64,000 nt of DNA from Absicoccus porci. Its GTDB lineage: Bacteria > Bacillota_I > Bacilli_A > Erysipelotrichales > Erysipelotrichaceae. The first letter of the stretch is position 1, and each line of letters begins with the position of its first letter. Made by a program: the position numbers and the translations under genes. Shown piece after piece: positions 1 to 64,000 of this stretch. The stretch is taken from contig NZ_RJQC01000004.1 of NCBI RefSeq assembly GCF_003725415.1, positions 1 through 64,000 of the forward strand, written 5' to 3'. Below the pieces are notes generated by a model. The model saw nothing but the letters and a program-made list of their open reading frames with translations. It did no database searches and was not told where the DNA came from.

Positions 1-24
1 CTATTTCTTAAATAAAACCACCTA

Positions 25-91
25 AAATCTTAAATACAAAAAAAGAGTGGAATCCACAAATTAGTGAAATCCCACCCAAAATCTTAAATAC
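25..91. repeat. Short direct repeat
   Basis: The 14-mer AAAATCTTAAATAC occurs twice, near 25-38 and 78-91, each followed by an A-rich run. It lies in the AT-rich, gene-free first 116 bases. No function is evident. It could be the edge of a larger repeat cut by the window boundary. Confidence 0.4.
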
Positions 92-118
92 TCAAAAAAA
101 TAAGTAAAAACATATTAA

Positions 119-146
119 AAAGGTCCACTCATATAAATGGACCTTT
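119..146 (-). terminator. Rho-independent terminator
   Basis: A nine-base stem (AAAGGTCCA pairing with TGGACCTTT) has an A-run on its left, which becomes a T-run on the minus strand. It closes the minus-strand unit that ends with the hypothetical gene at 150. Confidence 0.8.
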
Positions 147-149
147 ATA

Positions 150-563
150 TCATAGAGAATCGGTTCTGTCAAAGACACCCAAGGACATGAAGGGCAGATG
201 ATTGCGAATAAAATCGGTCAGATCAACATCTCCTGCATAGACCTTACCAATCATAGGACCTTTGAGTTTTTGTTGGGAATCATCATCATAAACGATATGC
301 ATTTCCCATTCACTGGCATCCGCCTGCGAAAGCTCAGCGGGTTGTTTGGCATATTGCTCCAACAGATCCAAGATCTCGATGGCCAGTTCTTCACCAATTT
401 CTTTTTCCTCTTTCCAACAAGGATAGCCTTCATGACTAATGGCATCCAATCGTACGGTTCCATCTCTTTGAATCGTCAATTTTTGTTCCACCTCATCACT
501 GGCTTGATAAATTTGATCCGGACGACGAAGATCCGAATGAATCACAACTTGTTTGATTGACAT
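150..563 (-). CDS. Hypothetical protein, 137 aa
   Basis: A small acidic soluble protein that I do not recognise. It is rich in Glu/Asp, with no signal peptide and no membrane segment. A GGGAGG ribosome site sits right at an upstream in-frame ATG (569) but seven bases before the ATG at 563, so I prefer the latter. It follows the EEP-family gene by 13 bases on the same strand and ends just before a terminator, so the two are probably co-transcribed. Confidence 0.7.
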   Translation of the reverse strand: MSIKQVVIHSDLRRPDQIYQASDEVEQKLTIQRDGTVRLDAISHEGYPCWKEEKEIGEELAIEILDLLEQYAKQPAELSQADASEWEMHIVYDDDSQQKLKGPMIGKVYAGDVDLTDFIRNHLPFMSLGVFDRTDSL

Positions 564-576
564 AGACATTCCTCCC

Positions 577-1650
577 TTATTGATTCAATGAAAAATCCAA
601 ATAAACTGGATTATGATCACTATGTTTGAATTTGGCATCCACGACCTTTGCTTCTTTGACCTGGACATTCTTCGATACGATAAAACCATCGACGGTCAAG
701 ACAAAATCATCTTTTGAATACGGTCGATCCGCATTGCGACACGAAGGCACCGGATTCGTTTTATCAAAAGGGGCCACCAATTCTAACGAACTTGGCATCA
801 AAGAGGTATCGATCGGTTTGGCCCAATCCCCCACATTTTTATCACCTTGTTTAAAAATGGCATACGAATCTTTTAATAGATCCTTGTTGAAATCACCACC
901 AGCAATCACATACGATCCTTTTTGTACTTCTTGATCCATATCCGTAAATAACATCTTTAACTGTTTTGTCGCCGTATCCCCTTTGGTGGTATACGCTGAC
1001 AGATGAACATTATAAACAATAAAACGTTTCCCATTGTCCACTTCAAATACTTGTTTGATGTAACAACGATCCAAATCCATAAATTTACTAAATCCAGTTT
1101 CAATGGGTAATGAACGTCTTGTAGCCATCGTTGACTGCACATCTGAAAAAGTTGCCATGCCCGCTTTATTTTTTCCATGCGGTGAATTCAAAGGATACAA
1201 CAAATATGGACTATCATAATTCTGAGCAAAAACTGACGTATAGTCTTTTAGCCCAACCTCCAACATTTGATATTCATTCACATGATAACTTCGTGTTCCA
1301 TCGACATCTACTTCTTGAAACATCGCAAAATCTGGTTTTAACGATTGAATCGTAGCAATCTCACCTTGTACATTGGTCTTGACTTCTTCTTTGGAACGAG
1401 CGCGACTATACTTTCCCCCATCCATAAAGAACGAATAATCATCACTATACGCACCAAAACCAATATTGGCACTCGAAATACGATATTGTGTATCGGTCTT
1501 CAGCGTTTTGGTTGTTGCGAACTGACTAATGGATAATTGTTGATGATCTGCCACACGATAATACGTTGCATAAACATAAATAAAATAACCTAGTACAACG
1601 ACGATGCACAAAAGAAGCAGTATTCCGATGATCTTAAAAAATTTTTTCAT
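577..1650 (-). CDS. Endonuclease/exonuclease/phosphatase (EEP) family protein, membrane-anchored
   Basis: A 357-aa protein starting at the ATG after a GAGGAA ribosome site; the longer reading frame upstream has no ribosome site. Residues 3-25 are a strongly hydrophobic anchor after MKKFFK, so the catalytic domain should face outside. EEP-type motifs follow in order: SSANIGFG near the start, FQEVD (metal-binding Glu), YNVHL, GGDFN, and SDHNPV at the C-terminus (catalytic Asp-His). The fold covers Mg-dependent nucleases, phosphatases and sphingomyelinase-like enzymes. The substrate cannot be told from sequence; the export signal favours an extracellular phosphodiesterase or nuclease. Confidence 0.85.
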   Translation of the reverse strand: MKKFFKIIGILLLLCIVVVLGYFIYVYATYYRVADHQQLSISQFATTKTLKTDTQYRISSANIGFGAYSDDYSFFMDGGKYSRARSKEEVKTNVQGEIATIQSLKPDFAMFQEVDVDGTRSYHVNEYQMLEVGLKDYTSVFAQNYDSPYLLYPLNSPHGKNKAGMATFSDVQSTMATRRSLPIETGFSKFMDLDRCYIKQVFEVDNGKRFIVYNVHLSAYTTKGDTATKQLKMLFTDMDQEVQKGSYVIAGGDFNKDLLKDSYAIFKQGDKNVGDWAKPIDTSLMPSSLELVAPFDKTNPVPSCRNADRPYSKDDFVLTVDGFIVSKNVQVKEAKVVDAKFKHSDHNPVYLDFSLNQ

Positions 1651-2067
1651 ACTGTTCCTCTTTCTGTCTCTTGTTTTATTATACCAAAAATTAGATGGAC
1701 TGCATGCCTTATGAATCAATCCCACAGATCTTATGTAGTTCTAAGCATATCCTCGAATCTGCACCCAGAAAAAAGCCTTTTGTGCTTGCACAGTCCGATA
1801 AGTATTCTTTCATGATGAGCTGTCTTTGACATGTATTGAACACAATGCTTTTTCTTCTCGAAGTGTATACACAAAACATTAGACTGCATTTTAGATGATC
1901 TATTATTCTTTGCACGTTCTGATCAGATGATACCACGCTCTTTTAAAAGATGATCTAAAGAACCCTTTTTTATTTTCTTACTTGTTAAAAATATACAGGC
2001 AACCGCCTGTATATTTCTTATATGGGATTGAATTAGTTTGTGAATGAAATAGGAGAAAGAGATGCCA
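1651..2067. other. Gene-free stretch
   Basis: About 417 bases between glgP and the EEP gene. The short minus-strand frames here (for example one ending in LDHLLKERGII) have no ribosome site and match nothing I recognise. Apart from the glgP terminator at 1989-2016 I see no promoter-quality element or structured RNA. A decayed gene is possible but not demonstrable. Confidence 0.5.
1989..2016 (-). terminator. Terminator of glgP
   Basis: A perfect 12-base stem centred on ATATACAGGC and GCCTGTATAT with an AACC loop. On the minus strand it is followed by a run of T, about 50 bases after the glgP stop. Confidence 0.85.
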
Positions 2068-4317
2068 CTAATCCAATTTCCAAATATCGTGATTGTATTG
2101 CTCGATCGTACGATCACTGGAGAAAAAACCAGCCATGGAAATATTCACAAGCGATTTTTTCATCCAACTTTCCGTATCTTGATAATCCTTGATCATCTGA
2201 TTCTTGGTCGCAATATAGGATTTCAGATCCAACAGGGCCATGAACCAATCTTTATGATTCAAATCTTGATACAACCGTTGCAGACATGTTGCATCGCCAA
2301 TCGTTACCATTTCATCGGAAATCAAGAAATCTAATACCGCTTTTACTTCTGCATCAATATAATCTTGTGGATGATAATCCGCATGCGCATAATGCGCAAT
2401 GACCGTTTCACTGGATTGACCAAAAATATAGATATTATCTTTGCCAACTAAATTCGCAATTTCTACATTGGCTCCATCCATCGTACCAAGCGTAACAGCA
2501 CCATTTAACATCAATTTCATGTTGCCAGTACCACTTGCTTCTTTGGATGCCAAAGAAATTTGTTCAGAAATATCCGCAGCCGGGATCAATTTTTCGGCTT
2601 TTGTGACATTATAATTTTCTACCATGACCACTTGGATATATTGCTTCAATAGGTCATCCTGTTCAATAATAGTTTCTACACATAAGATCGCATGAATGAT
2701 ATCTTTGGCTAAAATATAGGCAGGTGCTGCCTTAGCTCCAAAAATGAATGTGACCTTGTGGTTTGGACGATAACCTTTACGAATCTGCTCGATCAACCAA
2801 ATAATATACAAAAGATTCATTTGTTGGCGTTTGTATTCATGCAACCGCTTGATCTGAATATCAAAGATACTATTCGGATCCATATGAATGTCTTGTGTCT
2901 TTTCGATATAGGCACACAATCTTTGTTTATTGGCATCTTTGATGGCTTTCAATTCGGTTAGATCTTCGGTTTGATCAAAAGCTACCAGCTTGGTTAATTC
3001 ATCGGCATTCTTTTTAAAGCCAGGACCAATACGTTTTTCGATCCATGCGGATAAGTCAGGGTTGGTATATAGAAGCCAACGACGGAACGTGATGCCATTG
3101 GTCTTATTGTTAAATTTATCAGGATATAATTCATAAAAATTTTTCAACTCACTTGTCTTTAAGATTTCTGTATGTAAAGCCGCAACACCATTAATACTGT
3201 ATCCATAATGAATATCCATGCTTGCCATATGGACATTTTGTTGATCGTCGATGATCTCGGTACCTGCTTTTGGCGGTGCAAGCATATGCAAGACTTCAAT
3301 GATTGGCATCAATTGCGGCACAATATCTGCCAACGTATCATACGGCCATGTTTCCAAGGCTTCCGCCAAAATCGTATGATTGGTATACGCACACGTATGA
3401 GACACAATTTTGATGGCTTCTTTTAGACGCACACCTTCAAACATCAAACGCCGAATCAATTCCGGAATGATCATGGAAGGATGGGTATCATTGATCTGGA
3501 TACATACATATTGATCCAAATGATGAAGATCATGCCCTAACTTCTTTTGTTCCCATAATATATATTGAGCAGCATTGGATACCATAAAATATTCTTGATA
3601 GACACGTAGTCTACGTCCAGCCTCGGTACTATCATCCGGATATAAGAATAGCGTCAAATTGCGATCAACTAGGCTCTCATCAAAGTCAATGCCTTCTTTG
3701 ACCAAGCTTTCATCCACACCATCGAGATCAAATAAATGCAAGGTATTCACACCACTTTCATACCCCACGACATCCAGATCATAGAGATGGGAAGTCACAC
3801 GGCTATGCCCAAACTCAACCGAAAAAGAAATACCGGTATCTTCTAGCCAAGACGGTTTTTTCAACCATGGATCTTTGGTTTCATATTGCTTGAGATTTTT
3901 AAATAATTGGTGAAATAAACCAAAATGATAGTTCAAGCCAATGCCATCTCCATTCAGGCCCAAAGTCGCTAAACTATCCATGAAGCATGCCGCCAAACGA
4001 CCCAGACCACCATTGCCTAACGATGGTTCGTATTCCAATTCTTCGATATCACTTAATTGTTTCCCTATGCTGGATAGACACGTTTTAACATCCTCATAGA
4101 TGCCTAAATTGATCAAGTTATTCGACAACAATTTGCCAATCAAGAATTCCGCTGAAATATAATAGAGCTTACGTTGCGATTGCGGATGGGAACAATGACA
4201 AATTCGCTCTTTGGTTAATTGTAATAAGGCCCCATAAATTTCTTCATTGGAACATTGATCCAATGTCTTTTCAAATTGGGCAGCCACAATATGTTCTAAT
4301 TGTTCGGATACTTGCAT
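2068..4317 (-). CDS. glgP: Glycogen/maltodextrin phosphorylase
   Basis: A 749-aa glycosyltransferase family 35 enzyme that releases glucose-1-phosphate from alpha-1,4-glucans using pyridoxal phosphate. The family signature EASGTGNMKLMLNG places the PLP lysine near residue 601. SLGNGGLGRLAACFMDSLA near the N-terminus and IQINDTHPSM in the middle are also typical. It is shorter than the E. coli enzymes (about 800 aa), mainly at the N-terminus, but the catalytic parts are present. GGAGG lies just before the ATG. A LacI regulator is divergent and the mal operon is next door. A cre/LacI-type operator lies between the promoter and the ribosome site. Confidence 0.95.
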   Translation of the reverse strand: MQVSEQLEHIVAAQFEKTLDQCSNEEIYGALLQLTKERICHCSHPQSQRKLYYISAEFLIGKLLSNNLINLGIYEDVKTCLSSIGKQLSDIEELEYEPSLGNGGLGRLAACFMDSLATLGLNGDGIGLNYHFGLFHQLFKNLKQYETKDPWLKKPSWLEDTGISFSVEFGHSRVTSHLYDLDVVGYESGVNTLHLFDLDGVDESLVKEGIDFDESLVDRNLTLFLYPDDSTEAGRRLRVYQEYFMVSNAAQYILWEQKKLGHDLHHLDQYVCIQINDTHPSMIIPELIRRLMFEGVRLKEAIKIVSHTCAYTNHTILAEALETWPYDTLADIVPQLMPIIEVLHMLAPPKAGTEIIDDQQNVHMASMDIHYGYSINGVAALHTEILKTSELKNFYELYPDKFNNKTNGITFRRWLLYTNPDLSAWIEKRIGPGFKKNADELTKLVAFDQTEDLTELKAIKDANKQRLCAYIEKTQDIHMDPNSIFDIQIKRLHEYKRQQMNLLYIIWLIEQIRKGYRPNHKVTFIFGAKAAPAYILAKDIIHAILCVETIIEQDDLLKQYIQVVMVENYNVTKAEKLIPAADISEQISLASKEASGTGNMKLMLNGAVTLGTMDGANVEIANLVGKDNIYIFGQSSETVIAHYAHADYHPQDYIDAEVKAVLDFLISDEMVTIGDATCLQRLYQDLNHKDWFMALLDLKSYIATKNQMIKDYQDTESWMKKSLVNISMAGFFSSDRTIEQYNHDIWKLD

Positions 4318-4327
4318 ACGTTCCTCC

Positions 4328-4341
4328 TGTAAACGTTTCCA
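4328..4341 (-). promoter_or_regulatory. cre/LacI-type operator in front of glgP
   Basis: TGTAAACGTTTCCA, the same 14-mer found in the malE promoter at 12324-12337. It matches the cre core and lies downstream of a TATAAT box, so a bound CcpA or LacI-type repressor could act as a roadblock. Confidence 0.6.
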
Positions 4342-4400
4342 TTTGCAACTTTATTATACCTTTATTTCCGCCCTTTCTACTCAAAAATAAAGAAACTTGT

Positions 4401-4416
4401 ATGCAAAAGTTTGCAT
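4401..4416 (+). promoter_or_regulatory. Palindromic operator of the LacI-family gene
   Basis: ATGCAAA-AG-TTTGCAT is an almost perfect palindrome in the glgP/lacI divergent region, with a further TTGCAT half at 4421-4426. Its right arm contains the likely -35 hexamer, so binding would block the regulator's own promoter. Autoregulation is inferred from position. Confidence 0.55.
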
Positions 4417-4445
4417 TTCCTTGCATAAGACAGTATCGTATAGAT
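4411..4445 (+). promoter_or_regulatory. Promoter giving a leaderless lacI mRNA
   Basis: TTGCAT (4411-4416), 17 bases, TATCGT (4434-4439), six bases, then the ATG at 4446. No Shine-Dalgarno is present, so transcription should start at or next to the A of the start codon. Confidence 0.5.
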
Positions 4446-5423
4446 ATGAGTTATACCTTAAAAGACATTGCCCAAAAAGCCGGTGTATCCGTTTCTACCG
4501 TTTCCCGGACACTGCATGATCATTACTCGATCAGTGAACAAACCAAGCAAAAAGTACGCAAAGTGATGGAAGAAATGGGCTATACCGATGCCAATCGTCT
4601 CGAAGTCCGATCCATTGGTGTCATTTTTCCAAAGACAAGCCAAGACTCTTTAGAAAACCCCTTTTATCTAGAAAGTGTGCAAGGCATTGGCAAGATCTGT
4701 CTCCAACAAAACTTTCGGATCCATCTCATCACCGGATCGAACGATGCCGAATTAGAAGCTGCCATTAACATTTCCCATGCCCAAGGTTACATCTTTCTGT
4801 ATTCAGAAAATAGTAAGCATCTTATTACAACGATGCAAAAACATAAGACTCCTTTTGTGATCATTGGCAAACCTAGTCACTCCAACAATAGCTCCTTGTA
4901 TGTCGATACCGACAATGTAGAAGCGGGAAAGGTAGCCACTCAATATCTATTAAAATATCACCACAAACGAATTGGGTTTATTGGTGCAGGCAGTGAAGCC
5001 ATCTTTTCGATTGAACGCAAAGTAGGATATATGCAAGCTTTATTGCAGGAACAAATCGAATCCCGTCCCGAATATATCTTTGATACCTTCCAAGAAGAGG
5101 CGCTTCTTGCTTTGATGAAAAATCCAGAACATCCAACCGCATGGGTATGTTGCGATGATTTGATTGCCTTAAAATTAGAGCATCTCTGTCATACATGTCA
5201 CCTTCAAATTCCGAAAGATATATCTGTGATTGCTTTCAATCACTCATTAATTGGCAATCAATCCATTCCGCCTTTAACCACGATCGATATCCATGCCCAA
5301 CAATTGGGAATGGAAGCCGCCAATCAATTGATCAAACATATTGATAATCCCTTTCTGGTGGCAACCAAGATCATTGTTCCCTTCTCGATCATTGAACGAG
5401 AAAGCGTAAAAAAGCCCAGATAA
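4446..5423 (+). CDS. LacI-family transcriptional regulator
   Basis: A 325-aa repressor. The N-terminal helix-turn-helix (YTLKDIAQKAGVSVSTVSRT) starts three residues after the chosen ATG, as usual for LacI proteins. The longer frame back to 4263 overlaps glgP and is rejected. Residues ~60-325 form the periplasmic-binding-protein-like sugar sensor, with the C-terminal PLTTIDIHAQQLGMEAANQL motif. It is divergent from glgP and convergent with the mal operon, so an alpha-glucan regulon (MalR-like role) is likely. The last codons lie inside the terminator of the opposing malK gene. Confidence 0.9.
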   Translation: MSYTLKDIAQKAGVSVSTVSRTLHDHYSISEQTKQKVRKVMEEMGYTDANRLEVRSIGVIFPKTSQDSLENPFYLESVQGIGKICLQQNFRIHLITGSNDAELEAAINISHAQGYIFLYSENSKHLITTMQKHKTPFVIIGKPSHSNNSSLYVDTDNVEAGKVATQYLLKYHHKRIGFIGAGSEAIFSIERKVGYMQALLQEQIESRPEYIFDTFQEEALLALMKNPEHPTAWVCCDDLIALKLEHLCHTCHLQIPKDISVIAFNHSLIGNQSIPPLTTIDIHAQQLGMEAANQLIKHIDNPFLVATKIIVPFSIIERESVKKPR

Positions 5424-5441
5424 GCATTGACTTATCTGAGC
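5408..5441 (-). terminator. Terminator of the mal operon, inside the lacI 3' end
   Basis: An 11-base stem (5414-5424 with 5431-5441, one mismatch) with six A on its left, reading as TTTTTT on the minus strand. It overlaps the last codons and stop of the convergent LacI gene, so the two transcripts end on shared sequence. Confidence 0.75.
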
Positions 5442-5460
5442 CCGTGGAAGGTAATCGTAA

Positions 5461-6624
5461 TTATTTATTATATTCCAAATTTAAAGTAGAGACAGGATCA
5501 AAGACATGGATCGCATGGCTTGAGAATGTGAATTGAATGTCACTGCCCATACTATAGTCATTGCCTGCCTGCAAATCAATCGTTGGCACAATGATCACAC
5601 TGTCTTTTCCCAATGCATTGACATGTAAATGGATTGCACTTCCCATCATCTCCGAAACATCCACCGTTCCATGGATCATTTTGGCTGGGTCTCCTTCTAA
5701 AGTGATATGTTCCGGACGAACACCAACGATCACATCTTGTTCGGTTACATGGTTACGTGCCAAATTCGCTGATTTCTCTTTCGATAATGGCATGATGACA
5801 TCCCCCACTTGCACACTGTATGTTTCTTTATCACAAAGTAGCTTTCCGTTGTATTGATTCATGGCTGGAACACCAATAAAACCAGCTACAAATAAATTGT
5901 ATGGATTATCATAGACTTCCTGTGGTCGACCCACTTGTTGAATGACTCCATCTTTCATGATGACAATGCGATCACCTAAAGTCATGGCTTCCGTTTGATC
6001 ATGGGTGACATAAATAAAGGTTGTCTTGATTCGTTTTCTTAATTTGATGATTTCTGCACGCATTTGATTACGTAATTTCGCATCCAAATTACTTAATGGT
6101 TCATCCATCAATAAGACCTTTGGCTCACGGACAATGGCACGACCAATCGCTACACGCTGTCTTTGTCCACCCGATAAAGCTTTGGGCTTCCGATCCAAAA
6201 ATTGAGTGATATCTAAGATCTCCGCCGTTTCATTAACTTTTTTATCGATGCTTGCTTGATCCATTTTACGCATCTTTAACGGAAACTCTAGATTTTGACG
6301 AACTGTCATATGAGGATAGAGCGCATAACTTTGGAACACCATCGCAATATCACGTTCATTTGGAGCTACATCATTCATACGTTTTCCATCGATAAATAAA
6401 TCACCACGAGTAATTTCTTCCAAACCGGCAACCATACGTAAGGTCGTAGATTTACCACATCCCGAAGGACCAACCAAAACGATGAATTCTTGATCATCAA
6501 TATCTAAGTTAAAATCTTGTACCGCAAATACCCCTTCATCGGTCACTTTTAAATTATGTTTTTTCTTACTCTTCTTTCCAGCAGGATATACTTTTTCAAT
6601 ATGTTTTAAATTCACTGTCGACAT
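5461..6624 (-). CDS. msmX: Carbohydrate ABC transporter ATP-binding protein (MsmX/MalK type)
   Basis: A 387-aa CUT1-type ATPase. Walker A is GPSGCGKST (52-60), the signature is LSGGQRQRVAIGRA, and Walker B is VLLMDEPLSNLD followed by a switch His (VTHDQ). A C-terminal TOBE/regulatory domain runs from about residue 240 to the end. A lysine-rich insert of about 15 residues precedes Walker A. The start chosen is the ATG after GGAAG; it lies 29 bases inside the upstream malQ, suggesting translational coupling. It supplies energy to the MalFG permease encoded upstream; such ATPases often serve several importers. It is the last gene of the mal operon. Confidence 0.93.
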   Translation of the reverse strand: MSTVNLKHIEKVYPAGKKSKKKHNLKVTDEGVFAVQDFNLDIDDQEFIVLVGPSGCGKSTTLRMVAGLEEITRGDLFIDGKRMNDVAPNERDIAMVFQSYALYPHMTVRQNLEFPLKMRKMDQASIDKKVNETAEILDITQFLDRKPKALSGGQRQRVAIGRAIVREPKVLLMDEPLSNLDAKLRNQMRAEIIKLRKRIKTTFIYVTHDQTEAMTLGDRIVIMKDGVIQQVGRPQEVYDNPYNLFVAGFIGVPAMNQYNGKLLCDKETYSVQVGDVIMPLSKEKSANLARNHVTEQDVIVGVRPEHITLEGDPAKMIHGTVDVSEMMGSAIHLHVNALGKDSVIIVPTIDLQAGNDYSMGSDIQFTFSSHAIHVFDPVSTLNLEYNK

Positions 6625-8116
6625 GTGACTCTTCCTTCCACTTTCTATTTCGACCATATAAGTTGGTCATTTTTTTCAACTTCTTTATAATAGATTCATT
6701 GAGTTCTTTTTCTTCAAACCGCCATACCCAATTGTTTCCCAATGTACTCGGTACATTGATTCGGCCTTGATTATCCAATCCTAAAATATCGGCCATGGGA
6801 ATGATGGCCCAATCCGCTACGCTTCCAAAACAACCACGAATCATGCCCCAATTGTAGCCTTCCTTTTCATCCAAATGGAGATAATCAATGGCTTGTTGCA
6901 CATTTTCTGGACTTGCTGAATGCATCCAACCCAGCACGGTATCATTATCGTGTGTGCCCGGATAGACAACACAATGCCTTGTATAAGAATGAGGGTAATA
7001 TCCATTTCCTGTATCGCGATCATCAAACGCAAACTGCAAGATCTTCATGCCTGGATATCCCACTTGTTGGACCAGTTCATACACATCCGGTGTCAAAAAG
7101 CCGAGGTCTTCGGCAATGATATTTAGATTACCTAACACATCATGAATGGCATCAAATAAACCAATCCCTGGTCCTTTTTCCCAATGGCCATTGCGTGCAG
7201 TCTGATCCTTTGCGGGAATCGCATAATAGCCCGCAAAACCACGGAAATGATCAATGCGCAAGACATCCACAAAACGCATTTGATGCGCAATGCGATCGAT
7301 CCACCATTGATAGCCATCTTTTTTCATTCGCTCCCAATCAAATAATGGGTTACCCCATAATTGTCCATCTTCACTAAAAGCATCGGGTGGACAGCCGGCA
7401 ACAAAATCGGGCTTGCCAGTTTCATTCAACAAGAACTGTTCCGGATGGCTCCAAACATCGACACTATCCATTGACACATAAATCGGAATATCCCCAATGA
7501 TCTGCACATGATGCAGATTGGCATAGGCTTTCATTGTGGCATATTGTTGAAAAAAGAAATATTGAATTCCTTTCCAAGTACGAATGGCCGATGTATGCTC
7601 TTTCTGGATTTGTTCTAACGCTTGTGGCTCTCGATTACGCAGCTTGGCTGGCCATGTCAAAAAAGATTGACCCGCATGTAATTCTTTGATTGTCATGAAT
7701 AAGGCATAATCATCCAACCAAGCCGCTTCGGCTTGGCAGAAAACATCAAAGGCCGGATCATCCAATCGCGCTACGGCTTTTTTTAAAACTTCAAAACGAT
7801 GATTAAATAATTTAGCATATTCTATTCGCTGTGGATCTTTTCCCCAATCCAACGAATCATATTCCTCTTGCAGCAAAAGTCCCTGATCTTTCAACGTATC
7901 CAAATCGATGAAATAAGGATTGCCTGCATAAGAAGAAAAGGATTGATAAGGAGAATCTCCATAACTTGTAGGTCCGATTGGTAAGATTTGCCAATAGGAT
8001 TGTTTGGTTTGTTCTAAAAAATCAATGAAGTCTCTGGCTGCTTGTCCTAAAGTACCAATTCCATAAGGACTAGGTAAAGAGAAGATCGGACATAAAATTC
8101 CAGCACTTCGTTTCAT
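6596..8116 (-). CDS. malQ: 4-alpha-glucanotransferase (amylomaltase)
   Basis: A 506-aa GH77 enzyme that disproportionates maltooligosaccharides, releasing glucose and longer chains for phosphorylase. Diagnostic stretches are GILCPIFSLPSPYGIGT, GDIPIYVSMDSVDVW, VDVLRIDHFRGF (catalytic Asp), IAEDLG (catalytic Glu) and YPGTHDNDT. ATG 8116 is preferred over an in-frame GTG six bases upstream because AAAGGGG is correctly spaced from it. The C-terminal tail after TNLYGR is about 17 residues longer than usual and runs into the start of the ATPase gene. A second malQ lies at 57247-58731. Confidence 0.95.
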   Translation of the reverse strand: MKRSAGILCPIFSLPSPYGIGTLGQAARDFIDFLEQTKQSYWQILPIGPTSYGDSPYQSFSSYAGNPYFIDLDTLKDQGLLLQEEYDSLDWGKDPQRIEYAKLFNHRFEVLKKAVARLDDPAFDVFCQAEAAWLDDYALFMTIKELHAGQSFLTWPAKLRNREPQALEQIQKEHTSAIRTWKGIQYFFFQQYATMKAYANLHHVQIIGDIPIYVSMDSVDVWSHPEQFLLNETGKPDFVAGCPPDAFSEDGQLWGNPLFDWERMKKDGYQWWIDRIAHQMRFVDVLRIDHFRGFAGYYAIPAKDQTARNGHWEKGPGIGLFDAIHDVLGNLNIIAEDLGFLTPDVYELVQQVGYPGMKILQFAFDDRDTGNGYYPHSYTRHCVVYPGTHDNDTVLGWMHSASPENVQQAIDYLHLDEKEGYNWGMIRGCFGSVADWAIIPMADILGLDNQGRINVPSTLGNNWVWRFEEKELNESIIKKLKKMTNLYGRNRKWKEESHVDSEFKTY

Positions 8117-8139
8117 AAGCACCCCTTTCTAACGAAAGT

Positions 8140-9144
8140 TTATTTTCGATTCGCAACTGTTTTTCCTTGAATGATCTCAAAGGGAATACATTCATGTTCA
8201 GCTGCTTTATGATAGTTCATTCGTAATAAAATATTTTCTGCCGCATTTTTCGACATTTTTTCGATATCTTGATAAATAGTTGTTAATCGGGGAATACAAT
8301 ATTGACCCAAATCAATACCATCAAAACCAATGACCGAAATATCTTTTGGCACATCCAATTGATGGTCTTTGATGCATCGCAAAGCCCCAATCGCAATGGT
8401 ATCTGCCAAGGCAAAGACGGCCGTGATATCTGGATGACGGGTCAATAAAGTGTTCATGGCTGTATAGCCACCATCAAACGAATACCGCCCCGGTTCATAG
8501 AACGTTTCATCAAAATAAATGTTTTGTTTCTGCATTTGCTTAGCAGCACCTGCCAATCGGTCATTGGCCGTATGCGAATTTGGATTTCCACCAATCACAC
8601 CAATCTGGGTGTGGCCATGATCGATCAAATATTGGATTGCAAAGGCACCTGCGCGCAAATTATCGGTTGTATATGAAGAAACATAAGGATTTTGAACATG
8701 TTTGGCATCATTGGTCAATAAGACCGAAGGAACATCGGCATCTTTAAAATATTGATCATAATGCTCCAAACTACCTCCTAAAAAGATGAATCCTTTTGGC
8801 TTTTTTTCTATATACACTCGATAGGCAGTTTCGACTTCGTCATCATTTTCATCTAAATAATAGATGGATACTTCTTGTTCGGCAGCAGCTAAACTGGCTT
8901 GCAGTTGTTCCAATAGTTCTGAAAAGAACATATTGGCATATCCTTTAATGATGATGGCAATGATATTGCTCGATTTTAATTTCATTAATTTTGCGTTCGT
9001 ATTGGGTTGATAGTTTTCTTGTTCGATCACCTTTTGAATCGCATCTTTCGCTTTATCTGAAACATCCGGATGGTGATTGATCACACGAGAAACCGTACCA
9101 ATACTGTAACCACTTAATTTCGCAATATCTTTGATTGTCGCCAT
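8140..9144 (-). CDS. malR: LacI-family regulator of the maltose operon
   Basis: A 334-aa LacI/GalR protein with an N-terminal helix-turn-helix (TIKDIAKLSGYSIGTVSRVI) and a sugar-binding domain (VFALADTIAIGALRC, ISVIGFDGIDLGQY, PRLTTIYQD). GAGGAGG precedes the ATG. It sits inside the operon between the permease malG and malQ, so it probably controls it. Candidate operators of LacI type are at 12279-12337 in front of malE and at 4328 in front of glgP. The gene name is by analogy. Confidence 0.88.
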   Translation of the reverse strand: MATIKDIAKLSGYSIGTVSRVINHHPDVSDKAKDAIQKVIEQENYQPNTNAKLMKLKSSNIIAIIIKGYANMFFSELLEQLQASLAAAEQEVSIYYLDENDDEVETAYRVYIEKKPKGFIFLGGSLEHYDQYFKDADVPSVLLTNDAKHVQNPYVSSYTTDNLRAGAFAIQYLIDHGHTQIGVIGGNPNSHTANDRLAGAAKQMQKQNIYFDETFYEPGRYSFDGGYTAMNTLLTRHPDITAVFALADTIAIGALRCIKDHQLDVPKDISVIGFDGIDLGQYCIPRLTTIYQDIEKMSKNAAENILLRMNYHKAAEHECIPFEIIQGKTVANRK

Positions 9145-9177
9145 ATACCTGCCTCCTCAAAACGACTAAATATAATT

Positions 9178-10011
9178 CTAACCTTTCACAGCACCGGCTG
9201 CAACGCCCTTGATAATGTATTTTTGCGCACTGAGATAGAATACGATGACAGGAATAACAGCTAATATCAAGGAGGCCATGATGGCTCCCATGTCGACTCG
9301 ACCATAACTTCCCTTCATATACTGAATCGCAATCGATAATGTTTTGAATCGATTCAGATCCAAAACCAAATATGGCAATAGGAAGTCATTCCAGATCCAC
9401 ATCGTTTCCAAGATACCAACCGAAATATACGTTGGTTTCATGATTGGCAATACGATCTTAAAGAAGGTCTGTAGTGGCGTGCATCCATCAATCATCGCTG
9501 CTTCTTCGATCTCGATTGGTATGGATTTGACAAATCCACAGAACATAAAGACAGCCAAACCGGCGCCAAAACCTAAATATATAATGATGATGCCCCAAGG
9601 TGTAACCAAGCCTAAGATATTGGCAATTTTACTTAATGTAAACATGACCATTTGGAAAGGGACGACCATAGAGAACACACATAAGATATAAATAGATTTT
9701 GTGATGCGATTGGTTACACGCGTAATGAACCAAGCACACATACTTGTACAAATCAGGATCACAAGAACACTGCCTACGGTGATAAACACGGTCCAACCGA
9801 CAGCTTTGAGTAAGTCATAGGATGTAATGGCTTCTTGATAGTTTTCCAAACCGATAAAGTTATCCACATTTGGTAGTGTAAATGGTTCCTGTGAGATCCA
9901 TACTTTACTCTTGAATGAGTTAAATAAAACAATCAATACAGGCATCACCCACCAAATCGAAATGAAAGTAAGAATACCCGTACCTAAATAACTTTTGGCT
10001 TTCTTGCTCAT
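9178..10011 (-). CDS. malG: Maltodextrin-type ABC transporter permease MalG
   Basis: A 277-aa inner-membrane permease with six predicted membrane segments. The cytoplasmic EAA loop (EEAAMIDGCTPLQTFFKIVLP), which docks the ATPase, is present. The start is the ATG nine bases after AAGGAGG, which itself lies in the end of malF; one base separates the two genes. The longer upstream frame lacks a ribosome site. It partners with MalF, MalE and the MsmX-type ATPase. Confidence 0.92.
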   Translation of the reverse strand: MSKKAKSYLGTGILTFISIWWVMPVLIVLFNSFKSKVWISQEPFTLPNVDNFIGLENYQEAITSYDLLKAVGWTVFITVGSVLVILICTSMCAWFITRVTNRITKSIYILCVFSMVVPFQMVMFTLSKIANILGLVTPWGIIIIYLGFGAGLAVFMFCGFVKSIPIEIEEAAMIDGCTPLQTFFKIVLPIMKPTYISVGILETMWIWNDFLLPYLVLDLNRFKTLSIAIQYMKGSYGRVDMGAIMASLILAVIPVIVFYLSAQKYIIKGVAAGAVKG

Positions 10012-10012
10012 A

Positions 10013-10855
10013 TTATTGTTGCACCTCCTTGCTGCGGGTTGCACGCAATTGGATCAAACCAATACCAACCACAATGATAAAGAAGATCACAGCTTTGGCT
10101 TGACCTACACCTTCGAATCCACTTCGTCCATAGAATGTATTGAAGATGTTCAAAGCCATTAATTCACTCATCTTGCCGGGTTCACCAGCTGTCAAAGCTA
10201 AGTTTTGATCAAACAATTTGAAACCATTGGTGATCGATAAGAACGTACAAATCGTAATGGATGGCATCATCATCGGGATGGTGACCTTAAACAATTTTTG
10301 TCGATTGGTGGCTCCATCAATTTCAGCGGCTTCCAAGACATCCCCTGGAATCGACTGCAAACCAGCAATATAGATGATCATCATATATCCAATTTGTTGC
10401 CAACATACCAAGATGACCAAGCCCCAGAAGCCTAGACGTGCATCCAAATTCAAAGCCATATCATATTTCGATAAAATACCTGCAAAAATCAATTGCCAAA
10501 TATAACCCAAAACAATACCACCAATCAGGTTTGGCATAAAAAATATCGTACGGAAAATATTGGTTCCTTTTAATTTCTGAGTCAAAGCCATGGCCAACGC
10601 AAAAGCAACCACATTGATGATGACCAACGTTACAATGGCGAATGCACAAGTCAACCAGAAGGAATGTTGAAAGATCTTATCACCAAATGCCTTTGCATAA
10701 TTGCTCAAACCAATGAATCTAGCATCTGTCACCGTTGTAAACTTACAAAAAGATAAATAGATACCCATGATAAATGGAATCACAAATCCAATCGCAAAAG
10801 CAGCCATGGTCGGTAACACAAAGATCGGCCAATACTTTTTAATGTTTCTTCCCAT
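10013..10855 (-). CDS. malF: Maltodextrin-type ABC transporter permease MalF
   Basis: A 280-aa permease with about six membrane segments and an EAA loop (LEAAEIDGATNRQKLFKVTIP). AAAGGAG precedes the ATG. The short form, without the large periplasmic loop of enterobacterial MalF, is usual in Gram-positives. It is separated from malE by an intercistronic stem-loop that should reduce read-through from the more abundant binding protein. Confidence 0.92.
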   Translation of the reverse strand: MGRNIKKYWPIFVLPTMAAFAIGFVIPFIMGIYLSFCKFTTVTDARFIGLSNYAKAFGDKIFQHSFWLTCAFAIVTLVIINVVAFALAMALTQKLKGTNIFRTIFFMPNLIGGIVLGYIWQLIFAGILSKYDMALNLDARLGFWGLVILVCWQQIGYMMIIYIAGLQSIPGDVLEAAEIDGATNRQKLFKVTIPMMMPSITICTFLSITNGFKLFDQNLALTAGEPGKMSELMALNIFNTFYGRSGFEGVGQAKAVIFFIIVVGIGLIQLRATRSKEVQQ

Positions 10856-10873
10856 AGTGTCTCCTTTCTTTTT

Positions 10874-10908
10874 AAAAAGCGGCAAGCGATTGAACATCAC
10901 TTACCGCT
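10874..10908 (-). terminator. Intercistronic stem-loop (partial terminator) after malE
   Basis: A 13-base stem (10878-10890 with 10896-10908, two G-T pairs) followed on the minus strand by TTTTT, between malE and malF. Partial termination here is the common way to make more binding protein than permease; that effect is inferred. Confidence 0.7.
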
Positions 10909-10917
10909 ATCGTGTTA

Positions 10918-12249
10918 TTATTCGCTATCCTTTGTAGCTGCAGCTTCTGTCTTCCATCCATCAACGAATGCAGAAACAACTTTGTTCCAATTTTCATCCG
11001 TTTGCTTAGCAGCATATGTTGTCAAAGCAGAACCAACGCCATTTTTCCATTCTTCACTAGGCATTGTCGTAAAGTTCCAAGTGACCGGTGCTTTACCTTT
11101 CTTGTCATATTTAGCTGCACAGTTTACCAAGTAATTCGAAGATTTTAAGTTCTTCTTGAATGGAATATTGAATCCCATGCCATCTTTTCCACTTGGCATT
11201 GCTTTATCGCCACCACATAATGCATTCAAACCAGTCTTAGAAGTAACACACCAATTCATGAAATCCAAAGTTGCATCGATATCTTCTTGACTTGCTTTAC
11301 TATTTACACACCAGTAGTTTTCTGTTCCTGTACATAATCCTTCGTTCTTATCATCAACATCAAAGTAAATAGGAATCATCGCTAAGTTCTCATCCCCGAT
11401 ATCTTTGATATCGTTATAAGCCCAAGTACCATTTTGATAGAATACAGCTTTATTGGTTACGAATTCAGCCGTGGCATCATCACCCGTCTTGCTTGACAAT
11501 TGTGTTGGCTTGCAAGTGGCATTATTAATGTAAAGATCCCACAAATTACGATAGTTATCTAAATATGTACCCTTAATGGCATCTGTATTGGAAATACCAT
11601 CTTGTTTATATTCATAGTAAATAGGTAAATTAGCTAAATGTGTCTTGAAACGCCAATCACTCGATTTATCCATACCAGCGGAAGTAAAGGCGCTGAATCC
11701 CAATTTCTTTTTATGTTTTGTGATATCTTCAGCTACTTTTTTCAAAGAGTCATAACTCTTGATATCACTAACTGAATACCCTGCTTTTTTCAACAATTTC
11801 TTATTGACGATCAAACCATACGATTCGGTTACATAACCGATACCGGCCATCTTATCGCCATCCATCAAAGCATAATCTTTACTCGTCAATTGTTTTGCGA
11901 TCTTGGATCCGCTCAAGTCGTAACAATAATCTTTCCAACTTGCTAATCCCACTGGACCATTGACTTGGAATAACGTTGGCATCTTCTTTTTAGCCATTTC
12001 TGATTTCAATGTTGATTCATACTGACCACTCGCTGCCGTTAATACCGTTACTTTGACACCTGTCTTTTTGGTGTACAACTTCGCTAATTCTTTCCACTGC
12101 TTATCAGCTTCCGGTTTGAAGTTCAAATAATAAACTTCTCCTTTTGAAGATGATTTGGCTTGTACTGGCGTTGAAACTCCAGCACTTGCACCCGCAAACA
12201 TAGCAACGGAAAGAGCTCCACACATAAACTTTTTCAATACGTTTTTCAT
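10918..12249 (-). CDS. malE: Carbohydrate ABC transporter substrate-binding protein (MalE-like)
   Basis: A 443-aa family 1 extracellular solute-binding protein, first gene of the mal operon. The start is the ATG after GAGGAAGATC. Residues 1-31 look like a type I signal peptide (basic start, hydrophobic GALSVAMFAGASAG core, VQA before a likely cut). There is no lipobox cysteine at the end of the hydrophobic core, which is unusual for a Gram-positive binding protein because these are normally lipoproteins. The mature part has the usual two-lobe pattern. The substrate is inferred from neighbours (malQ, glgP) to be maltodextrin-like. Confidence 0.88.
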   Translation of the reverse strand: MKNVLKKFMCGALSVAMFAGASAGVSTPVQAKSSSKGEVYYLNFKPEADKQWKELAKLYTKKTGVKVTVLTAASGQYESTLKSEMAKKKMPTLFQVNGPVGLASWKDYCYDLSGSKIAKQLTSKDYALMDGDKMAGIGYVTESYGLIVNKKLLKKAGYSVSDIKSYDSLKKVAEDITKHKKKLGFSAFTSAGMDKSSDWRFKTHLANLPIYYEYKQDGISNTDAIKGTYLDNYRNLWDLYINNATCKPTQLSSKTGDDATAEFVTNKAVFYQNGTWAYNDIKDIGDENLAMIPIYFDVDDKNEGLCTGTENYWCVNSKASQEDIDATLDFMNWCVTSKTGLNALCGGDKAMPSGKDGMGFNIPFKKNLKSSNYLVNCAAKYDKKGKAPVTWNFTTMPSEEWKNGVGSALTTYAAKQTDENWNKVVSAFVDGWKTEAAATKDSE

Positions 12250-12278
12250 GATCTTCCTCCTCATACTCTCTACGTTTC

Positions 12279-12345
12279 TGTAATCGTTTCCGTTAACGTT
12301 TACATTTTCTATCTCTATAGTATTGTAAACGTTTCCAAAAATCAA
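12279..12345 (-). promoter_or_regulatory. malE promoter with three operator-like sites
   Basis: On the minus strand TTGATT (12340-12345), 17 bases, TACTAT (12317-12322). A perfect match to the cre consensus WTGNAANCGNWNNCW lies between them at 12323-12337, and two weaker AACG-centred sites lie downstream at 12279-12291 and 12291-12304. Binding by CcpA, MalR or both would block the polymerase. Confidence 0.65.
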
Positions 12346-12387
12346 TAAGAAAATAAAAAAAATCGTAGAAAATTAAATTTCTACGAT
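12345..12387 (-). terminator. Terminator of the 18.5-12.4 kb operon
   Basis: A ten-base stem (ATCGTAGAAA with TTTCTACGAT, 12362-12387) followed on the minus strand by eight T. The metallophosphoesterase stop codon lies in the hairpin, about 100 bases upstream of the malE start. Confidence 0.8.
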
Positions 12388-12957
12388 CGTATATCCATAT
12401 CCATTGATCAATGTCGTTCCCGATGGATGATGTCGAACCCGTTCAAAAGAACCATATTCCAGATGACAATGTCCATAAAACATATAGGCCGGATGATATT
12501 GATCTAAAAAATCATTAAAACACGCAAAACCTTGATGCATCATATCTTCCAAATCGCCATAGCCCATACAAGGCGCATGACTCACAAAGATATCGATGCC
12601 CTTTTGTTTACGAATCTTTCGACGCAGCTTTTTGATTCGCTTTTCCATTTCCTTTTCATCAAACAACCAAGCCTGTTCATACAAACCAAAAGCACCACCC
12701 AATCCTGCAATTCGTAAACCATGTGTTTGAATGATGTCATCATCCAAACAGATACAACCTTCTGGTTCTTTTCCGAGATCATGGTTGCCATGTACATAAT
12801 ACAACGGACGTGAAAACATCGTGACCAAATATTCCAAATAGGAAGCATGCAGATCCCCACAAGAAAGAATCAGATCAATCGGATGCATTTGACGAAAGGA
12901 TGTAGCATTCCATAAGGCAGGTGACTCGATATCCGAAATCACTAAAATACGAGTCAT
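12373..12957 (-). CDS. Calcineurin-like metallophosphoesterase
   Basis: A 194-aa single-domain cytoplasmic enzyme with the metal-binding blocks GDLHA, GNHD, SHAP and GHCH. The first block is SDIES, so the usual D-x-H has Glu where His is expected; I believe related Firmicute proteins also carry an acidic residue there. Probably a small phosphodiesterase or phosphatase; the substrate is unknown. Its ATG overlaps the stop of the upstream BMP-like gene (ATGA), with a good ribosome site in that gene's last codons, so the two are translationally coupled. Confidence 0.85.
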   Translation of the reverse strand: MTRILVISDIESPALWNATSFRQMHPIDLILSCGDLHASYLEYLVTMFSRPLYYVHGNHDLGKEPEGCICLDDDIIQTHGLRIAGLGGAFGLYEQAWLFDEKEMEKRIKKLRRKIRKQKGIDIFVSHAPCMGYGDLEDMMHQGFACFNDFLDQYHPAYMFYGHCHLEYGSFERVRHHPSGTTLINGYGYTIVEI

Positions 12958-14660
12958 TGAGGAATCCCTCCGATCACATTTTCATTGAGCCAACGCATTT
13001 GAATGATTTCATCTTGACTCCATCGCGCATCTTGTCGATGACGAATCAAGCCCTTTTGACTATGGATTTCTCCATCAAATGGATGAATATTTCCTTTGAT
13101 CATCGCTTGTTTCAAATCATAAATGAGATTTTGCGTAGGATATGGCACATGCTCCGAAATGATCAAATCGATGATACCACTGTCCATGCCCCACCAATTG
13201 TTGTGGCCACGCACCGCTTTTTCACCCCGATCCAAGATATGTTGGATCAATAAAACATAATATTTGCCCCAATGCACGATTGGCATTGCCAAATTGACGA
13301 TCGTATCGCCTTGCTTTTGATAGATACCAAATTCCCGGGATGTATTGTCCCAACAAATGGAATCTGGCCCCGAAATCACATCCGCCAATACATCCTTCGA
13401 TGCATAGCTCCAATCCAAATACACTTTGACTTGAGGATCGATCATGCCCGCTCCAATCGCAAACGCATTGATGTTTGGAATATCGCCATATATCGGATAT
13501 TCCGATTGATAGAGAATACAATGGGTCTGGGACATCGAAGCCGCAATCATGCCCAATAAGAACTTGGCTTCATACAAGCGAGAATAGAAAGTATGCACAT
13601 TGGTCTTTTGGAGCAAAACAGAACAATTCATAAAATGAATCGATAGATACTCCAAAGAAAGCTTATATGTCGCTAACAATTGCCGCGGACTGATACTGAT
13701 CACGATATCGATTTGTTTGGCAATCGTAGGTACAATATCTTCCATCCTTCCATCATACATGTGGGTCTTGACCACGCCCCCAAAATAGGTTTCCATATAC
13801 AATCGACCCAATTCATGATCATGGATCCAAGTGGATGATTCCATCGACGAATCGGCAATAAAAGCAATCCGTAATGGATAGCTCACACTATACTTTTTAT
13901 TAAATAAAGAGACTTTTCGATACATTTCCGGTTTATTGATCCATTCTGGCTGGACTTGGTGTCCATCCAGTAGTCGCTGGATCTTTTCTTTGTCTTTGGC
14001 CCCATCCAGACCATAAAGTTGACAAGCCAATAAAAAGACATCGGATTGCACATCATAGCTAGCTGGATACAAGGAACAAAAGAGATGAAATGCACTACGC
14101 ACATGGTCAATGGTTTCGCCATCCCATGGATGTGTAAGATCTTTATTCAAACACTTGGCAAAAGCGATATAACTACCAACCTGAGTAAAATAGAGATCAT
14201 TGATCTGGGTGACAGCGTAAAAATCAACATATTCATGATCAATTTGAGTTTCATCTTTCTTTTCCGGCAAGATACGAGTCACATGGGCACGCATGGATGG
14301 CATCCCCACATATTTTGCAATCGAGACGCGTTTATTTCCTTCCTGGACATAAAAAAGACGACGATATTCGAACACCTGAATCGGATCACGAATGCCTTCT
14401 GCCAATTGGGAATCATAGAGATTTTCCCACTTCATCGCAAATTCGCTATCTTCGTCCAAAAGGGGCATAAAGCCTGGCGCAAACGCGGACACACGACCTC
14501 GTGTTTTCGTACCGACGATTCGATTGGTTGGAATATCGATACAACCCAAATAGGACCGATCCAATCGATCGATGGCATCTATGGTTTCATCTAAAACAAG
14601 CAATTGGCCTTGTTTTAGATTTTTTTCACCCATTTTTTTGGCTTTACTGTATTCTTTCAT
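12954..14660 (-). CDS. Cytoplasmic BMP/PnrA-like binding protein with ParB-like N-terminus
   Basis: A 568-aa protein without signal peptide. Residues ~20-130 resemble a ParB/Srx-type fold (RDPIQVFEYRRLFYVQEGNKR, then VSIAKYVGMPSMRAHV). Residues ~130-250 are helical. From ~260 to ~545 the sequence resembles the BMP (PnrA-like) nucleoside-binding periplasmic fold: YPLRIAFIADSS, IVISISPRQLL, LYEAKFLLGMIAASMSQ, INAFAIGAGMIDPQVKVYLDW. A binding-protein fold without an export signal suggests an intracellular sensor or enzyme. ATG 14660 after AAGGAAAGG is preferred over a TTG upstream. It sits between DUF1848 and the metallophosphoesterase in one operon. Confidence 0.75.
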   Translation of the reverse strand: MKEYSKAKKMGEKNLKQGQLLVLDETIDAIDRLDRSYLGCIDIPTNRIVGTKTRGRVSAFAPGFMPLLDEDSEFAMKWENLYDSQLAEGIRDPIQVFEYRRLFYVQEGNKRVSIAKYVGMPSMRAHVTRILPEKKDETQIDHEYVDFYAVTQINDLYFTQVGSYIAFAKCLNKDLTHPWDGETIDHVRSAFHLFCSLYPASYDVQSDVFLLACQLYGLDGAKDKEKIQRLLDGHQVQPEWINKPEMYRKVSLFNKKYSVSYPLRIAFIADSSMESSTWIHDHELGRLYMETYFGGVVKTHMYDGRMEDIVPTIAKQIDIVISISPRQLLATYKLSLEYLSIHFMNCSVLLQKTNVHTFYSRLYEAKFLLGMIAASMSQTHCILYQSEYPIYGDIPNINAFAIGAGMIDPQVKVYLDWSYASKDVLADVISGPDSICWDNTSREFGIYQKQGDTIVNLAMPIVHWGKYYVLLIQHILDRGEKAVRGHNNWWGMDSGIIDLIISEHVPYPTQNLIYDLKQAMIKGNIHPFDGEIHSQKGLIRHRQDARWSQDEIIQMRWLNENVIGGIPQ

Positions 14661-14671
14661 ACCTTTCCTTT

Positions 14672-15592
14672 TCAAAACAAACGCAACTGATTGGAAATGA
14701 TCGAATGAGGTTCCACCTCAATGATCGTATCATTGGGCTGTACATGCCCAATCAATAACGGTGAATACGGATCATGGAAAGCTTGATTTTGTTTGACTAA
14801 CGTTTGATTTTCATTCGCATAACAATACAAACAACCATGTCCACATGTATTATAGGCACCGATATCATTTTGAAGCAAACACCGACAGCCTTTCCGTGCA
14901 TAGGTTGTTGGTGGTTTTAAACGAATGTGAAAAGCATCTTCCAATACAGCCTGACTCATACATCCGGATGTATCAATGCCATACTTCGATAATCCCTTTT
15001 CCATACAAGCATATACTTTCATATCGTATGAGGAAGCGATGGATACAAAAGCTTGGCTGATCCTTTTTTGATCATCCAGAGATACTTCCTGAATATTGGG
15101 AAAATTGCGTTTGGTCTTCGCATAGAGATCAATAAAACTAATGATCACATGATGGGTATAGCCCGACAAGGCTTTACACAATTGTGCAAACGCTCGAATA
15201 TGGAATTCCACCGTATAGGTTTCATTCAACAAGATGGGATCATAGCGCCAAGCCATATGCTCGCTTCCAATCCTATCCGATAATTCGCGCATCGATTGTA
15301 AGACCCATCGTTTATTTTGAATATTCGGTTCAATCTCTTTCCCATAAGGGGTCAAAGTCACCATCCAATACATGCGATACGATGATAATTTTTCAAACTG
15401 TTGGAACATGGGACGCGGATTCTTGGTACAGAAACAAAGCAGATCGACCACTTCGGGATGAAGGTCATATCGATAAATTTTATGAGGATCATAGGGACTA
15501 CGACTCAAAACATAGCCAGCCTCAATACGATGATAAAACCAAGACGCATAGAATGCCGGAATGTCGGTGCGATTGCCCGTATTAATGATCAT
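14672..15592 (-). CDS. DUF1848 family protein, probable metal-cluster protein
   Basis: A 306-aa protein that I recognise as DUF1848. It starts MIINTGNRTDIPAFY with FYHRIEAGYVLSRSPYDPHKI (substrate-like loop) and has a central CFCTKNPRPM. The C-terminus is cysteine-rich (GCRCLLQNDIGAY, then NTCGHGCLYCYAN), which looks like a metal or Fe-S site. The biochemical role of the family is not known to me. AGAGGT precedes the ATG. The 3' end reaches to 12 bases before the BMP-like gene, so they share a transcript. Confidence 0.8.
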   Translation of the reverse strand: MIINTGNRTDIPAFYASWFYHRIEAGYVLSRSPYDPHKIYRYDLHPEVVDLLCFCTKNPRPMFQQFEKLSSYRMYWMVTLTPYGKEIEPNIQNKRWVLQSMRELSDRIGSEHMAWRYDPILLNETYTVEFHIRAFAQLCKALSGYTHHVIISFIDLYAKTKRNFPNIQEVSLDDQKRISQAFVSIASSYDMKVYACMEKGLSKYGIDTSGCMSQAVLEDAFHIRLKPPTTYARKGCRCLLQNDIGAYNTCGHGCLYCYANENQTLVKQNQAFHDPYSPLLIGHVQPNDTIIEVEPHSIISNQLRLF

Positions 15593-15605
15593 GTCTACCT
15601 CTTTT

Positions 15606-16085
15606 CTATAACGTTTTATAGTGGACGATGATGTCTTCATAGGTCCCATCATCCAATGCAAACCCATTTGGTATCGTACCCAATTGAACAAAGCCTAATT
15701 CCTGATAGAGATGCAATGCAGCCGCATTTGTAGCAACAACAGCATTGAACTGTAAAATGCGAAAGCCCAGTCGCTTGGCTTGGTGCATACAATCTTGGAC
15801 CAATTGCTTCCCAATATGTTTTCCTCGCTGATCTGTCTTGACCGCATACGATGCGTTACAAATATGACCACACCGCCCAACATTATTCGGATGCAAAATA
15901 TACATACCGACAATTTGGCCATCATCAACGGCTACACCGGTATAGCTTTGCGATGAAAAGAAAGTATAGCCCTCTTTTTCATCCAAGAGATCTTTTTGGG
16001 GAAAGGCCACGCCTTGTTTGACGACTTCATTCCATATGTCTACGACTGCTTTTGTATCTGCTTTTTTAAATTTTCGTATTTCCAT
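15606..16085 (-). CDS. GNAT-family N-acetyltransferase
   Basis: A 159-aa acetyl-CoA dependent transferase. The fold begins MEIRKFKKADTKAVVDIW; the acetyl-CoA loop is VKTDQRGKHIGKQLV (Q-x-x-G-x-G/A pattern in variant form); LHLYQELGFVQLGTIPNGF is the usual C-terminal part. The acceptor is unknown. The start is one base after the upstream hydrolase stop, and the ribosome site is weak, so translation is probably coupled. Confidence 0.85.
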   Translation of the reverse strand: MEIRKFKKADTKAVVDIWNEVVKQGVAFPQKDLLDEKEGYTFFSSQSYTGVAVDDGQIVGMYILHPNNVGRCGHICNASYAVKTDQRGKHIGKQLVQDCMHQAKRLGFRILQFNAVVATNAAALHLYQELGFVQLGTIPNGFALDDGTYEDIIVHYKTL

Positions 16086-16086
16086 T

Positions 16087-16965
16087 TTATAACCTATACT
16101 TTCGAATAAATAAGACAACCATCTTTTGAAGTTGATTCAAACCAATGACCTCGATGGGCAAATGGCCAGCGCCTTCTAAAAGAACTCGATATTTATCGGC
16201 ACCAATCCGCTCAAAAAAAGACATGGAATCCGCCAAATCGATCCATTGATCCCTTTCTGGCTGTGCCAATAGGATTGGCACTCGATATTCTTCGGGTGGA
16301 CACAATGTAGGATGAGCCAAGGTATGTAAGAATTCATGCGTGACTCTTGCGCCTGCGGATTGTTCATCTTCACTCAGCAACTGACAAACCGTGGGATTGT
16401 TGGATATCGTGCTCGTATCAATTACGCGTTTGATCTTCAAAGCATGTCGTCGCAACAAGCGTGCATGCTTTTCAAAAACCGGATCGGTCCAAACATCGTT
16501 CCCTACATTTTTATCATTGAGATCTAACAAATGGGTCACGATGACACCTCGAATTTGCGGACAAAGTGCCCCCAATTGATACGCCAACATGCCGGACAAA
16601 CCCAATCCCATCAAAAAGGTATTTTCAATTTCTGTCTGTTCGATCAATTTTTGACAACAAGCCAACCAGTCTTCATAAGTCGCTTGTTTGACATTGGACT
16701 GACCAAAAAAAGGTAGATCCGGACAAATCACCCGATATCCCAGGCGATAAAAAGGTATCGCTAAAAAAGACAACATCCGGCCATTCGCAATCAAGCCATG
16801 GAGGATAATGATCGTTCCTTTAAAGTAGCGGGGTTGGTAAATATCCACATGCATATGGACATCATGATAATAAATATACTCTTCTTGGCAATGGATATCC
16901 GAAGTCATTCGATTCCGTAGAGGCAAATGATCTTGAAAAGCTTGCCAACTTGGATACGCTTTCAT
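16087..16965 (-). CDS. Alpha/beta hydrolase
   Basis: A 292-aa soluble hydrolase. ILHGLIANGRML is the oxyanion region, GLGLSGMLAYQLG carries the nucleophile serine (G-x-S-G), and AGHLPIEV carries the C-terminal His. The acid residue is likely in the LAQPERDQWIDLAD stretch. Specificity is unknown. There is no Shine-Dalgarno; instead TG-A-TATCAT and six bases precede the ATG, and the TGA of this element is the stop codon of the upstream EIIA gene. Confidence 0.83.
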   Translation of the reverse strand: MKAYPSWQAFQDHLPLRNRMTSDIHCQEEYIYYHDVHMHVDIYQPRYFKGTIIILHGLIANGRMLSFLAIPFYRLGYRVICPDLPFFGQSNVKQATYEDWLACCQKLIEQTEIENTFLMGLGLSGMLAYQLGALCPQIRGVIVTHLLDLNDKNVGNDVWTDPVFEKHARLLRRHALKIKRVIDTSTISNNPTVCQLLSEDEQSAGARVTHEFLHTLAHPTLCPPEEYRVPILLAQPERDQWIDLADSMSFFERIGADKYRVLLEGAGHLPIEVIGLNQLQKMVVLFIRKYRL

Positions 16966-16971
16966 ACGCTT

Positions 16972-16980
16972 ATGATATCA
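16972..16980 (-). promoter_or_regulatory. Extended -10 element six bases before ATG 16965
   Basis: TG-A-TATCAT followed by AAGCGT and ATG. No Shine-Dalgarno. The stop codon of the upstream EIIA gene forms the TGA, so translational coupling is an alternative to a leaderless promoter here. Confidence 0.4.
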
Positions 16981-17394
16981 TTCTTTTGCCGTAAATGCTT
17001 GTGCGATCGTATCGATCGAGCTGCAAGCCAACTGATTGACCTCTTCTTGACCGGAACAAACTATGGCAATATCAGTCAACATACGCAAATGATCTCTCTC
17101 TTTGGCTGCTAAGGCAATGACCATCTTTACGATTTGATCATCCCAGATAGTTCCCTGTGGAAACGCCATGATAGCCATTCCAGAATGATGAACGGTATCT
17201 GACTGTCCATGCGGAATGGCCAAGCCAAAACCAACGACAGTTTCATACATCTTTTCGGTTGCCAACATAGCATCTGTATATGCTTGATCGGTATAGCCAC
17301 TTTGACATAACCGATTTCCTAATTCCTGGATGATGACCGTTTTTGATTTGGGTTCCGTTTCTATTGATATATTTTCTTTTAATAGTTCTTCCAT
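16978..17394 (-). CDS. Stand-alone PTS EIIA, fructose/nitrogen (PtsN) type
   Basis: A 138-aa PTS_EIIA_2 domain. The phosphorylated histidine is H62 in VVGFGLAIPHGQ, and the fold is complete. It is not accompanied by EIIB or EIIC but lies directly after an aminotransferase (stop and start overlap as TGATG; GGAGG has proper spacing to the second of two ATGs). Such orphan EIIA proteins often regulate rather than transport. A regulatory role tied to the aminotransferase operon is a guess. Confidence 0.85.
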   Translation of the reverse strand: MEELLKENISIETEPKSKTVIIQELGNRLCQSGYTDQAYTDAMLATEKMYETVVGFGLAIPHGQSDTVHHSGMAIMAFPQGTIWDDQIVKMVIALAAKERDHLRMLTDIAIVCSGQEEVNQLACSSIDTIAQAFTAKE

Positions 17395-18563
17395 CATTGC
17401 CTCCAAATTCCTGAAACTGCCAAGCGTTTTCCTGCTTCTTGAATGCGATTGATATCTTCGACCAAAGCCAAACGCACATAGCGCATGCCTTGAGCACCAA
17501 ATGATTGACCAGGTGTCACCACAATACCGGTCTTCTTTAAAAGATCTTTCACAAACGCATTGGAATCTGCATACACATCCGGAATCGGAGCCCACGCAAA
17601 CATGGTGCCTGCTGAGGCAGGAATGGTCCAACCAGCTTGACCAAAATATTTCACCAACGCATTGCGTCGATCTTCATAAGCTTGTCGCGTTGCTTGGATG
17701 GCCTCTTGACAGTGATCTAAGGCTTCGATACCGGCATATTGGACCGGCAAGAAAACACCATAATCCATATTGGATTTTAATTTCCGATACAAACTGACCA
17801 TTTCTTTATTACCAACAACAAAGCCAAGACGAGCGCCTGCTAAACCGAAGGTCTTCGATAAGGAATTCAATTCAATGCCCACATCCATGGCCCCATCGAA
17901 CGATAAGAAACTTTTTCCAACTTTGCCATCGAAGACCAATTCACTATAGGCATTATCATGGATGACCATCAGATCATATTGTTTCGCAAAATCGATCAAT
18001 TCTTCATAAAAAGAATCCGGTGCAATCGCACAAGTTGGATTATTCGGATACGAAATGATCAATAGTTTTGCTTGTTTGGCCACCTCGGGATCGATATCTT
18101 TCAGATCCAACACAAAGTCATTTTCGGCTTTTAAGGGCATATAAGATACCTTGCAAGAGGCAATTTTAGGTCCATCTTGAAAGATTGGATAACAAGGATC
18201 GGGCACCAAGACCAAATCCCCTGGATCACATAATGCCAGACAAATCGTACTCAACGCTTCTTGCGAACCCGATGTACAAATGATTTGATCCGTATCGAGA
18301 TCAACGCCATATCGATTGTGATACCACTTTTGCACCGTGGTCAACATCTCTGGTAATTCACTGATCGCATATTTAAAATTGGCGGGTCGTTGGATTTGCG
18401 TCACCATCTCTTCAACGATAGAATCCACTGGTGGAATATTCGGTGACCCAATCGAAAAATCAATCGTATCTTTCCCGGTTTTTTCGGTATATTCTTGTTT
18501 CATGATCTTCAATTCGGTAAAGATCGACGTACCGAATTCATTCATTTTTTTCGCTTTGTACAT
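17394..18563 (-). CDS. PLP-dependent class I/II aminotransferase
   Basis: A 389-aa fold-type I aminotransferase. IDFSIGSPNIPP is at the N-terminus, CTSGSQEALS binds the cofactor phosphate, and SLSKTFGLAGARLGF carries the PLP lysine; the C-terminus has YVRLALVED (substrate Arg). It resembles the AspC/LL-DAP aminotransferase-like group; the exact donor is not determinable. GGGAG lies seven bases before the ATG. First gene of a minus-strand operon running to 12373, divergent from the ArsR gene. Confidence 0.9.
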   Translation of the reverse strand: MYKAKKMNEFGTSIFTELKIMKQEYTEKTGKDTIDFSIGSPNIPPVDSIVEEMVTQIQRPANFKYAISELPEMLTTVQKWYHNRYGVDLDTDQIICTSGSQEALSTICLALCDPGDLVLVPDPCYPIFQDGPKIASCKVSYMPLKAENDFVLDLKDIDPEVAKQAKLLIISYPNNPTCAIAPDSFYEELIDFAKQYDLMVIHDNAYSELVFDGKVGKSFLSFDGAMDVGIELNSLSKTFGLAGARLGFVVGNKEMVSLYRKLKSNMDYGVFLPVQYAGIEALDHCQEAIQATRQAYEDRRNALVKYFGQAGWTIPASAGTMFAWAPIPDVYADSNAFVKDLLKKTGIVVTPGQSFGAQGMRYVRLALVEDINRIQEAGKRLAVSGIWRQ

Positions 18564-18630
18564 ACTACATCTCCCCATTGGTTCTTATTATAACGCAGAT
18601 ACATCGATATCTCTATCTTTGGTACAATCA

Positions 18631-18656
18631 TCTATTTAGATATTTATCTAAATAGA
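18631..18656 (+). promoter_or_regulatory. 26-bp perfect palindromic operator of the ArsR/SdpI pair
   Basis: TCTATTTAGATA-TT-TATCTAAATAGA, with twelve-base arms that are perfect inverses. It directly abuts the -35 hexamer of the arsR promoter, as expected for an autorepressor of the SdpR type. It also lies upstream of the divergent aminotransferase gene. Confidence 0.75.
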
Positions 18657-18658
18657 TA

Positions 18659-18697
18659 TTGACAACCATTCTTTAAGTAACGATAATATATGTAGAT
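18659..18697 (+). promoter_or_regulatory. arsR-sdpI promoter
   Basis: A consensus TTGACA (18659-18664), 17 bases, and GATAAT (18682-18687). The predicted start point is only about four bases before the ATG at 18698, with no Shine-Dalgarno, so the transcript should be almost leaderless. Confidence 0.7.
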
Positions 18698-18979
18698 ATG
18701 TTGAAAACAAACACATTCAAAGCCCTCGCTGATCCGGTCCGAAGAAAAATTTTAGAATTGTTGAAACACGGACCCATGCGTGCAGGGGATATCAGTTCTC
18801 GTTTTGAACTGACTCCGGCAACTGTTTCCTATCATTTGAAAATATTGAAACAAGCCGATCTGATTTTTGAATCCCACGAAAAAAATTTTATCTATTATCA
18901 ATTGAACACATCCGTCTTGGAAGAGCTTTTCCTTTGGATTGCAAATTTAGAAGGAGGTACACATGCTCAAAACAAATAA
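18698..18979 (+). CDS. ArsR/SdpR-family autorepressor
   Basis: A 93-aa winged-helix repressor: FKALADPVRRKILELLKHGPM, then GDISSRFELTPATVSYHLKIL as the recognition helix, and a FIYYQLN wing. It lacks ArsR metal-binding cysteines, matching the SdpR subgroup that pairs with SdpI-like membrane proteins. The downstream sdpI-like gene overlaps its end by 17 bases. A 26-bp palindrome overlaps the promoter region. Confidence 0.9.
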   Translation: MLKTNTFKALADPVRRKILELLKHGPMRAGDISSRFELTPATVSYHLKILKQADLIFESHEKNFIYYQLNTSVLEELFLWIANLEGGTHAQNK

Positions 18980-19595
18980 ACGGACCCTGATCCTGACTAG
19001 CTTGCTGACTTTACTTCCCTTAGGTATCGGCCTCTATGCATGGAATCAACTACCCGATCCTATGGCCACCCATTTTGATATCCATGGTATGGCTAATGGC
19101 TACAGTTCCAAACCCTTTGCGATTTTCTTTCTACCGCTTTTCTTATTGGGCATCCAATGGTTTTGTATTTTCATCACCTTTGCTGATCCCCGGAAACAAA
19201 ATATCAGTTCCAAGATCTTTACGCTCATCCTTTGGATCATTCCCATCATTTCCTTGATCACCGGTTTATCGGTATATGCCTATAACTTGGGCTATTCCAT
19301 CCCAATCGAGATCAGCTCGGAAATCCTCATTGGCCTTTTGTTGCTTATCCTAGGAAATTATCTACCCAAGACAAAACAAAACTATACCATTGGGATCAAG
19401 CTTCCATGGACCTTGGATAATGAAGAAAACTGGAATCGGACCCATCGCTTGGCCGGTTTTGTATGGGTCATGGGTGGAATCGTGATTTTGATAAGTGCAC
19501 TACTCCATTTTCATTCCTTCTATTTCCTATTTGCTGTATTGATTCTCACCATAATCATTCCTTGTGTCTATTCGTATTGGCTCTATACCCATTAA
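18963..19595 (+). CDS. SdpI-like (DUF1648) membrane protein
   Basis: A 210-aa protein with about six membrane segments. The N-terminal LPDPMATHFDIHGMANGYSSK is the DUF1648 signature, and the NRTHRLAGFVWVMGG stretch is the SdpI domain motif. In Bacillus SdpI gives immunity to the SdpC toxin and sequesters SdpR; here no toxin gene is nearby, so a sensor or envelope-stress role is as likely. AAGGAGG lies within the end of arsR. Confidence 0.88.
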   Translation: MLKTNKRTLILTSLLTLLPLGIGLYAWNQLPDPMATHFDIHGMANGYSSKPFAIFFLPLFLLGIQWFCIFITFADPRKQNISSKIFTLILWIIPIISLITGLSVYAYNLGYSIPIEISSEILIGLLLLILGNYLPKTKQNYTIGIKLPWTLDNEENWNRTHRLAGFVWVMGGIVILISALLHFHSFYFLFAVLILTIIIPCVYSYWLYTH

Positions 19596-19599
19596 AAAG

Positions 19600-19620
19600 G
19601 TTCCGCTCAAAGACGGAACC

Positions 19621-19622
<2 letters not shown>
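19600..19622. terminator. Bidirectional terminator between sdpI and glpK
   Basis: AAGGTTCCG pairs with CGGAACCTT around an eight-base loop. The minus-strand side has TTTTT after the stem (for glpK); the plus-strand side has a weaker T-rich tail. Confidence 0.8.
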
Positions 19623-21320
<1,698 letters not shown>

Positions 21321-21330
<10 letters not shown>

Positions 21331-22466
21331 TGAGGTGATACTGTATCCGGTACTTGACTATCCTTTGCAAGATAGCTGATTCCCATGCGATACAGATTCA
21401 TTGCTCCGATACGGTCATCATTGGATGTATAACCGCAAGACTTACAGCAAAAGACATGTCTCTTCTTGTCACGGTTGGACTTTTCCGTGTGTCCGCAAAC
21501 AGGACAGGTCTGGCTCGTATAACGAGGATCAACAGTGATTACCGAACTCTCGTTGAGAGCCGCCTTGTACTTTAGCTTCTGCTCCAAATCGTAAAACGAC
21601 CAGGACACAGATACATAACGATCCTTACGACGCACCCTTTCGGTAACGGAACGGATCCCAGACAAGTCTTCCAAGACAAAGAGCGTATGCTTCGGGTTGG
21701 ATTCAACGAGTGCCTTCGATACCTGATGGTTTACATCCTGCATCCAACGGTTTTCTCGCTGACCGATAGCTTTGAGCCTTCGTCTTGCAGAAGGGGTCTG
21801 TCTTTGCTGAAGTTCCTTGCGAAGCTGTTTGTACTTGGCACGCTTTTGCTTAATAGCCTTGCCGCTAACAAAATCAGACTTATGCTTGCTGTCATAGGTT
21901 GCAACAACAAAGTTGATGCCCCTGTCAACGCCGACTACATTACAAACGTCACAATCCAAGGCTTCAAGGATATCTCTGGTAACTGGGATATGCAGAAAAT
22001 ACTTGCCATGTTTTTTCACAAATTTGGCGGTGCCAAAAGAGTAGGTGTCGTGGTCAAAGTATTTTTCCATGCCGTCAGAATAGTATGGCAACTTCACACG
22101 ACCGCTAAGTGTATTTACAGAGAACAAGTTCTGTGTAAGAGAATAGTCTCTATTCCATACAAGGTCGTATTGAGGCTTGGAGAAGTTTGGCTTAATCCAT
22201 TCATGTTGGTTTTCTAAGATGGTTTTGTATCTTGCAATGACCGTCTTAAAAACGGATTGTGCCATCTGGGATTTTAAGCCATAGCGCTTACGGAGATCAT
22301 AATACAATGCCTTATTAAGTGAAAACTGCTTTAAATCATGCGTCTGGAAGATGTAATTTGACACAAAGTTGCACGCACTGCGATACGTGCTCATGGTAGC
22401 ATTCAACATCTCACGCTGTTCGGGTGTGGCTTGGACCTGAATCTTTGCAATAGTAGTGATTTGCAT
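21321..22466 (-). CDS. tnpB: TnpB, RNA-guided endonuclease of IS605 type
   Basis: A 381-aa protein, apparently intact. RuvC residues are D181 (VVGVDRGINF), E266 (FVLEDLSG) and D351 (TSNDDRIGAMNL). The zinc finger uses C321/C324 (CPVC) and C341/C344 (CKSC). The N-terminal helix-turn-helix region and basic middle are present. GGGAG lies eight bases before the ATG at 22466. It is expected to cut DNA using an RNA transcribed from the element's end and so keep the IS in place. Length and catalytic set suggest activity. Confidence 0.93.
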
Positions 22467-22549
22467 CAGTAACATCTCCCTTCATTGTGTTTCACTATAT
22501 ATCTGTATAGCATAGATTTAGTGAATACACAACGGGAGGAACAAAATTT

Positions 22550-22954
22550 ATGCAAAATCGCTACAATCGCAGGAATAGACGCAAATACAATCTTAAAGTG
22601 CATGTCGTACTTGAGACAAAGTATAGGAAAGCGTTGTTGCAGGATGGTATCGATGACTTTGTGAAACGTGCCATAAGCTATCTTGCAGATCAAAACGACT
22701 GGACAATTATCGCTATGGAGACAGACAAAGACCACCTTCACATATTGCTGGAATACGATGCCACAGAACGCTTCTGCGACATCATCAGCATCATCAAACA
22801 GAGAACAACACGATGGCTCTGGATACGCTACAGAAATATATTAACTAAACAATACTGGAAGAAACACATTTTCTGGTCAGATGGATACTTTGCCTGTAGT
22901 GTTGGAGAAGTATCATCGGCAACCATTGAAAAGTATATAGCCGAACAAGGCTAA
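22550..22954 (+). CDS. tnpA: IS200/IS605 family Y1 transposase TnpA
   Basis: A 134-aa single-strand transposase. The HUH motif is H62-L-H64 in DKDHLHILLEY, and the catalytic tyrosine is near residue 129 in IEKYIAEQG. Length is slightly short for the family (about 135-155) but both active-site parts are present. GGGAGGA lies about ten bases before the ATG. It would excise and insert the element as single-stranded DNA using the subterminal hairpins. Confidence 0.93.
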   Translation: MQNRYNRRNRRKYNLKVHVVLETKYRKALLQDGIDDFVKRAISYLADQNDWTIIAMETDKDHLHILLEYDATERFCDIISIIKQRTTRWLWIRYRNILTKQYWKKHIFWSDGYFACSVGEVSSATIEKYIAEQG

Positions 22955-22966
22955 GAAAGGAGAAAG

Positions 22967-23008
22967 CGGCTCCTCCCACCTGATGAAGCAAGTGGGTTTC
23001 CGCCGCTA
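22967..23008 (+). repeat. Subterminal hairpin of the IS605 element (tnpA side)
   Basis: AGCGGC pairs with GCCGCT, and inside it CCCAC with GTGGG, separated by an unpaired bulge. This is the type of imperfect hairpin recognised by TnpA. The ATG of the following hydrolase is ten bases further. Confidence 0.7.
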
Positions 23009-23017
23009 AATGATTTT

Positions 23018-24995
<1,978 letters not shown>

Positions 24996-25007
24996 GGTCA
25001 GATCCTC

Positions 25008-25787
25008 CTATTCATAGTCATCCAAAATATCCCCCAATGGATCATTGGAAGATGTCGTTTGTTTCGAAGAAAGAAAATGAATCGTCAGAAAAGCAAGGGA
25101 AAAGCCAATCGCAAAAAGAGCTAAAAGCGTAAATTGTTGGATCATTGCGAATACAAAACCTAAAGCAAAGAATGGCCATGCGTCTTTGGTTGCGATCATA
25201 TTGATGACCAAGGCATATCCCACCGCAATCACCAAACTACAACCAATATCCAATCCCATGACTAACCATGTGGGCATACTTTGCATAAATACATACACAG
25301 CTTCATTCGGGATAGCCCACAACAAAATGGCAGGAATCACTACACGCAATCCTTGGAGTCCCAAAGCCATGCGTTGGATGCGATCAATCGCATGAAAATC
25401 AGCCTGATTGGCGGCTTCATCCATACGATGAACCATGCCAACGGCTAGCGTACGAATCAACATGGTCAAAAATAACCCCGCTACAGCCAAGGGAATGGAA
25501 CAAGCAATCGCAATGGCTACGCCATCCATGCCAAAACCACTTTTTACCAATAATATCGAACTGGCAATCGAAGCCAAGGCAGCATCTGGCGCTACGCTTG
25601 CACCAATATTAGCCCATCCCAAAGCCATCATTTGTAAGGTTCCACCTAAGACCAAACAGACTGGTAATTGATTCGTAGCCAACCCAATGAGCGTACAAGC
25701 AATTAACGGTTGATGAAATTGAAATTCATCCAATATACCTTCTACACCAGCTAAAAACGCAATTAATATGATCCATATCCATGTCAT
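25008..25787 (-). CDS. Mannose-family PTS EIIC component
   Basis: A 259-aa polytopic protein. GVEGILDEFQFHQPLIACTLIG and VLGGTLQMMALGWANIGASVAPDAALASI are the EIIC-Man signatures. It forms the membrane translocator with EIID. One base separates it from the upstream EIIAB stop. The hydrophilic C-terminal tail ends DDILDDYE-like. Confidence 0.93.
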   Translation of the reverse strand: MTWIWIILIAFLAGVEGILDEFQFHQPLIACTLIGLATNQLPVCLVLGGTLQMMALGWANIGASVAPDAALASIASSILLVKSGFGMDGVAIAIACSIPLAVAGLFLTMLIRTLAVGMVHRMDEAANQADFHAIDRIQRMALGLQGLRVVIPAILLWAIPNEAVYVFMQSMPTWLVMGLDIGCSLVIAVGYALVINMIATKDAWPFFALGFVFAMIQQFTLLALFAIGFSLAFLTIHFLSSKQTTSSNDPLGDILDDYE

Positions 25788-25788
25788 C

Positions 25789-26769
25789 TTATGCCAACTC
25801 CTTTCGTGCTTGGGCGATTAACGCATCCATATTTCCAGGTGGATCCGATGGTACTTTTCGCACATCAAATTGCACACCCAAAGCTTTTAATTTTTCAAAG
25901 GTACGGACATCCTCCCTATCTAAAGAAATGGCTTGATTTACCGCACACTTTCCTTCTTTATGTGCCATCGAACCAATGTTCAACGTTTTGATATCCACAC
26001 CAGAGGCAATGACCTGTAACGCATCTTGTGGATTTTCAAATAAGACCAAGGCTTGCGTCAGACCAAAACGAGGGTCTTTGGATACTTCTACCAACTTATA
26101 TAAAGGCACCACATTGGCAGGGACACCAGGAGGGGCTGCCTCCATGATTATTTGTTTGCGCAAGGCATCATGGGCAACTGTATCACTAGCCACGATGATT
26201 CGGTTGGGCTTTGTGGTCTTTGTCCAGCCCGTTGCGACTTGACCATGCAACAAACGAGAATCAATACGAGCCAAGACGAAGTGAATGTGTCCATCGCCCA
26301 AAACAGTCCCTTCTGGAATGGGACCTGTTGGTTTGGAGGTTTCAACAACGGCTTGGGTTTCTTTTGGTTGTAAAGATGCAGGACGCGCTTGCACCCCTTC
26401 TTTAGCTGTAGTGATCACATGTGTCGCAATGGCATGGGCAGTCTCAATCGAAAAACGGGACGCCAAAGCCTCAATCAACATAGGAAGATTCATACCGGTC
26501 AAAATCGCCCATGTATCTTCGTGACCATGAATCAAGCCATTGGCCTGATTAAATGGTGTACCACCGAACAGATCACATAAGATCAATACTTGTTCGGGAT
26601 CCTCAAATGTGGCAATCGCAACTTCCATTTTTTTGCGAATATCATCTGGTCCTTCAGTTGGTTGCAGCGTCACAGCAGCTACATTGTCTTGTTGTCCAAA
26701 AATCATTTCGGCGGACATTTTGATTCCTTTCGCAAAATCACCATGGCTCGCAATTAATATTCCTACCAT
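25789..26769 (-). CDS. Mannose-family PTS EIIAB component
   Basis: A 326-aa two-domain protein. EIIA occupies residues 1-~125, with phosphorylated H9 in IASHGDFA. A proline/alanine-rich linker runs to about 155, then EIIB, with phosphorylated H175 in RIDSRLLHGQV. It passes phosphate from HPr to the incoming sugar. First gene of the EIIAB-EIIC-EIID-DUF956 operon. GAGGAGA precedes the ATG. Only 39 bases separate it from the upstream symporter gene, and a terminator fills most of that space. Confidence 0.95.
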   Translation of the reverse strand: MVGILIASHGDFAKGIKMSAEMIFGQQDNVAAVTLQPTEGPDDIRKKMEVAIATFEDPEQVLILCDLFGGTPFNQANGLIHGHEDTWAILTGMNLPMLIEALASRFSIETAHAIATHVITTAKEGVQARPASLQPKETQAVVETSKPTGPIPEGTVLGDGHIHFVLARIDSRLLHGQVATGWTKTTKPNRIIVASDTVAHDALRKQIIMEAAPPGVPANVVPLYKLVEVSKDPRFGLTQALVLFENPQDALQVIASGVDIKTLNIGSMAHKEGKCAVNQAISLDREDVRTFEKLKALGVQFDVRKVPSDPPGNMDALIAQARKELA

Positions 26770-26786
26770 ATCTCTCCTCTTTCCCT

Positions 26787-26808
26787 AAAAAAGCCCTGAT
26801 TTAGGGCT
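26787..26808 (-). terminator. Terminator between the symporter and the PTS operon
   Basis: AGCCCT pairs with AGGGCT around GATTT, with six T after the stem on the minus strand. It ends the symporter unit immediately before the EIIAB gene; read-through or a promoter within the symporter gene must feed the PTS operon. Confidence 0.75.
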
Positions 26809-28095
26809 CTATTCCTTATTAAAAACGGTGGTATCTAATGCCCCATTTTGTTTGGCCACAATAGTCGTACAGACAGCATCTCCTGTAATATTGACGGCGG
26901 TTCGTAACATATCCAAGATACGATCAATTCCCATGATCAAGCCAATACCGGATACGGGTAAACCAACCGAATCAAAGACCATTGCCAATGTGATCAAACC
27001 AACACTTGGTACGCCAGCTGTTCCAACGGAAGCTAAGGTAGCTGTTACGATGACGGTGGCATAATCCGCCGGTGTCAAATGTATTCCAAAGGCTTGAGCA
27101 ACAAAAACCACGGCTACACCTTGCATGATGGATGTACCATCCATATTGATGGTAGCACCTAGAGGAATCGTAAAACTCGAGATTTTGCGAGAAACCCCCA
27201 TTTTCTCTTCCAAGGTATCAATATTTAGTGGAATCGTAGCATTGGACGTGGCGGTACTAAAAGCAAAAGCCTGGACAGGAAAAAATTTCTTCGCAAATTT
27301 AAATGGATTCAAGCCAGTAAACACTTTTAGGAACACCATGTACACAACAAAACACTGTATACCCAGTCCACATACAACCGTGATCATATATTTGAACATA
27401 GGGACCATCGCCGTGAACCCCAATTCACTAAATGTTCGTGCAATTAAACAGAAGACACCAATCGGTGCAATCTTCATGATCATCATGGTCATTTCCATCA
27501 TGATGTCATTACATTGCGTACAAAAATTAGTTACCAATTGCGCTTTTTCCTTTAATTTTGCCAGGATTACTCCTACTAATAGCGCAAATACAATGATTTG
27601 CAACATTTCCCCATTGGCCAAAGAGGCCACCGGATTGGTTGGAATGATATTTAAGATGGTCTCTGTCAACGTCATATCTGTTTTTGTTGAAGCACCATTC
27701 AAAGTTGTTTTGACATTTTCAACCGCACTCATATCCAACCCAATTCCGGGATTGATCAATTTCGCAATTCCCAAAGCAACGGCCACAGCAATCATAGTTG
27801 TTGCCAAATAAAAACAAATTGTACGAATGCCGACATTACCCAATGTCTTTGTATCCCCAATGGCAGCAGCACCACAGATGATTGAAAAGAAAACCAGTGG
27901 TACGACCAACATCTTCATCAAAGAAATGAAACCTTGGCCAATCACATAAAATATGCCTTCTACCATTACATTCTTTATTATCGCAATATCCATGAACCAA
28001 TTATTAATGACTGCACCTACAATTGCCCCACAAATCAAGGCAATAAAGATCATTGTGGTCAAGCCCAATTTTTTCTTTCCCTTATTCCTTGACAT
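26809..28095 (-). CDS. Dicarboxylate/amino acid:cation symporter (DAACS family)
   Basis: A 428-aa transporter of the GltP/SstT family. The reentrant-loop motifs are AFSTATSNATIPLNI (serine-rich HP1 equivalent) and GATINMDGTSIMQG (NMDGT cation site), and HP2 is TAGVPSVGLITL. Eight membrane segments are expected. Substrate is an amino acid such as glutamate, aspartate, serine or cystine, or a C4-dicarboxylate; sequence does not decide. Its start overlaps the SDR gene end by 14 bases. Confidence 0.92.
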   Translation of the reverse strand: MSRNKGKKKLGLTTMIFIALICGAIVGAVINNWFMDIAIIKNVMVEGIFYVIGQGFISLMKMLVVPLVFFSIICGAAAIGDTKTLGNVGIRTICFYLATTMIAVAVALGIAKLINPGIGLDMSAVENVKTTLNGASTKTDMTLTETILNIIPTNPVASLANGEMLQIIVFALLVGVILAKLKEKAQLVTNFCTQCNDIMMEMTMMIMKIAPIGVFCLIARTFSELGFTAMVPMFKYMITVVCGLGIQCFVVYMVFLKVFTGLNPFKFAKKFFPVQAFAFSTATSNATIPLNIDTLEEKMGVSRKISSFTIPLGATINMDGTSIMQGVAVVFVAQAFGIHLTPADYATVIVTATLASVGTAGVPSVGLITLAMVFDSVGLPVSGIGLIMGIDRILDMLRTAVNITGDAVCTTIVAKQNGALDTTVFNKE

Positions 28096-28936
28096 ATCCG
28101 TTCTCCTTCAAATAGGTGTGCAATTCCATTTTCCATTCTGGCATTGCGTACACACCCGTAATGCGCATCATCATGTTATCTAGTAAGGTAAAACGTGGTT
28201 GCTGCGTCTCACCGACTTGGGTATGCACCGCAATATCTGCATAGCCACAAGTGCGCAAAATTTCTCGAGCCCAATCAGCACGAGAACAACCACCTTCACA
28301 ACTGGCATGAAAAATGCCATATTCATCGGATACAACTAATTTTTCAACAAACCCAGCCAGAGCATTGGCCGATGTAGGTGTTGAAAACGCATCAAATGGC
28401 AATTCTACGGATTGTCTTGCTTTTGCAAGATCTAATATCCTATCGACAAAATCTTTGCTGGCTACACCATAGTTCCAAGAACTACGAACAATGACATGTT
28501 TATCTGTCAACGATTCAACCAATTTTTCTCCAGCATACTTGCTTTTTCCATAAATGGTAGTAGGTGTAGGAATATCAAATTCGTTCAATGCATGAGTCCC
28601 TTGTCCACCAAATACATCATCGGTTGATAACTGAATCAATTTCACATCCAATCGACGCGCTGCAATAGCTAAATTTCGTGCTCCCAAAGCATTGACAGTA
28701 TAAGCCATATCGGGATCCTCTTCACATTTGACAGTATCCGTCAAACCTGCACAATTGATGATGACATCTGGCTTTGCCACATTCGCAAAGCGCAAGACTT
28801 CATCTAGATCTTCGACTGGCACATCAGTATCGCTAGTCACCAATCGAAAATCCGTATTGTTGGCATACTCTTTACACAAAGCTTGACCCAATCGGCCTTC
28901 GGCGCCTGTGATCCATATACTTGTTTGATTGATCAT
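28082..28936 (-). CDS. RmlD-like NAD(P)-dependent SDR
   Basis: A 284-aa extended short-chain dehydrogenase of the dTDP-4-dehydrorhamnose reductase type. The nucleotide-binding motif is GAEGRLG (G-x-x-G-x-x-G), LSTDDVFGG follows, and the catalytic pair is in YGKSKYAGE. No other rhamnose-pathway genes are near, so dTDP-rhamnose synthesis is uncertain. It is co-transcribed with the downstream symporter. GAGGAGA precedes the ATG. Confidence 0.87.
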   Translation of the reverse strand: MINQTSIWITGAEGRLGQALCKEYANNTDFRLVTSDTDVPVEDLDEVLRFANVAKPDVIINCAGLTDTVKCEEDPDMAYTVNALGARNLAIAARRLDVKLIQLSTDDVFGGQGTHALNEFDIPTPTTIYGKSKYAGEKLVESLTDKHVIVRSSWNYGVASKDFVDRILDLAKARQSVELPFDAFSTPTSANALAGFVEKLVVSDEYGIFHASCEGGCSRADWAREILRTCGYADIAVHTQVGETQQPRFTLLDNMMMRITGVYAMPEWKMELHTYLKENGYVKE

Positions 28937-29010
28937 GATTCTCTCCTCTTCGTCATTGGTAGTATTTTACCATAAAATTAGAAAGCCAAACTCAATTCCT
29001 AAGTAGAATT

Positions 29011-29040
29011 AAAAAAAATAGTGTAGGAAATCCTACACTA
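29011..29040 (-). terminator. Terminator of the NSS transporter gene
   Basis: TAGTGTAGG pairs with CCTACACTA around AAAT; eight T follow on the minus strand. It overlaps the stop codon of the gene it ends. Confidence 0.85.
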
Positions 29041-30405
29041 CATGTGAATAATGCCAAAAACATCCAAGACCGAACTAATTAAGATAATGGCCACAAAAGG
29101 GATGGCTAGATATTTTAAGATAAATACATAAATTTTCTTGCGTTTGAATTTAGATGTACTTTTCACTTCTGCTATCATCTTCTCAATGGTCACATTTTTC
29201 AAGATCAAAAGACAAATCGCAATCGCGGCAACTGGCATCATGACAGAATTTGTTAAGAAATCAAAGAAATCCAAAAAGTCCATGCCTAAAATATGAATCG
29301 AAGAGAGTGGTCCAAATCCTAGAGAAGACAAGGTTCCCAATACAATCATGATTGCGGCCATCAATAGCGTACTTTTCTTACGATTCCATCCCAATTCGTC
29401 CTCAAATGTGGAGACTGCACTTTCTGCCAATGCAATCGATGAAGTCAAAGCTGCCAATAAAACCAACAAGAAAAACAAGATACCGGCAAAGGTTCCCATC
29501 CCCATAGAGGCAAATACCTTGGGCAAAGTGATAAACATCAAGGAAGGACCCTTACCAAGACTGGCCGCATCCCCACCACTAAAAGCAAATACTGCTGGAA
29601 TGATCATTAAACCAGCCAAGATGGCAATCAACGTATCAAAAATCTCGACTTGCGATGTACTTTTTTCAATATCTACATCCTTTTTCATATATGATCCAAA
29701 TGTGATCAAAATGCCCATCGCTATGGACAAGGAATAAAACATTTGCCCCAAAGCCGTCACGACAGTCATCCATGAGAAATCTTTAAAATTCGGTATTAAA
29801 AAGTATTTTACACCAGCCATGGCACCAGGACGCGTCACAGAATAACCAGCAATGATAAAAGCCAACACAACCAATATAGGCATCATGATCTTAGATACTT
29901 TTTCGATTCCATTTTGTACGCCCATATAAATGATCAGCAATGTCAAAAAAATAAACAATAAAAAGAAAAGTTCTACGGAAATACCATTTTGTATAAAACT
30001 GGTAAAATAGGTATCCGATGCCAATTGTTTAACATGTCCTTGCATATAAGCAAATAAATATTTACAGACCCAGCCACCAATTACACTATAATAGGGTACG
30101 ATCAGCATTGGAATGATGGCATTGATCCATCCGCCAAAACGCAATGAAAAACGATCCCCAAAGTAAGCAAAAGCACCTACTGGACTCTTTTTTGTCATGC
30201 GTCCTAAAGCGGTTTCGGACATGATCATGGTATAACCAAAGGTAGCAACTAAAACAAGATACACCAACAAAAAAATGCCACCGCCATATTTTGCAGCTAG
30301 ATAAGGAAATCGCCAAATATTTCCCAATCCGACAGCAGAACCGGCAGCAGCCATCACAAATCCCAAACGATTTGAAAAACTACTTCGATTCGAATTATCT
30401 TCCAT
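29038..30405 (-). CDS. Sodium-dependent amino acid transporter (NSS/SNF family)
   Basis: A 455-aa transporter of the neurotransmitter:sodium symporter fold (MhsT/LeuT-like). The N-terminus RLGFVMAAAGSAVGLGNIWRFPY is the unwound TM1 with the sodium and substrate sites. YYSVIGGWV and SIAMGILITFGSY are also typical. About 11-12 membrane segments. Probable substrate is an amino acid such as tryptophan or alanine. AAGGAG is 12 bases before the ATG, slightly far. Confidence 0.93.
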   Translation of the reverse strand: MEDNSNRSSFSNRLGFVMAAAGSAVGLGNIWRFPYLAAKYGGGIFLLVYLVLVATFGYTMIMSETALGRMTKKSPVGAFAYFGDRFSLRFGGWINAIIPMLIVPYYSVIGGWVCKYLFAYMQGHVKQLASDTYFTSFIQNGISVELFFLLFIFLTLLIIYMGVQNGIEKVSKIMMPILVVLAFIIAGYSVTRPGAMAGVKYFLIPNFKDFSWMTVVTALGQMFYSLSIAMGILITFGSYMKKDVDIEKSTSQVEIFDTLIAILAGLMIIPAVFAFSGGDAASLGKGPSLMFITLPKVFASMGMGTFAGILFFLLVLLAALTSSIALAESAVSTFEDELGWNRKKSTLLMAAIMIVLGTLSSLGFGPLSSIHILGMDFLDFFDFLTNSVMMPVAAIAICLLILKNVTIEKMIAEVKSTSKFKRKKIYVFILKYLAIPFVAIILISSVLDVFGIIHM

Positions 30406-30462
30406 ATGTTATAAATTCTCCTTTTTCTTTCCAAAGTATAAGTATAACATATTCAATCGTAT

Positions 30463-30993
30463 TTATTTAATAATTTCATTTAATTCGTCGATCGTAGATA
30501 GAAAGAAAATAGAATCGTAAATGGATGTATCTACATATCCATATTCGATCATGTTGTTGATTTGGGCTTTTAATGGATCATAGTAATGATGCAAATCGAA
30601 CAATACACATGGACCCACTAATTGATGTAAACGAATTTTGGAAATAATTTCCGACACCTCTTCTAAGGTGCCCGGTCCCCCTGGCATCGTGATAAAAGCA
30701 TCAGCTAATTCAATCATCATTGTTTTTCGTTGAGCCATGGTATCCACAATATGCAGTTCATCCAGATCTGCATGCGCTTGCTCTTTTAGCTCTAAAAATT
30801 GAGGAATCACACCAATGGCATGCCCACCATTGGATAATACACTATCCGCAACGACACCCATTAAGCCATTTTTCGCACCACCATATACCAATGTATGATT
30901 ATTTTCAGCCAACCACTTTCCTACTTCCTCAGTCATTTGTTTTATGGTTGGATCCTTTCCCATATTGGATCCTAAATAGACGGCAATATTCAT
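30463..30993 (-). CDS. LOG family protein (Rossmann-fold nucleotide phosphoribohydrolase)
   Basis: A 176-aa TIGR00730-type protein. VYGGAKNGLMGVVAD and the MPGGPGTLEEVSE active-site motif (PGGxGTxxE) are clear. Homologues release free base from nucleoside 5'-monophosphates (cytokinin-activating LOG enzymes in plants); the bacterial role is often purine salvage or unknown. GGAAGGAG precedes the ATG at 30993. Confidence 0.92.
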   Translation of the reverse strand: MNIAVYLGSNMGKDPTIKQMTEEVGKWLAENNHTLVYGGAKNGLMGVVADSVLSNGGHAIGVIPQFLELKEQAHADLDELHIVDTMAQRKTMMIELADAFITMPGGPGTLEEVSEIISKIRLHQLVGPCVLFDLHHYYDPLKAQINNMIEYGYVDTSIYDSIFFLSTIDELNEIIK

Positions 30994-31108
30994 AAACGCA
31001 ACTCCTTCCACTGTATTTGAACATCTAGATCTTCACTTTTAAAGATCTACACCTATTCATAGATTCATATACCATCTGCCACTTGTAACATTGGCTAAGT
31101 CAAGCAAT

Positions 31109-31609
31109 CTAGAAATGATAGGCTCCATCTAAATAACCCACTAAAAAAGCTTCCGCTAATGAATTGGGGCGAATATTTTTTCGTGCCTCTTCCCGTGAAA
31201 ACCAATGATAGGAATCAATCTCCCAATTGGGTCGAACATGACCATCCACAATAGCTGTAAAATTCAACATCAACGTATTCGATTTTGCGAAATAATGCGA
31301 ATGATTGAAACGAACGTGATGAACATCTAAATTCATTTCCTCTTTGACTTCACGCACGACAGCCTGTTCTGCATCTTCTCCTTTATTCACATATCCAGCC
31401 ACTAAAATATAAGTATTTCTACCGTATTGTTTGATCAATAAGATTTGATCTTCTTTCTCATTTGTAACGATCATCGATACAGCTACATTAAATATTGGAA
31501 AACGATACATTTTACAATGTGGACAATAAGGAACCAACCCTTCATCTTTGAGTGGACGTATTTCTAATTTGGTCCCACATTCCATACAATATTTCATTTC
31601 TTGACTCAT
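31109..31609 (-). CDS. NUDIX hydrolase with N-terminal zinc ribbon (NudC-like)
   Basis: A 166-aa protein. CMEC and CPHC near the N-terminus form a zinc ribbon. The NUDIX box is GYVNKGEDAEQAVV-REVKEEMNL, with Asn where Gly is usual. Resembles NADH/NAD-cap pyrophosphatases but lacks their C-terminal SQPWPFPxS motif as far as I can see. An in-frame ATG lies six bases upstream; I choose 31609 because TGG-TAATAT plus six bases stands in front of it and no Shine-Dalgarno exists for either. Substrate uncertain. Confidence 0.85.
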   Translation of the reverse strand: MSQEMKYCMECGTKLEIRPLKDEGLVPYCPHCKMYRFPIFNVAVSMIVTNEKEDQILLIKQYGRNTYILVAGYVNKGEDAEQAVVREVKEEMNLDVHHVRFNHSHYFAKSNTLMLNFTAIVDGHVRPNWEIDSYHWFSREEARKNIRPNSLAEAFLVGYLDGAYHF

Positions 31610-31624
31610 ACTCATATATTACCA
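31610..31624 (-). promoter_or_regulatory. Extended -10 promoter for a leaderless NUDIX mRNA
   Basis: TG-G-TAATAT (31616-31624), six bases (ATGAGT), ATG at 31609. No Shine-Dalgarno. Confidence 0.55.
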
Positions 31625-31648
31625 CAAAAAAAGAGGTCATTTGACCTC
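31625..31648 (-). terminator. Terminator of glucitol cassette B
   Basis: AAGAGGTCA pairs with TGACCTCTT, and seven T follow on the minus strand. The same terminator stands after cassette A at 33481-33504, and it is the downstream limit of the near-identical duplicated tract. Confidence 0.85.
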
Positions 31649-31657
31649 TTGCACATC

Positions 31658-32674
31658 TTATAGACCTGGATACATACCAATACTGAAGATGAACGCGATG
31701 ATTACCGCAATTGGACCGGTGATCAATCGTGAATACAATACTGCAGGTACACCATATTCGATCGTTTCTGGTTCGGCTTCTCCCAATGACAAACCAACAG
31801 GAATGAAGTCACATCCAACCTGCGCATCAATCGCAAACAAAGCTGGCAATGCATATTGAAGTGGAATCGCTCTTTGCGCAAATTGTTGTCCTAGCAATAC
31901 ACCAACGGTCTGAGCAATGACGGCTCCTGGACCCAAGATTGGCGATAAGAATGGAATACCACAAACAATAGAGATAACCAACAATCCTGGCAATGTGGAA
32001 CACATTGGACTGATCGTATGCGCAATGACATTTCCCAATCCACTGGCGGAAATGATACCCAATAAAGTCGATGTAAATGCCATGAATGGCAATACATTAC
32101 GAATGATCATATCGATCGAATCACGACCAGCGGCGAAGAACTTGTTGACTACATGTCCTACACCAATACCAATACGCGTGATGACACCTGGTTTGTTTTC
32201 TTCCTGCGCGGCTGCAATTTCTGCTTTGGCTTGTTCTTTGGTCTTTGGACCATCAGCCGCTGCCAATTCTTCTTCGGCTGTCTTAGCTGTCGAAGCATTC
32301 GTTTCATTGGTATAAGAAAGATTGCTTTCCTTGACATCGGATACATAGATATCTGGTGTGATATACATCGCTAATGGACCTACAGCACCAACGGGTTCTA
32401 CATTGACGGTCATGATGCGTTTCTTTGGATAGACACCACAACGAGCAGTACCACCACAGTTGACAACCGCAACGGCTACTTCATCATCGGGAACGGTTGT
32501 TTTGAAACCATCCACCAATTCACAACCGGTCATTTCAGCAATTTTTTGTGCAACTGGACTGATTTGTTGTCCTGTGACACACAATACTTTATTTTTATGT
32601 TTATTGGGTTCGATGATCAATGGTCCACCAAATCCAGCAGAACCTTTTGTGATCTTGATATTCTTATATGCCAT
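31658..32674 (-). CDS. srlE: PTS glucitol/sorbitol EIIB (SrlE-like), copy B
   Basis: A 338-aa EIIB with a membrane domain. The phosphocysteine is C73 in VVNCGGTARCGVYP, as in E. coli SrlE. An Ala/Glu/Lys-rich linker spans residues ~125-165, then GRDSIDMIIRNVLPFMAF begins the membrane part with PFLSPILGPGAVIAQ and DAQVGCDFIPVGLSLGEAEPETIEYGVPA. It differs from copy A (33514-34530) at only three residues. Partner EIIC is directly upstream (32687-33205). No EIIA in this cassette; the single EIIA at 37339 must serve both. Confidence 0.93.
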   Translation of the reverse strand: MAYKNIKITKGSAGFGGPLIIEPNKHKNKVLCVTGQQISPVAQKIAEMTGCELVDGFKTTVPDDEVAVAVVNCGGTARCGVYPKKRIMTVNVEPVGAVGPLAMYITPDIYVSDVKESNLSYTNETNASTAKTAEEELAAADGPKTKEQAKAEIAAAQEENKPGVITRIGIGVGHVVNKFFAAGRDSIDMIIRNVLPFMAFTSTLLGIISASGLGNVIAHTISPMCSTLPGLLVISIVCGIPFLSPILGPGAVIAQTVGVLLGQQFAQRAIPLQYALPALFAIDAQVGCDFIPVGLSLGEAEPETIEYGVPAVLYSRLITGPIAVIIAFIFSIGMYPGL

Positions 32675-32686
32675 AATTCGTTCCCC

Positions 32687-33205
32687 CTATTTCTTAATGC
32701 CTGCTAAACGGAAGTAGATCTTTTCCGTTACGATACCACGAATACCAATCACGATCAGACCAACGATGAAATAGCGGACTGCTAAATCGGAATAACTGCC
32801 AGCAACTTTCTTGACACCTTCAGCAATACCCATGAATACAAACAATTCACCGGCATTGGCATGTGGGAATAAACCTGTGATAGGATGGCAGAAGGAAACA
32901 GCTGAATCATAGAAAGATGGTTTATATTTTTCATCCAGGAAACGTCCAAACGAATAGGCCATTGGATTTCCTAAGAACATATCCGCAATCAATGGGAACA
33001 AGGTGTAACGCAAGATGGCAATACTTGTCAACTTTCTTGCGAAGCGTTCAACTTTCTCTTCACCGACCAATTTAATGATCGAGTTCATAAATGTAAGCAA
33101 ACAAACAACTTGTGGAATGATACCAGTGACCCAACCTGTGAAGGTTGTACCACCAGCTGTAAATAGCCCAATGAAGCCCTGGGCTACACTAGCAATCGCA
33201 TTCAT
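32687..33205 (-). CDS. srlA: PTS glucitol/sorbitol EIIC (SrlA-like), copy B
   Basis: A 172-aa membrane component. SVAQGFIGLFTAGGTTFTGWVTGIIP is the N-terminal signature and PITGLFPHANAGELFVFMGIAEG lies in the middle. About 15 of 172 residues differ from copy A (34544-35062), far more than between the EIIB copies. AGAGGAGAG precedes the ATG at 33205; the longer upstream frame lacks support. Confidence 0.92.
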   Translation of the reverse strand: MNAIASVAQGFIGLFTAGGTTFTGWVTGIIPQVVCLLTFMNSIIKLVGEEKVERFARKLTSIAILRYTLFPLIADMFLGNPMAYSFGRFLDEKYKPSFYDSAVSFCHPITGLFPHANAGELFVFMGIAEGVKKVAGSYSDLAVRYFIVGLIVIGIRGIVTEKIYFRLAGIKK

Positions 33206-33480
33206 AATATTCTCTCCTCTTCTCATCTTATGAATTGTGTAGTAATAAAATGTTGGCCGACATTCTATATATGTAGATACCCTATCAAGCAATCTACACT
33301 ATGAAAGCGGTTTTAGTAAGCGCTTTCAATTTATATTTCAATCGTACCACATTATCGCTAGCAGTCAAATGATATTCATTGTACATATGTATAAGTTAAA
33401 AAATCCATCTTTTTCATTTACGCATTTGTTCACTTTTATGCGACATACGTGATTATTCTTCACATTTTTGATTGTTTCTA
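33206..33480 (-). promoter_or_regulatory. Control region of glucitol cassette B
   Basis: This gene-free 0.3 kb holds a perfect cre consensus match at 33315-33329 (TTGAAAGCGCTTACT on the minus strand), a SorC-type site TTGTACATATGTATAA at 33379-33394 and a weaker inverted partner at 33418-33433. A short stem TGTAGAT/ATCTACA (33271-33297) lies in the leader. It ends at the terminator of cassette A. Confidence 0.6.
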
Positions 33481-33504
33481 TAAAAAAAGAGGTCATTTGA
33501 CCTC
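33481..33504 (-). terminator. Terminator of glucitol cassette A
   Basis: The same stem and T-run as at 31625-31648, following the copy A EIIB gene. Confidence 0.85.
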
Positions 33505-33513
33505 TTGCACATC

Positions 33514-34530
33514 TTATAGACCTGGATACATACCAATACTGAAGATGAACGCGATGATTACCGCAATTGGACCGGTGATCAATCGTGAATACAATACAGC
33601 AGGTACACCATATTCGATCGTTTCTGGTTCAGCTTCTCCCAATGACAAACCAACAGGAATGAAGTCACATCCAACCTGCGCATCAATCGCAAACAAAGCT
33701 GGCAATGCATATTGAAGCGGGATCGCTCTTTGCGCAAATTGTTGTCCTAGCAATACACCAACGGTCTGAGCAATGACGGCTCCTGGACCCAAGATTGGCG
33801 ATAAGAATGGAATACCACAAACAATAGAGATAACCAACAATCCTGGCAATGTGGAACACATTGGACTGATCGTATGCGCAATGACATTTCCCAATCCACT
33901 GGCGGAAATGATACCCAATAAAGTCGATGTAAATGCCATGAATGGCAATACATTACGAATGATCATATCGATCGAATCACGACCAGCGGCGAAGAACTTG
34001 TTGACTACATGTCCTACACCAATACCAATACGCGTGATGACACCTGGTTTGTTTTCCTCCTGTGCGGCTGCAATTTCTGCTTTGGCTTGTTCTTTGGTCT
34101 TTGGACCATCAGCCGCTGCCAATTCTTCTTCGGCTGTCTTAGCTGTCGAAGCATTCGTTTCATCGGTATAAGAAAGATTGCTTTCCTTGACATCGGATAC
34201 ATAGATATCTGGTGTGATATACATCGCTAATGGACCTACAGCACCAACGGGTTCTACATTGACGGTCATGATGCGTTTCTTTGGATAGACACCACAACGA
34301 GCAGTACCACCACAGTTGACAACCGCAACGGCTACTTCATCATCGGGAACGGTTGTTTTGAAACCATCCACCAATTCACAACCGGTCATTTCAGCAATTT
34401 TCTTTGCGACAGGACTGATTTGTTGTCCTGTGACACACAATACTTTATTTTTATGTTCATTGGGTTCAATGATCAATGGTCCACCAAATCCAGCAGAACC
34501 TTTTGTGATCTTGATATTCTTATATGCCAT
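33514..34530 (-). CDS. srlE: PTS glucitol/sorbitol EIIB (SrlE-like), copy A
   Basis: A 338-aa EIIB with phosphocysteine C73 (VVNCGGTARCGVYP). By eye it differs from copy B in about 13 of 1,017 bases and three residues (E25, K43, D122 here against K, Q, N). The near identity continues into the terminator downstream and about 60 bases into the 3' end of the EIIC gene upstream, then stops. See copy B for domains. Transcribed with the EIIC at 34544-35062. Confidence 0.93.
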   Translation of the reverse strand: MAYKNIKITKGSAGFGGPLIIEPNEHKNKVLCVTGQQISPVAKKIAEMTGCELVDGFKTTVPDDEVAVAVVNCGGTARCGVYPKKRIMTVNVEPVGAVGPLAMYITPDIYVSDVKESNLSYTDETNASTAKTAEEELAAADGPKTKEQAKAEIAAAQEENKPGVITRIGIGVGHVVNKFFAAGRDSIDMIIRNVLPFMAFTSTLLGIISASGLGNVIAHTISPMCSTLPGLLVISIVCGIPFLSPILGPGAVIAQTVGVLLGQQFAQRAIPLQYALPALFAIDAQVGCDFIPVGLSLGEAEPETIEYGVPAVLYSRLITGPIAVIIAFIFSIGMYPGL

Positions 34531-34543
34531 GATTCGTTTCCCC

Positions 34544-35062
34544 CTATTTCTTAATGCCTGCTAAACGGAAGTAGATCTTTTCCGTTAAGAAACCACGAAT
34601 GAAGATAACAATTAGACCAACGATAAAATAACGTACCGCTAAATCCGAATAGTTACCAGCGACTTTCTTGACACCTTCGGCAATACCCATGAATACAAAC
34701 AATTCACCGGCATTGGCATGTGGGAATAAACCTGTGATAGGGTGTAAAAACGAAACAGCTGAATCATAAAATGCTGGTTTATATTCTTCATCGACAAAGC
34801 GTCCAAATGAATAACACATTGGGTTTCCTAAGAACATATCGGCAATCAATGGGAACAAGGTATAACGTAGAATCGCATTTCCTGTTAACTTTTTCGCAAA
34901 TCTTTCTACCTTTTCATCACCAACCAATTTAATGATCGAGTTCATGAAAGTAAGCAAACAAACAACTTGTGGAATGATACCAGTGACCCAACCCGTAAAG
35001 GTTTGACCACCAGCTGTAAACAGCCCAATAAATCCCTGGGCTACACTAGCAATCGTATTCAT
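34544..35062 (-). CDS. srlA: PTS glucitol/sorbitol EIIC (SrlA-like), copy A
   Basis: A 172-aa membrane component with the same layout as copy B but with 15 substitutions, several in membrane parts (for example VIFIRGFLTE here against VIGIRGIVTE). AGGAGAG precedes the ATG. It is the first gene of cassette A; the control region upstream has a cre site and paired SorC-type operators. Confidence 0.92.
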   Translation of the reverse strand: MNTIASVAQGFIGLFTAGGQTFTGWVTGIIPQVVCLLTFMNSIIKLVGDEKVERFAKKLTGNAILRYTLFPLIADMFLGNPMCYSFGRFVDEEYKPAFYDSAVSFLHPITGLFPHANAGELFVFMGIAEGVKKVAGNYSDLAVRYFIVGLIVIFIRGFLTEKIYFRLAGIKK

Positions 35063-35139
35063 AAATTTCTCTCCTTTTTTCTAAAACTTTTGGCCTTGCA
35101 CTTTATGCCTGTACATGTTGACCATACAGGCGAAATCGA

Positions 35140-35154
35140 TTGAAATCGGTTTCA
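35140..35154 (-). promoter_or_regulatory. cre site of glucitol cassette A
   Basis: TTGAAATCGGTTTCA fits WTGNAANCGNWNNCW at every position, 78 bases upstream of the EIIC start. Catabolite control by CcpA is inferred. Confidence 0.65.
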
Positions 35155-35205
35155 TGTACATGTATATTGATACTATTTCATCTTTATGTAGTCAATATCT
35201 TTATA

Positions 35206-35259
35206 TTGAAATTATGTATAAGTTCACTTTTTTGAAATTTTATTAATACGATTGTTCAA
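35206..35259 (-). promoter_or_regulatory. Paired SorC-type operators of cassette A
   Basis: TTGAAATTATGTATAA (35206-35221) and the inverted TAATACGATTGTTCAA (35244-35259). The starts are 38 bases apart, exactly as in the sorC promoter, and each differs at two or three positions from the sites there. Confidence 0.6.
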
Positions 35260-35770
35260 TATTATTTCATATGTCATTTATTCGATACATAAAGCTTTTT
35301 TCAATGTAAGCGTTATCATTTTTTTGATCAGATGTGTGACATGACTTCCTTTCGATTTTCCAATATATCATCAAAAAATAGGCAGATCCTCTGATAGATA
35401 TCTACGGGTTGTATAAACTGTTCAAAGCATAGAATTTGCTTTCAAATGCTACCAAAATGTGGATTTAATCTGTTCTTATTTTGTATACAAAAACATAGAA
35501 GTCCAATACTAGATAATGTATCTTTCTACCTTCTATGGGAGTAAACATGACTACAGAGATTTACGTTTCTATTCATCCGCTCTATGATTCCTATCCTATG
35601 AAATCGAATTGAATATAGCCCATTCATTTATTTTTTTATTCTTTCCTTATATGCGATCGTAATTTTAAAAAAGTGGATACATACGTTGCTTAGTTTTTAT
35701 GTGCGTTTGGCCATATCTTACTGTTCTATCTCCCATTTTTATTTCAGAAAAACATCCACTCAAAATACAT

Positions 35771-35877
35771 AAAAAAAATAGAGCTTATCCCTAAAAAAGA
35801 AATAGCTCTACAATGTCTCTTCGATACTCGTGAATGGTTATCTTGCGCATCACTTTGGTCTCCAAGATGTGTGCAAG
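35771..35877 (-). ncRNA. Candidate small structured RNA
   Basis: On the minus strand a nested hairpin (CTTGC/GCAAG, CATC/GATG, TTGG/CCAA; 35842-35877) is followed by a second stem TAGAGCT/AGCTCTA (35779-35810) and eight T (35771-35778). It lies after the SAF-gene terminator and encodes no protein. It could be an independent sRNA or just a second terminator of a leaky upstream transcript. Confidence 0.4.
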
Positions 35878-35885
35878 CCTGGTCT

Positions 35886-35924
35886 ATAAAAAAGACTGTT
35901 GACTTTGTATTTTGTCAACAGTCT
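35886..35924 (-). terminator. Terminator of the sorC-gutM-EIIA-SAF operon
   Basis: An 11-base perfect stem (AGACTGTTGAC with GTCAACAGTCT), and a T-run on the minus strand after it. Confidence 0.85.
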
Positions 35925-35939
35925 AAGACAATATATGAT

Positions 35940-37232
35940 TTATCCGAAGATTTCGTCTTGTTTTTGACGGATTTGATAGATCAATGTATTTGTATCGATT
36001 TCAACATCATCGTAAGTCAATAATTGACCCTTCTTAACATCCTTCTTCAATACAGCATTCTTGTTGATCAATCCAAATGGAACGAATCCAGCTTCTTTAG
36101 CATGTTCGTGTGTATCAATAGAACCATATGTAGTGTATCCACCGATACCATCCAAATGTTCTCCAGCTTTCATGTCTTTCTTAGCTACTGTGATAACTTC
36201 AGATACCAATCCACCCTTTGGTACGATTACGCCTTCATGGTAGATAACGGCACGACCAATTGTTAATGGAGTTTCCAAGTTACATAAGTGATATGGACGA
36301 TACAATGTCCATAATGGTCCTGGACCCATGCTATGATATTGCATCTGATAAGAGATTTCCTCATTATCTGTTGATACAGTTACGAATACACCTGGTGCGA
36401 TACCACGAACGTATTCAACAACACCATGTTTATTCAAGATACCATCGTCTTCTTTCAAACGATACATATCATTCAATCCCTTAACATCACAAGCGATACC
36501 ATGACCACCGATAACATCAGGAACCAATCCCGTTGCGTTTGACATAGCTGTCATTTCAACCATTGTCTTTGTACCATCTTTGAATGCACATAACATTCTT
36601 GGACTCATCTTACGACGTGTAGCTTCTTCTAATACAGTATCTGGGTTGCAAGCACGATCTAGACGGTTGTTCTTACCTTTACCGATAACTTCGACATTCA
36701 AACCAATAGCTGTTGCGAAATCATACAATTCCATAACGGCACCTGGTTCGTCACCGTTTGTACCTGTGTAAACAACACCAGCTTCTTGCGCTAATTTATT
36801 TAAGTATGGTCCGATAACAACGTCAGATTCAACGTTCATCATGATGATATGTTTCTTTGCTGCAATCGCATCCAAGGCAATACGAGCACCAACATCAGGA
36901 ACACCTGTAACATCAACAACAACATCAATTTCAGGTGTTTTTGTTACTAATGAAGAATCATTGGTTGCAACATATTTTCCTTCTTTAATTGCTTTGCTTG
37001 CTTCTTCAACATCGGTTGTTTTAACGATGTCCTCTGGTTTAACTCCACCATATTCAAATGCATGGACAGCTAAATCAATATTAATATCGGCACAAATTGT
37101 TGGGCGTTCACCTTTGATCATAACCAATTCAGTGACCATTCCACGTCCCATTTGTCCGGCACCAACAACACCAACTTGGATAGGTTTTCCTTCGGCTTCT
37201 AATTGAGCCAATTTTCTGTTCATGTTATACAT
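35940..37232 (-). CDS. SAF-domain NAD(P)-dependent oxidoreductase, homoserine dehydrogenase-like
   Basis: A 430-aa cytoplasmic enzyme. The Rossmann motif is VGVVGAGQMGRGM (about 20-32), then DVVVDVTGVPDVGAR, a GTNGDEPGAVMELYDFA active-site-like segment, and a C-terminal SAF domain (about 340-425; VPKGGLVSEVITVAKKDMKAG). The family resembles homoserine dehydrogenase in its N-terminal half. It occupies the place of sorbitol-6-phosphate dehydrogenase in this glucitol-PTS operon, so it probably oxidises the imported phosphorylated polyol or a related compound; the true substrate is unknown. AAGGAGG is 12 bases before the ATG. Confidence 0.82.
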   Translation of the reverse strand: MYNMNRKLAQLEAEGKPIQVGVVGAGQMGRGMVTELVMIKGERPTICADINIDLAVHAFEYGGVKPEDIVKTTDVEEASKAIKEGKYVATNDSSLVTKTPEIDVVVDVTGVPDVGARIALDAIAAKKHIIMMNVESDVVIGPYLNKLAQEAGVVYTGTNGDEPGAVMELYDFATAIGLNVEVIGKGKNNRLDRACNPDTVLEEATRRKMSPRMLCAFKDGTKTMVEMTAMSNATGLVPDVIGGHGIACDVKGLNDMYRLKEDDGILNKHGVVEYVRGIAPGVFVTVSTDNEEISYQMQYHSMGPGPLWTLYRPYHLCNLETPLTIGRAVIYHEGVIVPKGGLVSEVITVAKKDMKAGEHLDGIGGYTTYGSIDTHEHAKEAGFVPFGLINKNAVLKKDVKKGQLLTYDDVEIDTNTLIYQIRQKQDEIFG

Positions 37233-37338
37233 AACTTAACTTTTCCTCCTTTATGTATATCCACTCGACTTTTTATAATGTTATATTAATTCTAATACAT
37301 TTGCTTGTCAATAGTGAATGTATACTTTTTTTCAATGC

Positions 37339-37704
37339 TTATTCAATTGTAATTTCACCACCGACTTTTAAGTCTTCTGCAGTGAATTCTGGACCTTCTA
37401 GTTCCATCATACCTGGACGGTCAACTTCAGTCTTACCATTAAAAGCAACGGTACAATGTCCTAAATCACGTAACGTATTGATGGCTTCCCATCCAACAGC
37501 CGTGACTTTGTATTTTTTTCCACAAATCGTCATGGTATCACCTGGAGCTGGATCCTCTTTTAATTCACATTTTGTGTGTAGAATACTAATGTCAGCTAAT
37601 TCAGGTGGTGCATCTTCATTAAACATAATAATGAAGTTACATACTGGATTCAAAAACTCTAGGGCATCGTTTCCCCAACCGGTAATTTTAACTTGGAATT
37701 TCAT
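37339..37704 (-). CDS. srlB: PTS glucitol/sorbitol EIIA (SrlB-like)
   Basis: A 121-aa soluble EIIA. H43 in ISILHTKCELK is the phosphorylation site, and VTAVGWEAINTLRDLGHCTVAFNG matches the family. It receives phosphate from HPr and passes it to C73 of EIIB. It is the only EIIA of this type in the window, so it must serve both EIICB cassettes. GGAGGAAC precedes the ATG. Confidence 0.93.
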   Translation of the reverse strand: MKFQVKITGWGNDALEFLNPVCNFIIMFNEDAPPELADISILHTKCELKEDPAPGDTMTICGKKYKVTAVGWEAINTLRDLGHCTVAFNGKTEVDRPGMMELEGPEFTAEDLKVGGEITIE

Positions 37705-37762
37705 TTTGTTCCTCCTTCCAAATTTTATACATAAAATGTTCGGCCAAAAACATTTTAAAACC

Positions 37763-38194
37763 TTAGTCCTCTTCTATCGTTTCTGGATGCTCTTCTCTTT
37801 CAAAGCGCATCTCCAATGCCTCTAACGCATTAATATAGCCTCGATAGAATTTTTGTTTACGATCTGGCATTTCCCGAAATTCTAATAAATAGTCATCGAT
37901 AGAACGCCCGATCATTGGCTTTCCTAATAATTCTGTAATTGGATGAAACTGTGCAAAAATGGTTGAGCCTGTCATCGCTTCACCCCCTGTAATGATATGT
38001 TTCGAATCACAGGCAATGATGACAACATAGCTATTAAAAAACCAACCACGCTTTTGTCCCATACCAACATTTCCTAATTTATGTACACGACTTACCGCAT
38101 TCCGATAACGACGAATCTGTAAAAAACCACCAATCATCTGCATGACCATTAAAGCCATCGCAATCGCAAACAAAATCATTAAATCTCTAGACAT
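37763..38194 (-). CDS. gutM: GutM-like glucitol operon activator
   Basis: A 143-aa protein with an N-terminal membrane segment (LMILFAIAMALMVMQMIGGF) and a GutM domain (GMGQKRGWFFNSYVVIIACD). GutM proteins activate glucitol operons in enterobacteria by an unclear mechanism. The start chosen is 38194 (GAGGAAG upstream); it overlaps the sorC gene end by eight bases. Confidence 0.85.
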   Translation of the reverse strand: MSRDLMILFAIAMALMVMQMIGGFLQIRRYRNAVSRVHKLGNVGMGQKRGWFFNSYVVIIACDSKHIITGGEAMTGSTIFAQFHPITELLGKPMIGRSIDDYLLEFREMPDRKQKFYRGYINALEALEMRFEREEHPETIEED

Positions 38195-39179
38195 TGATTT
38201 TTTCTTCCTCCATAATCGACAGCATCTTATTGACACAACTAATATCGGTAATCAAAACATTGATCCGTTTTCCTCGTAATGCACCTAAGATTGCTTTGGC
38301 TTTTTCTTCACCCACCGCAATCGCAATTCGTGTATCGACCTGTGCTAAACACTCTTCACTGATTGCCATGACACGATCATTAAACTCTTTAAATGGACCT
38401 TCATTGCCATTTTCATCAAAGAAACGAAGCATCACATCGCCGACAGCACCTAATTCTTTATAATGGGCATACTGTTCCGGCGTTATATACCCCGAATCAA
38501 CCAATGTAGAATGTGAAGCCTCCGTCGAGCCAACACCCATGATCACTGCATGCAACAGAGGAAATAAAGAAGTAACCTCCTCCACTGGCTTTTCTTTCTT
38601 CAAGCCATCCATGACATCAATATTACGGAAAATAGCGGGTGCAAAAAATTGTACAGCACTACCCCCGAATTTTTTCGCAAACGAACTCGCAATTTCATTA
38701 GAATGATAGTTTTGTGTACCCAATTGCTTGATACCAACACCACCAACTACAGGAACAAACGTACAATCAACTGACTCCACCGAAATATTGACATTGGCAA
38801 GATCATACAACGTATGACCCATCGAAACACCAATATATTCTTGATCCTGAAACGTACGGGCAAAATATGAAATCGCCTCTTCATATACTTTTTGTAAGTG
38901 CTCATATCGATTGCCAATTTCCAGTTCATCGACTATTACGATTTCTTTTAAATCGAAGACAGCTTCTAACTTTCGTTCTAGCTCTCCATACATGACACTG
39001 TCCGGATTATCCAATTCAATGCGAACAATATTTCTTTCTCGACCAGCTTTCAATAAACGTGAAACCGTAGCACGAGAAATACCCAATTGATCACAGATCT
39101 CCACTTGAGAGAAGCCATCCTTATAATATAAGTAACAACATTTATATATCAGACGAGGATCATCTACAATTTTCTTCAT
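38187..39179 (-). CDS. SorC/DeoR-type sugar-responsive regulator
   Basis: A 330-aa protein with an N-terminal helix-turn-helix (DGFSQVEICDQLGISRATVSRLLKAGRE, residues ~20-48) and a SorC sugar-phosphate-binding domain to the end. First gene of the glucitol operon (sorC-gutM-EIIA-SAF). Inverted 16-bp sites lie 64-117 bases upstream and again before both EIICB cassettes, so it likely controls three transcription units. AAGGA is ten bases before the ATG. Confidence 0.92.
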   Translation of the reverse strand: MKKIVDDPRLIYKCCYLYYKDGFSQVEICDQLGISRATVSRLLKAGRERNIVRIELDNPDSVMYGELERKLEAVFDLKEIVIVDELEIGNRYEHLQKVYEEAISYFARTFQDQEYIGVSMGHTLYDLANVNISVESVDCTFVPVVGGVGIKQLGTQNYHSNEIASSFAKKFGGSAVQFFAPAIFRNIDVMDGLKKEKPVEEVTSLFPLLHAVIMGVGSTEASHSTLVDSGYITPEQYAHYKELGAVGDVMLRFFDENGNEGPFKEFNDRVMAISEECLAQVDTRIAIAVGEEKAKAILGALRGKRINVLITDISCVNKMLSIMEEEKINV

Positions 39180-39192
39180 GTAACCGTTTTCC
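39178..39192 (-). promoter_or_regulatory. Possible cre site over the sorC start
   Basis: Plus-strand ATGTAACCGTTTTCC fits the cre consensus except at the last base and overlaps the start codon. Confidence 0.4.
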
Positions 39193-39242
39193 TTTATGGT
39201 TTTATATTAACACGATACTTTTTGTAGTCAATAGATTATATT

Positions 39243-39296
39243 TTGAACATATGTATAAATAATATTGTTAGAATTTTAACTTATACAAATGTTCAA
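39243..39296 (-). promoter_or_regulatory. Paired SorC-type operators of sorC
   Basis: TTGAACATATGTATAA (39243-39258) and its inverted partner TTATACAAATGTTCAA (39281-39296) differ at one position when compared as inverts. The starts are 38 bases apart. Likely autoregulation. Confidence 0.65.
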
Positions 39297-39300
39297 TTTA

Positions 39301-39409
39301 GAAAAAAAGAGTGCAAGATAAATCTTACACTCCTTCTCTCTAATACCCTCATTCTACCTCATTTTTCTCAACCATCCAATAAAAAAAGGCCTTGTTTTTG
39401 AACAAGACC
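39301..39409 (-). terminator. Tandem terminators after metY
   Basis: Two hairpins with minus-strand T-runs. The first is at 39381-39409 (GGTCTTGTT with AACAAGGCC-type pairing, seven T). The second is at 39302-39332 (GAGTGTAAGAT stem with one mismatch, seven T). They insulate sorC from metY. Confidence 0.75.
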
Positions 39410-39416
39410 CCTAAAC

Positions 39417-40697
39417 TTACGCAATGGCTTTAAATGCTGTATCCAAAGCTGCTAAGATATCATCGATATGTTCTGTACCAATGGATAAACGAATTGTATT
39501 TGGATAAATACCCTGATCAGCCGCTTCGGCTTCCGTCAATTGTGAATGCGTTGTACTCGCAGGATGAATGACCAACGATTTCACATCGGCTACATTGGCC
39601 AATAGCGAGAAGATTGGCAAATGATCGATCCAATTACGAGCCGTTTGTGCATCACCCTTTACTTCAAAAGTAAAGATAGAACCACCACCATTTGGGAAAT
39701 ATTTCTTATACAATTCGGGTTCTTCAATAGAAGGATGATGAACCGCTTCCACTTGTGGATGTGCATTCAAATATTTCACGACCTTTAATGCATTTTCCAC
39801 ATGACGCTCCACGCGCAACGATAATGTTTCCAAGCCTTGAATGAAAGCCCATGCATTCACTGGCGAAAGTGTAGCTCCCTCATCACGTAATAAGATAGCA
39901 CGAATATATGTTACAAAAGCTGCTGGTTTCGTTGCTTCATAGAAACGAATGCCATGATACGAAGGATTTGGTTCGGTCAACCATGGATACGCATCCGTTT
40001 GATCCCATTCATATTTACCGCTTTCAACCACGACACCACCTAGAGTAGCACCATGACCACCAATGAACTTTGTTGCACTGTGCACGACGATATCTGCACC
40101 ATATTCAAACGGACGAACCAAATAAGGTGTCGCAAATGTATTATCTACAACCAATGGAATATGATGTTTATGAGCTACCTTGGCCCATGCTTCAATATCT
40201 ACGATATTTCCTAATGGATTTCCTAGAGTTTCGATCCACAATCCTTTGGTGTTTTCATCAATTTCCGCTTCGACTTCATTTAAATCATAAGGATCTGCAA
40301 ATTTAGCTGTAATTCCATATAGAGGCAATGTGTGTGCCAATAAGTTATAGGTACCTCCATAAATGGTTTTGGCTGCAACGATATTTTCACCAGCCTTTGC
40401 CAAGGCTTGAATCGCATAAGTGACCGCTGCTGCACCCGAAGCAGTCGCAATGGCAGCACTACCACCCTCTAAAGCTGCAATTCGTTTTTCAAATACATCT
40501 TGAGTAGAATTGGTCAATCGACCATAGATATTTCCTGGATCGGCCAAACCAAAACGATCGGCAGCATGTTGTGAGTTTTTAAATACATAGGATGAAGTCA
40601 AATAAATTGGAACTTGACGGGAATCCGTAGCCGGATCGGCTTCTTCTTGTCCGACATGTAAAGCTAAAGTTTCGAAATGATATTTTTGTTCTGACAT
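39417..40697 (-). CDS. metY: O-acetylhomoserine sulfhydrylase (MetY)
   Basis: A 426-aa Cys/Met-metabolism PLP enzyme. It begins HFETLALHVGQEEADPATDSRQVPIYLTSSYVF-like in order, with NIYGRLTNSTQDVFEKRIAALEGG (PLP contacts), VVDNTFATPYL, and HSATKFIGGHGATLGG (PLP lysine). It makes homocysteine from O-acetylhomoserine and sulfide; with EpsC in the same window it points to sulfide assimilation. GGAGG precedes the ATG at 40697. A LysR regulator is upstream on the same strand. Confidence 0.94.
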   Translation of the reverse strand: MSEQKYHFETLALHVGQEEADPATDSRQVPIYLTSSYVFKNSQHAADRFGLADPGNIYGRLTNSTQDVFEKRIAALEGGSAAIATASGAAAVTYAIQALAKAGENIVAAKTIYGGTYNLLAHTLPLYGITAKFADPYDLNEVEAEIDENTKGLWIETLGNPLGNIVDIEAWAKVAHKHHIPLVVDNTFATPYLVRPFEYGADIVVHSATKFIGGHGATLGGVVVESGKYEWDQTDAYPWLTEPNPSYHGIRFYEATKPAAFVTYIRAILLRDEGATLSPVNAWAFIQGLETLSLRVERHVENALKVVKYLNAHPQVEAVHHPSIEEPELYKKYFPNGGGSIFTFEVKGDAQTARNWIDHLPIFSLLANVADVKSLVIHPASTTHSQLTEAEAADQGIYPNTIRLSIGTEHIDDILAALDTAFKAIA

Positions 40698-40730
40698 ATT
40701 GTATTTCCTCCTAGAATGTTTATTCTTTGT

Positions 40731-40746
40731 TTGTATGGTCATACAA
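40731..40746 (-). promoter_or_regulatory. Palindrome in front of metY
   Basis: TTGTATG-GT-CATACAA, perfect seven-base arms, 34 bases upstream of the metY start. A plausible site for the adjacent LysR regulator. Confidence 0.5.
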
Positions 40747-40810
40747 TATGCCATCTTTCGTTATTTGTATAATTGGTAAAAATAATATTTGTGATAAATA
40801 GTTTTTATAC

Positions 40811-41725
40811 CTATTTAAAATAATCCGAAAGCTCCTCTACATACGTTTTCGCAATGGGTGATAAGACACTATGTCGCTTATAGATATAGCCGATTGTCAT
40901 CGAACTATTGGGGTTATCATCATCGGCCTCATACGGAATGACCACATAGTCATCACCATTTAACTCTTCGGATATGATACCACTACACAACATATACCCA
41001 TTTAAACCAATCATTAAATTCAAAGCCGTAGCACGATCATTCAATTTGATCTGACGAGCATATTCATTTTCGGATAAGATTTCTTCCGCTAAATAAAAGG
41101 CCCCATCATCCCCTTGATCAAACGATAAATATGGATAATCCTGCAACTGATTTAAACGAATGCTTTTTTCCTTCGCTAACGGATGATCTTTATACAAATA
41201 AACATACGCATCACACGTAATGATGGGTTCAAATCCCAAGCCATTTTCATCCATAAGTCGTTGAATGTATTTGCGATTGTAGTCACTCATATATAAAATG
41301 CCAATCTCACTTTTGGAGTTGCCCACATCTTTGATAACTTCCATGGTTTGACATTCTTTGATACGAAATTCATATTTCAACGTATCAAATTGTTTGACCG
41401 TTTCCACAAAGGCTTTGACGGCAAATGAATAATGTTGACAAGATACCGAAAATTTATGTTTGATGGAACCTTGGGGTCCATATTTTTCTTTTAATAATTC
41501 ATATTGTTGATAGATTTGTCGTGCACTCATCAAAAAATCATTGCCTTCATCGGTCAAAAGAACACCGCGATTGGTTCGTTCAAAAATGGTAATGCCCAAT
41601 TCGGATTCCAATTCTTTGATGGCACTGGTCAAAGTGGGCTGCGAAATAAATAACTTTTCCGCTGCCTTATTCATCGAACCCACTTCTGCCGTCACGATCA
41701 TATAATAGATTTGTTGAAGTGTCAT
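40811..41725 (-). CDS. LysR-family regulator, likely of metY
   Basis: A 304-aa LysR protein. The helix-turn-helix is residues ~15-40 (SMNKAAEKLFISQPTLTSAI), followed by an effector domain (CDAYVYLYKDHPLAKE). It lies directly upstream of metY on the same strand, so control of sulfur metabolism (CysB/CmbR-like role) is a reasonable inference. AAAGGG precedes the ATG. Confidence 0.9.
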   Translation of the reverse strand: MTLQQIYYMIVTAEVGSMNKAAEKLFISQPTLTSAIKELESELGITIFERTNRGVLLTDEGNDFLMSARQIYQQYELLKEKYGPQGSIKHKFSVSCQHYSFAVKAFVETVKQFDTLKYEFRIKECQTMEVIKDVGNSKSEIGILYMSDYNRKYIQRLMDENGLGFEPIITCDAYVYLYKDHPLAKEKSIRLNQLQDYPYLSFDQGDDGAFYLAEEILSENEYARQIKLNDRATALNLMIGLNGYMLCSGIISEELNGDDYVVIPYEADDDNPNSSMTIGYIYKRHSVLSPIAKTYVEELSDYFK

Positions 41726-41739
41726 AGCATTCCCTTTCC

Positions 41740-42447
41740 CTATTTTGTTGTATCCAGGATTGTTTCTGCCCACGTTTGATAAAACGAAGGTTGAAAATGC
41801 ATGCCATCCTGCGCATAAATGGATTCATTCGCCAATGTATCATCAGCAACATAGATCCATTTTTGTTTCTTACACATTTTCTTTAAATCCCGATTGATGG
41901 TTGGAATCTGTTGCCAACGTGCATCTTTTTGAGTCAATGCCTGATTGACAGGAATAATCGCACAAATATAGATTTTCGCATGCGGCACAACATCTTGGAC
42001 CTTTTTTACCTCTTCTTGCACTTTGGCTACATAACCACCTGCATAATTTCTTCCTAGATCATTCAAACCATAGGAAATATAAACCGAAGTTGGACTCATT
42101 TTCTTGATTGCATCCAAATGATCCTCGATCTTTACGATTGAATCACCCGTATCGGCCAAAACCCGACTCGATTCTAAAAAGCCATACGATTGAAAACCGA
42201 CTACCCGTGAATCCCCTAAAAAGACATAATCATGAAAGCGGGCAAAGACATCTTCCGAAGTCGTATTGCCTTCCTTTTCTTCGGAAAATTGAAGAGCCAG
42301 TTGTTTGGTTGGCAATTTTTCTTGTTTTTCAATATATTGAAGACCGGCTGGTTTGGCTTGTTTGGATGATGAAAAAACCATCGATAATCCCAAAGCCAAT
42401 ACCAATCCAATCAATATATAAAGATTCCATCGCTCCTTAAAAACCAT
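41740..42447 (-). CDS. SGNH/GDSL hydrolase, membrane-anchored
   Basis: A 235-aa protein. Residues ~9-27 (LYILIGLVLALGLSMVFSS) form a signal anchor, so the domain is extracellular. Blocks are VFLGDSRVVG (Ser), GLNDLGRN (Asn) and DGMHFQPSFY (Asp-x-x-His). Possibly an acyl-esterase acting on cell-wall polymers or peptidoglycan O-acetyl groups. No Shine-Dalgarno; TG-C-TATAAT and six bases precede the ATG. Divergent from degV. Confidence 0.87.
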   Translation of the reverse strand: MVFKERWNLYILIGLVLALGLSMVFSSSKQAKPAGLQYIEKQEKLPTKQLALQFSEEKEGNTTSEDVFARFHDYVFLGDSRVVGFQSYGFLESSRVLADTGDSIVKIEDHLDAIKKMSPTSVYISYGLNDLGRNYAGGYVAKVQEEVKKVQDVVPHAKIYICAIIPVNQALTQKDARWQQIPTINRDLKKMCKKQKWIYVADDTLANESIYAQDGMHFQPSFYQTWAETILDTTK

Positions 42448-42462
42448 GGACCTATTATAGCA
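42448..42462 (-). promoter_or_regulatory. Extended -10 promoter for a leaderless SGNH mRNA
   Basis: TG-C-TATAAT (42454-42462), AGGTCC, ATG. This is the cleanest example of the pattern, in an intergenic region with no upstream gene on this strand. Confidence 0.6.
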
Positions 42463-42524
42463 CGATGCAAATTTTGTTGTGTCCCGAATTTCAAAATGCT
42501 ACCATAAGGAGTAGGAGATTAACT

Positions 42525-43376
42525 ATGAAAGTAGCATTTGTGACCGATACAGGAACCGGCATGAGTCCCGAACAATGGAAACAAGAGGGCATCTATTGCT
42601 TTCCTTTACAAATTGAATGTGATGGCATTTCCTATGATGAATTGGAAACGATGAACTATCATCAATTCATTCAAAATTTACACCAGAAAAAGATCATGAA
42701 AACATCTTTGCCCAAATTAGGACATATCGAAGATTGTTTTCAAGCCATCAAAGACCAAGGATATGATACGGTATTTTGTGTTCCGATTTGCCGCGGTCTA
42801 TCTGGTGCGATGGATGCCATGGAAATGATGGCTCGACAAGTTGGCTTGGAATTCATCGGGATTGATTGTTATGTCACGGCCGTTCTTCAAGCCACATGTA
42901 TCCGCCTAGCCAAACAACTCTATGATAAAGGAGTAAGCATGGATATTATCGTTGCCAAGCTACAAGCCATCATCGAAACGGGCGATACCATCCTCATCTT
43001 TGAAGATCTGCAACATATGCGCCGTGGCGGCCGATTGACCCCGGCAGCGGCTTTACTTGGTGGTTTATTGCGTATTAAACCGGTCTTACATTTAAATATT
43101 TCCACCCAAGGAAAAGTCGATGTGATGGCCAAACCAAGAACTTTGTCCAAAGCCCAAAGCGTGGTGATTGAACGCTTAAAAGCCCGAACAACGATTCATG
43201 AAGATACCGTATTCTTGGCCCATGTTGATGCCCAAAAGAATGCCGAAGCATTCGCAAAGAAAATTGAAACAGAAATTGAAGGCGTACACGTCCATGTGAT
43301 TGATCTAGTCAGTGCCGTTGGCGTACATACGGGACTCGGCTGTTTAGCCCTGCAAGTATTTGATACGAAAGCTTAG
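42525..43376 (+). CDS. DegV/FakB-type fatty acid-binding protein
   Basis: A 283-aa DegV-fold protein. VAFVTDTGTGMSPEQ, TSLPKLGHIEDCFQ and CVPICRGLSGAMDAMEM are typical; QHMRRGGRLTPAAALLGG and LKIKP-like RIKPVL follow. FakB proteins hold a fatty acid for phosphorylation by FakA; FakA is not in this window. AAGGAGTAGGAG precedes the ATG at 42525. Followed 12 bases later by the SHOCT gene. Confidence 0.9.
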   Translation: MKVAFVTDTGTGMSPEQWKQEGIYCFPLQIECDGISYDELETMNYHQFIQNLHQKKIMKTSLPKLGHIEDCFQAIKDQGYDTVFCVPICRGLSGAMDAMEMMARQVGLEFIGIDCYVTAVLQATCIRLAKQLYDKGVSMDIIVAKLQAIIETGDTILIFEDLQHMRRGGRLTPAAALLGGLLRIKPVLHLNISTQGKVDVMAKPRTLSKAQSVVIERLKARTTIHEDTVFLAHVDAQKNAEAFAKKIETEIEGVHVHVIDLVSAVGVHTGLGCLALQVFDTKA

Positions 43377-43388
43377 AGGTGAAACTAT

Positions 43389-43769
43389 ATGTTTTATGAA
43401 ATCGAAGGAATTGGTACGATTCCACCCATGTCTTTTGAAGATGATCAATTGGTCACCGAACGGAAAACCTATCCCTATGACCAAATCAAAGATCTATACA
43501 TCACCAACTCCGCGGCTTTCAGTCCCTATGCGATCTTGAAAGTCAAATACGATGGTGGTGTAGATTCGGTCCCCTTTAATCGACATCGTCTAAAAGTGGT
43601 CAAACATGCCATCAAAGAATGGCGCCTATTACAAACAAACAAAGAAAAGAAACAGCCGACCGATCTGGATCCCTACCAACAAATCAAAGAGTTGAAGGAA
43701 TTATTAGATATGGATGCGATCACCCAAGAAGAATATGACAAAAAGAAAAAGGAATTGCTGGATTTATAA
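43389..43769 (+). CDS. Small protein with C-terminal SHOCT domain
   Basis: A 126-aa soluble protein. The N-terminal two thirds are a small PH-like beta-rich domain I cannot name (YPYDQIKDLYITNSAAF). The C-terminal 30 residues are a SHOCT module (QIKELKELLDMDAITQEEYDKKK). Likely co-transcribed with degV. Its terminator has been split by an ISL3 element that starts seven bases after the stop codon. Confidence 0.75.
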   Translation: MFYEIEGIGTIPPMSFEDDQLVTERKTYPYDQIKDLYITNSAAFSPYAILKVKYDGGVDSVPFNRHRLKVVKHAIKEWRLLQTNKEKKQPTDLDPYQQIKELKELLDMDAITQEEYDKKKKELLDL

Positions 43770-43776
43770 GCAATTC
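43769..43776. repeat. 8-bp target duplication, left copy
   Basis: AGCAATTC, repeated at 45657-45664 on the other side of the ISL3 element. Its first base is the last base of the SHOCT stop codon. Confidence 0.85.
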
Positions 43777-43794
43777 GGATAACCAAACTTTAAT

Positions 43795-43882
43795 GGGGTC
43801 TAGTTAACTGGGGTCCTTAACTGGGGTCAGTTAAATGAAACTTATTACTTACCAAACTTATCCGGGGTCCTTAAACGGGGTC
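43795..43882 (+). repeat. GGGGTC array, left end of ISL3 element
   Basis: GGGGTC at 43795, 43810, 43823, 43864 and 43877, mostly spaced 13-15 bases and followed by TTAAC-like sequence. Probably transposase binding sites. Confidence 0.7.
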
Positions 43883-43988
43883 TAATCTATAAGCAAAAGG
43901 AATCGTTTCCTGAGTTGGTTTCTCATTTTTCGATTCCTTTTTCGTTTATCCTTATTCTTGTCCGAATCTACAAGAAAGAAGGTTTTAA

Positions 43989-45431
43989 ATGAAACATTAC
44001 TCACTAGAAGATGTCCTCGATCTCGCAGACTCTGATTCAACAATAACGGATATCCAGATCAACGGAAACATAAAATATATTACGGTTTCTAAAAATATTC
44101 CCGTCAATCCCATATGCCCTATCTGCGGCTCCAGGCTTCATTCCAAAGGTCGCTTCTCCCGTCATCCTAATAACCAAATCCTTCAGGACGGTTATTCTGT
44201 TGATTTGACCGTTATCGGAAGGCGCTGGAAATGTTCCAACCCGAAATGTGCCTACACCGCTACGGATCAATTCGATTTCCTGGAAAAACGAAAAAGGACT
44301 TCCAAAATTATCGTCTTTCAGATTCTTATGGCTTTTAAAGATATTAACATGTCTTGTTCACAGATTGCTCAAAAATTCCATGTTTCGGATACCTATGTTC
44401 ATCAATTATTCATGCGTTATATCGATCTGCCCCGCAAAAAGTTGACAGAGTTCATTTGTATCGATGAGGTCTATCTTAACTTAGACCCTTATTGTAAATA
44501 TGCTCTCGTTATTATGGATTTCCTCAGCGGTGTCATTTTGGACATCATTCAGAGCCGTCGTCAACAATATACGGAATCCTATTTCCTTTCCATTCCCAAA
44601 ACGGAAAGAGATCAGGTCAAAGCCATCTGTTGTGATATGTATGATCCCTATATTAACTACACGACCAAATATTTTCACAATGCGGTGGCTGTCACTGATT
44701 CTTTTCATGTCCTTCAGTGGCTTTTACGTCTTATTCGCAACTATATCAACTCGGTCAAAAAGAGATACCAGGCACGCGACCGCAAACTTCTGAAGGAAAA
44801 GAACGAATATATTAAAAGTGACCAGAAATCCGTAAAGGATTCAAAGGAAGTCTATATTTTAAAAAAGGCGAACTGGGTCCTCCTTCTCAATCCTAATAAA
44901 TGGGAATACCATCCGCCTCACTATAATTATAAACTACAGAAACCCATGGATACATACAGCTGGGAATCGGAATTTCTTGCATTGGACGAAAACTTTCAAA
45001 CGATACGGAATCTAAAGGACCTTTACGAGGATTTCAATGAAAAGTTTGTCAACAATCTGGAAGGTGCCTCCAAACGGCTCGATGAATTGATTGAAATCTA
45101 TGATAATTCCAATATCCAGTTGTTCAATGATTTTTCATCTCTGCTCAAAAGATATCATGACAGTATTGTAAATTCCTTTACATATGTAGCTGCACAAAAT
45201 ATATCCGGTGCCGCTTTAAGGCGTCTATCCAACGGGCCTCTTGAATCTTTCAACAACATACCTTCGGGATTACGTTCACAGTCACACGGAGTACAGAATT
45301 TTCAATATACAAGAAACCGTATCCTATGGGCAGTACGTGACGATGCATCTATAAAAGCTGTTCCATATACAATAAAACAAATTCAAACAGAGGGGAGAAA
45401 AAGAAGCACTTACAAAAAGAAAAACGAATAA
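43989..45431 (+). CDS. ISL3-family DDE transposase
   Basis: A 480-aa transposase. N-terminal zinc finger CPICGSRLHSKGRF and CSNPKC; helix-turn-helix MSCSQIAQKFHVSDTYVHQLF; catalytic Asp in FICIDEVYL, Asp in ICCDMYDPYI, and Glu in NGPLESFNNI. Full length, no frameshift, AAGAAGG before the ATG, so probably active. Codon choice and local composition are similar to the surroundings but with more Lys and Tyr. Confidence 0.93.
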   Translation: MKHYSLEDVLDLADSDSTITDIQINGNIKYITVSKNIPVNPICPICGSRLHSKGRFSRHPNNQILQDGYSVDLTVIGRRWKCSNPKCAYTATDQFDFLEKRKRTSKIIVFQILMAFKDINMSCSQIAQKFHVSDTYVHQLFMRYIDLPRKKLTEFICIDEVYLNLDPYCKYALVIMDFLSGVILDIIQSRRQQYTESYFLSIPKTERDQVKAICCDMYDPYINYTTKYFHNAVAVTDSFHVLQWLLRLIRNYINSVKKRYQARDRKLLKEKNEYIKSDQKSVKDSKEVYILKKANWVLLLNPNKWEYHPPHYNYKLQKPMDTYSWESEFLALDENFQTIRNLKDLYEDFNEKFVNNLEGASKRLDELIEIYDNSNIQLFNDFSSLLKRYHDSIVNSFTYVAAQNISGAALRRLSNGPLESFNNIPSGLRSQSHGVQNFQYTRNRILWAVRDDASIKAVPYTIKQIQTEGRKRSTYKKKNE

Positions 45432-45545
45432 ATATTAAACTAAATAGAATACGGAAAAATAAGAATACAAGAAAAGAATATTGATTCGGGCAAATGAAAA
45501 CCTCTGGAAATCATGATATGATCCAGAGGTTTCATTTTATGTACA

Positions 45546-45639
45546 GACCCCAATTAACGGCCCCAGTTAACTTTGGATAAATCACAGACCCCAGTTAGCG
45601 ACCCCGGTTAAGGACCCCAAACTGTTTGGAAATACCCCG
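45546..45639 (-). repeat. GACCCC array, right end of ISL3 element
   Basis: GACCCC or one-base variants at 45546, 45559, 45587, 45600, 45613 and 45634: the inverse of the left array, with recurrent 13-base spacing. Confidence 0.7.
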
Positions 45640-45656
45640 GTTAACTTTGGAAAGCC

Positions 45657-45664
45657 AGCAATTC
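45657..45664. repeat. 8-bp target duplication, right copy
   Basis: AGCAATTC, followed by CTTTTTT; the T-run belongs to the terminator that was interrupted by the insertion. Confidence 0.85.
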
Positions 45665-45673
45665 CTTTTTTGA

Positions 45674-46624
45674 TTAAATGACATAAAACCACGTGTCGTC
45701 TTGCGGTAACTCTTCTTTTTCAATCTTATCCTTACCCATATGTAATTCTTGATTTTGAATTGTGACACGCGATTCCGGTTTAATTGAACTGGTCACAAAC
45801 GCATTCGCACCAATGATCGAATCATGACCAATCACGGTTTTTCCACCCAAAACGGAAGCTCCCGAATAAATCGTCACATTATCTTCAATGGTTGGATGGC
45901 GCTTGACACCATGTAAACGTTGACCGGCACTGGTCGACAAAGCCCCTAAAGTTACCCCTTGATAGATCTTGACATGCTCGCCAATATTGGTCGTCGAACC
46001 CACGACGATACCGGTACCATGATCGATAAAGAAATATTTACCAATTGTTGCGGCTGGATGAATATCAATTCCCGTTTCGGAATGCACATATTCCGACATC
46101 ATACGCGGAATCAAAGGAACATTCAATTCCCACAGAACATGAGAAATTCGATGCACTGTAGAAGCCAGGATACCCGGATAGCTCAAAACAATTTCATTCT
46201 TGCTGGTAGCGGCTGGATCGCCATCAAATGTGGCCTGAATATCCGTATCAATAAAACTACGAATGCGTGGGATCTGGGTAAAAAACTGCAACGTAATATC
46301 TTTGGCCACTTTACGCAACTCCCCTTCATTCATGCTTTCATATTTGGGATCATTCTTCAACGCAATCACAATTTGTTTCTGCATATTATACATGACATCT
46401 TCGACCAATGCCGATAAGGAATGACGCATGTTGAAGATCTTATATACTTCATCCCGATAGAAGCCAGGAAAAATAATGCGCAATAATTTATTGACGATCT
46501 CGACGACCTTTGTTTTATCCGGTTGATGAAACATGGTCATAACGTCCAATTCGCGCTTTTGATTATAGTCGTTCATGACCAGTTCAACAACTTCTTCGAC
46601 TTCATTGAATTCTAATTCATTCAT
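45674..46624 (-). CDS. epsC: Serine O-acetyltransferase (EpsC type)
   Basis: A 316-aa enzyme making O-acetylserine for cysteine synthesis. The N-terminal helical domain (to ~180) is followed by the left-handed beta-helix: GIDIHPAATIGKYFFIDHGTG, VVGSTTNIGEHVKIYQGVTLG, HPTIEDNVTIYSGASVLGG. The catalytic His is in FIDHGTG. AGAGGTG precedes ATG 46624; the GTG nine bases upstream lies inside that site. Its former terminator was split by the adjacent ISL3 insertion. Confidence 0.92.
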   Translation of the reverse strand: MNELEFNEVEEVVELVMNDYNQKRELDVMTMFHQPDKTKVVEIVNKLLRIIFPGFYRDEVYKIFNMRHSLSALVEDVMYNMQKQIVIALKNDPKYESMNEGELRKVAKDITLQFFTQIPRIRSFIDTDIQATFDGDPAATSKNEIVLSYPGILASTVHRISHVLWELNVPLIPRMMSEYVHSETGIDIHPAATIGKYFFIDHGTGIVVGSTTNIGEHVKIYQGVTLGALSTSAGQRLHGVKRHPTIEDNVTIYSGASVLGGKTVIGHDSIIGANAFVTSSIKPESRVTIQNQELHMGKDKIEKEELPQDDTWFYVI

Positions 46625-46684
46625 AAAATTCACCTCTTGTCTCTATTTTAACAAAAGTCTATTCACTTGTCGCCTGTAACGATT

Positions 46685-47857
46685 TTAGATTCGTGCAACC
46701 CCACTATTACGAGCCGCTTGCGCAACCGCTTTGGCAACAGCTGGTCCTACTTTTGGATCAAAAGCTTTTGGGATGATATACTCTGCTGATAATTCATCGT
46801 CAGGAATTAAATTGGCTAAGGCCTGGGCAGCTGCCATCTTCATTTCTTCATTGATATCGGAAGCACGTACATCAAAAGCACCACGGAATACACCTGGGAA
46901 CGCTAAGACGTTATTGATTTGATTAGGAAAATCACTACGACCCGTTGAAATGACGGCAGCACCGGCTGCTTTAGCATCATCCGGGAAAATTTCTGGCGTT
47001 GGATTGGCACACGCAAAGATGATCGCATCTTTATTCATGCTTCGTACCATATCTTGACTGACCAAACCAGGTGCCGATACACCAATAAAGACATCCGCAC
47101 CTTGGATCACATCGGCCAAACTACCTTGTTTCTTCTCTAAATTGGTTACCTGTGCCATTTCTTCTTTGATCCAATTCAAATGATCACGACCTTCATAAAT
47201 TGCTCCACGACGATCGGTCATGATGATATCTTTAAAACCAGCCGACAATAATAACTTCACGATTGAAATCGCAGCGGCACCAGCACCCGATGTAACAACT
47301 TTGACTTCTTCTTTTTTCTTGCCAACAACTTTTAAGGCATTGGTCAAACCAGCCAAGGTGATGATGGCTGTACCATGTTGATCATCATGGAAAATCGGAA
47401 TGTCACACACTTCTTTTAAGCGTCGTTCAATCTCAAAACAACGTGGTGCACTGATATCTTCCAAATTGATACCACCAAACGATTTCGAAATATTTTTTAT
47501 CGTTTCCACAATGGTATCGACATCATTGGAATCGACACACAATGGGAACGCATCCACATCCGCAAACTCCTTAAATAAGACACATTTTCCTTCCATGACA
47601 GGCATAGCAGCTTCAGGACCAATGTTTCCTAAGCCCAATACAGCAGAGCCATCCGTAATAACGGCTGCCATATTCCATCGACGAGTCAACGTATAACTCT
47701 TTGAAGGATCTTTTTCAATTTCTAAACAAGGCTGTGCGACACCAGGTGTGTACGCAATCGATAAATCATCCGCATTTCTTACTTTAGCGCGTGAAACGAC
47801 TTCGATCTTTCCTTTCCATTCGGCATGTTTTTTTAATGATTCCTTTGCGTAATCCAT
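46685..47857 (-). CDS. NAD(P)-dependent malic enzyme
   Basis: A 390-aa bacterial-type malic enzyme converting malate to pyruvate and CO2. YTPGVAQPCLEI, ITDGSAVLGLGNIGPEAAMPVMEGK, FHDDQHGTAII and VTSGAGAAAISIVKLL (dinucleotide site) are diagnostic. No phosphotransacetylase-like extension. AGGGAGG precedes the ATG. It follows fumC by ten bases, giving a fumarate-malate-pyruvate route. Confidence 0.95.
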   Translation of the reverse strand: MDYAKESLKKHAEWKGKIEVVSRAKVRNADDLSIAYTPGVAQPCLEIEKDPSKSYTLTRRWNMAAVITDGSAVLGLGNIGPEAAMPVMEGKCVLFKEFADVDAFPLCVDSNDVDTIVETIKNISKSFGGINLEDISAPRCFEIERRLKEVCDIPIFHDDQHGTAIITLAGLTNALKVVGKKKEEVKVVTSGAGAAAISIVKLLLSAGFKDIIMTDRRGAIYEGRDHLNWIKEEMAQVTNLEKKQGSLADVIQGADVFIGVSAPGLVSQDMVRSMNKDAIIFACANPTPEIFPDDAKAAGAAVISTGRSDFPNQINNVLAFPGVFRGAFDVRASDINEEMKMAAAQALANLIPDDELSAEYIIPKAFDPKVGPAVAKAVAQAARNSGVARI

Positions 47858-47867
47858 ACTATCCTCC

Positions 47868-49235
47868 CTATATCATTTTTTCTGGTTGTACCGCCGCATC
47901 AAATTCATCGGCTGTCATATATCCCAACTTGACCACCGCTTCTTTTAATGAAATGTTTTCCTTAAAGGCCAAGTTCGATGTTTGTGCCGCTTTTTCATAT
48001 CCAATATATGGATTTAATGCCGTCACCAACATCAAGGAATGCTTCAAGTTATAATCCATCTTTTCTTTATTGGCCTTGATACCCACTAAACAGTTATCGG
48101 TAAATGATTTCATACAATCCGCTAATAAACCAACCGACTGTAAGAAATTATACGCAATCACAGGCATGAACACATTCAATTCAAAGTTGCCTTGACTGGC
48201 CGCTACACCAATGGTCGTATCATTGCCCATCACCTGTACCGCCACCATGGTCACGGCTTCACATTGGGTTGGATTGACTTTTCCTGGCATGATGGAAGAG
48301 CCTGGTTCATTGGCAGGGATGGTGATTTCACCTAAACCCAATCGAGGACCAGAAGCCATCCAACGTACATCATTGGCAATCTTCATCAAATCGGCTGCCA
48401 ACGCTTTCAAAGCCCCATGGCTAAAGGCAATCGCATCTTTACTCGATAAGGCATGAAATTTATTGGGCTCCGAAGTAAAGGAAAGACCCGTTAATTGACT
48501 GATGATTTTGGCCACTTCTTCCCCAAATTCCTTTGGTGCATTCAATCCCGTACCAACAGCCGTTCCGCCCAAAGCCAATTGCGAAAGATACGGCAAAGTG
48601 GATTGAATATATGCCTTAGATTGGATGATCATCGTTTTCCAACCACTGATTTCTTGATCAAAACCAACTGGAACCGCATCTTGTAGATGGGTACGTCCAC
48701 TTTTGATCATATTGCGATTTTCTTTTTCCAATCGATCCAACACTTGGATCATATGATCCATGGCAGGAAACAACTGATAGGTAATGGCACGAACCGCCGC
48801 AATATGCAAAGCTGTTGGAAAGGTATCATTGGATGATTGCGACATATTGATCGTATCATTGGGATGTAAAAGTTTTTCATTGGCAATCTGATTGCCACGA
48901 TTGGCAATGACTTCATTCACATTCATATTGGATTGGGTACCGCTTCCCGTTTGCCAGACCACCAATGGAAATTGATCATTCCATTTTCCGGCTAAAATTT
49001 CATCACAAACGGTTTGGATCAATTGACACTTCGTACTATCCAATTTACCCAATTTTTTATTGGTGAGTGCTGCTCCTTTTTTCAAGATCGCAAACGCTTC
49101 AATAATGCCTTGTGGCATCTTTTCTTGACCAATCTTAAAATTCTGTTTACTTCGTTGGGTCTGCGCACCCCACAAGGCATCTTGTGGCACTTTCATTTCA
49201 CCCATCGAATCATGTTCTATACGATAACTTGTCAT
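47868..49235 (-). CDS. fumC: Class II fumarate hydratase
   Basis: A 455-aa oxygen-stable fumarase. The signature GSSIMPGKVNPTQCE is present, as are TGSGTQSNMNVNEVIANR and SGRTHLQDAVPV. Its ATG overlaps the MATE gene's stop (4 bases) and it lies upstream of malic enzyme, so the two enzymes are co-expressed. GAGGAG precedes the ATG. Confidence 0.95.
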   Translation of the reverse strand: MTSYRIEHDSMGEMKVPQDALWGAQTQRSKQNFKIGQEKMPQGIIEAFAILKKGAALTNKKLGKLDSTKCQLIQTVCDEILAGKWNDQFPLVVWQTGSGTQSNMNVNEVIANRGNQIANEKLLHPNDTINMSQSSNDTFPTALHIAAVRAITYQLFPAMDHMIQVLDRLEKENRNMIKSGRTHLQDAVPVGFDQEISGWKTMIIQSKAYIQSTLPYLSQLALGGTAVGTGLNAPKEFGEEVAKIISQLTGLSFTSEPNKFHALSSKDAIAFSHGALKALAADLMKIANDVRWMASGPRLGLGEITIPANEPGSSIMPGKVNPTQCEAVTMVAVQVMGNDTTIGVAASQGNFELNVFMPVIAYNFLQSVGLLADCMKSFTDNCLVGIKANKEKMDYNLKHSLMLVTALNPYIGYEKAAQTSNLAFKENISLKEAVVKLGYMTADEFDAAVQPEKMI

Positions 49236-50596
49236 TTTGATTCTCCTCTATGTGTATCATCATACGTTAATTCTTTCCACAATGTACAAAACATCGTGAT
49301 AAAACAAGCCAATCCACCTACTACATTGGATATGGGTTCGGCAATAAAGACACCATTGGCTCCTAACCAATGCGGCAACAATATCGTCAAAGGAATAACG
49401 ATGATGACTTTTCGTAATAAGGAAAAGAAAATCGCAAATCCTTTCCGATTCAAAGATTTAAACATGGTCTGTCCGGTATATTGAAAGACCATAAAGATAA
49501 ACGCAAAAAAATATAGGTGTAAAGCTTGTCGGGACGGGGCTTGTAAAACAGGATCATTGGAAAAGATGGAAATAAAAAATAGCGGAATCTTTTCAATCAA
49601 CAACCAAATCAAACCAGCATAGACAATGGTCAAGCCAAGCATGACCCAAAAGGCTTGTTTCACTCGGGAATAGGCTTTAGCTCCATAATTAAACGATAAG
49701 ATTGGGCTGGAACCATCCGTAATGGCCCAGATGGGAATTTCCAACATCTGTCGTACACTGGATACGATTGTCATGACTGATACATATAAATCTCCACCAG
49801 TTAGACTGAGCATATGATTGCACGCAATTTGTACCAATCCATTGGTTAGCTGCATGATAAAACCAGCCAGACCTAAAGAAAGGATATCTTTGGCACGATA
49901 AAAAGCCGATGGTTGGATCCAATGCAACGTAATTTCAATGTTGGAGCGCGTTAAGAAACGTACCACAAACAGAGCGGATAAGATTTGTGAGATAACCGTG
50001 GCAATGGCCGCTCCTTCCACATTGAGGCCAAACACAAAGATAAAGAGTGGATCTAGAATGATATTGGCAACCGCCCCGATCAAAACGGTCATCATACCCG
50101 CTTTGGGATAGCCTTCGGCATTGATAAATGCATTCATGCCGGTCGAGATCATCGAAGCAATGGTGCCAATCAAATAAATGCGCATATACGGTAAGCTATA
50201 GATAAGGGTTTGTTTGGATGCACCAAAAGCAATTAAGATGGGTCGAGCAAAAATAAACAAAATCACTGTCAACAGAATGCCTGTATACACCAACATCACA
50301 AACGATGTATTCATGATTTTTTGAGCATGGTTCGTATCTTGTTTTCCTCGATCAATCGCAAATAAAGGGGCACCACCACTGGAATACAGATTCGCAAATG
50401 CCATAATGATGGTGATGATGGGAAAACAAAGGCCGACCGAACCTAAAGCCAGCGTTCCAATGTTGGGAATGCGGCCAATATAGATTCGGTCGACGATATT
50501 GTATAGTAGATTCAAAATTTGAGCCACCAACATAGGCATGGCCGTTTGAAAGATATTTTTCGTAATGGATCCTTGGGCAAAATCAACTTGTTTCAT
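49232..50596 (-). CDS. MATE-family efflux transporter
   Basis: A 454-aa protein with 12 predicted membrane segments (MLVAQILNLLYNIVDRIYIGRIPN at the start is typical). DinF/NorM-like drug or metabolite:cation antiporter. I choose the second ATG (50596) because TG-T-TATAAT stands six bases before it and neither ATG has a Shine-Dalgarno; the first ATG (50602) touches the -10 box. The -10 overlaps the stop of the upstream HAD gene. Confidence 0.9.
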   Translation of the reverse strand: MKQVDFAQGSITKNIFQTAMPMLVAQILNLLYNIVDRIYIGRIPNIGTLALGSVGLCFPIITIIMAFANLYSSGGAPLFAIDRGKQDTNHAQKIMNTSFVMLVYTGILLTVILFIFARPILIAFGASKQTLIYSLPYMRIYLIGTIASMISTGMNAFINAEGYPKAGMMTVLIGAVANIILDPLFIFVFGLNVEGAAIATVISQILSALFVVRFLTRSNIEITLHWIQPSAFYRAKDILSLGLAGFIMQLTNGLVQIACNHMLSLTGGDLYVSVMTIVSSVRQMLEIPIWAITDGSSPILSFNYGAKAYSRVKQAFWVMLGLTIVYAGLIWLLIEKIPLFFISIFSNDPVLQAPSRQALHLYFFAFIFMVFQYTGQTMFKSLNRKGFAIFFSLLRKVIIVIPLTILLPHWLGANGVFIAEPISNVVGGLACFITMFCTLWKELTYDDTHRGESK

Positions 50597-50611
50597 AGCC
50601 ATATTATAACA
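50597..50611 (-). promoter_or_regulatory. Extended -10 promoter for a leaderless MATE mRNA
   Basis: TG-T-TATAAT (50603-50611), ATGGCT, ATG at 50596. Overlaps the last codons of the HAD gene. No Shine-Dalgarno. Confidence 0.55.
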
Positions 50612-51251
50612 GAACTTGCGCTAATTGAGAGACCGAATTCACAAGGATATCGGCATCTTTTAATTCTTCATAACTCCCATAACCATAGGTAACGCCAATT
50701 GCCAATACGCCATTGGCTTTAGCACCACAAATATCCATGTATCGATCACCAACCATGGCTACTTGATTCGGATCGACTTGCCAATGATCTAAAGCCTGTT
50801 GAATCAAAGTTGCTTTATCGGATTGGTTTTTCTTTTGGAGTTCATCCTGCAAATCGGGTGCATTGATCAATGAAAAACAATCGAAAATCCCAAAATTCGC
50901 AAGAATTTGTTCGACATATACCTTGGGCTTGCTGGAACAAATGCCCAATTTCTTCCCTTGTTTATGCAACTGTGGAATCAATGATTCAATACCTGCATAC
51001 ATCGAACAAGCGAATATACCAGTTTCGTTATAAAACGTTCGATAGGCTTGGACCAAATCAATAGCCGTTTGATCATCCACACCATACGTCTTTTTGAATT
51101 CCGTATTCAAGGGTGGTCCCACAAAATGTTCCAAAGTCTTTAGATCTGGTTCTTCAATGCCAATGGTCGATAAAGCATATTGCACTGACTGGGTAATGCC
51201 CGGTGCAGACTCTGAAAGGGTGCCATCCAAATCAAATAAGAGATACTTCAT
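50604..51251 (-). CDS. HAD-family hydrolase (phosphoglycolate phosphatase-like)
   Basis: A 215-aa HAD enzyme. Motif I is LFDLDGTLSES (nucleophile Asp), motif II ICSSKP, and motif IV VGDRYMDICGA. The C1 cap (about 15-80) fits the Gph/PgmB-like group; the substrate is a small phosphate ester. The start is one base after the acylphosphatase stop, with a weak GGTGG in front. Confidence 0.88.
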   Translation of the reverse strand: MKYLLFDLDGTLSESAPGITQSVQYALSTIGIEEPDLKTLEHFVGPPLNTEFKKTYGVDDQTAIDLVQAYRTFYNETGIFACSMYAGIESLIPQLHKQGKKLGICSSKPKVYVEQILANFGIFDCFSLINAPDLQDELQKKNQSDKATLIQQALDHWQVDPNQVAMVGDRYMDICGAKANGVLAIGVTYGYGSYEELKDADILVNSVSQLAQVLL

Positions 51252-51252
51252 G

Positions 51253-51528
51253 TTACCACCAAAATTTCACTTCAAAATCTGGTTCATTGGCGACAACAGG
51301 GATCGAATGGATATCCATATGATCAACACGAATGGAACCAAAAGAACCTAATTCATTCAAATAACGAGAAATGGTAGTACTATCTCCTTGAATTTCCATT
51401 TCCACTCGTCCATCCATATCATTGCGACACCATCCGGTCAAATGCATCTGTTGGGCTAATTGTCGTGCGGTCCAACGAAAACCAACACCTTGTACTTGTC
51501 CTGTAAACCAAATATGTTTTCTTACCAT
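51253..51528 (-). CDS. acyP: Acylphosphatase
   Basis: A 91-aa enzyme hydrolysing acyl phosphates. GQVQGVGFRWTARQLA holds catalytic R18 and TGWCRNDMDGRVEMEIQG holds N36. TG-A-TATACT plus six bases precede the ATG, where the TGA is the stop codon of ldh; no Shine-Dalgarno. Confidence 0.93.
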   Translation of the reverse strand: MVRKHIWFTGQVQGVGFRWTARQLAQQMHLTGWCRNDMDGRVEMEIQGDSTTISRYLNELGSFGSIRVDHMDIHSIPVVANEPDFEVKFWW

Positions 51529-51543
51529 ACCTATAGTATATCA
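51529..51543 (-). promoter_or_regulatory. Extended -10 element before acyP
   Basis: TG-A-TATACT (51535-51543), ATAGGT, ATG. The TGA is also the ldh stop, so coupling from ldh is an alternative explanation. Confidence 0.45.
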
Positions 51544-52488
51544 TGCTTGGTAGGCTTGTTTGATCACATCTTTCAATACAACGGAAGAATGTTGCAGTTC
51601 AGTTTGTTCCTTTTCATCCAATTCCATCGGTACCAAAGTTTCGATACCATCCTTACCCACAATGGCAGGCATGCTTAAGGTAACATCGTTTAAACCATAT
51701 TCACCATGCATCGCACTGGATACGGGCAAAACGGATTTTTCATCGCGAATGATGGCTTCACAAATGCGTTTGACACTCATCGCAATACCATAATATGTCG
51801 CTTTTTTCTTTTCAATGATTTCATATGCACTGTTTTTTACATTCTCGGCAATTTCATGCATGGCTTGTTCATGTTGGAAATGGCCACGCATTTCACAAAA
51901 ATCATTCAATGGGACACCGGATACGCGCACACAGCTCCATGCCGCAATTTCACTATCGCCATGTTCGCCGATAATCATCGCATCGACATTACGTGGATCC
52001 ACGGCTAGATGTTGTCCCAACATATATTGTAGACGTGCTGTATCCAACACCGTACCCGATCCAAATACGCGATTTTCGGGTAAGCCACTCATTTTTTGTG
52101 CCACATACGTTAAAATATCCACTGGATTGGCAACAACCAACAAGATACCTTGCACATTGCGTTTGGCAATTTCAGGAAGAATGGATTGGAAAATACCGAC
52201 ATTCTTCTTCACTAAGTCTAAGCGTGTTTCACCGGGTTTTTGACCAGCTCCTGCCGAAATGATAATGATGGCAGCATCGATTATATCATCATAATCACCA
52301 GCATAGATTTGCATTGGAGAAGCAAATGGCAAACCATGACTGATATCTAAGGCTTCGCCTTCGGCTTTTTCGCGATTGGCATCGATCAAAACCATTTCCG
52401 AAAACAAGCCACTTTGCATCAGGGCAAAACAAGAAGCAGAACCAACAAAGCCACAACCAATCATGGCTACTTTTCGAACATTGATCAT
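51541..52488 (-). CDS. ldh: L-lactate dehydrogenase
   Basis: A 315-aa NAD-dependent LDH. GCGFVGSASCFAL is the dinucleotide fold, LIDANREKAEGEALDI follows, ANPVDILTYV and the catalytic His in IIGEHGDSEIAAW are clear, and GQKPGETRLDLVKKN carries the substrate loop Arg. Regenerates NAD during fermentation. GGAGGG precedes the ATG. Immediately downstream of the cupin gene. Confidence 0.94.
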   Translation of the reverse strand: MINVRKVAMIGCGFVGSASCFALMQSGLFSEMVLIDANREKAEGEALDISHGLPFASPMQIYAGDYDDIIDAAIIIISAGAGQKPGETRLDLVKKNVGIFQSILPEIAKRNVQGILLVVANPVDILTYVAQKMSGLPENRVFGSGTVLDTARLQYMLGQHLAVDPRNVDAMIIGEHGDSEIAAWSCVRVSGVPLNDFCEMRGHFQHEQAMHEIAENVKNSAYEIIEKKKATYYGIAMSVKRICEAIIRDEKSVLPVSSAMHGEYGLNDVTLSMPAIVGKDGIETLVPMELDEKEQTELQHSSVVLKDVIKQAYQA

Positions 52489-52491
52489 CTA

Positions 52492-53100
52492 CTATCCCTC
52501 CAATTCCAGCAACAAGGCCATTTTAAATGGGCCATTGGCACGTACAGCGTGTTTGCCATTTTTTTCAAAGCGGAAGTTTTCACCAGCTTGAATCGCATAG
52601 TCTTTTCCTTCATAGGTAATAGTGGCTTGTCCATCCAGTGCAAAAATCAAAGCATTCCCTGGTGCAGCATGTTCCGCTAAGGCACAGCCATCATCAAAGG
52701 CCATGATCACAAATTTCATCTTATCATTGGATAAGAGATCCATATTGACGATCTTTCCCTTTTGATAGGGAATCAAATCTTTCAATTGAAACACATCTAT
52801 ATTTTTTAATACTTCATTCATTTTTGTATCCTCCTTGATCAATATTTCGGTATAGACTGTATCTGTAATGGCTTCTTGGCCACATAGGGTATTGGCTTTC
52901 ACAAACAAGCAATCATTGGCTTGTAGCGTATGTTCATTCATTTTTACTTGGCCAGTATCGACGATATAAAGCACATCACAGGGATATTTCTCTTTTGAAA
53001 TCGATGTATGTTTCGCTAAAGAAAAATGGGTGATATTTTCTATTTCTTGATTGGATATCGTACATCCTGGAACAGGAATGTTTTCATCATAGAGTTTCAT
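52492..53100 (-). CDS. Two-domain cupin protein
   Basis: A 202-aa protein with two cupin-like halves. The C-terminal one is clearest: ALAEHAAPGNALIFALDGQATITYEG in sequence, with His for metal, then FRFEKNGKHAV. Possibly a small-molecule sensor or isomerase; no specific function can be assigned. It is translated just ahead of ldh (three bases between) so may be linked to fermentation control. AGGAGG precedes the ATG. Confidence 0.8.
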   Translation of the reverse strand: MKLYDENIPVPGCTISNQEIENITHFSLAKHTSISKEKYPCDVLYIVDTGQVKMNEHTLQANDCLFVKANTLCGQEAITDTVYTEILIKEDTKMNEVLKNIDVFQLKDLIPYQKGKIVNMDLLSNDKMKFVIMAFDDGCALAEHAAPGNALIFALDGQATITYEGKDYAIQAGENFRFEKNGKHAVRANGPFKMALLLELEG

Positions 53101-53165
53101 GTTCCACCTCCTGATTCTTATTATAGAGAATGCAAAAATAGACTTCGTTGTTTTTCCAACAAAGT

Positions 53166-53570
53166 CTATTCAAAAAAGCGTTTGATTTCAATTTCTGCTG
53201 CTTCTGGACTATCCGATCCATGAATCAAATTAAATGTGGTCGATGAAGCAAAATCACCACGAATGGTACCGGCTTTGGCATCAGCAAATTTGGTGGCTCC
53301 CATCAATTGACGAATCCCCGCAATCGCATTTTCACCTTCCCAGATCATTGCCAAAACAGGGCCAGATGTCATATACTCTACGGTTTCTGGGAAAAACGGT
53401 TTATCGGCAATATGGGCATAGTGTTCTCGTAAAATTGGTTCATCCAACACAATCGTTTTGGCTTGTACCAAACGATAGCCTTTGGCTTCGATACGACGAA
53501 TGATTTCACCGGCTAAGCCACGTTGAAGCGCATCGGGTTTCAACATCACATAGGTTCTTTCTTTTGACAT
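53166..53570 (-). CDS. ndk: Nucleoside diphosphate kinase
   Basis: A 134-aa enzyme with TYVMLKPDALQRGLAGEII, catalytic H117 in FNLIHGSDSPE, and the MTSGPVLAMIWEG segment. Equilibrates NTP pools. AGAGGT precedes the ATG; it follows plsY by three bases. Confidence 0.95.
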   Translation of the reverse strand: MSKERTYVMLKPDALQRGLAGEIIRRIEAKGYRLVQAKTIVLDEPILREHYAHIADKPFFPETVEYMTSGPVLAMIWEGENAIAGIRQLMGATKFADAKAGTIRGDFASSTTFNLIHGSDSPEAAEIEIKRFFE

Positions 53571-53573
53571 GTT

Positions 53574-54122
53574 TTACCTCTTTCCGATGTCTTTTCGAAA
53601 GGAATACAAGCTCAAGCCACTCACAAGGATACCAACCAATCCGGCTTCTAGACTTTGCATCATCCAAGGAATGATACAAAGTAGAGGCATCACAATACCT
53701 CCTAACCATAATTTTTTGGTCAACACTACGATCAAACCACCAACTACTAAGGCGATACATCCCCATAGAGGTTGATACATCACCAACAAGGCACAGGTAC
53801 AAGCCACGCCTTTGCCACCATGAAAATGACGCCAAAAAGGAAAATCATGACCAAGAATCGTACCCAAACCGGCATACAATATCGCATCGTGTGTTGGAAA
53901 TAGCGCATGGGCAATGGCCATCGCAATAGCACATTTACATAGATCACCAAAGAGAACCAGGATGCCGGGTTTGAATCCCAAAGTTCGCATGACATTGGCC
54001 ATCCCTGGATTGTGAGAAGTTCCTAAAGTAGCTGCCGAATGTCCCGTATAATGATAACTGACCACATCCGCTGTTAAAAAAGAGCCACAAAAATATCCAA
54101 TCAAAAGACAAATCCATCTCAT
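53574..54122 (-). CDS. plsY: Acyl-phosphate:glycerol-3-phosphate acyltransferase
   Basis: A 182-aa membrane enzyme, first acylation of phospholipid synthesis. GTSHNPGMANVMRTLG is the G3P/acyl-P site and LGHDFPFWRHFHGGKGVAC the second conserved loop; five to six membrane segments. The start shows TG-A-TATACT then six bases then ATG, without Shine-Dalgarno. Its -10 overlaps that of the divergent GIY-YIG gene. Confidence 0.93.
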   Translation of the reverse strand: MRWICLLIGYFCGSFLTADVVSYHYTGHSAATLGTSHNPGMANVMRTLGFKPGILVLFGDLCKCAIAMAIAHALFPTHDAILYAGLGTILGHDFPFWRHFHGGKGVACTCALLVMYQPLWGCIALVVGGLIVVLTKKLWLGGIVMPLLCIIPWMMQSLEAGLVGILVSGLSLYSFRKDIGKR

Positions 54123-54138
54123 GGAAATAGTATATCAT
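54123..54138. promoter_or_regulatory. Overlapping divergent promoters of plsY and the GIY-YIG gene
   Basis: Minus strand: TG-A-TATACT (54129-54137) then ATTTCC then ATG at 54122. Plus strand: TATCAT (54133-54138), seven bases, ATG at 54146. Only 23 bases separate the two start codons, so both mRNAs must be nearly leaderless if these are the promoters. Confidence 0.55.
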
Positions 54139-54145
54139 AGAAAAT

Positions 54146-54439
54146 ATGAATAATTATGTATATATCGTTCAGTGTGCGGATGCCACGTATTATACCGGAT
54201 GAACCAATGATCTAAAAAAACGCATCGAAGCCCACAATGCGGGAAAAGGGGCCAAATACACCAAAAGTCGTCGACCTGTGCAGTTGGTCTACTATGAAAC
54301 CTATGCGACAAAATCCGAAGCCATGGCACGTGAATATGCGATCAAACAATTATCGCGACAAGAAAAGGCACAGCTGATCAAAGCAGGATCGCTGCGATCA
54401 AAAACTGTGCCAAATAATAAAGAACATGATTCACAATGA
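54146..54439 (+). pseudogene. GIY-YIG endonuclease family gene (UPF0213/YhbQ type) with one in-frame TGA
   Basis: The frame from 54146 reads MNNYVYIVQCADATYYTG, then TGA at 54200-54202, then TNDLKKRIEAHNAGKGAKYT and KSRRPVQLVYYETYATKSEA, ending at TGA 54437. GIY-YIG single-domain proteins have Trp after YTG (YTGWTNDL), so TGG to TGA is the only visible defect; length (97 aa) and all other motifs (YVYIVQC, AHNAG, GAKYT, ARE, EKAQLI) are normal. TGA is used as a normal stop by many neighbours. Either a recent nonsense mutation, a sequencing error or readthrough. The 3' end overlaps the convergent gene by 62 bases. Confidence 0.85.
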
Positions 54440-55043
54440 TATCAATGGGACGATTCTTATCGCCAAAATACGTGCGACTTAAGATCAGATCACTTAACAC
54501 AAAACAAATCGTTCCCAACAATAATAGAGTCAATACCCGATCACTTTGATAGCCGACCATCAAGGTCAAACTAAACAAAGGAACCGCAAACAAGACCGTG
54601 CCATAGATCATAGAAATTCCTTTAAAGATGCCATATTTCAGATGCATCTGTTTTTCCATACCCACGATCGCATAACTGATGCCCATGGCTACCAATAAAA
54701 TCACCAATAGAAGCATCGGATGGCCATATCGAGACAATAAGAAACAAATCAAAAAGAAATGTTCCAGGGCAAAAAAGATAAAGCCAGCAAATGTATAGGG
54801 ATGATCCTGTTTAGGGTAGGTCCATTTCATACCTAACCACATATCGCCAAATACACCAAAGAATAAAGCAATCAAAATCATAATGGCCGTGTCCGAAGGT
54901 TGTTTAAAAGCTAGCCAGCAGGCCCATCCAAAAAAGCCCAGCGAAGTTGCCACTTTAAAAAAGAGTGCATGTATCTTCTGATTGTTGATGCGAGCACGCA
55001 AAAACAACACCAACATGACAATTCCCCAAATAATCCAAATCAT
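54378..55043 (-). CDS. YhhN/TMEM86-type membrane protein (lysoplasmalogenase-like)
   Basis: A 221-aa protein with about eight membrane segments. ALFFGVFGDMWLGMKW and LVLSDLILSRTYFGDKN-like blocks (two acidic membrane motifs) match the YhhN family, which includes lysoplasmalogenases. The start chosen is the ATG at 55043 after AGAGGG. Its gene tail overlaps the convergent GIY-YIG frame by 62 bases. Substrate in this organism is unknown. Confidence 0.82.
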   Translation of the reverse strand: MIWIIWGIVMLVLFLRARINNQKIHALFFKVATSLGFFGWACWLAFKQPSDTAIMILIALFFGVFGDMWLGMKWTYPKQDHPYTFAGFIFFALEHFFLICFLLSRYGHPMLLLVILLVAMGISYAIVGMEKQMHLKYGIFKGISMIYGTVLFAVPLFSLTLMVGYQSDRVLTLLLLGTICFVLSDLILSRTYFGDKNRPIDIIVNHVLYYLAQFLIAAILL

Positions 55044-55112
55044 AAATATTCCCTCTTCTTGTTCCACTATCATACCACATTTACGTTATACTGTTAGTAA
55101 TGGAGGCTTTTT

Positions 55113-56108
55113 ATGGCAAATATTCGGAAGGGTGAACATCAAAAATTAAAGATGTTGTATTTGATGAAAATCTTCAATGAAGAAACCGACGATACCCATC
55201 AGTTGACCATGAATCAAATCATTGAAAAATTGGCTGCTTATGGTGTCAATGCCAATCGCAAAACGTTGTATCAAGATTTTCAAGAACTACAAGACTATGG
55301 CTTGGACATTACGATGAATCGCACCGGAAAACAATGGACCTACAGTGTAGGAAATCGTTTGTTTGAACTGGCGGAATTAAAATTATTAGTGGATTCGGTT
55401 CAATCGGCTAAATTCATTACGGATAAAAAATCCAAAGAATTGATTGGAAAGCTAGAATCGTTGGCCAGCCATGCCGAAGCGAAAAAATTGAATCGACAAG
55501 TCATCATTGCCGGTCGAATCAAGACCATGAATGAGAAGATTTATTATAATGTGGATCAGATCCATGAAGCCATCAATGCCGACAAACAGATTGCTTTTTA
55601 TTACTACCAATGGACGATTCATAAGGAAATGAAAAAAAAGAAAGAAGAAAAATACCATGTTAGTCCATGGGCTTTGATGTGGGATGATGAAAATTATTAT
55701 CTCGTTGGCTTTGATGCCCCAGATCAAAAAATCAAGCACTATCGAGTCGATAAGATGGAATATATTGAAATCATGCAACAGAGTCGCCAAGGGAAAGACC
55801 AATTCAAAAAATTCCGTTTGCCAAACTACACCAAGAGTTTATTCGGAATGTTTGGTGGCAAAGAATGTCATGTGACCATTCGTGCCAAAAATGAAATGGT
55901 TGGTATTTTGATTGATCGATTTGGCAAAGATATCGATATTGAAATTGTGGATCCAGATCATATTCAAACCACGGTCTATGTGGCAATCAGTCAACAATTT
56001 TTTGGTTGGATCATTGCTTTGGGTGATCAAGTCAAAATCATTAAACCAGATGAAGTTGTCCAACAAATGAAAGATCTAATCGAAAACGTAAACTATCTCT
56101 ACCAATAA
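55113..56108 (+). CDS. WYL-domain transcriptional regulator
   Basis: A 331-aa protein with an N-terminal helix-turn-helix (LTMNQIIEKLAAYGVNANRKT, then LYQDFQELQDYG), a WYL domain (KYHVSPWALMWDDENYYLVGFD) and a WCX-like C-terminus. WYL proteins bind nucleic acid or small ligands and often control stress or defence genes. GGAGG precedes the ATG; a TATACT box lies upstream. The regulon is unknown. Confidence 0.88.
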   Translation: MANIRKGEHQKLKMLYLMKIFNEETDDTHQLTMNQIIEKLAAYGVNANRKTLYQDFQELQDYGLDITMNRTGKQWTYSVGNRLFELAELKLLVDSVQSAKFITDKKSKELIGKLESLASHAEAKKLNRQVIIAGRIKTMNEKIYYNVDQIHEAINADKQIAFYYYQWTIHKEMKKKKEEKYHVSPWALMWDDENYYLVGFDAPDQKIKHYRVDKMEYIEIMQQSRQGKDQFKKFRLPNYTKSLFGMFGGKECHVTIRAKNEMVGILIDRFGKDIDIEIVDPDHIQTTVYVAISQQFFGWIIALGDQVKIIKPDEVVQQMKDLIENVNYLYQ

Positions 56109-56133
56109 AAAAGGAGCCGCAGCTCCTTTTTTA
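56107..56133. terminator. Bidirectional terminator
   Basis: AAGGAGC pairs with GCTCCTT around CGCA, with A-run on the left and T-run on the right, between the convergent WYL and UspA genes. Confidence 0.88.
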
Positions 56134-56550
56134 TTATGAATGCTTTTCAGGAATGATCATGACAACGGTATCGGCATATTTGACACAATAGGTCGTAACC
56201 GAACCAATGGTACTAAACCAACCATCTTTTGTTGATTTGGTCATAATGATCGCATCAAATTTTTCTTTTTTGGCATATTTTACGATTTCTTCTCCCGGAT
56301 TTCCATATGCCGTTTCATAATCCACTTTGTAGCCTAGATCCACCAGTTCATCATCAGAACTATGTTTCATGACAGACATCATATATTCTTGCGCGGATGT
56401 ATATTTGGCTTTCAACTCCATTTCACCTACGGAATCGGTGACCATAAACATGGTAATTTCCACTTCATCGGGTTTGTAGTTGTCTTTTAGCCAATCAACT
56501 GTTTGTAGACTACGCCGTGTACCATCAATAGGTAATAATACTTTTTTCAT
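56134..56550 (-). CDS. Universal stress protein family (UspA)
   Basis: A 138-aa single-domain UspA: KVLLPIDGTRRSLQTVDWL at the start, EKFDAIIMTKSTKDGWFSTIGSVTTY (nucleotide-binding G-2x-G-9x-G(S/T) region in variant form). AAGGAGA precedes the ATG. Confidence 0.88.
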   Translation of the reverse strand: MKKVLLPIDGTRRSLQTVDWLKDNYKPDEVEITMFMVTDSVGEMELKAKYTSAQEYMMSVMKHSSDDELVDLGYKVDYETAYGNPGEEIVKYAKKEKFDAIIMTKSTKDGWFSTIGSVTTYCVKYADTVVMIIPEKHS

Positions 56551-56637
56551 ACCGTAAGTCTCCTTTTCATATTTTTATTATACGCTTTCGCCCAAAAAAC
56601 ATAAAGCTACAATCATATATAATAATTTCAATATTTA

Positions 56638-57180
56638 TTAAAGGTATTTTGCCTTCAACGATTCTAACATTTGTAGATAGTTATCAACAGGTTCTTTTTC
56701 TTCTTTGACCTTGCATAAATGATCCACTTTTTCTTTGGATTCTTTGGGTAGATGCATCAAAGCAATCTGGTATAACACCTGATCTTCTTTTTCGGTATGT
56801 TCCTTCAACAACATCGTATATGCATCTATTTCAAAAATAGCTTGAGAAACCGCTTCTTCACTGACTTGTTCTTTGCATTGTTCTAAGGCATCGGCCAAAC
56901 GAGAAATATGATCTCTTCCTTCTTGATGTTCTGGTAACATGACCCCTTGAATGATATCCATCGTCATCCATACTTGATCCATCAATTCGGGAAATAAAAT
57001 ATCTTCTTCTTTCATATGATGGTGTTTATCGCCATAGTTACGGGCAAAATCCACCGTTGTCTCAAAATCTTCGATAGGTACATCTTTACCTTCTTTTAGT
57101 TGTTTGGCCATGGCCCGCATGACTTCCAACATGTCTCGTATTTGTATATGTTCATTCATCATTAAATCAATCGCGTACAT
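56638..57180 (-). CDS. Hemerythrin-like (HHE) di-iron protein
   Basis: A 180-aa four-helix protein. Metal ligands: H in MMNEHIQIRD, GDKHHHMKEEDILFPE, PEHQEGRDH and LLKEHTEKEDQVLY. Likely binds oxygen, NO or iron as part of stress protection, consistent with the nearby ferritin and glutaredoxin. ATG 57180 after TTGGAGG. Confidence 0.88.
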   Translation of the reverse strand: MYAIDLMMNEHIQIRDMLEVMRAMAKQLKEGKDVPIEDFETTVDFARNYGDKHHHMKEEDILFPELMDQVWMTMDIIQGVMLPEHQEGRDHISRLADALEQCKEQVSEEAVSQAIFEIDAYTMLLKEHTEKEDQVLYQIALMHLPKESKEKVDHLCKVKEEKEPVDNYLQMLESLKAKYL

Positions 57181-57220
57181 TGTTTTGTCCTCCAATGGTT
57201 GTATCCTATCATGGCCATAA

Positions 57221-57251
57221 AAAAATAAGCGTTGGAAAACCAACACTTATT
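57221..57251 (-). terminator. Terminator of malQ (second copy)
   Basis: A 12-base stem with one mismatch (57224-57235 with 57240-57251), AAAA loop, T-run on the minus strand. Overlaps the malQ stop. Confidence 0.8.
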
Positions 57252-58731
57252 GTAATCGTCCATAGGTTTCAGTTAAATCGCGAATACTATAGGCCAATTC
57301 ATCCGATAAGAAATGGGGAACCAAACGCCATTGCCAATTGCCTTGCGATGTACCTGGGGTATTGATTCGCGCTTCTTTACCTTTGACCAAGTAATCCGAT
57401 AAAGATACGATCGTCAAATTTGCCACAGAACGATAGGCTTCACGAATGAAATCCCAGACAAATTGACCTGGATTGTTTGGATCGGTATGAATGTATTTCG
57501 ACGCAAAGATACGATCTCCTTCATTCAAGGTTTCAAACCATTCCAATGTCGTTGGATTATCATGCGTACCCGTATACACCACGCTATTTCGCTTATGATT
57601 ATGGGTTAGATAATAGCTATCATGACTCCATCCGGTAAACGCAAATTGAAGTACGTTCATACCAGGAAAACCAGTATCCTTCAATAATTTTTCTTTTTCT
57701 GGAGTATTGGTGCCTAAGTCTTCCGCAATGATTTCAATATCGGGACAAACTTGTTTCAAGACGTTAAAGAAATCCAAGCCGGGTCCTTTTTTGGCAATGC
57801 CATTTTCTGCTGTTTCTTCCTCATACGGAATGGCACAATATTCACTAAAGCCATGAAAATGATCGATACGCACTACATCAAACCATTTTTGTGCATGTTG
57901 CATTCGTTTCATCCACCAATCGTATTTGGTCTTTTTTAAAGCGGTCCAATCATAGACCGGATTGCCCCATCGTTGTCCCGTTGGACTAAAGGCATCCGGC
58001 AGGGTTCCAGCTACATATTTTGGTAAATAATCTTCATCCATCCAGAAGATTTCCGGATGAGCCCATACATCGCTAGAATCCATGGCACAATAGAAAGGAA
58101 TATCCCCAATGATTTGAATCTCTTGCGAATGGGCATAGGTCAATAATTTTTGCCATTGTTTCGCAAATTCATATTGTTGGAAATAATAAAAATGCATCAA
58201 CTTCTTATTTTCCGTTTCGATTTGTTTCAAATAACTTGGTTTTCGCATTCGTGCTTCCAATGGCCAATCATTCCAGCTTTTTCCTTCTTGTTGCTGTTTG
58301 ATGACCATATATAAGGCATAATCTTTCAGCCAATAGGAGGCATCTTTTAAGAATTTCTCATAGGCATCATCGGGTTGAAACCGAACGAAAGCTTGTTTCA
58401 ATAAGTCTTGGCGATAATTATACAAAGCGCCATAATTGATGTGTTCTACATCATGTCCAAAATCATAGCTGTTGCATTCTTGTTCGGTTAATAAGCCATC
58501 TTGGATCAAGTCTTCTAAAGAGATGAAATAGGGATTGCCCGCAAAGGCGGAAACGGGTTGATAAGGTGAATCTCCAAAGCCGGTAGAATGGATAGGTAAG
58601 ATCTGCCAATATGTCTGGCCCGCCTTTTTTAAAAAGTCGATAAATTCATAGGCTTCTTTGGAGAAGCAACCAATGCCATAGCGCGATGACAAAGAAAAAA
58701 TAGGATATAAAATTCCTGCACTTCGTTTCAT
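57247..58731 (-). CDS. malQ: 4-alpha-glucanotransferase, second copy
   Basis: A 494-aa GH77 enzyme with GILYPIFSLSSRYGIGC, GDIPFYCAMDSSDVWAH, FDVVRIDHFHGF (catalytic Asp), IAEDLGTNTPE (catalytic Glu) and YTGTHDNPTT. It shares the MKRSAGIL start with the copy at 6596-8116 but is clearly a diverged paralogue outside the mal operon. GAGGA is six bases before ATG 58731; the long upstream frame overlaps the divergent GTPase gene and is rejected. Confidence 0.94.
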   Translation of the reverse strand: MKRSAGILYPIFSLSSRYGIGCFSKEAYEFIDFLKKAGQTYWQILPIHSTGFGDSPYQPVSAFAGNPYFISLEDLIQDGLLTEQECNSYDFGHDVEHINYGALYNYRQDLLKQAFVRFQPDDAYEKFLKDASYWLKDYALYMVIKQQQEGKSWNDWPLEARMRKPSYLKQIETENKKLMHFYYFQQYEFAKQWQKLLTYAHSQEIQIIGDIPFYCAMDSSDVWAHPEIFWMDEDYLPKYVAGTLPDAFSPTGQRWGNPVYDWTALKKTKYDWWMKRMQHAQKWFDVVRIDHFHGFSEYCAIPYEEETAENGIAKKGPGLDFFNVLKQVCPDIEIIAEDLGTNTPEKEKLLKDTGFPGMNVLQFAFTGWSHDSYYLTHNHKRNSVVYTGTHDNPTTLEWFETLNEGDRIFASKYIHTDPNNPGQFVWDFIREAYRSVANLTIVSLSDYLVKGKEARINTPGTSQGNWQWRLVPHFLSDELAYSIRDLTETYGRLQ

Positions 58732-58776
58732 GATCATTCCTCTTTTACTTTCGTGTTCTATTTTATCACAAAAGTG

Positions 58777-58791
58777 TGATAGTCTTGTGGT
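58777..58791 (+). promoter_or_regulatory. Extended -10 promoter for a leaderless GTPase-NYN mRNA
   Basis: TG-A-TAGTCT (58777-58785), TGTGGT, ATG at 58792. No Shine-Dalgarno, 60 bases from the divergent malQ start. Confidence 0.5.
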
Positions 58792-61263
58792 ATGGATAAG
58801 AAAAAAGTAACCGTAGGTATCTTGGCCCATGTCGATGCTGGAAAGACCACTTTGATTGAATCGATGTTGTATCAAAGTCATCAAATCCGCACATTGGGTC
58901 GTGTCGATCACCAAGATGCCTTTTTAGATTTTGATCATCAAGAACGTCAACGCGGCATTACGATTTTTTCCAAAGAAGCCCATTTGGAATGGAAAGATAC
59001 CGATATCTATGTTATCGATACACCGGGTCATATTGATTTTTCTGCGGAAATGGAACGAAGTCTTCAAGTCTTGGATCTTGCGATTCTATTGATCAATGGT
59101 CAAGATGGGGTCCAAAGCCACACCAAGACCATTTGGAAATGTTTGGAACATTATCATATTCCAACCCTGGTATTTATGAATAAGATGGATATCAGTTATC
59201 ACTCCAAAGAAGAATTACTAAAAGATCTGCCAAGTACTTGTATTGATTTTACGGAAGATTATTTAGAAAAAGTCGCTTTATGTAATGAAGATTGTTTAAA
59301 TGCCTATATCGAAACCCAGAACATTCCAACTTCTCTTCTTCAACAAGCCATCTATCGACGGGAGTGTTTCCCTTGTTTCTTTGGATCGGCCTTAAAACAA
59401 GAAGGTATCCAGCCACTAATGGATGCGATCGTGCAATATAGTTTAGATAAAGATTATCCATCTGACTTTGGAGCTTTGGTCTATAAAATATCAACGAATG
59501 AAAAAGGCCAACGACTCACCCATGTCAAGATCACAGGGGGCACATGCAAAGTCAAACAAAAAATCAATGAGGAAGAAAAGATTGATCAAATTCGTATATA
59601 CAATGGCCAAGGGTATGAATCGGTACAAGAAGTATCAGCAGGAACTATTTGTGTGTTTACGGGCTTATCCCAGTTTGAAGTCGGACAAGGAATAGGAAAT
59701 CAAGCCGATAGTATCGTTCCCACTTTAGAAGCGTATATGAATTATGAATTAGTTTTACCCAGCGGGGTGGATCCATTATCGTTAAAAGATGTTTGTGAAC
59801 AATTATCCGAAGAAGATTCCCAACTTCATATGGTCTATGATGAAAAGCTCAAAAAGATCACTTTGCGTTTGATGGGACCGATTCAAATGGAAGTTCTTTC
59901 CAACCGCATCTATGAAAAGACCCACATTCAAGTTGGTTTTTCCAATGGGGATGTCCTATTCAAAGAAACCATTCAGGAATCGGTCATTGGCAAAGGTCAT
60001 TTTGAACCGTTACGCCATTATGCCGAAGTCCATTTACGATTAGAACCTCTTCCAAGAAATAGTGGCATGATCTATGAAAGTGAAGTATCTACCAATGAAT
60101 TACCACAAAATTGGCAACATCTGATCCTTACGCATTTAGAAGAAAGAGAACATCGTGGCGTTTTAACTGGAAGTCCCATTACGGATATGAAGATCACTTT
60201 AATTGCAGGTAAAGGTAGCATCAAACATACGATGGGTGGTGACTTTCGCCAAGCGACCTATCGTGCCATTCGTCAAGGTCTGATGCAAGCAACCAATCTT
60301 TTATTGGAGCCTTATTATAATTTTACGATCCATGTGCCACAAAGCAGTTTGTCGCGTGTTTTATACGATTTGGAACAACGCCATGCCAAAGTGGAAGTAC
60401 AAGAAGATACGATCACGGGAAAAGGTCCAGTTCGAACGTTATCCAATTACCAAAATGAATTAACAGCTTTATCCAAAGGATTGGGAACCTTTGTTTGTCA
60501 GCCGGCTGGCTATGATATTTGTGAAGATGCCGAAACAATCATTGCCCAAAAAGCCTATGATCCAGAAAAAGATATGCGCAATCCAACGGGTTCGGTATTT
60601 TGTACCCATGGAGCTGGATTCTATGTGCCTTGGAATGAAGTGGATGCGTATATGCACATCCAACCGAAAAATGAAAATAGCCAATCCTATCGCAGCGTCA
60701 AATATACCATTTCGGATGAAGAAGCCAAACGCGTGTTTGCGATGACCAATGGCCAAAACAAGAATAAGGATAAGCACAAAGTAAAGCCCAAGAAAAAGAA
60801 AATCGATCTCGAAAAAGTGGAAACCAAACCACTTGTCCAAAAGCCGGAATGTTTGGTGGTCGATGGCTACAACCAGATCTTTGGTTGGCAAAGTCTCAAA
60901 GGGATTCCGTTTGATTCGGCTAGAGATGAACTCATTGATCGATTAAGCAATTATCAAGGCTATCGCAATTGTTACTTGATCATTGTTTTTGATGCGTATC
61001 GTGTCAAAGACAGTACGCATCGTTCATATAAAAAGGGTGATTTGGAAGTCATCTTTACGAAATACGATGAAACAGCGGATAGCTATATTGAAAAACATGT
61101 ATCGGAATGGAAAAAGAAATATCGTCTAATCGTGGCTTCGAGTGATGGATTGATCCAAAACACGATTCTGGCCCATGGTTGTCAAAGAATGTCAGCTAGA
61201 GAATTAGAAAAACGAGCGTTATCCACCAATGCGGACGCATTTAAAACTTTCCATACACTTTGA
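58792..61263 (+). CDS. TetM-like translational GTPase fused to a Rae1/YacP-like NYN nuclease
   Basis: An 823-aa protein. GTPase: G1 HVDAGKTT (13-20), G2 RGITI (54-58), G3 DTPGH (76-80), G4 NKMD (130-133), then domains II-V of the EF-G/TetM type to about residue 655. The decoding-site loop of domain IV reads GKGSIKHTMGGDF, unlike the YYSPVST-like loop of true TetM, so tetracycline protection is doubtful. A lysine-rich linker (~660-683) leads to a NYN/YacP domain (684-823): VVDGYNQIFGW (D691), IVFDAY (D734), FTKYDETADSYIE (D763), ASSDG (D785), MSARELE. B. subtilis Rae1 (YacP) has the same blocks and cuts mRNA in the ribosomal A site. I infer a ribosome-directed mRNA-cleaving or rescue factor. 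The 3' end overlaps the convergent lipoprotein gene by 82 bases. Confidence 0.9.
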   Translation: MDKKKVTVGILAHVDAGKTTLIESMLYQSHQIRTLGRVDHQDAFLDFDHQERQRGITIFSKEAHLEWKDTDIYVIDTPGHIDFSAEMERSLQVLDLAILLINGQDGVQSHTKTIWKCLEHYHIPTLVFMNKMDISYHSKEELLKDLPSTCIDFTEDYLEKVALCNEDCLNAYIETQNIPTSLLQQAIYRRECFPCFFGSALKQEGIQPLMDAIVQYSLDKDYPSDFGALVYKISTNEKGQRLTHVKITGGTCKVKQKINEEEKIDQIRIYNGQGYESVQEVSAGTICVFTGLSQFEVGQGIGNQADSIVPTLEAYMNYELVLPSGVDPLSLKDVCEQLSEEDSQLHMVYDEKLKKITLRLMGPIQMEVLSNRIYEKTHIQVGFSNGDVLFKETIQESVIGKGHFEPLRHYAEVHLRLEPLPRNSGMIYESEVSTNELPQNWQHLILTHLEEREHRGVLTGSPITDMKITLIAGKGSIKHTMGGDFRQATYRAIRQGLMQATNLLLEPYYNFTIHVPQSSLSRVLYDLEQRHAKVEVQEDTITGKGPVRTLSNYQNELTALSKGLGTFVCQPAGYDICEDAETIIAQKAYDPEKDMRNPTGSVFCTHGAGFYVPWNEVDAYMHIQPKNENSQSYRSVKYTISDEEAKRVFAMTNGQNKNKDKHKVKPKKKKIDLEKVETKPLVQKPECLVVDGYNQIFGWQSLKGIPFDSARDELIDRLSNYQGYRNCYLIIVFDAYRVKDSTHRSYKKGDLEVIFTKYDETADSYIEKHVSEWKKKYRLIVASSDGLIQNTILAHGCQRMSARELEKRALSTNADAFKTFHTL

Positions 61264-61808
61264 TTTTCTGGAGGTTGGACCAACCAATCTCCTTTTTTCT
61301 TGATCAGCGTCATTGTTTCCGTTTTTGTGACTACCTTTCCCTCTTTTAGACTGGTTTGGATATCTTTCCGACATCGTTCACCAATGGAAGGAATATCACC
61401 TTGATTCATCAAATACGGAAGCACATCGATATAGAGTTGGTTTTTCAAGGTATCGACATCGGGTTTGATATAACGTACTTTGACCTTTACTTTTGCTTGG
61501 GTTTGTTTATCGTTAAGGGAAACCGATACAATGGTATGGGACTTATACATTTTTGATAAGGTATATCGCATCGTTTGGTCGATTTCATTCAAAATCAATT
61601 TTTTTGTTTTCGCATCATCAATGACTGTATCCAGTTTATCTGAAAGTGAGGTTTGTACATCCATCATCGCTACAGCTTGGATCCATTCCCCTTTTTCAAT
61701 ATGGGTCCAATAAGTATCCGCCGTTTTTTCGACTTGGTGTTTTTCCATCACGGTACAACCACTTAAACTGATGGCTATGATACAAAGCAAGAGTATGATC
61801 TTTTTCAT
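61182..61808 (-). CDS. Lipoprotein of unknown function
   Basis: A 208-aa lipoprotein with lipobox LSGC (cysteine near residue 18) after a hydrophobic core. The rest is a helical then beta-rich DUF4878/5105-like small domain that I cannot name (YTLSKMYKSHTIVSVSLN, then KTETMTLIKKKGDWLVQPPE, an NTF2-like ending). No Shine-Dalgarno; TG-A-TACAAT then six bases then ATG. The last 27 codons are antisense to the end of the GTPase-NYN gene. Confidence 0.8.
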   Translation of the reverse strand: MKKIILLLCIIAISLSGCTVMEKHQVEKTADTYWTHIEKGEWIQAVAMMDVQTSLSDKLDTVIDDAKTKKLILNEIDQTMRYTLSKMYKSHTIVSVSLNDKQTQAKVKVKVRYIKPDVDTLKNQLYIDVLPYLMNQGDIPSIGERCRKDIQTSLKEGKVVTKTETMTLIKKKGDWLVQPPENQSVWKVLNASALVDNARFSNSLADIL

Positions 61809-61823
61809 ACTTTCATTGTATCA
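61809..61823 (-). promoter_or_regulatory. Extended -10 promoter for a leaderless lipoprotein mRNA
   Basis: TG-A-TACAAT (61815-61823), GAAAGT, ATG at 61808. It starts directly after the T-run of the ferritin terminator. Confidence 0.55.
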
Positions 61824-61853
61824 AAAAAAGAGTTGTAACAAGCACAACTCTTT
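61823..61853 (-). terminator. Terminator of the ferritin gene
   Basis: AAAGAGTTGT pairs with ACAACTCTTT, seven T follow on the minus strand. Confidence 0.85.
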
Positions 61854-62364
61854 ACGCATTGGTTGTTGGTGCTACGTATGTACGAGCAGCTAACTCTTGA
61901 TCCAAAGCATACAATCCTTTTGAATCCGATCCGAATAAATGATATTTCTTCAAAATATCTTCGGCATTCTTTTCTTCTTCCAATTGTTCTTTGACAAACC
62001 AATCATAGAACTGCATCGTACGATAGTCTTTAATATCATCCGCTGCGGCATAGATCGTATTGATCAAAGAAGTTACATATTGTTCATGTTCCAATCCAAA
62101 TTTTAAAGGATCTTCAATCGATTGGTAGGTCTTATCTGGTTTTTCTACAGCGAAGAATTCTACATGTTCGCCATTATCAATCAAATACTGACGCATCATC
62201 ATCGCATGATCACGTTCTTCTTGGGCTTGGACATCGTACCAATTCGCAAAACCATCTAAGCCTTGATCATAATAATAATTTGCAAAATCTAAATACAAAT
62301 ACGCCGAATAAAATTCCTTATTCACTTGCGTATTGATTAAATCTTTTACTTTTTTATCTAACAT
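61852..62364 (-). CDS. ftnA: Ferritin
   Basis: A 170-aa non-haem ferritin. Ferroxidase-site residues lie in NKEFYSAYLYLDFANYY, QAQEERDHAMMMRQYL and VKEQLEEEKNAEDIL. Stores iron and limits Fenton chemistry. GGAGGG precedes the ATG at 62364. Downstream of glutaredoxin on the same strand. Confidence 0.94.
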   Translation of the reverse strand: MLDKKVKDLINTQVNKEFYSAYLYLDFANYYYDQGLDGFANWYDVQAQEERDHAMMMRQYLIDNGEHVEFFAVEKPDKTYQSIEDPLKFGLEHEQYVTSLINTIYAAADDIKDYRTMQFYDWFVKEQLEEEKNAEDILKKYHLFGSDSKGLYALDQELAARTYVAPTTNA

Positions 62365-62387
62365 AGAAATCCCTCCATTCACCTGTA

Positions 62388-62630
62388 TTATAGTACTTTT
62401 TGGTGGCTTTTCAACCACGCAACGATATCATCACTTTCATACATAGGCACACCATCGATAAACAAACAAGGTACCTGTTCCTTACCGCCTACATGAATCA
62501 ATGTTTGGCGATCCTCTTCTTCTTTGTGGATGTCATGAAAGACAATGTCCGTACGTCCTTCGGCTTGGATTTCACGCATCACTTTTTGACAATAGGGACA
62601 GGTTTCAAACATATAAAGATCTAACTGCAT
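62388..62630 (-). CDS. Glutaredoxin-like protein
   Basis: An 80-aa thioredoxin-fold protein with active site CPYC (residues 11-14), cis-Pro loop QVPCLFIDGVPMYESDDIVAWL. Dithiol redox partner. AAGGAGGA precedes the ATG. Probably co-transcribed with ferritin as a redox/iron unit. Confidence 0.92.
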   Translation of the reverse strand: MQLDLYMFETCPYCQKVMREIQAEGRTDIVFHDIHKEEEDRQTLIHVGGKEQVPCLFIDGVPMYESDDIVAWLKSHQKVL

Positions 62631-62706
62631 AGTTGTCCTCCTTTATCTAGATTTTATAAAAAAAATGGGTAAAATGAAAGATAGATAGAAAGAAAGGAGT
62701 CTAACT

Positions 62707-63681
62707 ATGTGTACTGTCATTACATACGCAACCAAAAACCATTATTTCGGTCGTAACTTAGATTTGGAACTCTCTTATAATGAGACCGTGACCGTCACCC
62801 CTCGTAACTATGTATTTTCGTATCGTCATGTCGATGAAAAAAAAGCCAACTTGGCTTTGATTGGTATGGCTACTGTAGTCGATCAATATCCTTTATATTA
62901 TGATGCCACCAATGAAAAAGGCTTAAGCATGGCTGGTTTAAACTTTCCTGCAAATGCCGATTATAAACCAGTGGAAACTGGTAAAGTCAACATTGCTTCT
63001 TTCGAATTGATTCCATGGCTATTGACCCAATGTGAAACGGTAGAAGATGTCAAAGCCAAAATGAAAGATGTCAATATTACCAATACGGCTTTTAGTGAAC
63101 AATTGCCACCTTCTCCATTACATTGGATGGTGTCGGATCGTAACCAAAGCATCGTTATCGAAGCCGTTGCGGACGGCATTCATATCTACGATGATCCAGT
63201 GGGTGTCATGACCAACAATCCAACCTTTGATAAACAATTATTCAATTTAAATAATTATCGTTATCTATCCAATCGCACGTTGCCCGAAACGTTTGCGCCA
63301 GGACTTCCATTGGATGAATATTCTCGTGGTATGGGAGGTATGGGCTTACCGGGTGATCTATCTAGTGCTTCCCGTTTTGTGAAAGTAGCTTGGACCAAGA
63401 TGAATTCCGTTTCTGGCGATAGTGAATCGGAAAGTATTTCACAATTCTTCCATATTTTAGGTTCTGTGGATCAACAACGAGGTTGTTGCGAAGTAGCACC
63501 CGAACAATATGAAATCACAATTTATTCGAGTTGTGTCAATGTAGATAAGGGTATTTATTATTATACGACCTATGAAAATTCCCAAATCACAGCCGTTGAT
63601 ATGCACAAAGAAAACTTAGATGGTGATACGATCATTACCTATCCATTGATCAAAGGCCAACAAATTCATTATTGTAACTGA
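62707..63681 (+). CDS. bsh: Choloylglycine (bile salt) hydrolase
   Basis: A 324-aa Ntn hydrolase. Cys2 becomes the N-terminal nucleophile after Met removal; R16 and D19 (GRNLDLE), N79 (GLNFP), N170/N171 (MTNNPTFD) and R223 (SASRF) complete the known active site. The loop around residues 205-211 reads YSRGMGG, the S-R-x form of a position linked to taurine/glycine selectivity in lactobacilli. No signal peptide, as usual. AAAGGAG precedes the ATG. Indicates a bile-exposed gut habitat. Confidence 0.95.
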   Translation: MCTVITYATKNHYFGRNLDLELSYNETVTVTPRNYVFSYRHVDEKKANLALIGMATVVDQYPLYYDATNEKGLSMAGLNFPANADYKPVETGKVNIASFELIPWLLTQCETVEDVKAKMKDVNITNTAFSEQLPPSPLHWMVSDRNQSIVIEAVADGIHIYDDPVGVMTNNPTFDKQLFNLNNYRYLSNRTLPETFAPGLPLDEYSRGMGGMGLPGDLSSASRFVKVAWTKMNSVSGDSESESISQFFHILGSVDQQRGCCEVAPEQYEITIYSSCVNVDKGIYYYTTYENSQITAVDMHKENLDGDTIITYPLIKGQQIHYCN

Positions 63682-63682
63682 T

Positions 63683-64000
63683 ATGCAGATCTTCATTTCA
63701 CCGGCCAAACAAATGAAGCCTTGTGATGATTTTGTTGCGAATAGTCAACCCTGGTTTCAACAGGAAGCAGATCAGCTCATCGAGCGTTTATCTTCATATT
63801 CGATTGATGCGCTCAAAAAGCTCTATGCCTGTTCCGATGCCATCAGTCAAAAAGCCTATGACATGATTCATTCGTATGCGCAAGCACCTGTATATCCAGC
63901 CTTATTTTATTTTAGTGGCATTCAATATACCTATATGGCCCCCGATGTCTTTACCAATCAAGAAATGGAATATATACGTACACATCTACGCATTGGTTCT
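63683..64000 (+). CDS. yaaA: YaaA-like (UPF0246) peroxide-stress protein, truncated by the window end
   Basis: The first 106 codons of a frame that stays open to the window end: MQIFISPAKQMKPCDDF, later LFYFSGIQYTYMAPDVFT. The N-terminus ISPAK and the GIQY segment match the YaaA family, which limits free iron and DNA damage under peroxide. It begins one base after the bsh stop with no ribosome site of its own, so translation is probably coupled. Confidence 0.88.
   Translation, partial: MQIFISPAKQMKPCDDFVANSQPWFQQEADQLIERLSSYSIDALKKLYACSDAISQKAYDMIHSYAQAPVYPALFYFSGIQYTYMAPDVFTNQEMEYIRTHLRIGS

Follow-up and report, generated by a model that had tools for sequence, protein, structure and literature searches.

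Elongation factor G (EF-G) and the tetracycline ribosomal protection (Tet) proteins dock at the factor site of the ribosome and place domain IV into the A site. Rae1, also called YacP, is described as an endonuclease of the A site, where its cleavage of mRNA frees the site for tmRNA (PMC12320835; PMC6613710). In Bacillus subtilis, its gene belongs to the operon cysS-mrnC-rlmB-rae1-sigH, and the same order is found in most of the examined Clostridia with a free gene. Fusions of a Tet protein to a YacP-type NYN domain were reported in ten Clostridiales species, where they were classed as Tet and proposed to act in resistance, with no experiments (Atkinson 2015, PMC4342817). NCBI names fused relatives either "translation factor GTPase family protein" (WP_320690501.1) or "TetM/TetW/TetO/TetS family". 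The initial annotation of the present locus described the architecture as one without a functional description, which is borne out insofar as no functional study of any fused protein, and no experimental work on one, was found in the literature; the architecture itself, however, was already published in 2015.

The window, which is the whole 64,000-nucleotide stretch of Absicoccus porci DNA analyzed here, encodes one such fusion. Judged by sequence, the known architecture is best reinterpreted: what was read as a Tet protein with an RNase would be a GTPase of its own clade that carries the cell's Rae1. New here are the position of the GTPase outside the Tet/OtrA clade, the replacement of free rae1, a natural split version, and relatives without domains IV and V.

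Architecture and conservation of the fusion protein

The fusion gene is a single open reading frame with its ATG at 58792 and its stop codon at 61261-61263 (Table 1). Its product is one 823-residue chain in which EF-G/Tet-type domains I-V are followed by a short extension, then by a Lys-rich linker, and finally by a NYN domain that is a homologue of Rae1/YacP from B. subtilis. Domain I contains all of the G motifs (AHVDAGKTT, GITI, DTPGH with His-80, NKMD, and GSALK). Pfam matches are GTP_EFTU at residues 4-216 (E = 1.3e-52), EFG_IV at 387-500 (E = 3.9e-19), EFG_C at 504-579 (E = 8.2e-15), and NYN_YacP at 688-814 (E = 1.8e-37; 129.3 bits against a cut-off of 24.6), while EF-G_D2 and EFG_III fall slightly under their cut-offs at the expected positions.

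By sequence, the closest solved structure to the GTPase part is TetM (residues 4-577, E = 2.9e-73), and the closest to the NYN part is Rae1/YacP 5MQ8 (E = 2.8e-19). An AlphaFold2 model based on 97 homologues has a mean pLDDT of 89.9 and is low only at residues 629-640 and 653-676. Foldseek matches the whole chain to EF-G (E = 4e-51). For the C-terminal part, the Rae1 structures 5MQ9 and 5MQ8 make up the top three matches and the sole significant ones, with 5MQ9 ranked first (E = 1.4e-9, 2.4 Å over 124 columns). These results support the initial annotation in its view that a GTPase of the ribosomal type and a Rae1-type nuclease with all catalytic residues in place form one protein, and the gene coordinates and the four acidic residues that it gave, D691 (VVDGYN), D734 (VFDA), D763 (ETAD), and D785 (SSD), are exact. 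Its layout of GTPase, Lys-rich linker, and NYN domain also stands; missing from it were the extension of about 50 residues and a fusion-specific helix (642-653) before the linker.

Table 1. Features of the fusion gene and its flanks, in window coordinates.
Feature	Position	Strand	Remarks
Whole gene, GTPase + Rae1/YacP-type NYN nuclease fusion	58792..61263	+	823 aa
Domain I (G domain), residues 1-216	58792..59439	+	Pfam GTP_EFTU
Domains II and III, residues 217-384	59440..59943	+	Pfam EF-G_D2/EFG_III sub-threshold; AlphaFold2; Foldseek to EF-G
Domain IV, residues 385-502	59944..60297	+	Pfam EFG_IV; tip loop GKGSIKHTMGGDFR at 473-486
Domain V, residues 503-580	60298..60531	+	Pfam EFG_C
Conserved extension, residues 581-628 (~50 residues), ...NPTGSVFCTHGAGFYVPWNEVDAYMH	60532..60675	+	Also in unfused GTPases, whose C-termini fall here
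Fusion-specific helix, residues 639-654	60706..60753	+	D-E-E-x-x-R-V-F; family DxELxxIFERTYG
Lys-rich linker, about residues 655-683	60754..60840	+	Low model confidence
NYN/PIN nuclease domain, residues 684-808	60841..61215	+	Pfam NYN_YacP; 5MQ8/5MQ9 by sequence and fold
Terminator-like hairpin with T-run directly 3' of stop	61270..61292	+	Consensus match only
Intergenic gap to divergent malQ start, 60 bp	58732..58791	.	Too short for Tet-type attenuator leader

Conservation was assessed in an alignment of 97 homologues that are 32-62% identical to the window protein. The four aspartates, which correspond to D7, D53, D81, and D104 of Rae1, are each invariant in 97 of 97 homologues. Neither of the two findings that the initial annotation named as counting against it, a missing NYN/YacP profile match and unconserved acidic residues, was obtained. 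Invariant columns make up 13 of the 125 in the NYN domain, and the chance that four preset columns are all invariant is 7e-5. The GTPase residues K18, T19, and T20 of the P-loop, T57 of switch I, D76, T77, G79, and H80 of DTPGH, and N130, K131, and D133 of NKxD are found in 97 of 97, as are H479 and T480 in the tip of domain IV. Domain IV is the family's most conserved domain (65% mean pairwise identity), so in most members it is expected to be more than a mere carrier.

Residues 629-683 have a mean identity of 19%. This region includes the helix DxELxxIFERTYG (642-653 here), which neither the unfused GTPases nor the beginning of Rae1 contains and which may serve to dock the nuclease. The linker that follows comprises 23-50 residues, of which about 31% are Lys or Arg. 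At the other end of the nuclease, B. subtilis Rae1 has a C-terminal segment of ~35 residues (about 134-170) that the window protein lacks and that part of its fused relatives have. R166P is among the loss-of-function suppressor alleles of B. subtilis Rae1 (PMC6613710), and because the segment that contains this position is missing here, ribosome contacts or cleavage may differ.

Between the fusion gene and the divergent malQ, window positions 58764-58781 form a perfect inverted repeat, TATCACA-AAAG-TGTGATA, possibly an operator or a chance occurrence. The last 82 bp of the fusion gene (61182-61263) are shared with a convergent ORF (61182-61808; 208 aa with a lipoprotein-like N-terminus). No operon or partner genes were found, and no neighboring gene recurs across 91 loci, with the next family present in 7. 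PADLOC gave no match to the locus, which together with the non-recurring neighbors is as expected of a stand-alone cellular factor. IMG/VR contains no relative, and anti-phage defense or mobile cargo was rejected on these three results. A -10-like box near the ATG in several relatives raised the possibility of leaderless mRNA, which was dropped because the box shows no enrichment: it precedes 3 of 17 fused genes and 25 of the 221 others.

Distribution of the fusion and of free rae1

The A. porci genome has one NYN_YacP match only, in the fusion protein. Its rlmB locus reads cysS-mrnC-rlmB, then a sigma-like ORF, rpmG, secE, and nusG, with no rae1 in the slot that follows rlmB. Across its family, Erysipelotrichaceae, which includes Holdemania, Faecalicoccus, and Catenisphaera, NYN_YacP is found in 88 of 146 genomes, mostly in frames of ~820-930 aa. 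The second family of the order has it in 15 of the 16 genomes listed, in frames of at least 839 aa. Erysipelotrichaceae yielded no unfused GTPase: every genome of the family that strongly matches the GTPase profile also has a NYN domain. A scan of named genomes yielded at least 594 relatives, and the best 80 of these are all fused and belong to Erysipelotrichaceae, Lachnospiraceae, and Oscillospiraceae, among others.

An evenly drawn sample of 291 genomes from the class Clostridia contains members with and without the fusion. Matches to the GTPase clade occur in 122 genomes, of which 106 were taken as fused and 16 as unfused. NYN frame lengths are bimodal among the 150 listed, with 56 at 220 aa or less and 89 at more than 700 aa. 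One candidate for an unfused GTPase with a free NYN (G735) was rejected because both ORFs run off contig ends, which identifies an assembly-split fusion and lowers the number of free rae1 genomes among those listed from 56 to 55. The short frame of another genome (G732) is a frameshifted fusion. With 38 weaker NYN matches left out of the overlap count, the fusion and free rae1 co-occur in none of the genomes (55 free listed, 106 fused; Fisher 7e-13 with ancestry ignored). This distribution indicates that the fusion replaces free rae1.

In a tree built from 59 GTPases, the window protein and its fused relatives from Clostridia group together as a single clade (SH-aLRT 96; trees were built by quick search with SH-aLRT as the only support measure), and the unfused GTPases lie beside them. 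The fusion appears to have arisen once in the sampled tree. The unfused proteins of the 16 Clostridia genomes are about 640-725 aa long, share the extension, and end at ...VPWxEVxxYMHC, a C-terminus that coincides exactly with the start of the linker in fused proteins. Free rae1 accompanies them in 10 of the 16 genomes (one-sided p 0.005), and gene content marks this pair of an unfused GTPase and free rae1 as a natural split version of the fusion. No NYN domain was detected in the remaining 6 of 16, which implies that the GTPase is useful by itself as well. In the NYN tree, fused and free domains separate (support 96) with the exception of genome G754 (L138, G754:C1 5787-6308; L163, G754:C2), which encodes, besides an unfused GTPase, a detached NYN of 173 aa that is of the fused type and lies outside the rlmB locus. 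The detached domain reflects either fission or a separate transfer.

Fusions of 594 and 603 aa, from two genomes of a single genus (L049, G002:C7 8843-10627; L188, G092:C4 2752-4563), lack domains IV and V and the extension. Both retain the G domain, domains II and III, the helix before the linker, and the four aspartates, and two other members of this genus have complete fusions. A fusion of 1120 aa (L088 2729-6091) has about 255 additional N-terminal residues without a Pfam match. Three copies of the fusion with identical scores, spaced exactly 71,006 bases apart (G112:C1:2304129, 2375135, and 2446141), reflect either tandem triplication of 71 kb or an artefact of the assembly. MT835514.1 (17049-17753, marked unverified) and MT835563.1 (7248-7958), two human faecal records titled "Bacteriophage sp.", match the fused-type extension, linker, and NYN over at least 97% of the query and are probably bacterial contigs labelled as phage.

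Proposed function

The fusion is probably a chromosomal, housekeeping-type translation factor in which an EF-G-family GTPase, from a sister group of the Tet proteins, is linked by a flexible C-terminal tether to the cell's only Rae1-type endoribonuclease. Its docking on the ribosome is suggested by analogy with EF-G and TetM, and cleavage in the A site by analogy with Rae1. On a paused ribosome whose A site is vacant, the GTP form would dock at the factor-binding site, and domain IV, with its KHT tip foremost, would enter the decoding center. Upon GTP hydrolysis, domain IV would withdraw and the tethered NYN domain would move into the A site, where it would cut the A-site codon and leave a truncated mRNA for rescue by tmRNA, the gene for which is present in the A. 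porci genome. Both this order of events and the gating of the nuclease by GTP hydrolysis are speculative. Sequential action is proposed because domain IV would be expected to compete with Rae1 for the A site; alternatively, the nuclease may act on ribosomes that domain IV does not enter. The wider proposal is that a GTP cycle gates an A-site mRNA endonuclease and that, in Clostridia with separate genes, the unfused GTPase recruits or licenses free Rae1. It is offered tentatively, as a possibility more doubtful than not. If it were true, GTPase assistance could be a general feature of Rae1.

The two halves could instead act separately, joined only so that both sit on the ribosome, without gating by GTP. 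This passive tether is rather unlikely. It would fit the occurrence of the unfused GTPase and of free rae1 each alone, the detached fused-type NYN of G754, and the poor conservation of the linker region. However, the fusion and free rae1 never co-occur among the listed matches, the fusion-specific helix precedes the linker and outlasts the loss of domains IV and V, and the G motifs are intact even in forms without domain IV.

A role in ribosome biogenesis, in which the GTPase would bring the NYN nuclease to pre-ribosomes to process rRNA or tRNA, is improbable. The earliest proposal for NYN/YacP domains was maturation of rRNA and tRNA (Anantharaman and Aravind 2006, as cited in PMC4342817), and free rae1 adjoins rlmB and mrnC, which both encode rRNA enzymes. 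However, the sole characterized member, B. subtilis Rae1, is reported to cut A-site mRNA (PMC6613710, PMC12320835), and in type the G domain and domain IV match those of EF-G and Tet proteins, which act on finished 70S ribosomes.

Because it has taken the place of free Rae1 in several large families of gut bacteria, the natural fusion suggests that a specific GTPase is the partner of Rae1 in finding paused ribosomes. The natural split and the versions without domain IV are ready-made test constructs.

Relation to Tet proteins and other known systems

The tip of domain IV has the consensus GKxHxKHTEGGDFR in fused and unfused members, in place of GLYYSPVSTPADF in Tet and GxYHDVDSSE in EF-G. The window protein has GKGSIKHTMGGDF, which differs from the Tet tip YYSPVST, as the initial annotation noted. 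A His residue occupies the column of the EF-G tip His in 88 of 97 members, and the window protein has Ser-476 there. In the tree of 59 GTPases, the fused and unfused proteins form a clade separate from Tet(M/O/W) and OtrA (SH-aLRT 99 each), with OtrA and one EF-G on long branches. The NCBIfam equivalog model tet_protect scores 387.6 bits against a cut-off of 775, which is missed by half.

A Tet(W) gene, 98.3% identical to plasmid-borne tet(W), is located elsewhere in the A. porci genome (G000:C8:83595-85514; L182 1096-3015). An Rfam search of the window gave no match, and a regulated resistance gene with a leader was rejected on this result and the 60-bp gap upstream of the fusion gene. Relatives G067 and G130 have lost the KHT tip and kept the nuclease. 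Some fused relatives are named as resistance proteins, among them a fusion of Agathobacter rectalis on a 252-kb replicon called a plasmid (NZ_CP143948.1 24767-27568; annotated TetM/TetW/TetO/TetS family tetracycline resistance).

That the fusion confers resistance to tetracycline or another ribosome-targeting drug, with the RNase domain as a new resistance mechanism as Atkinson 2015 suggested, is very improbable: TetM is the nearest solved GTPase, NCBI applies the Tet family name to some fused relatives, and such fusions were placed in the Tet subfamily (PMC4342817), but against this stand the separate clade, the different tip, the tet_protect score, the Tet(W) gene already present in the same genome, the short upstream gap without a leader, the commonness of the gene across its lineages (NYN in 88 of 146 family genomes), and the loss of domain IV entirely in two relatives, which have no means of removing an A-site drug in the Tet manner. 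The fusion is thus most likely not a TETRACYCLINE resistance gene, in keeping with the initial annotation, which had argued against simple tetracycline resistance on the basis of the tip. That annotation also had the GTPase deliver the nuclease to stalled or drug-bound ribosomes. Delivery fits the replacement of free rae1 and the pairs of unfused GTPase and free Rae1, whereas the drug-bound half is disfavored by the position outside the Tet clade, the Tet(W) gene, and the relatives without domain IV. Many chromosomal genes annotated as "TetM/TetW/TetO/TetS family tetracycline resistance" may not confer resistance, which matters for resistome counts.

Among known systems, Tet(M), Tet(O), and Tet(W) share the EF-G-like domains I-V at about 30-32% identity with the fusion protein, but they lack the NYN domain, have another domain IV tip, form a separate clade, and are represented by a gene of their own in this genome. 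EF-G shares the fold of the GTPase part and the tip-column His of most fusion-family members; it differs in its 23-25% identity, its lack of a NYN domain, and its separate gene in this genome. B. subtilis Rae1 (5MQ8, 5MQ9) is about 40% identical to the NYN domain, with the same fold and the same four aspartates, but it is a free 170-aa protein encoded in the rlmB-sigH operon, with an extra C-terminal segment and no GTPase. The fusions of Atkinson 2015 are the closest described system, with an EF-G/Tet-type GTPase and a YacP-like NYN in one polypeptide. In contrast to that description, the family reported here has a clade of its own beside Tet, occurs in Erysipelotrichaceae, Lachnospiraceae, and Oscillospiraceae, appears to replace free rae1, and includes forms without domains IV and V.
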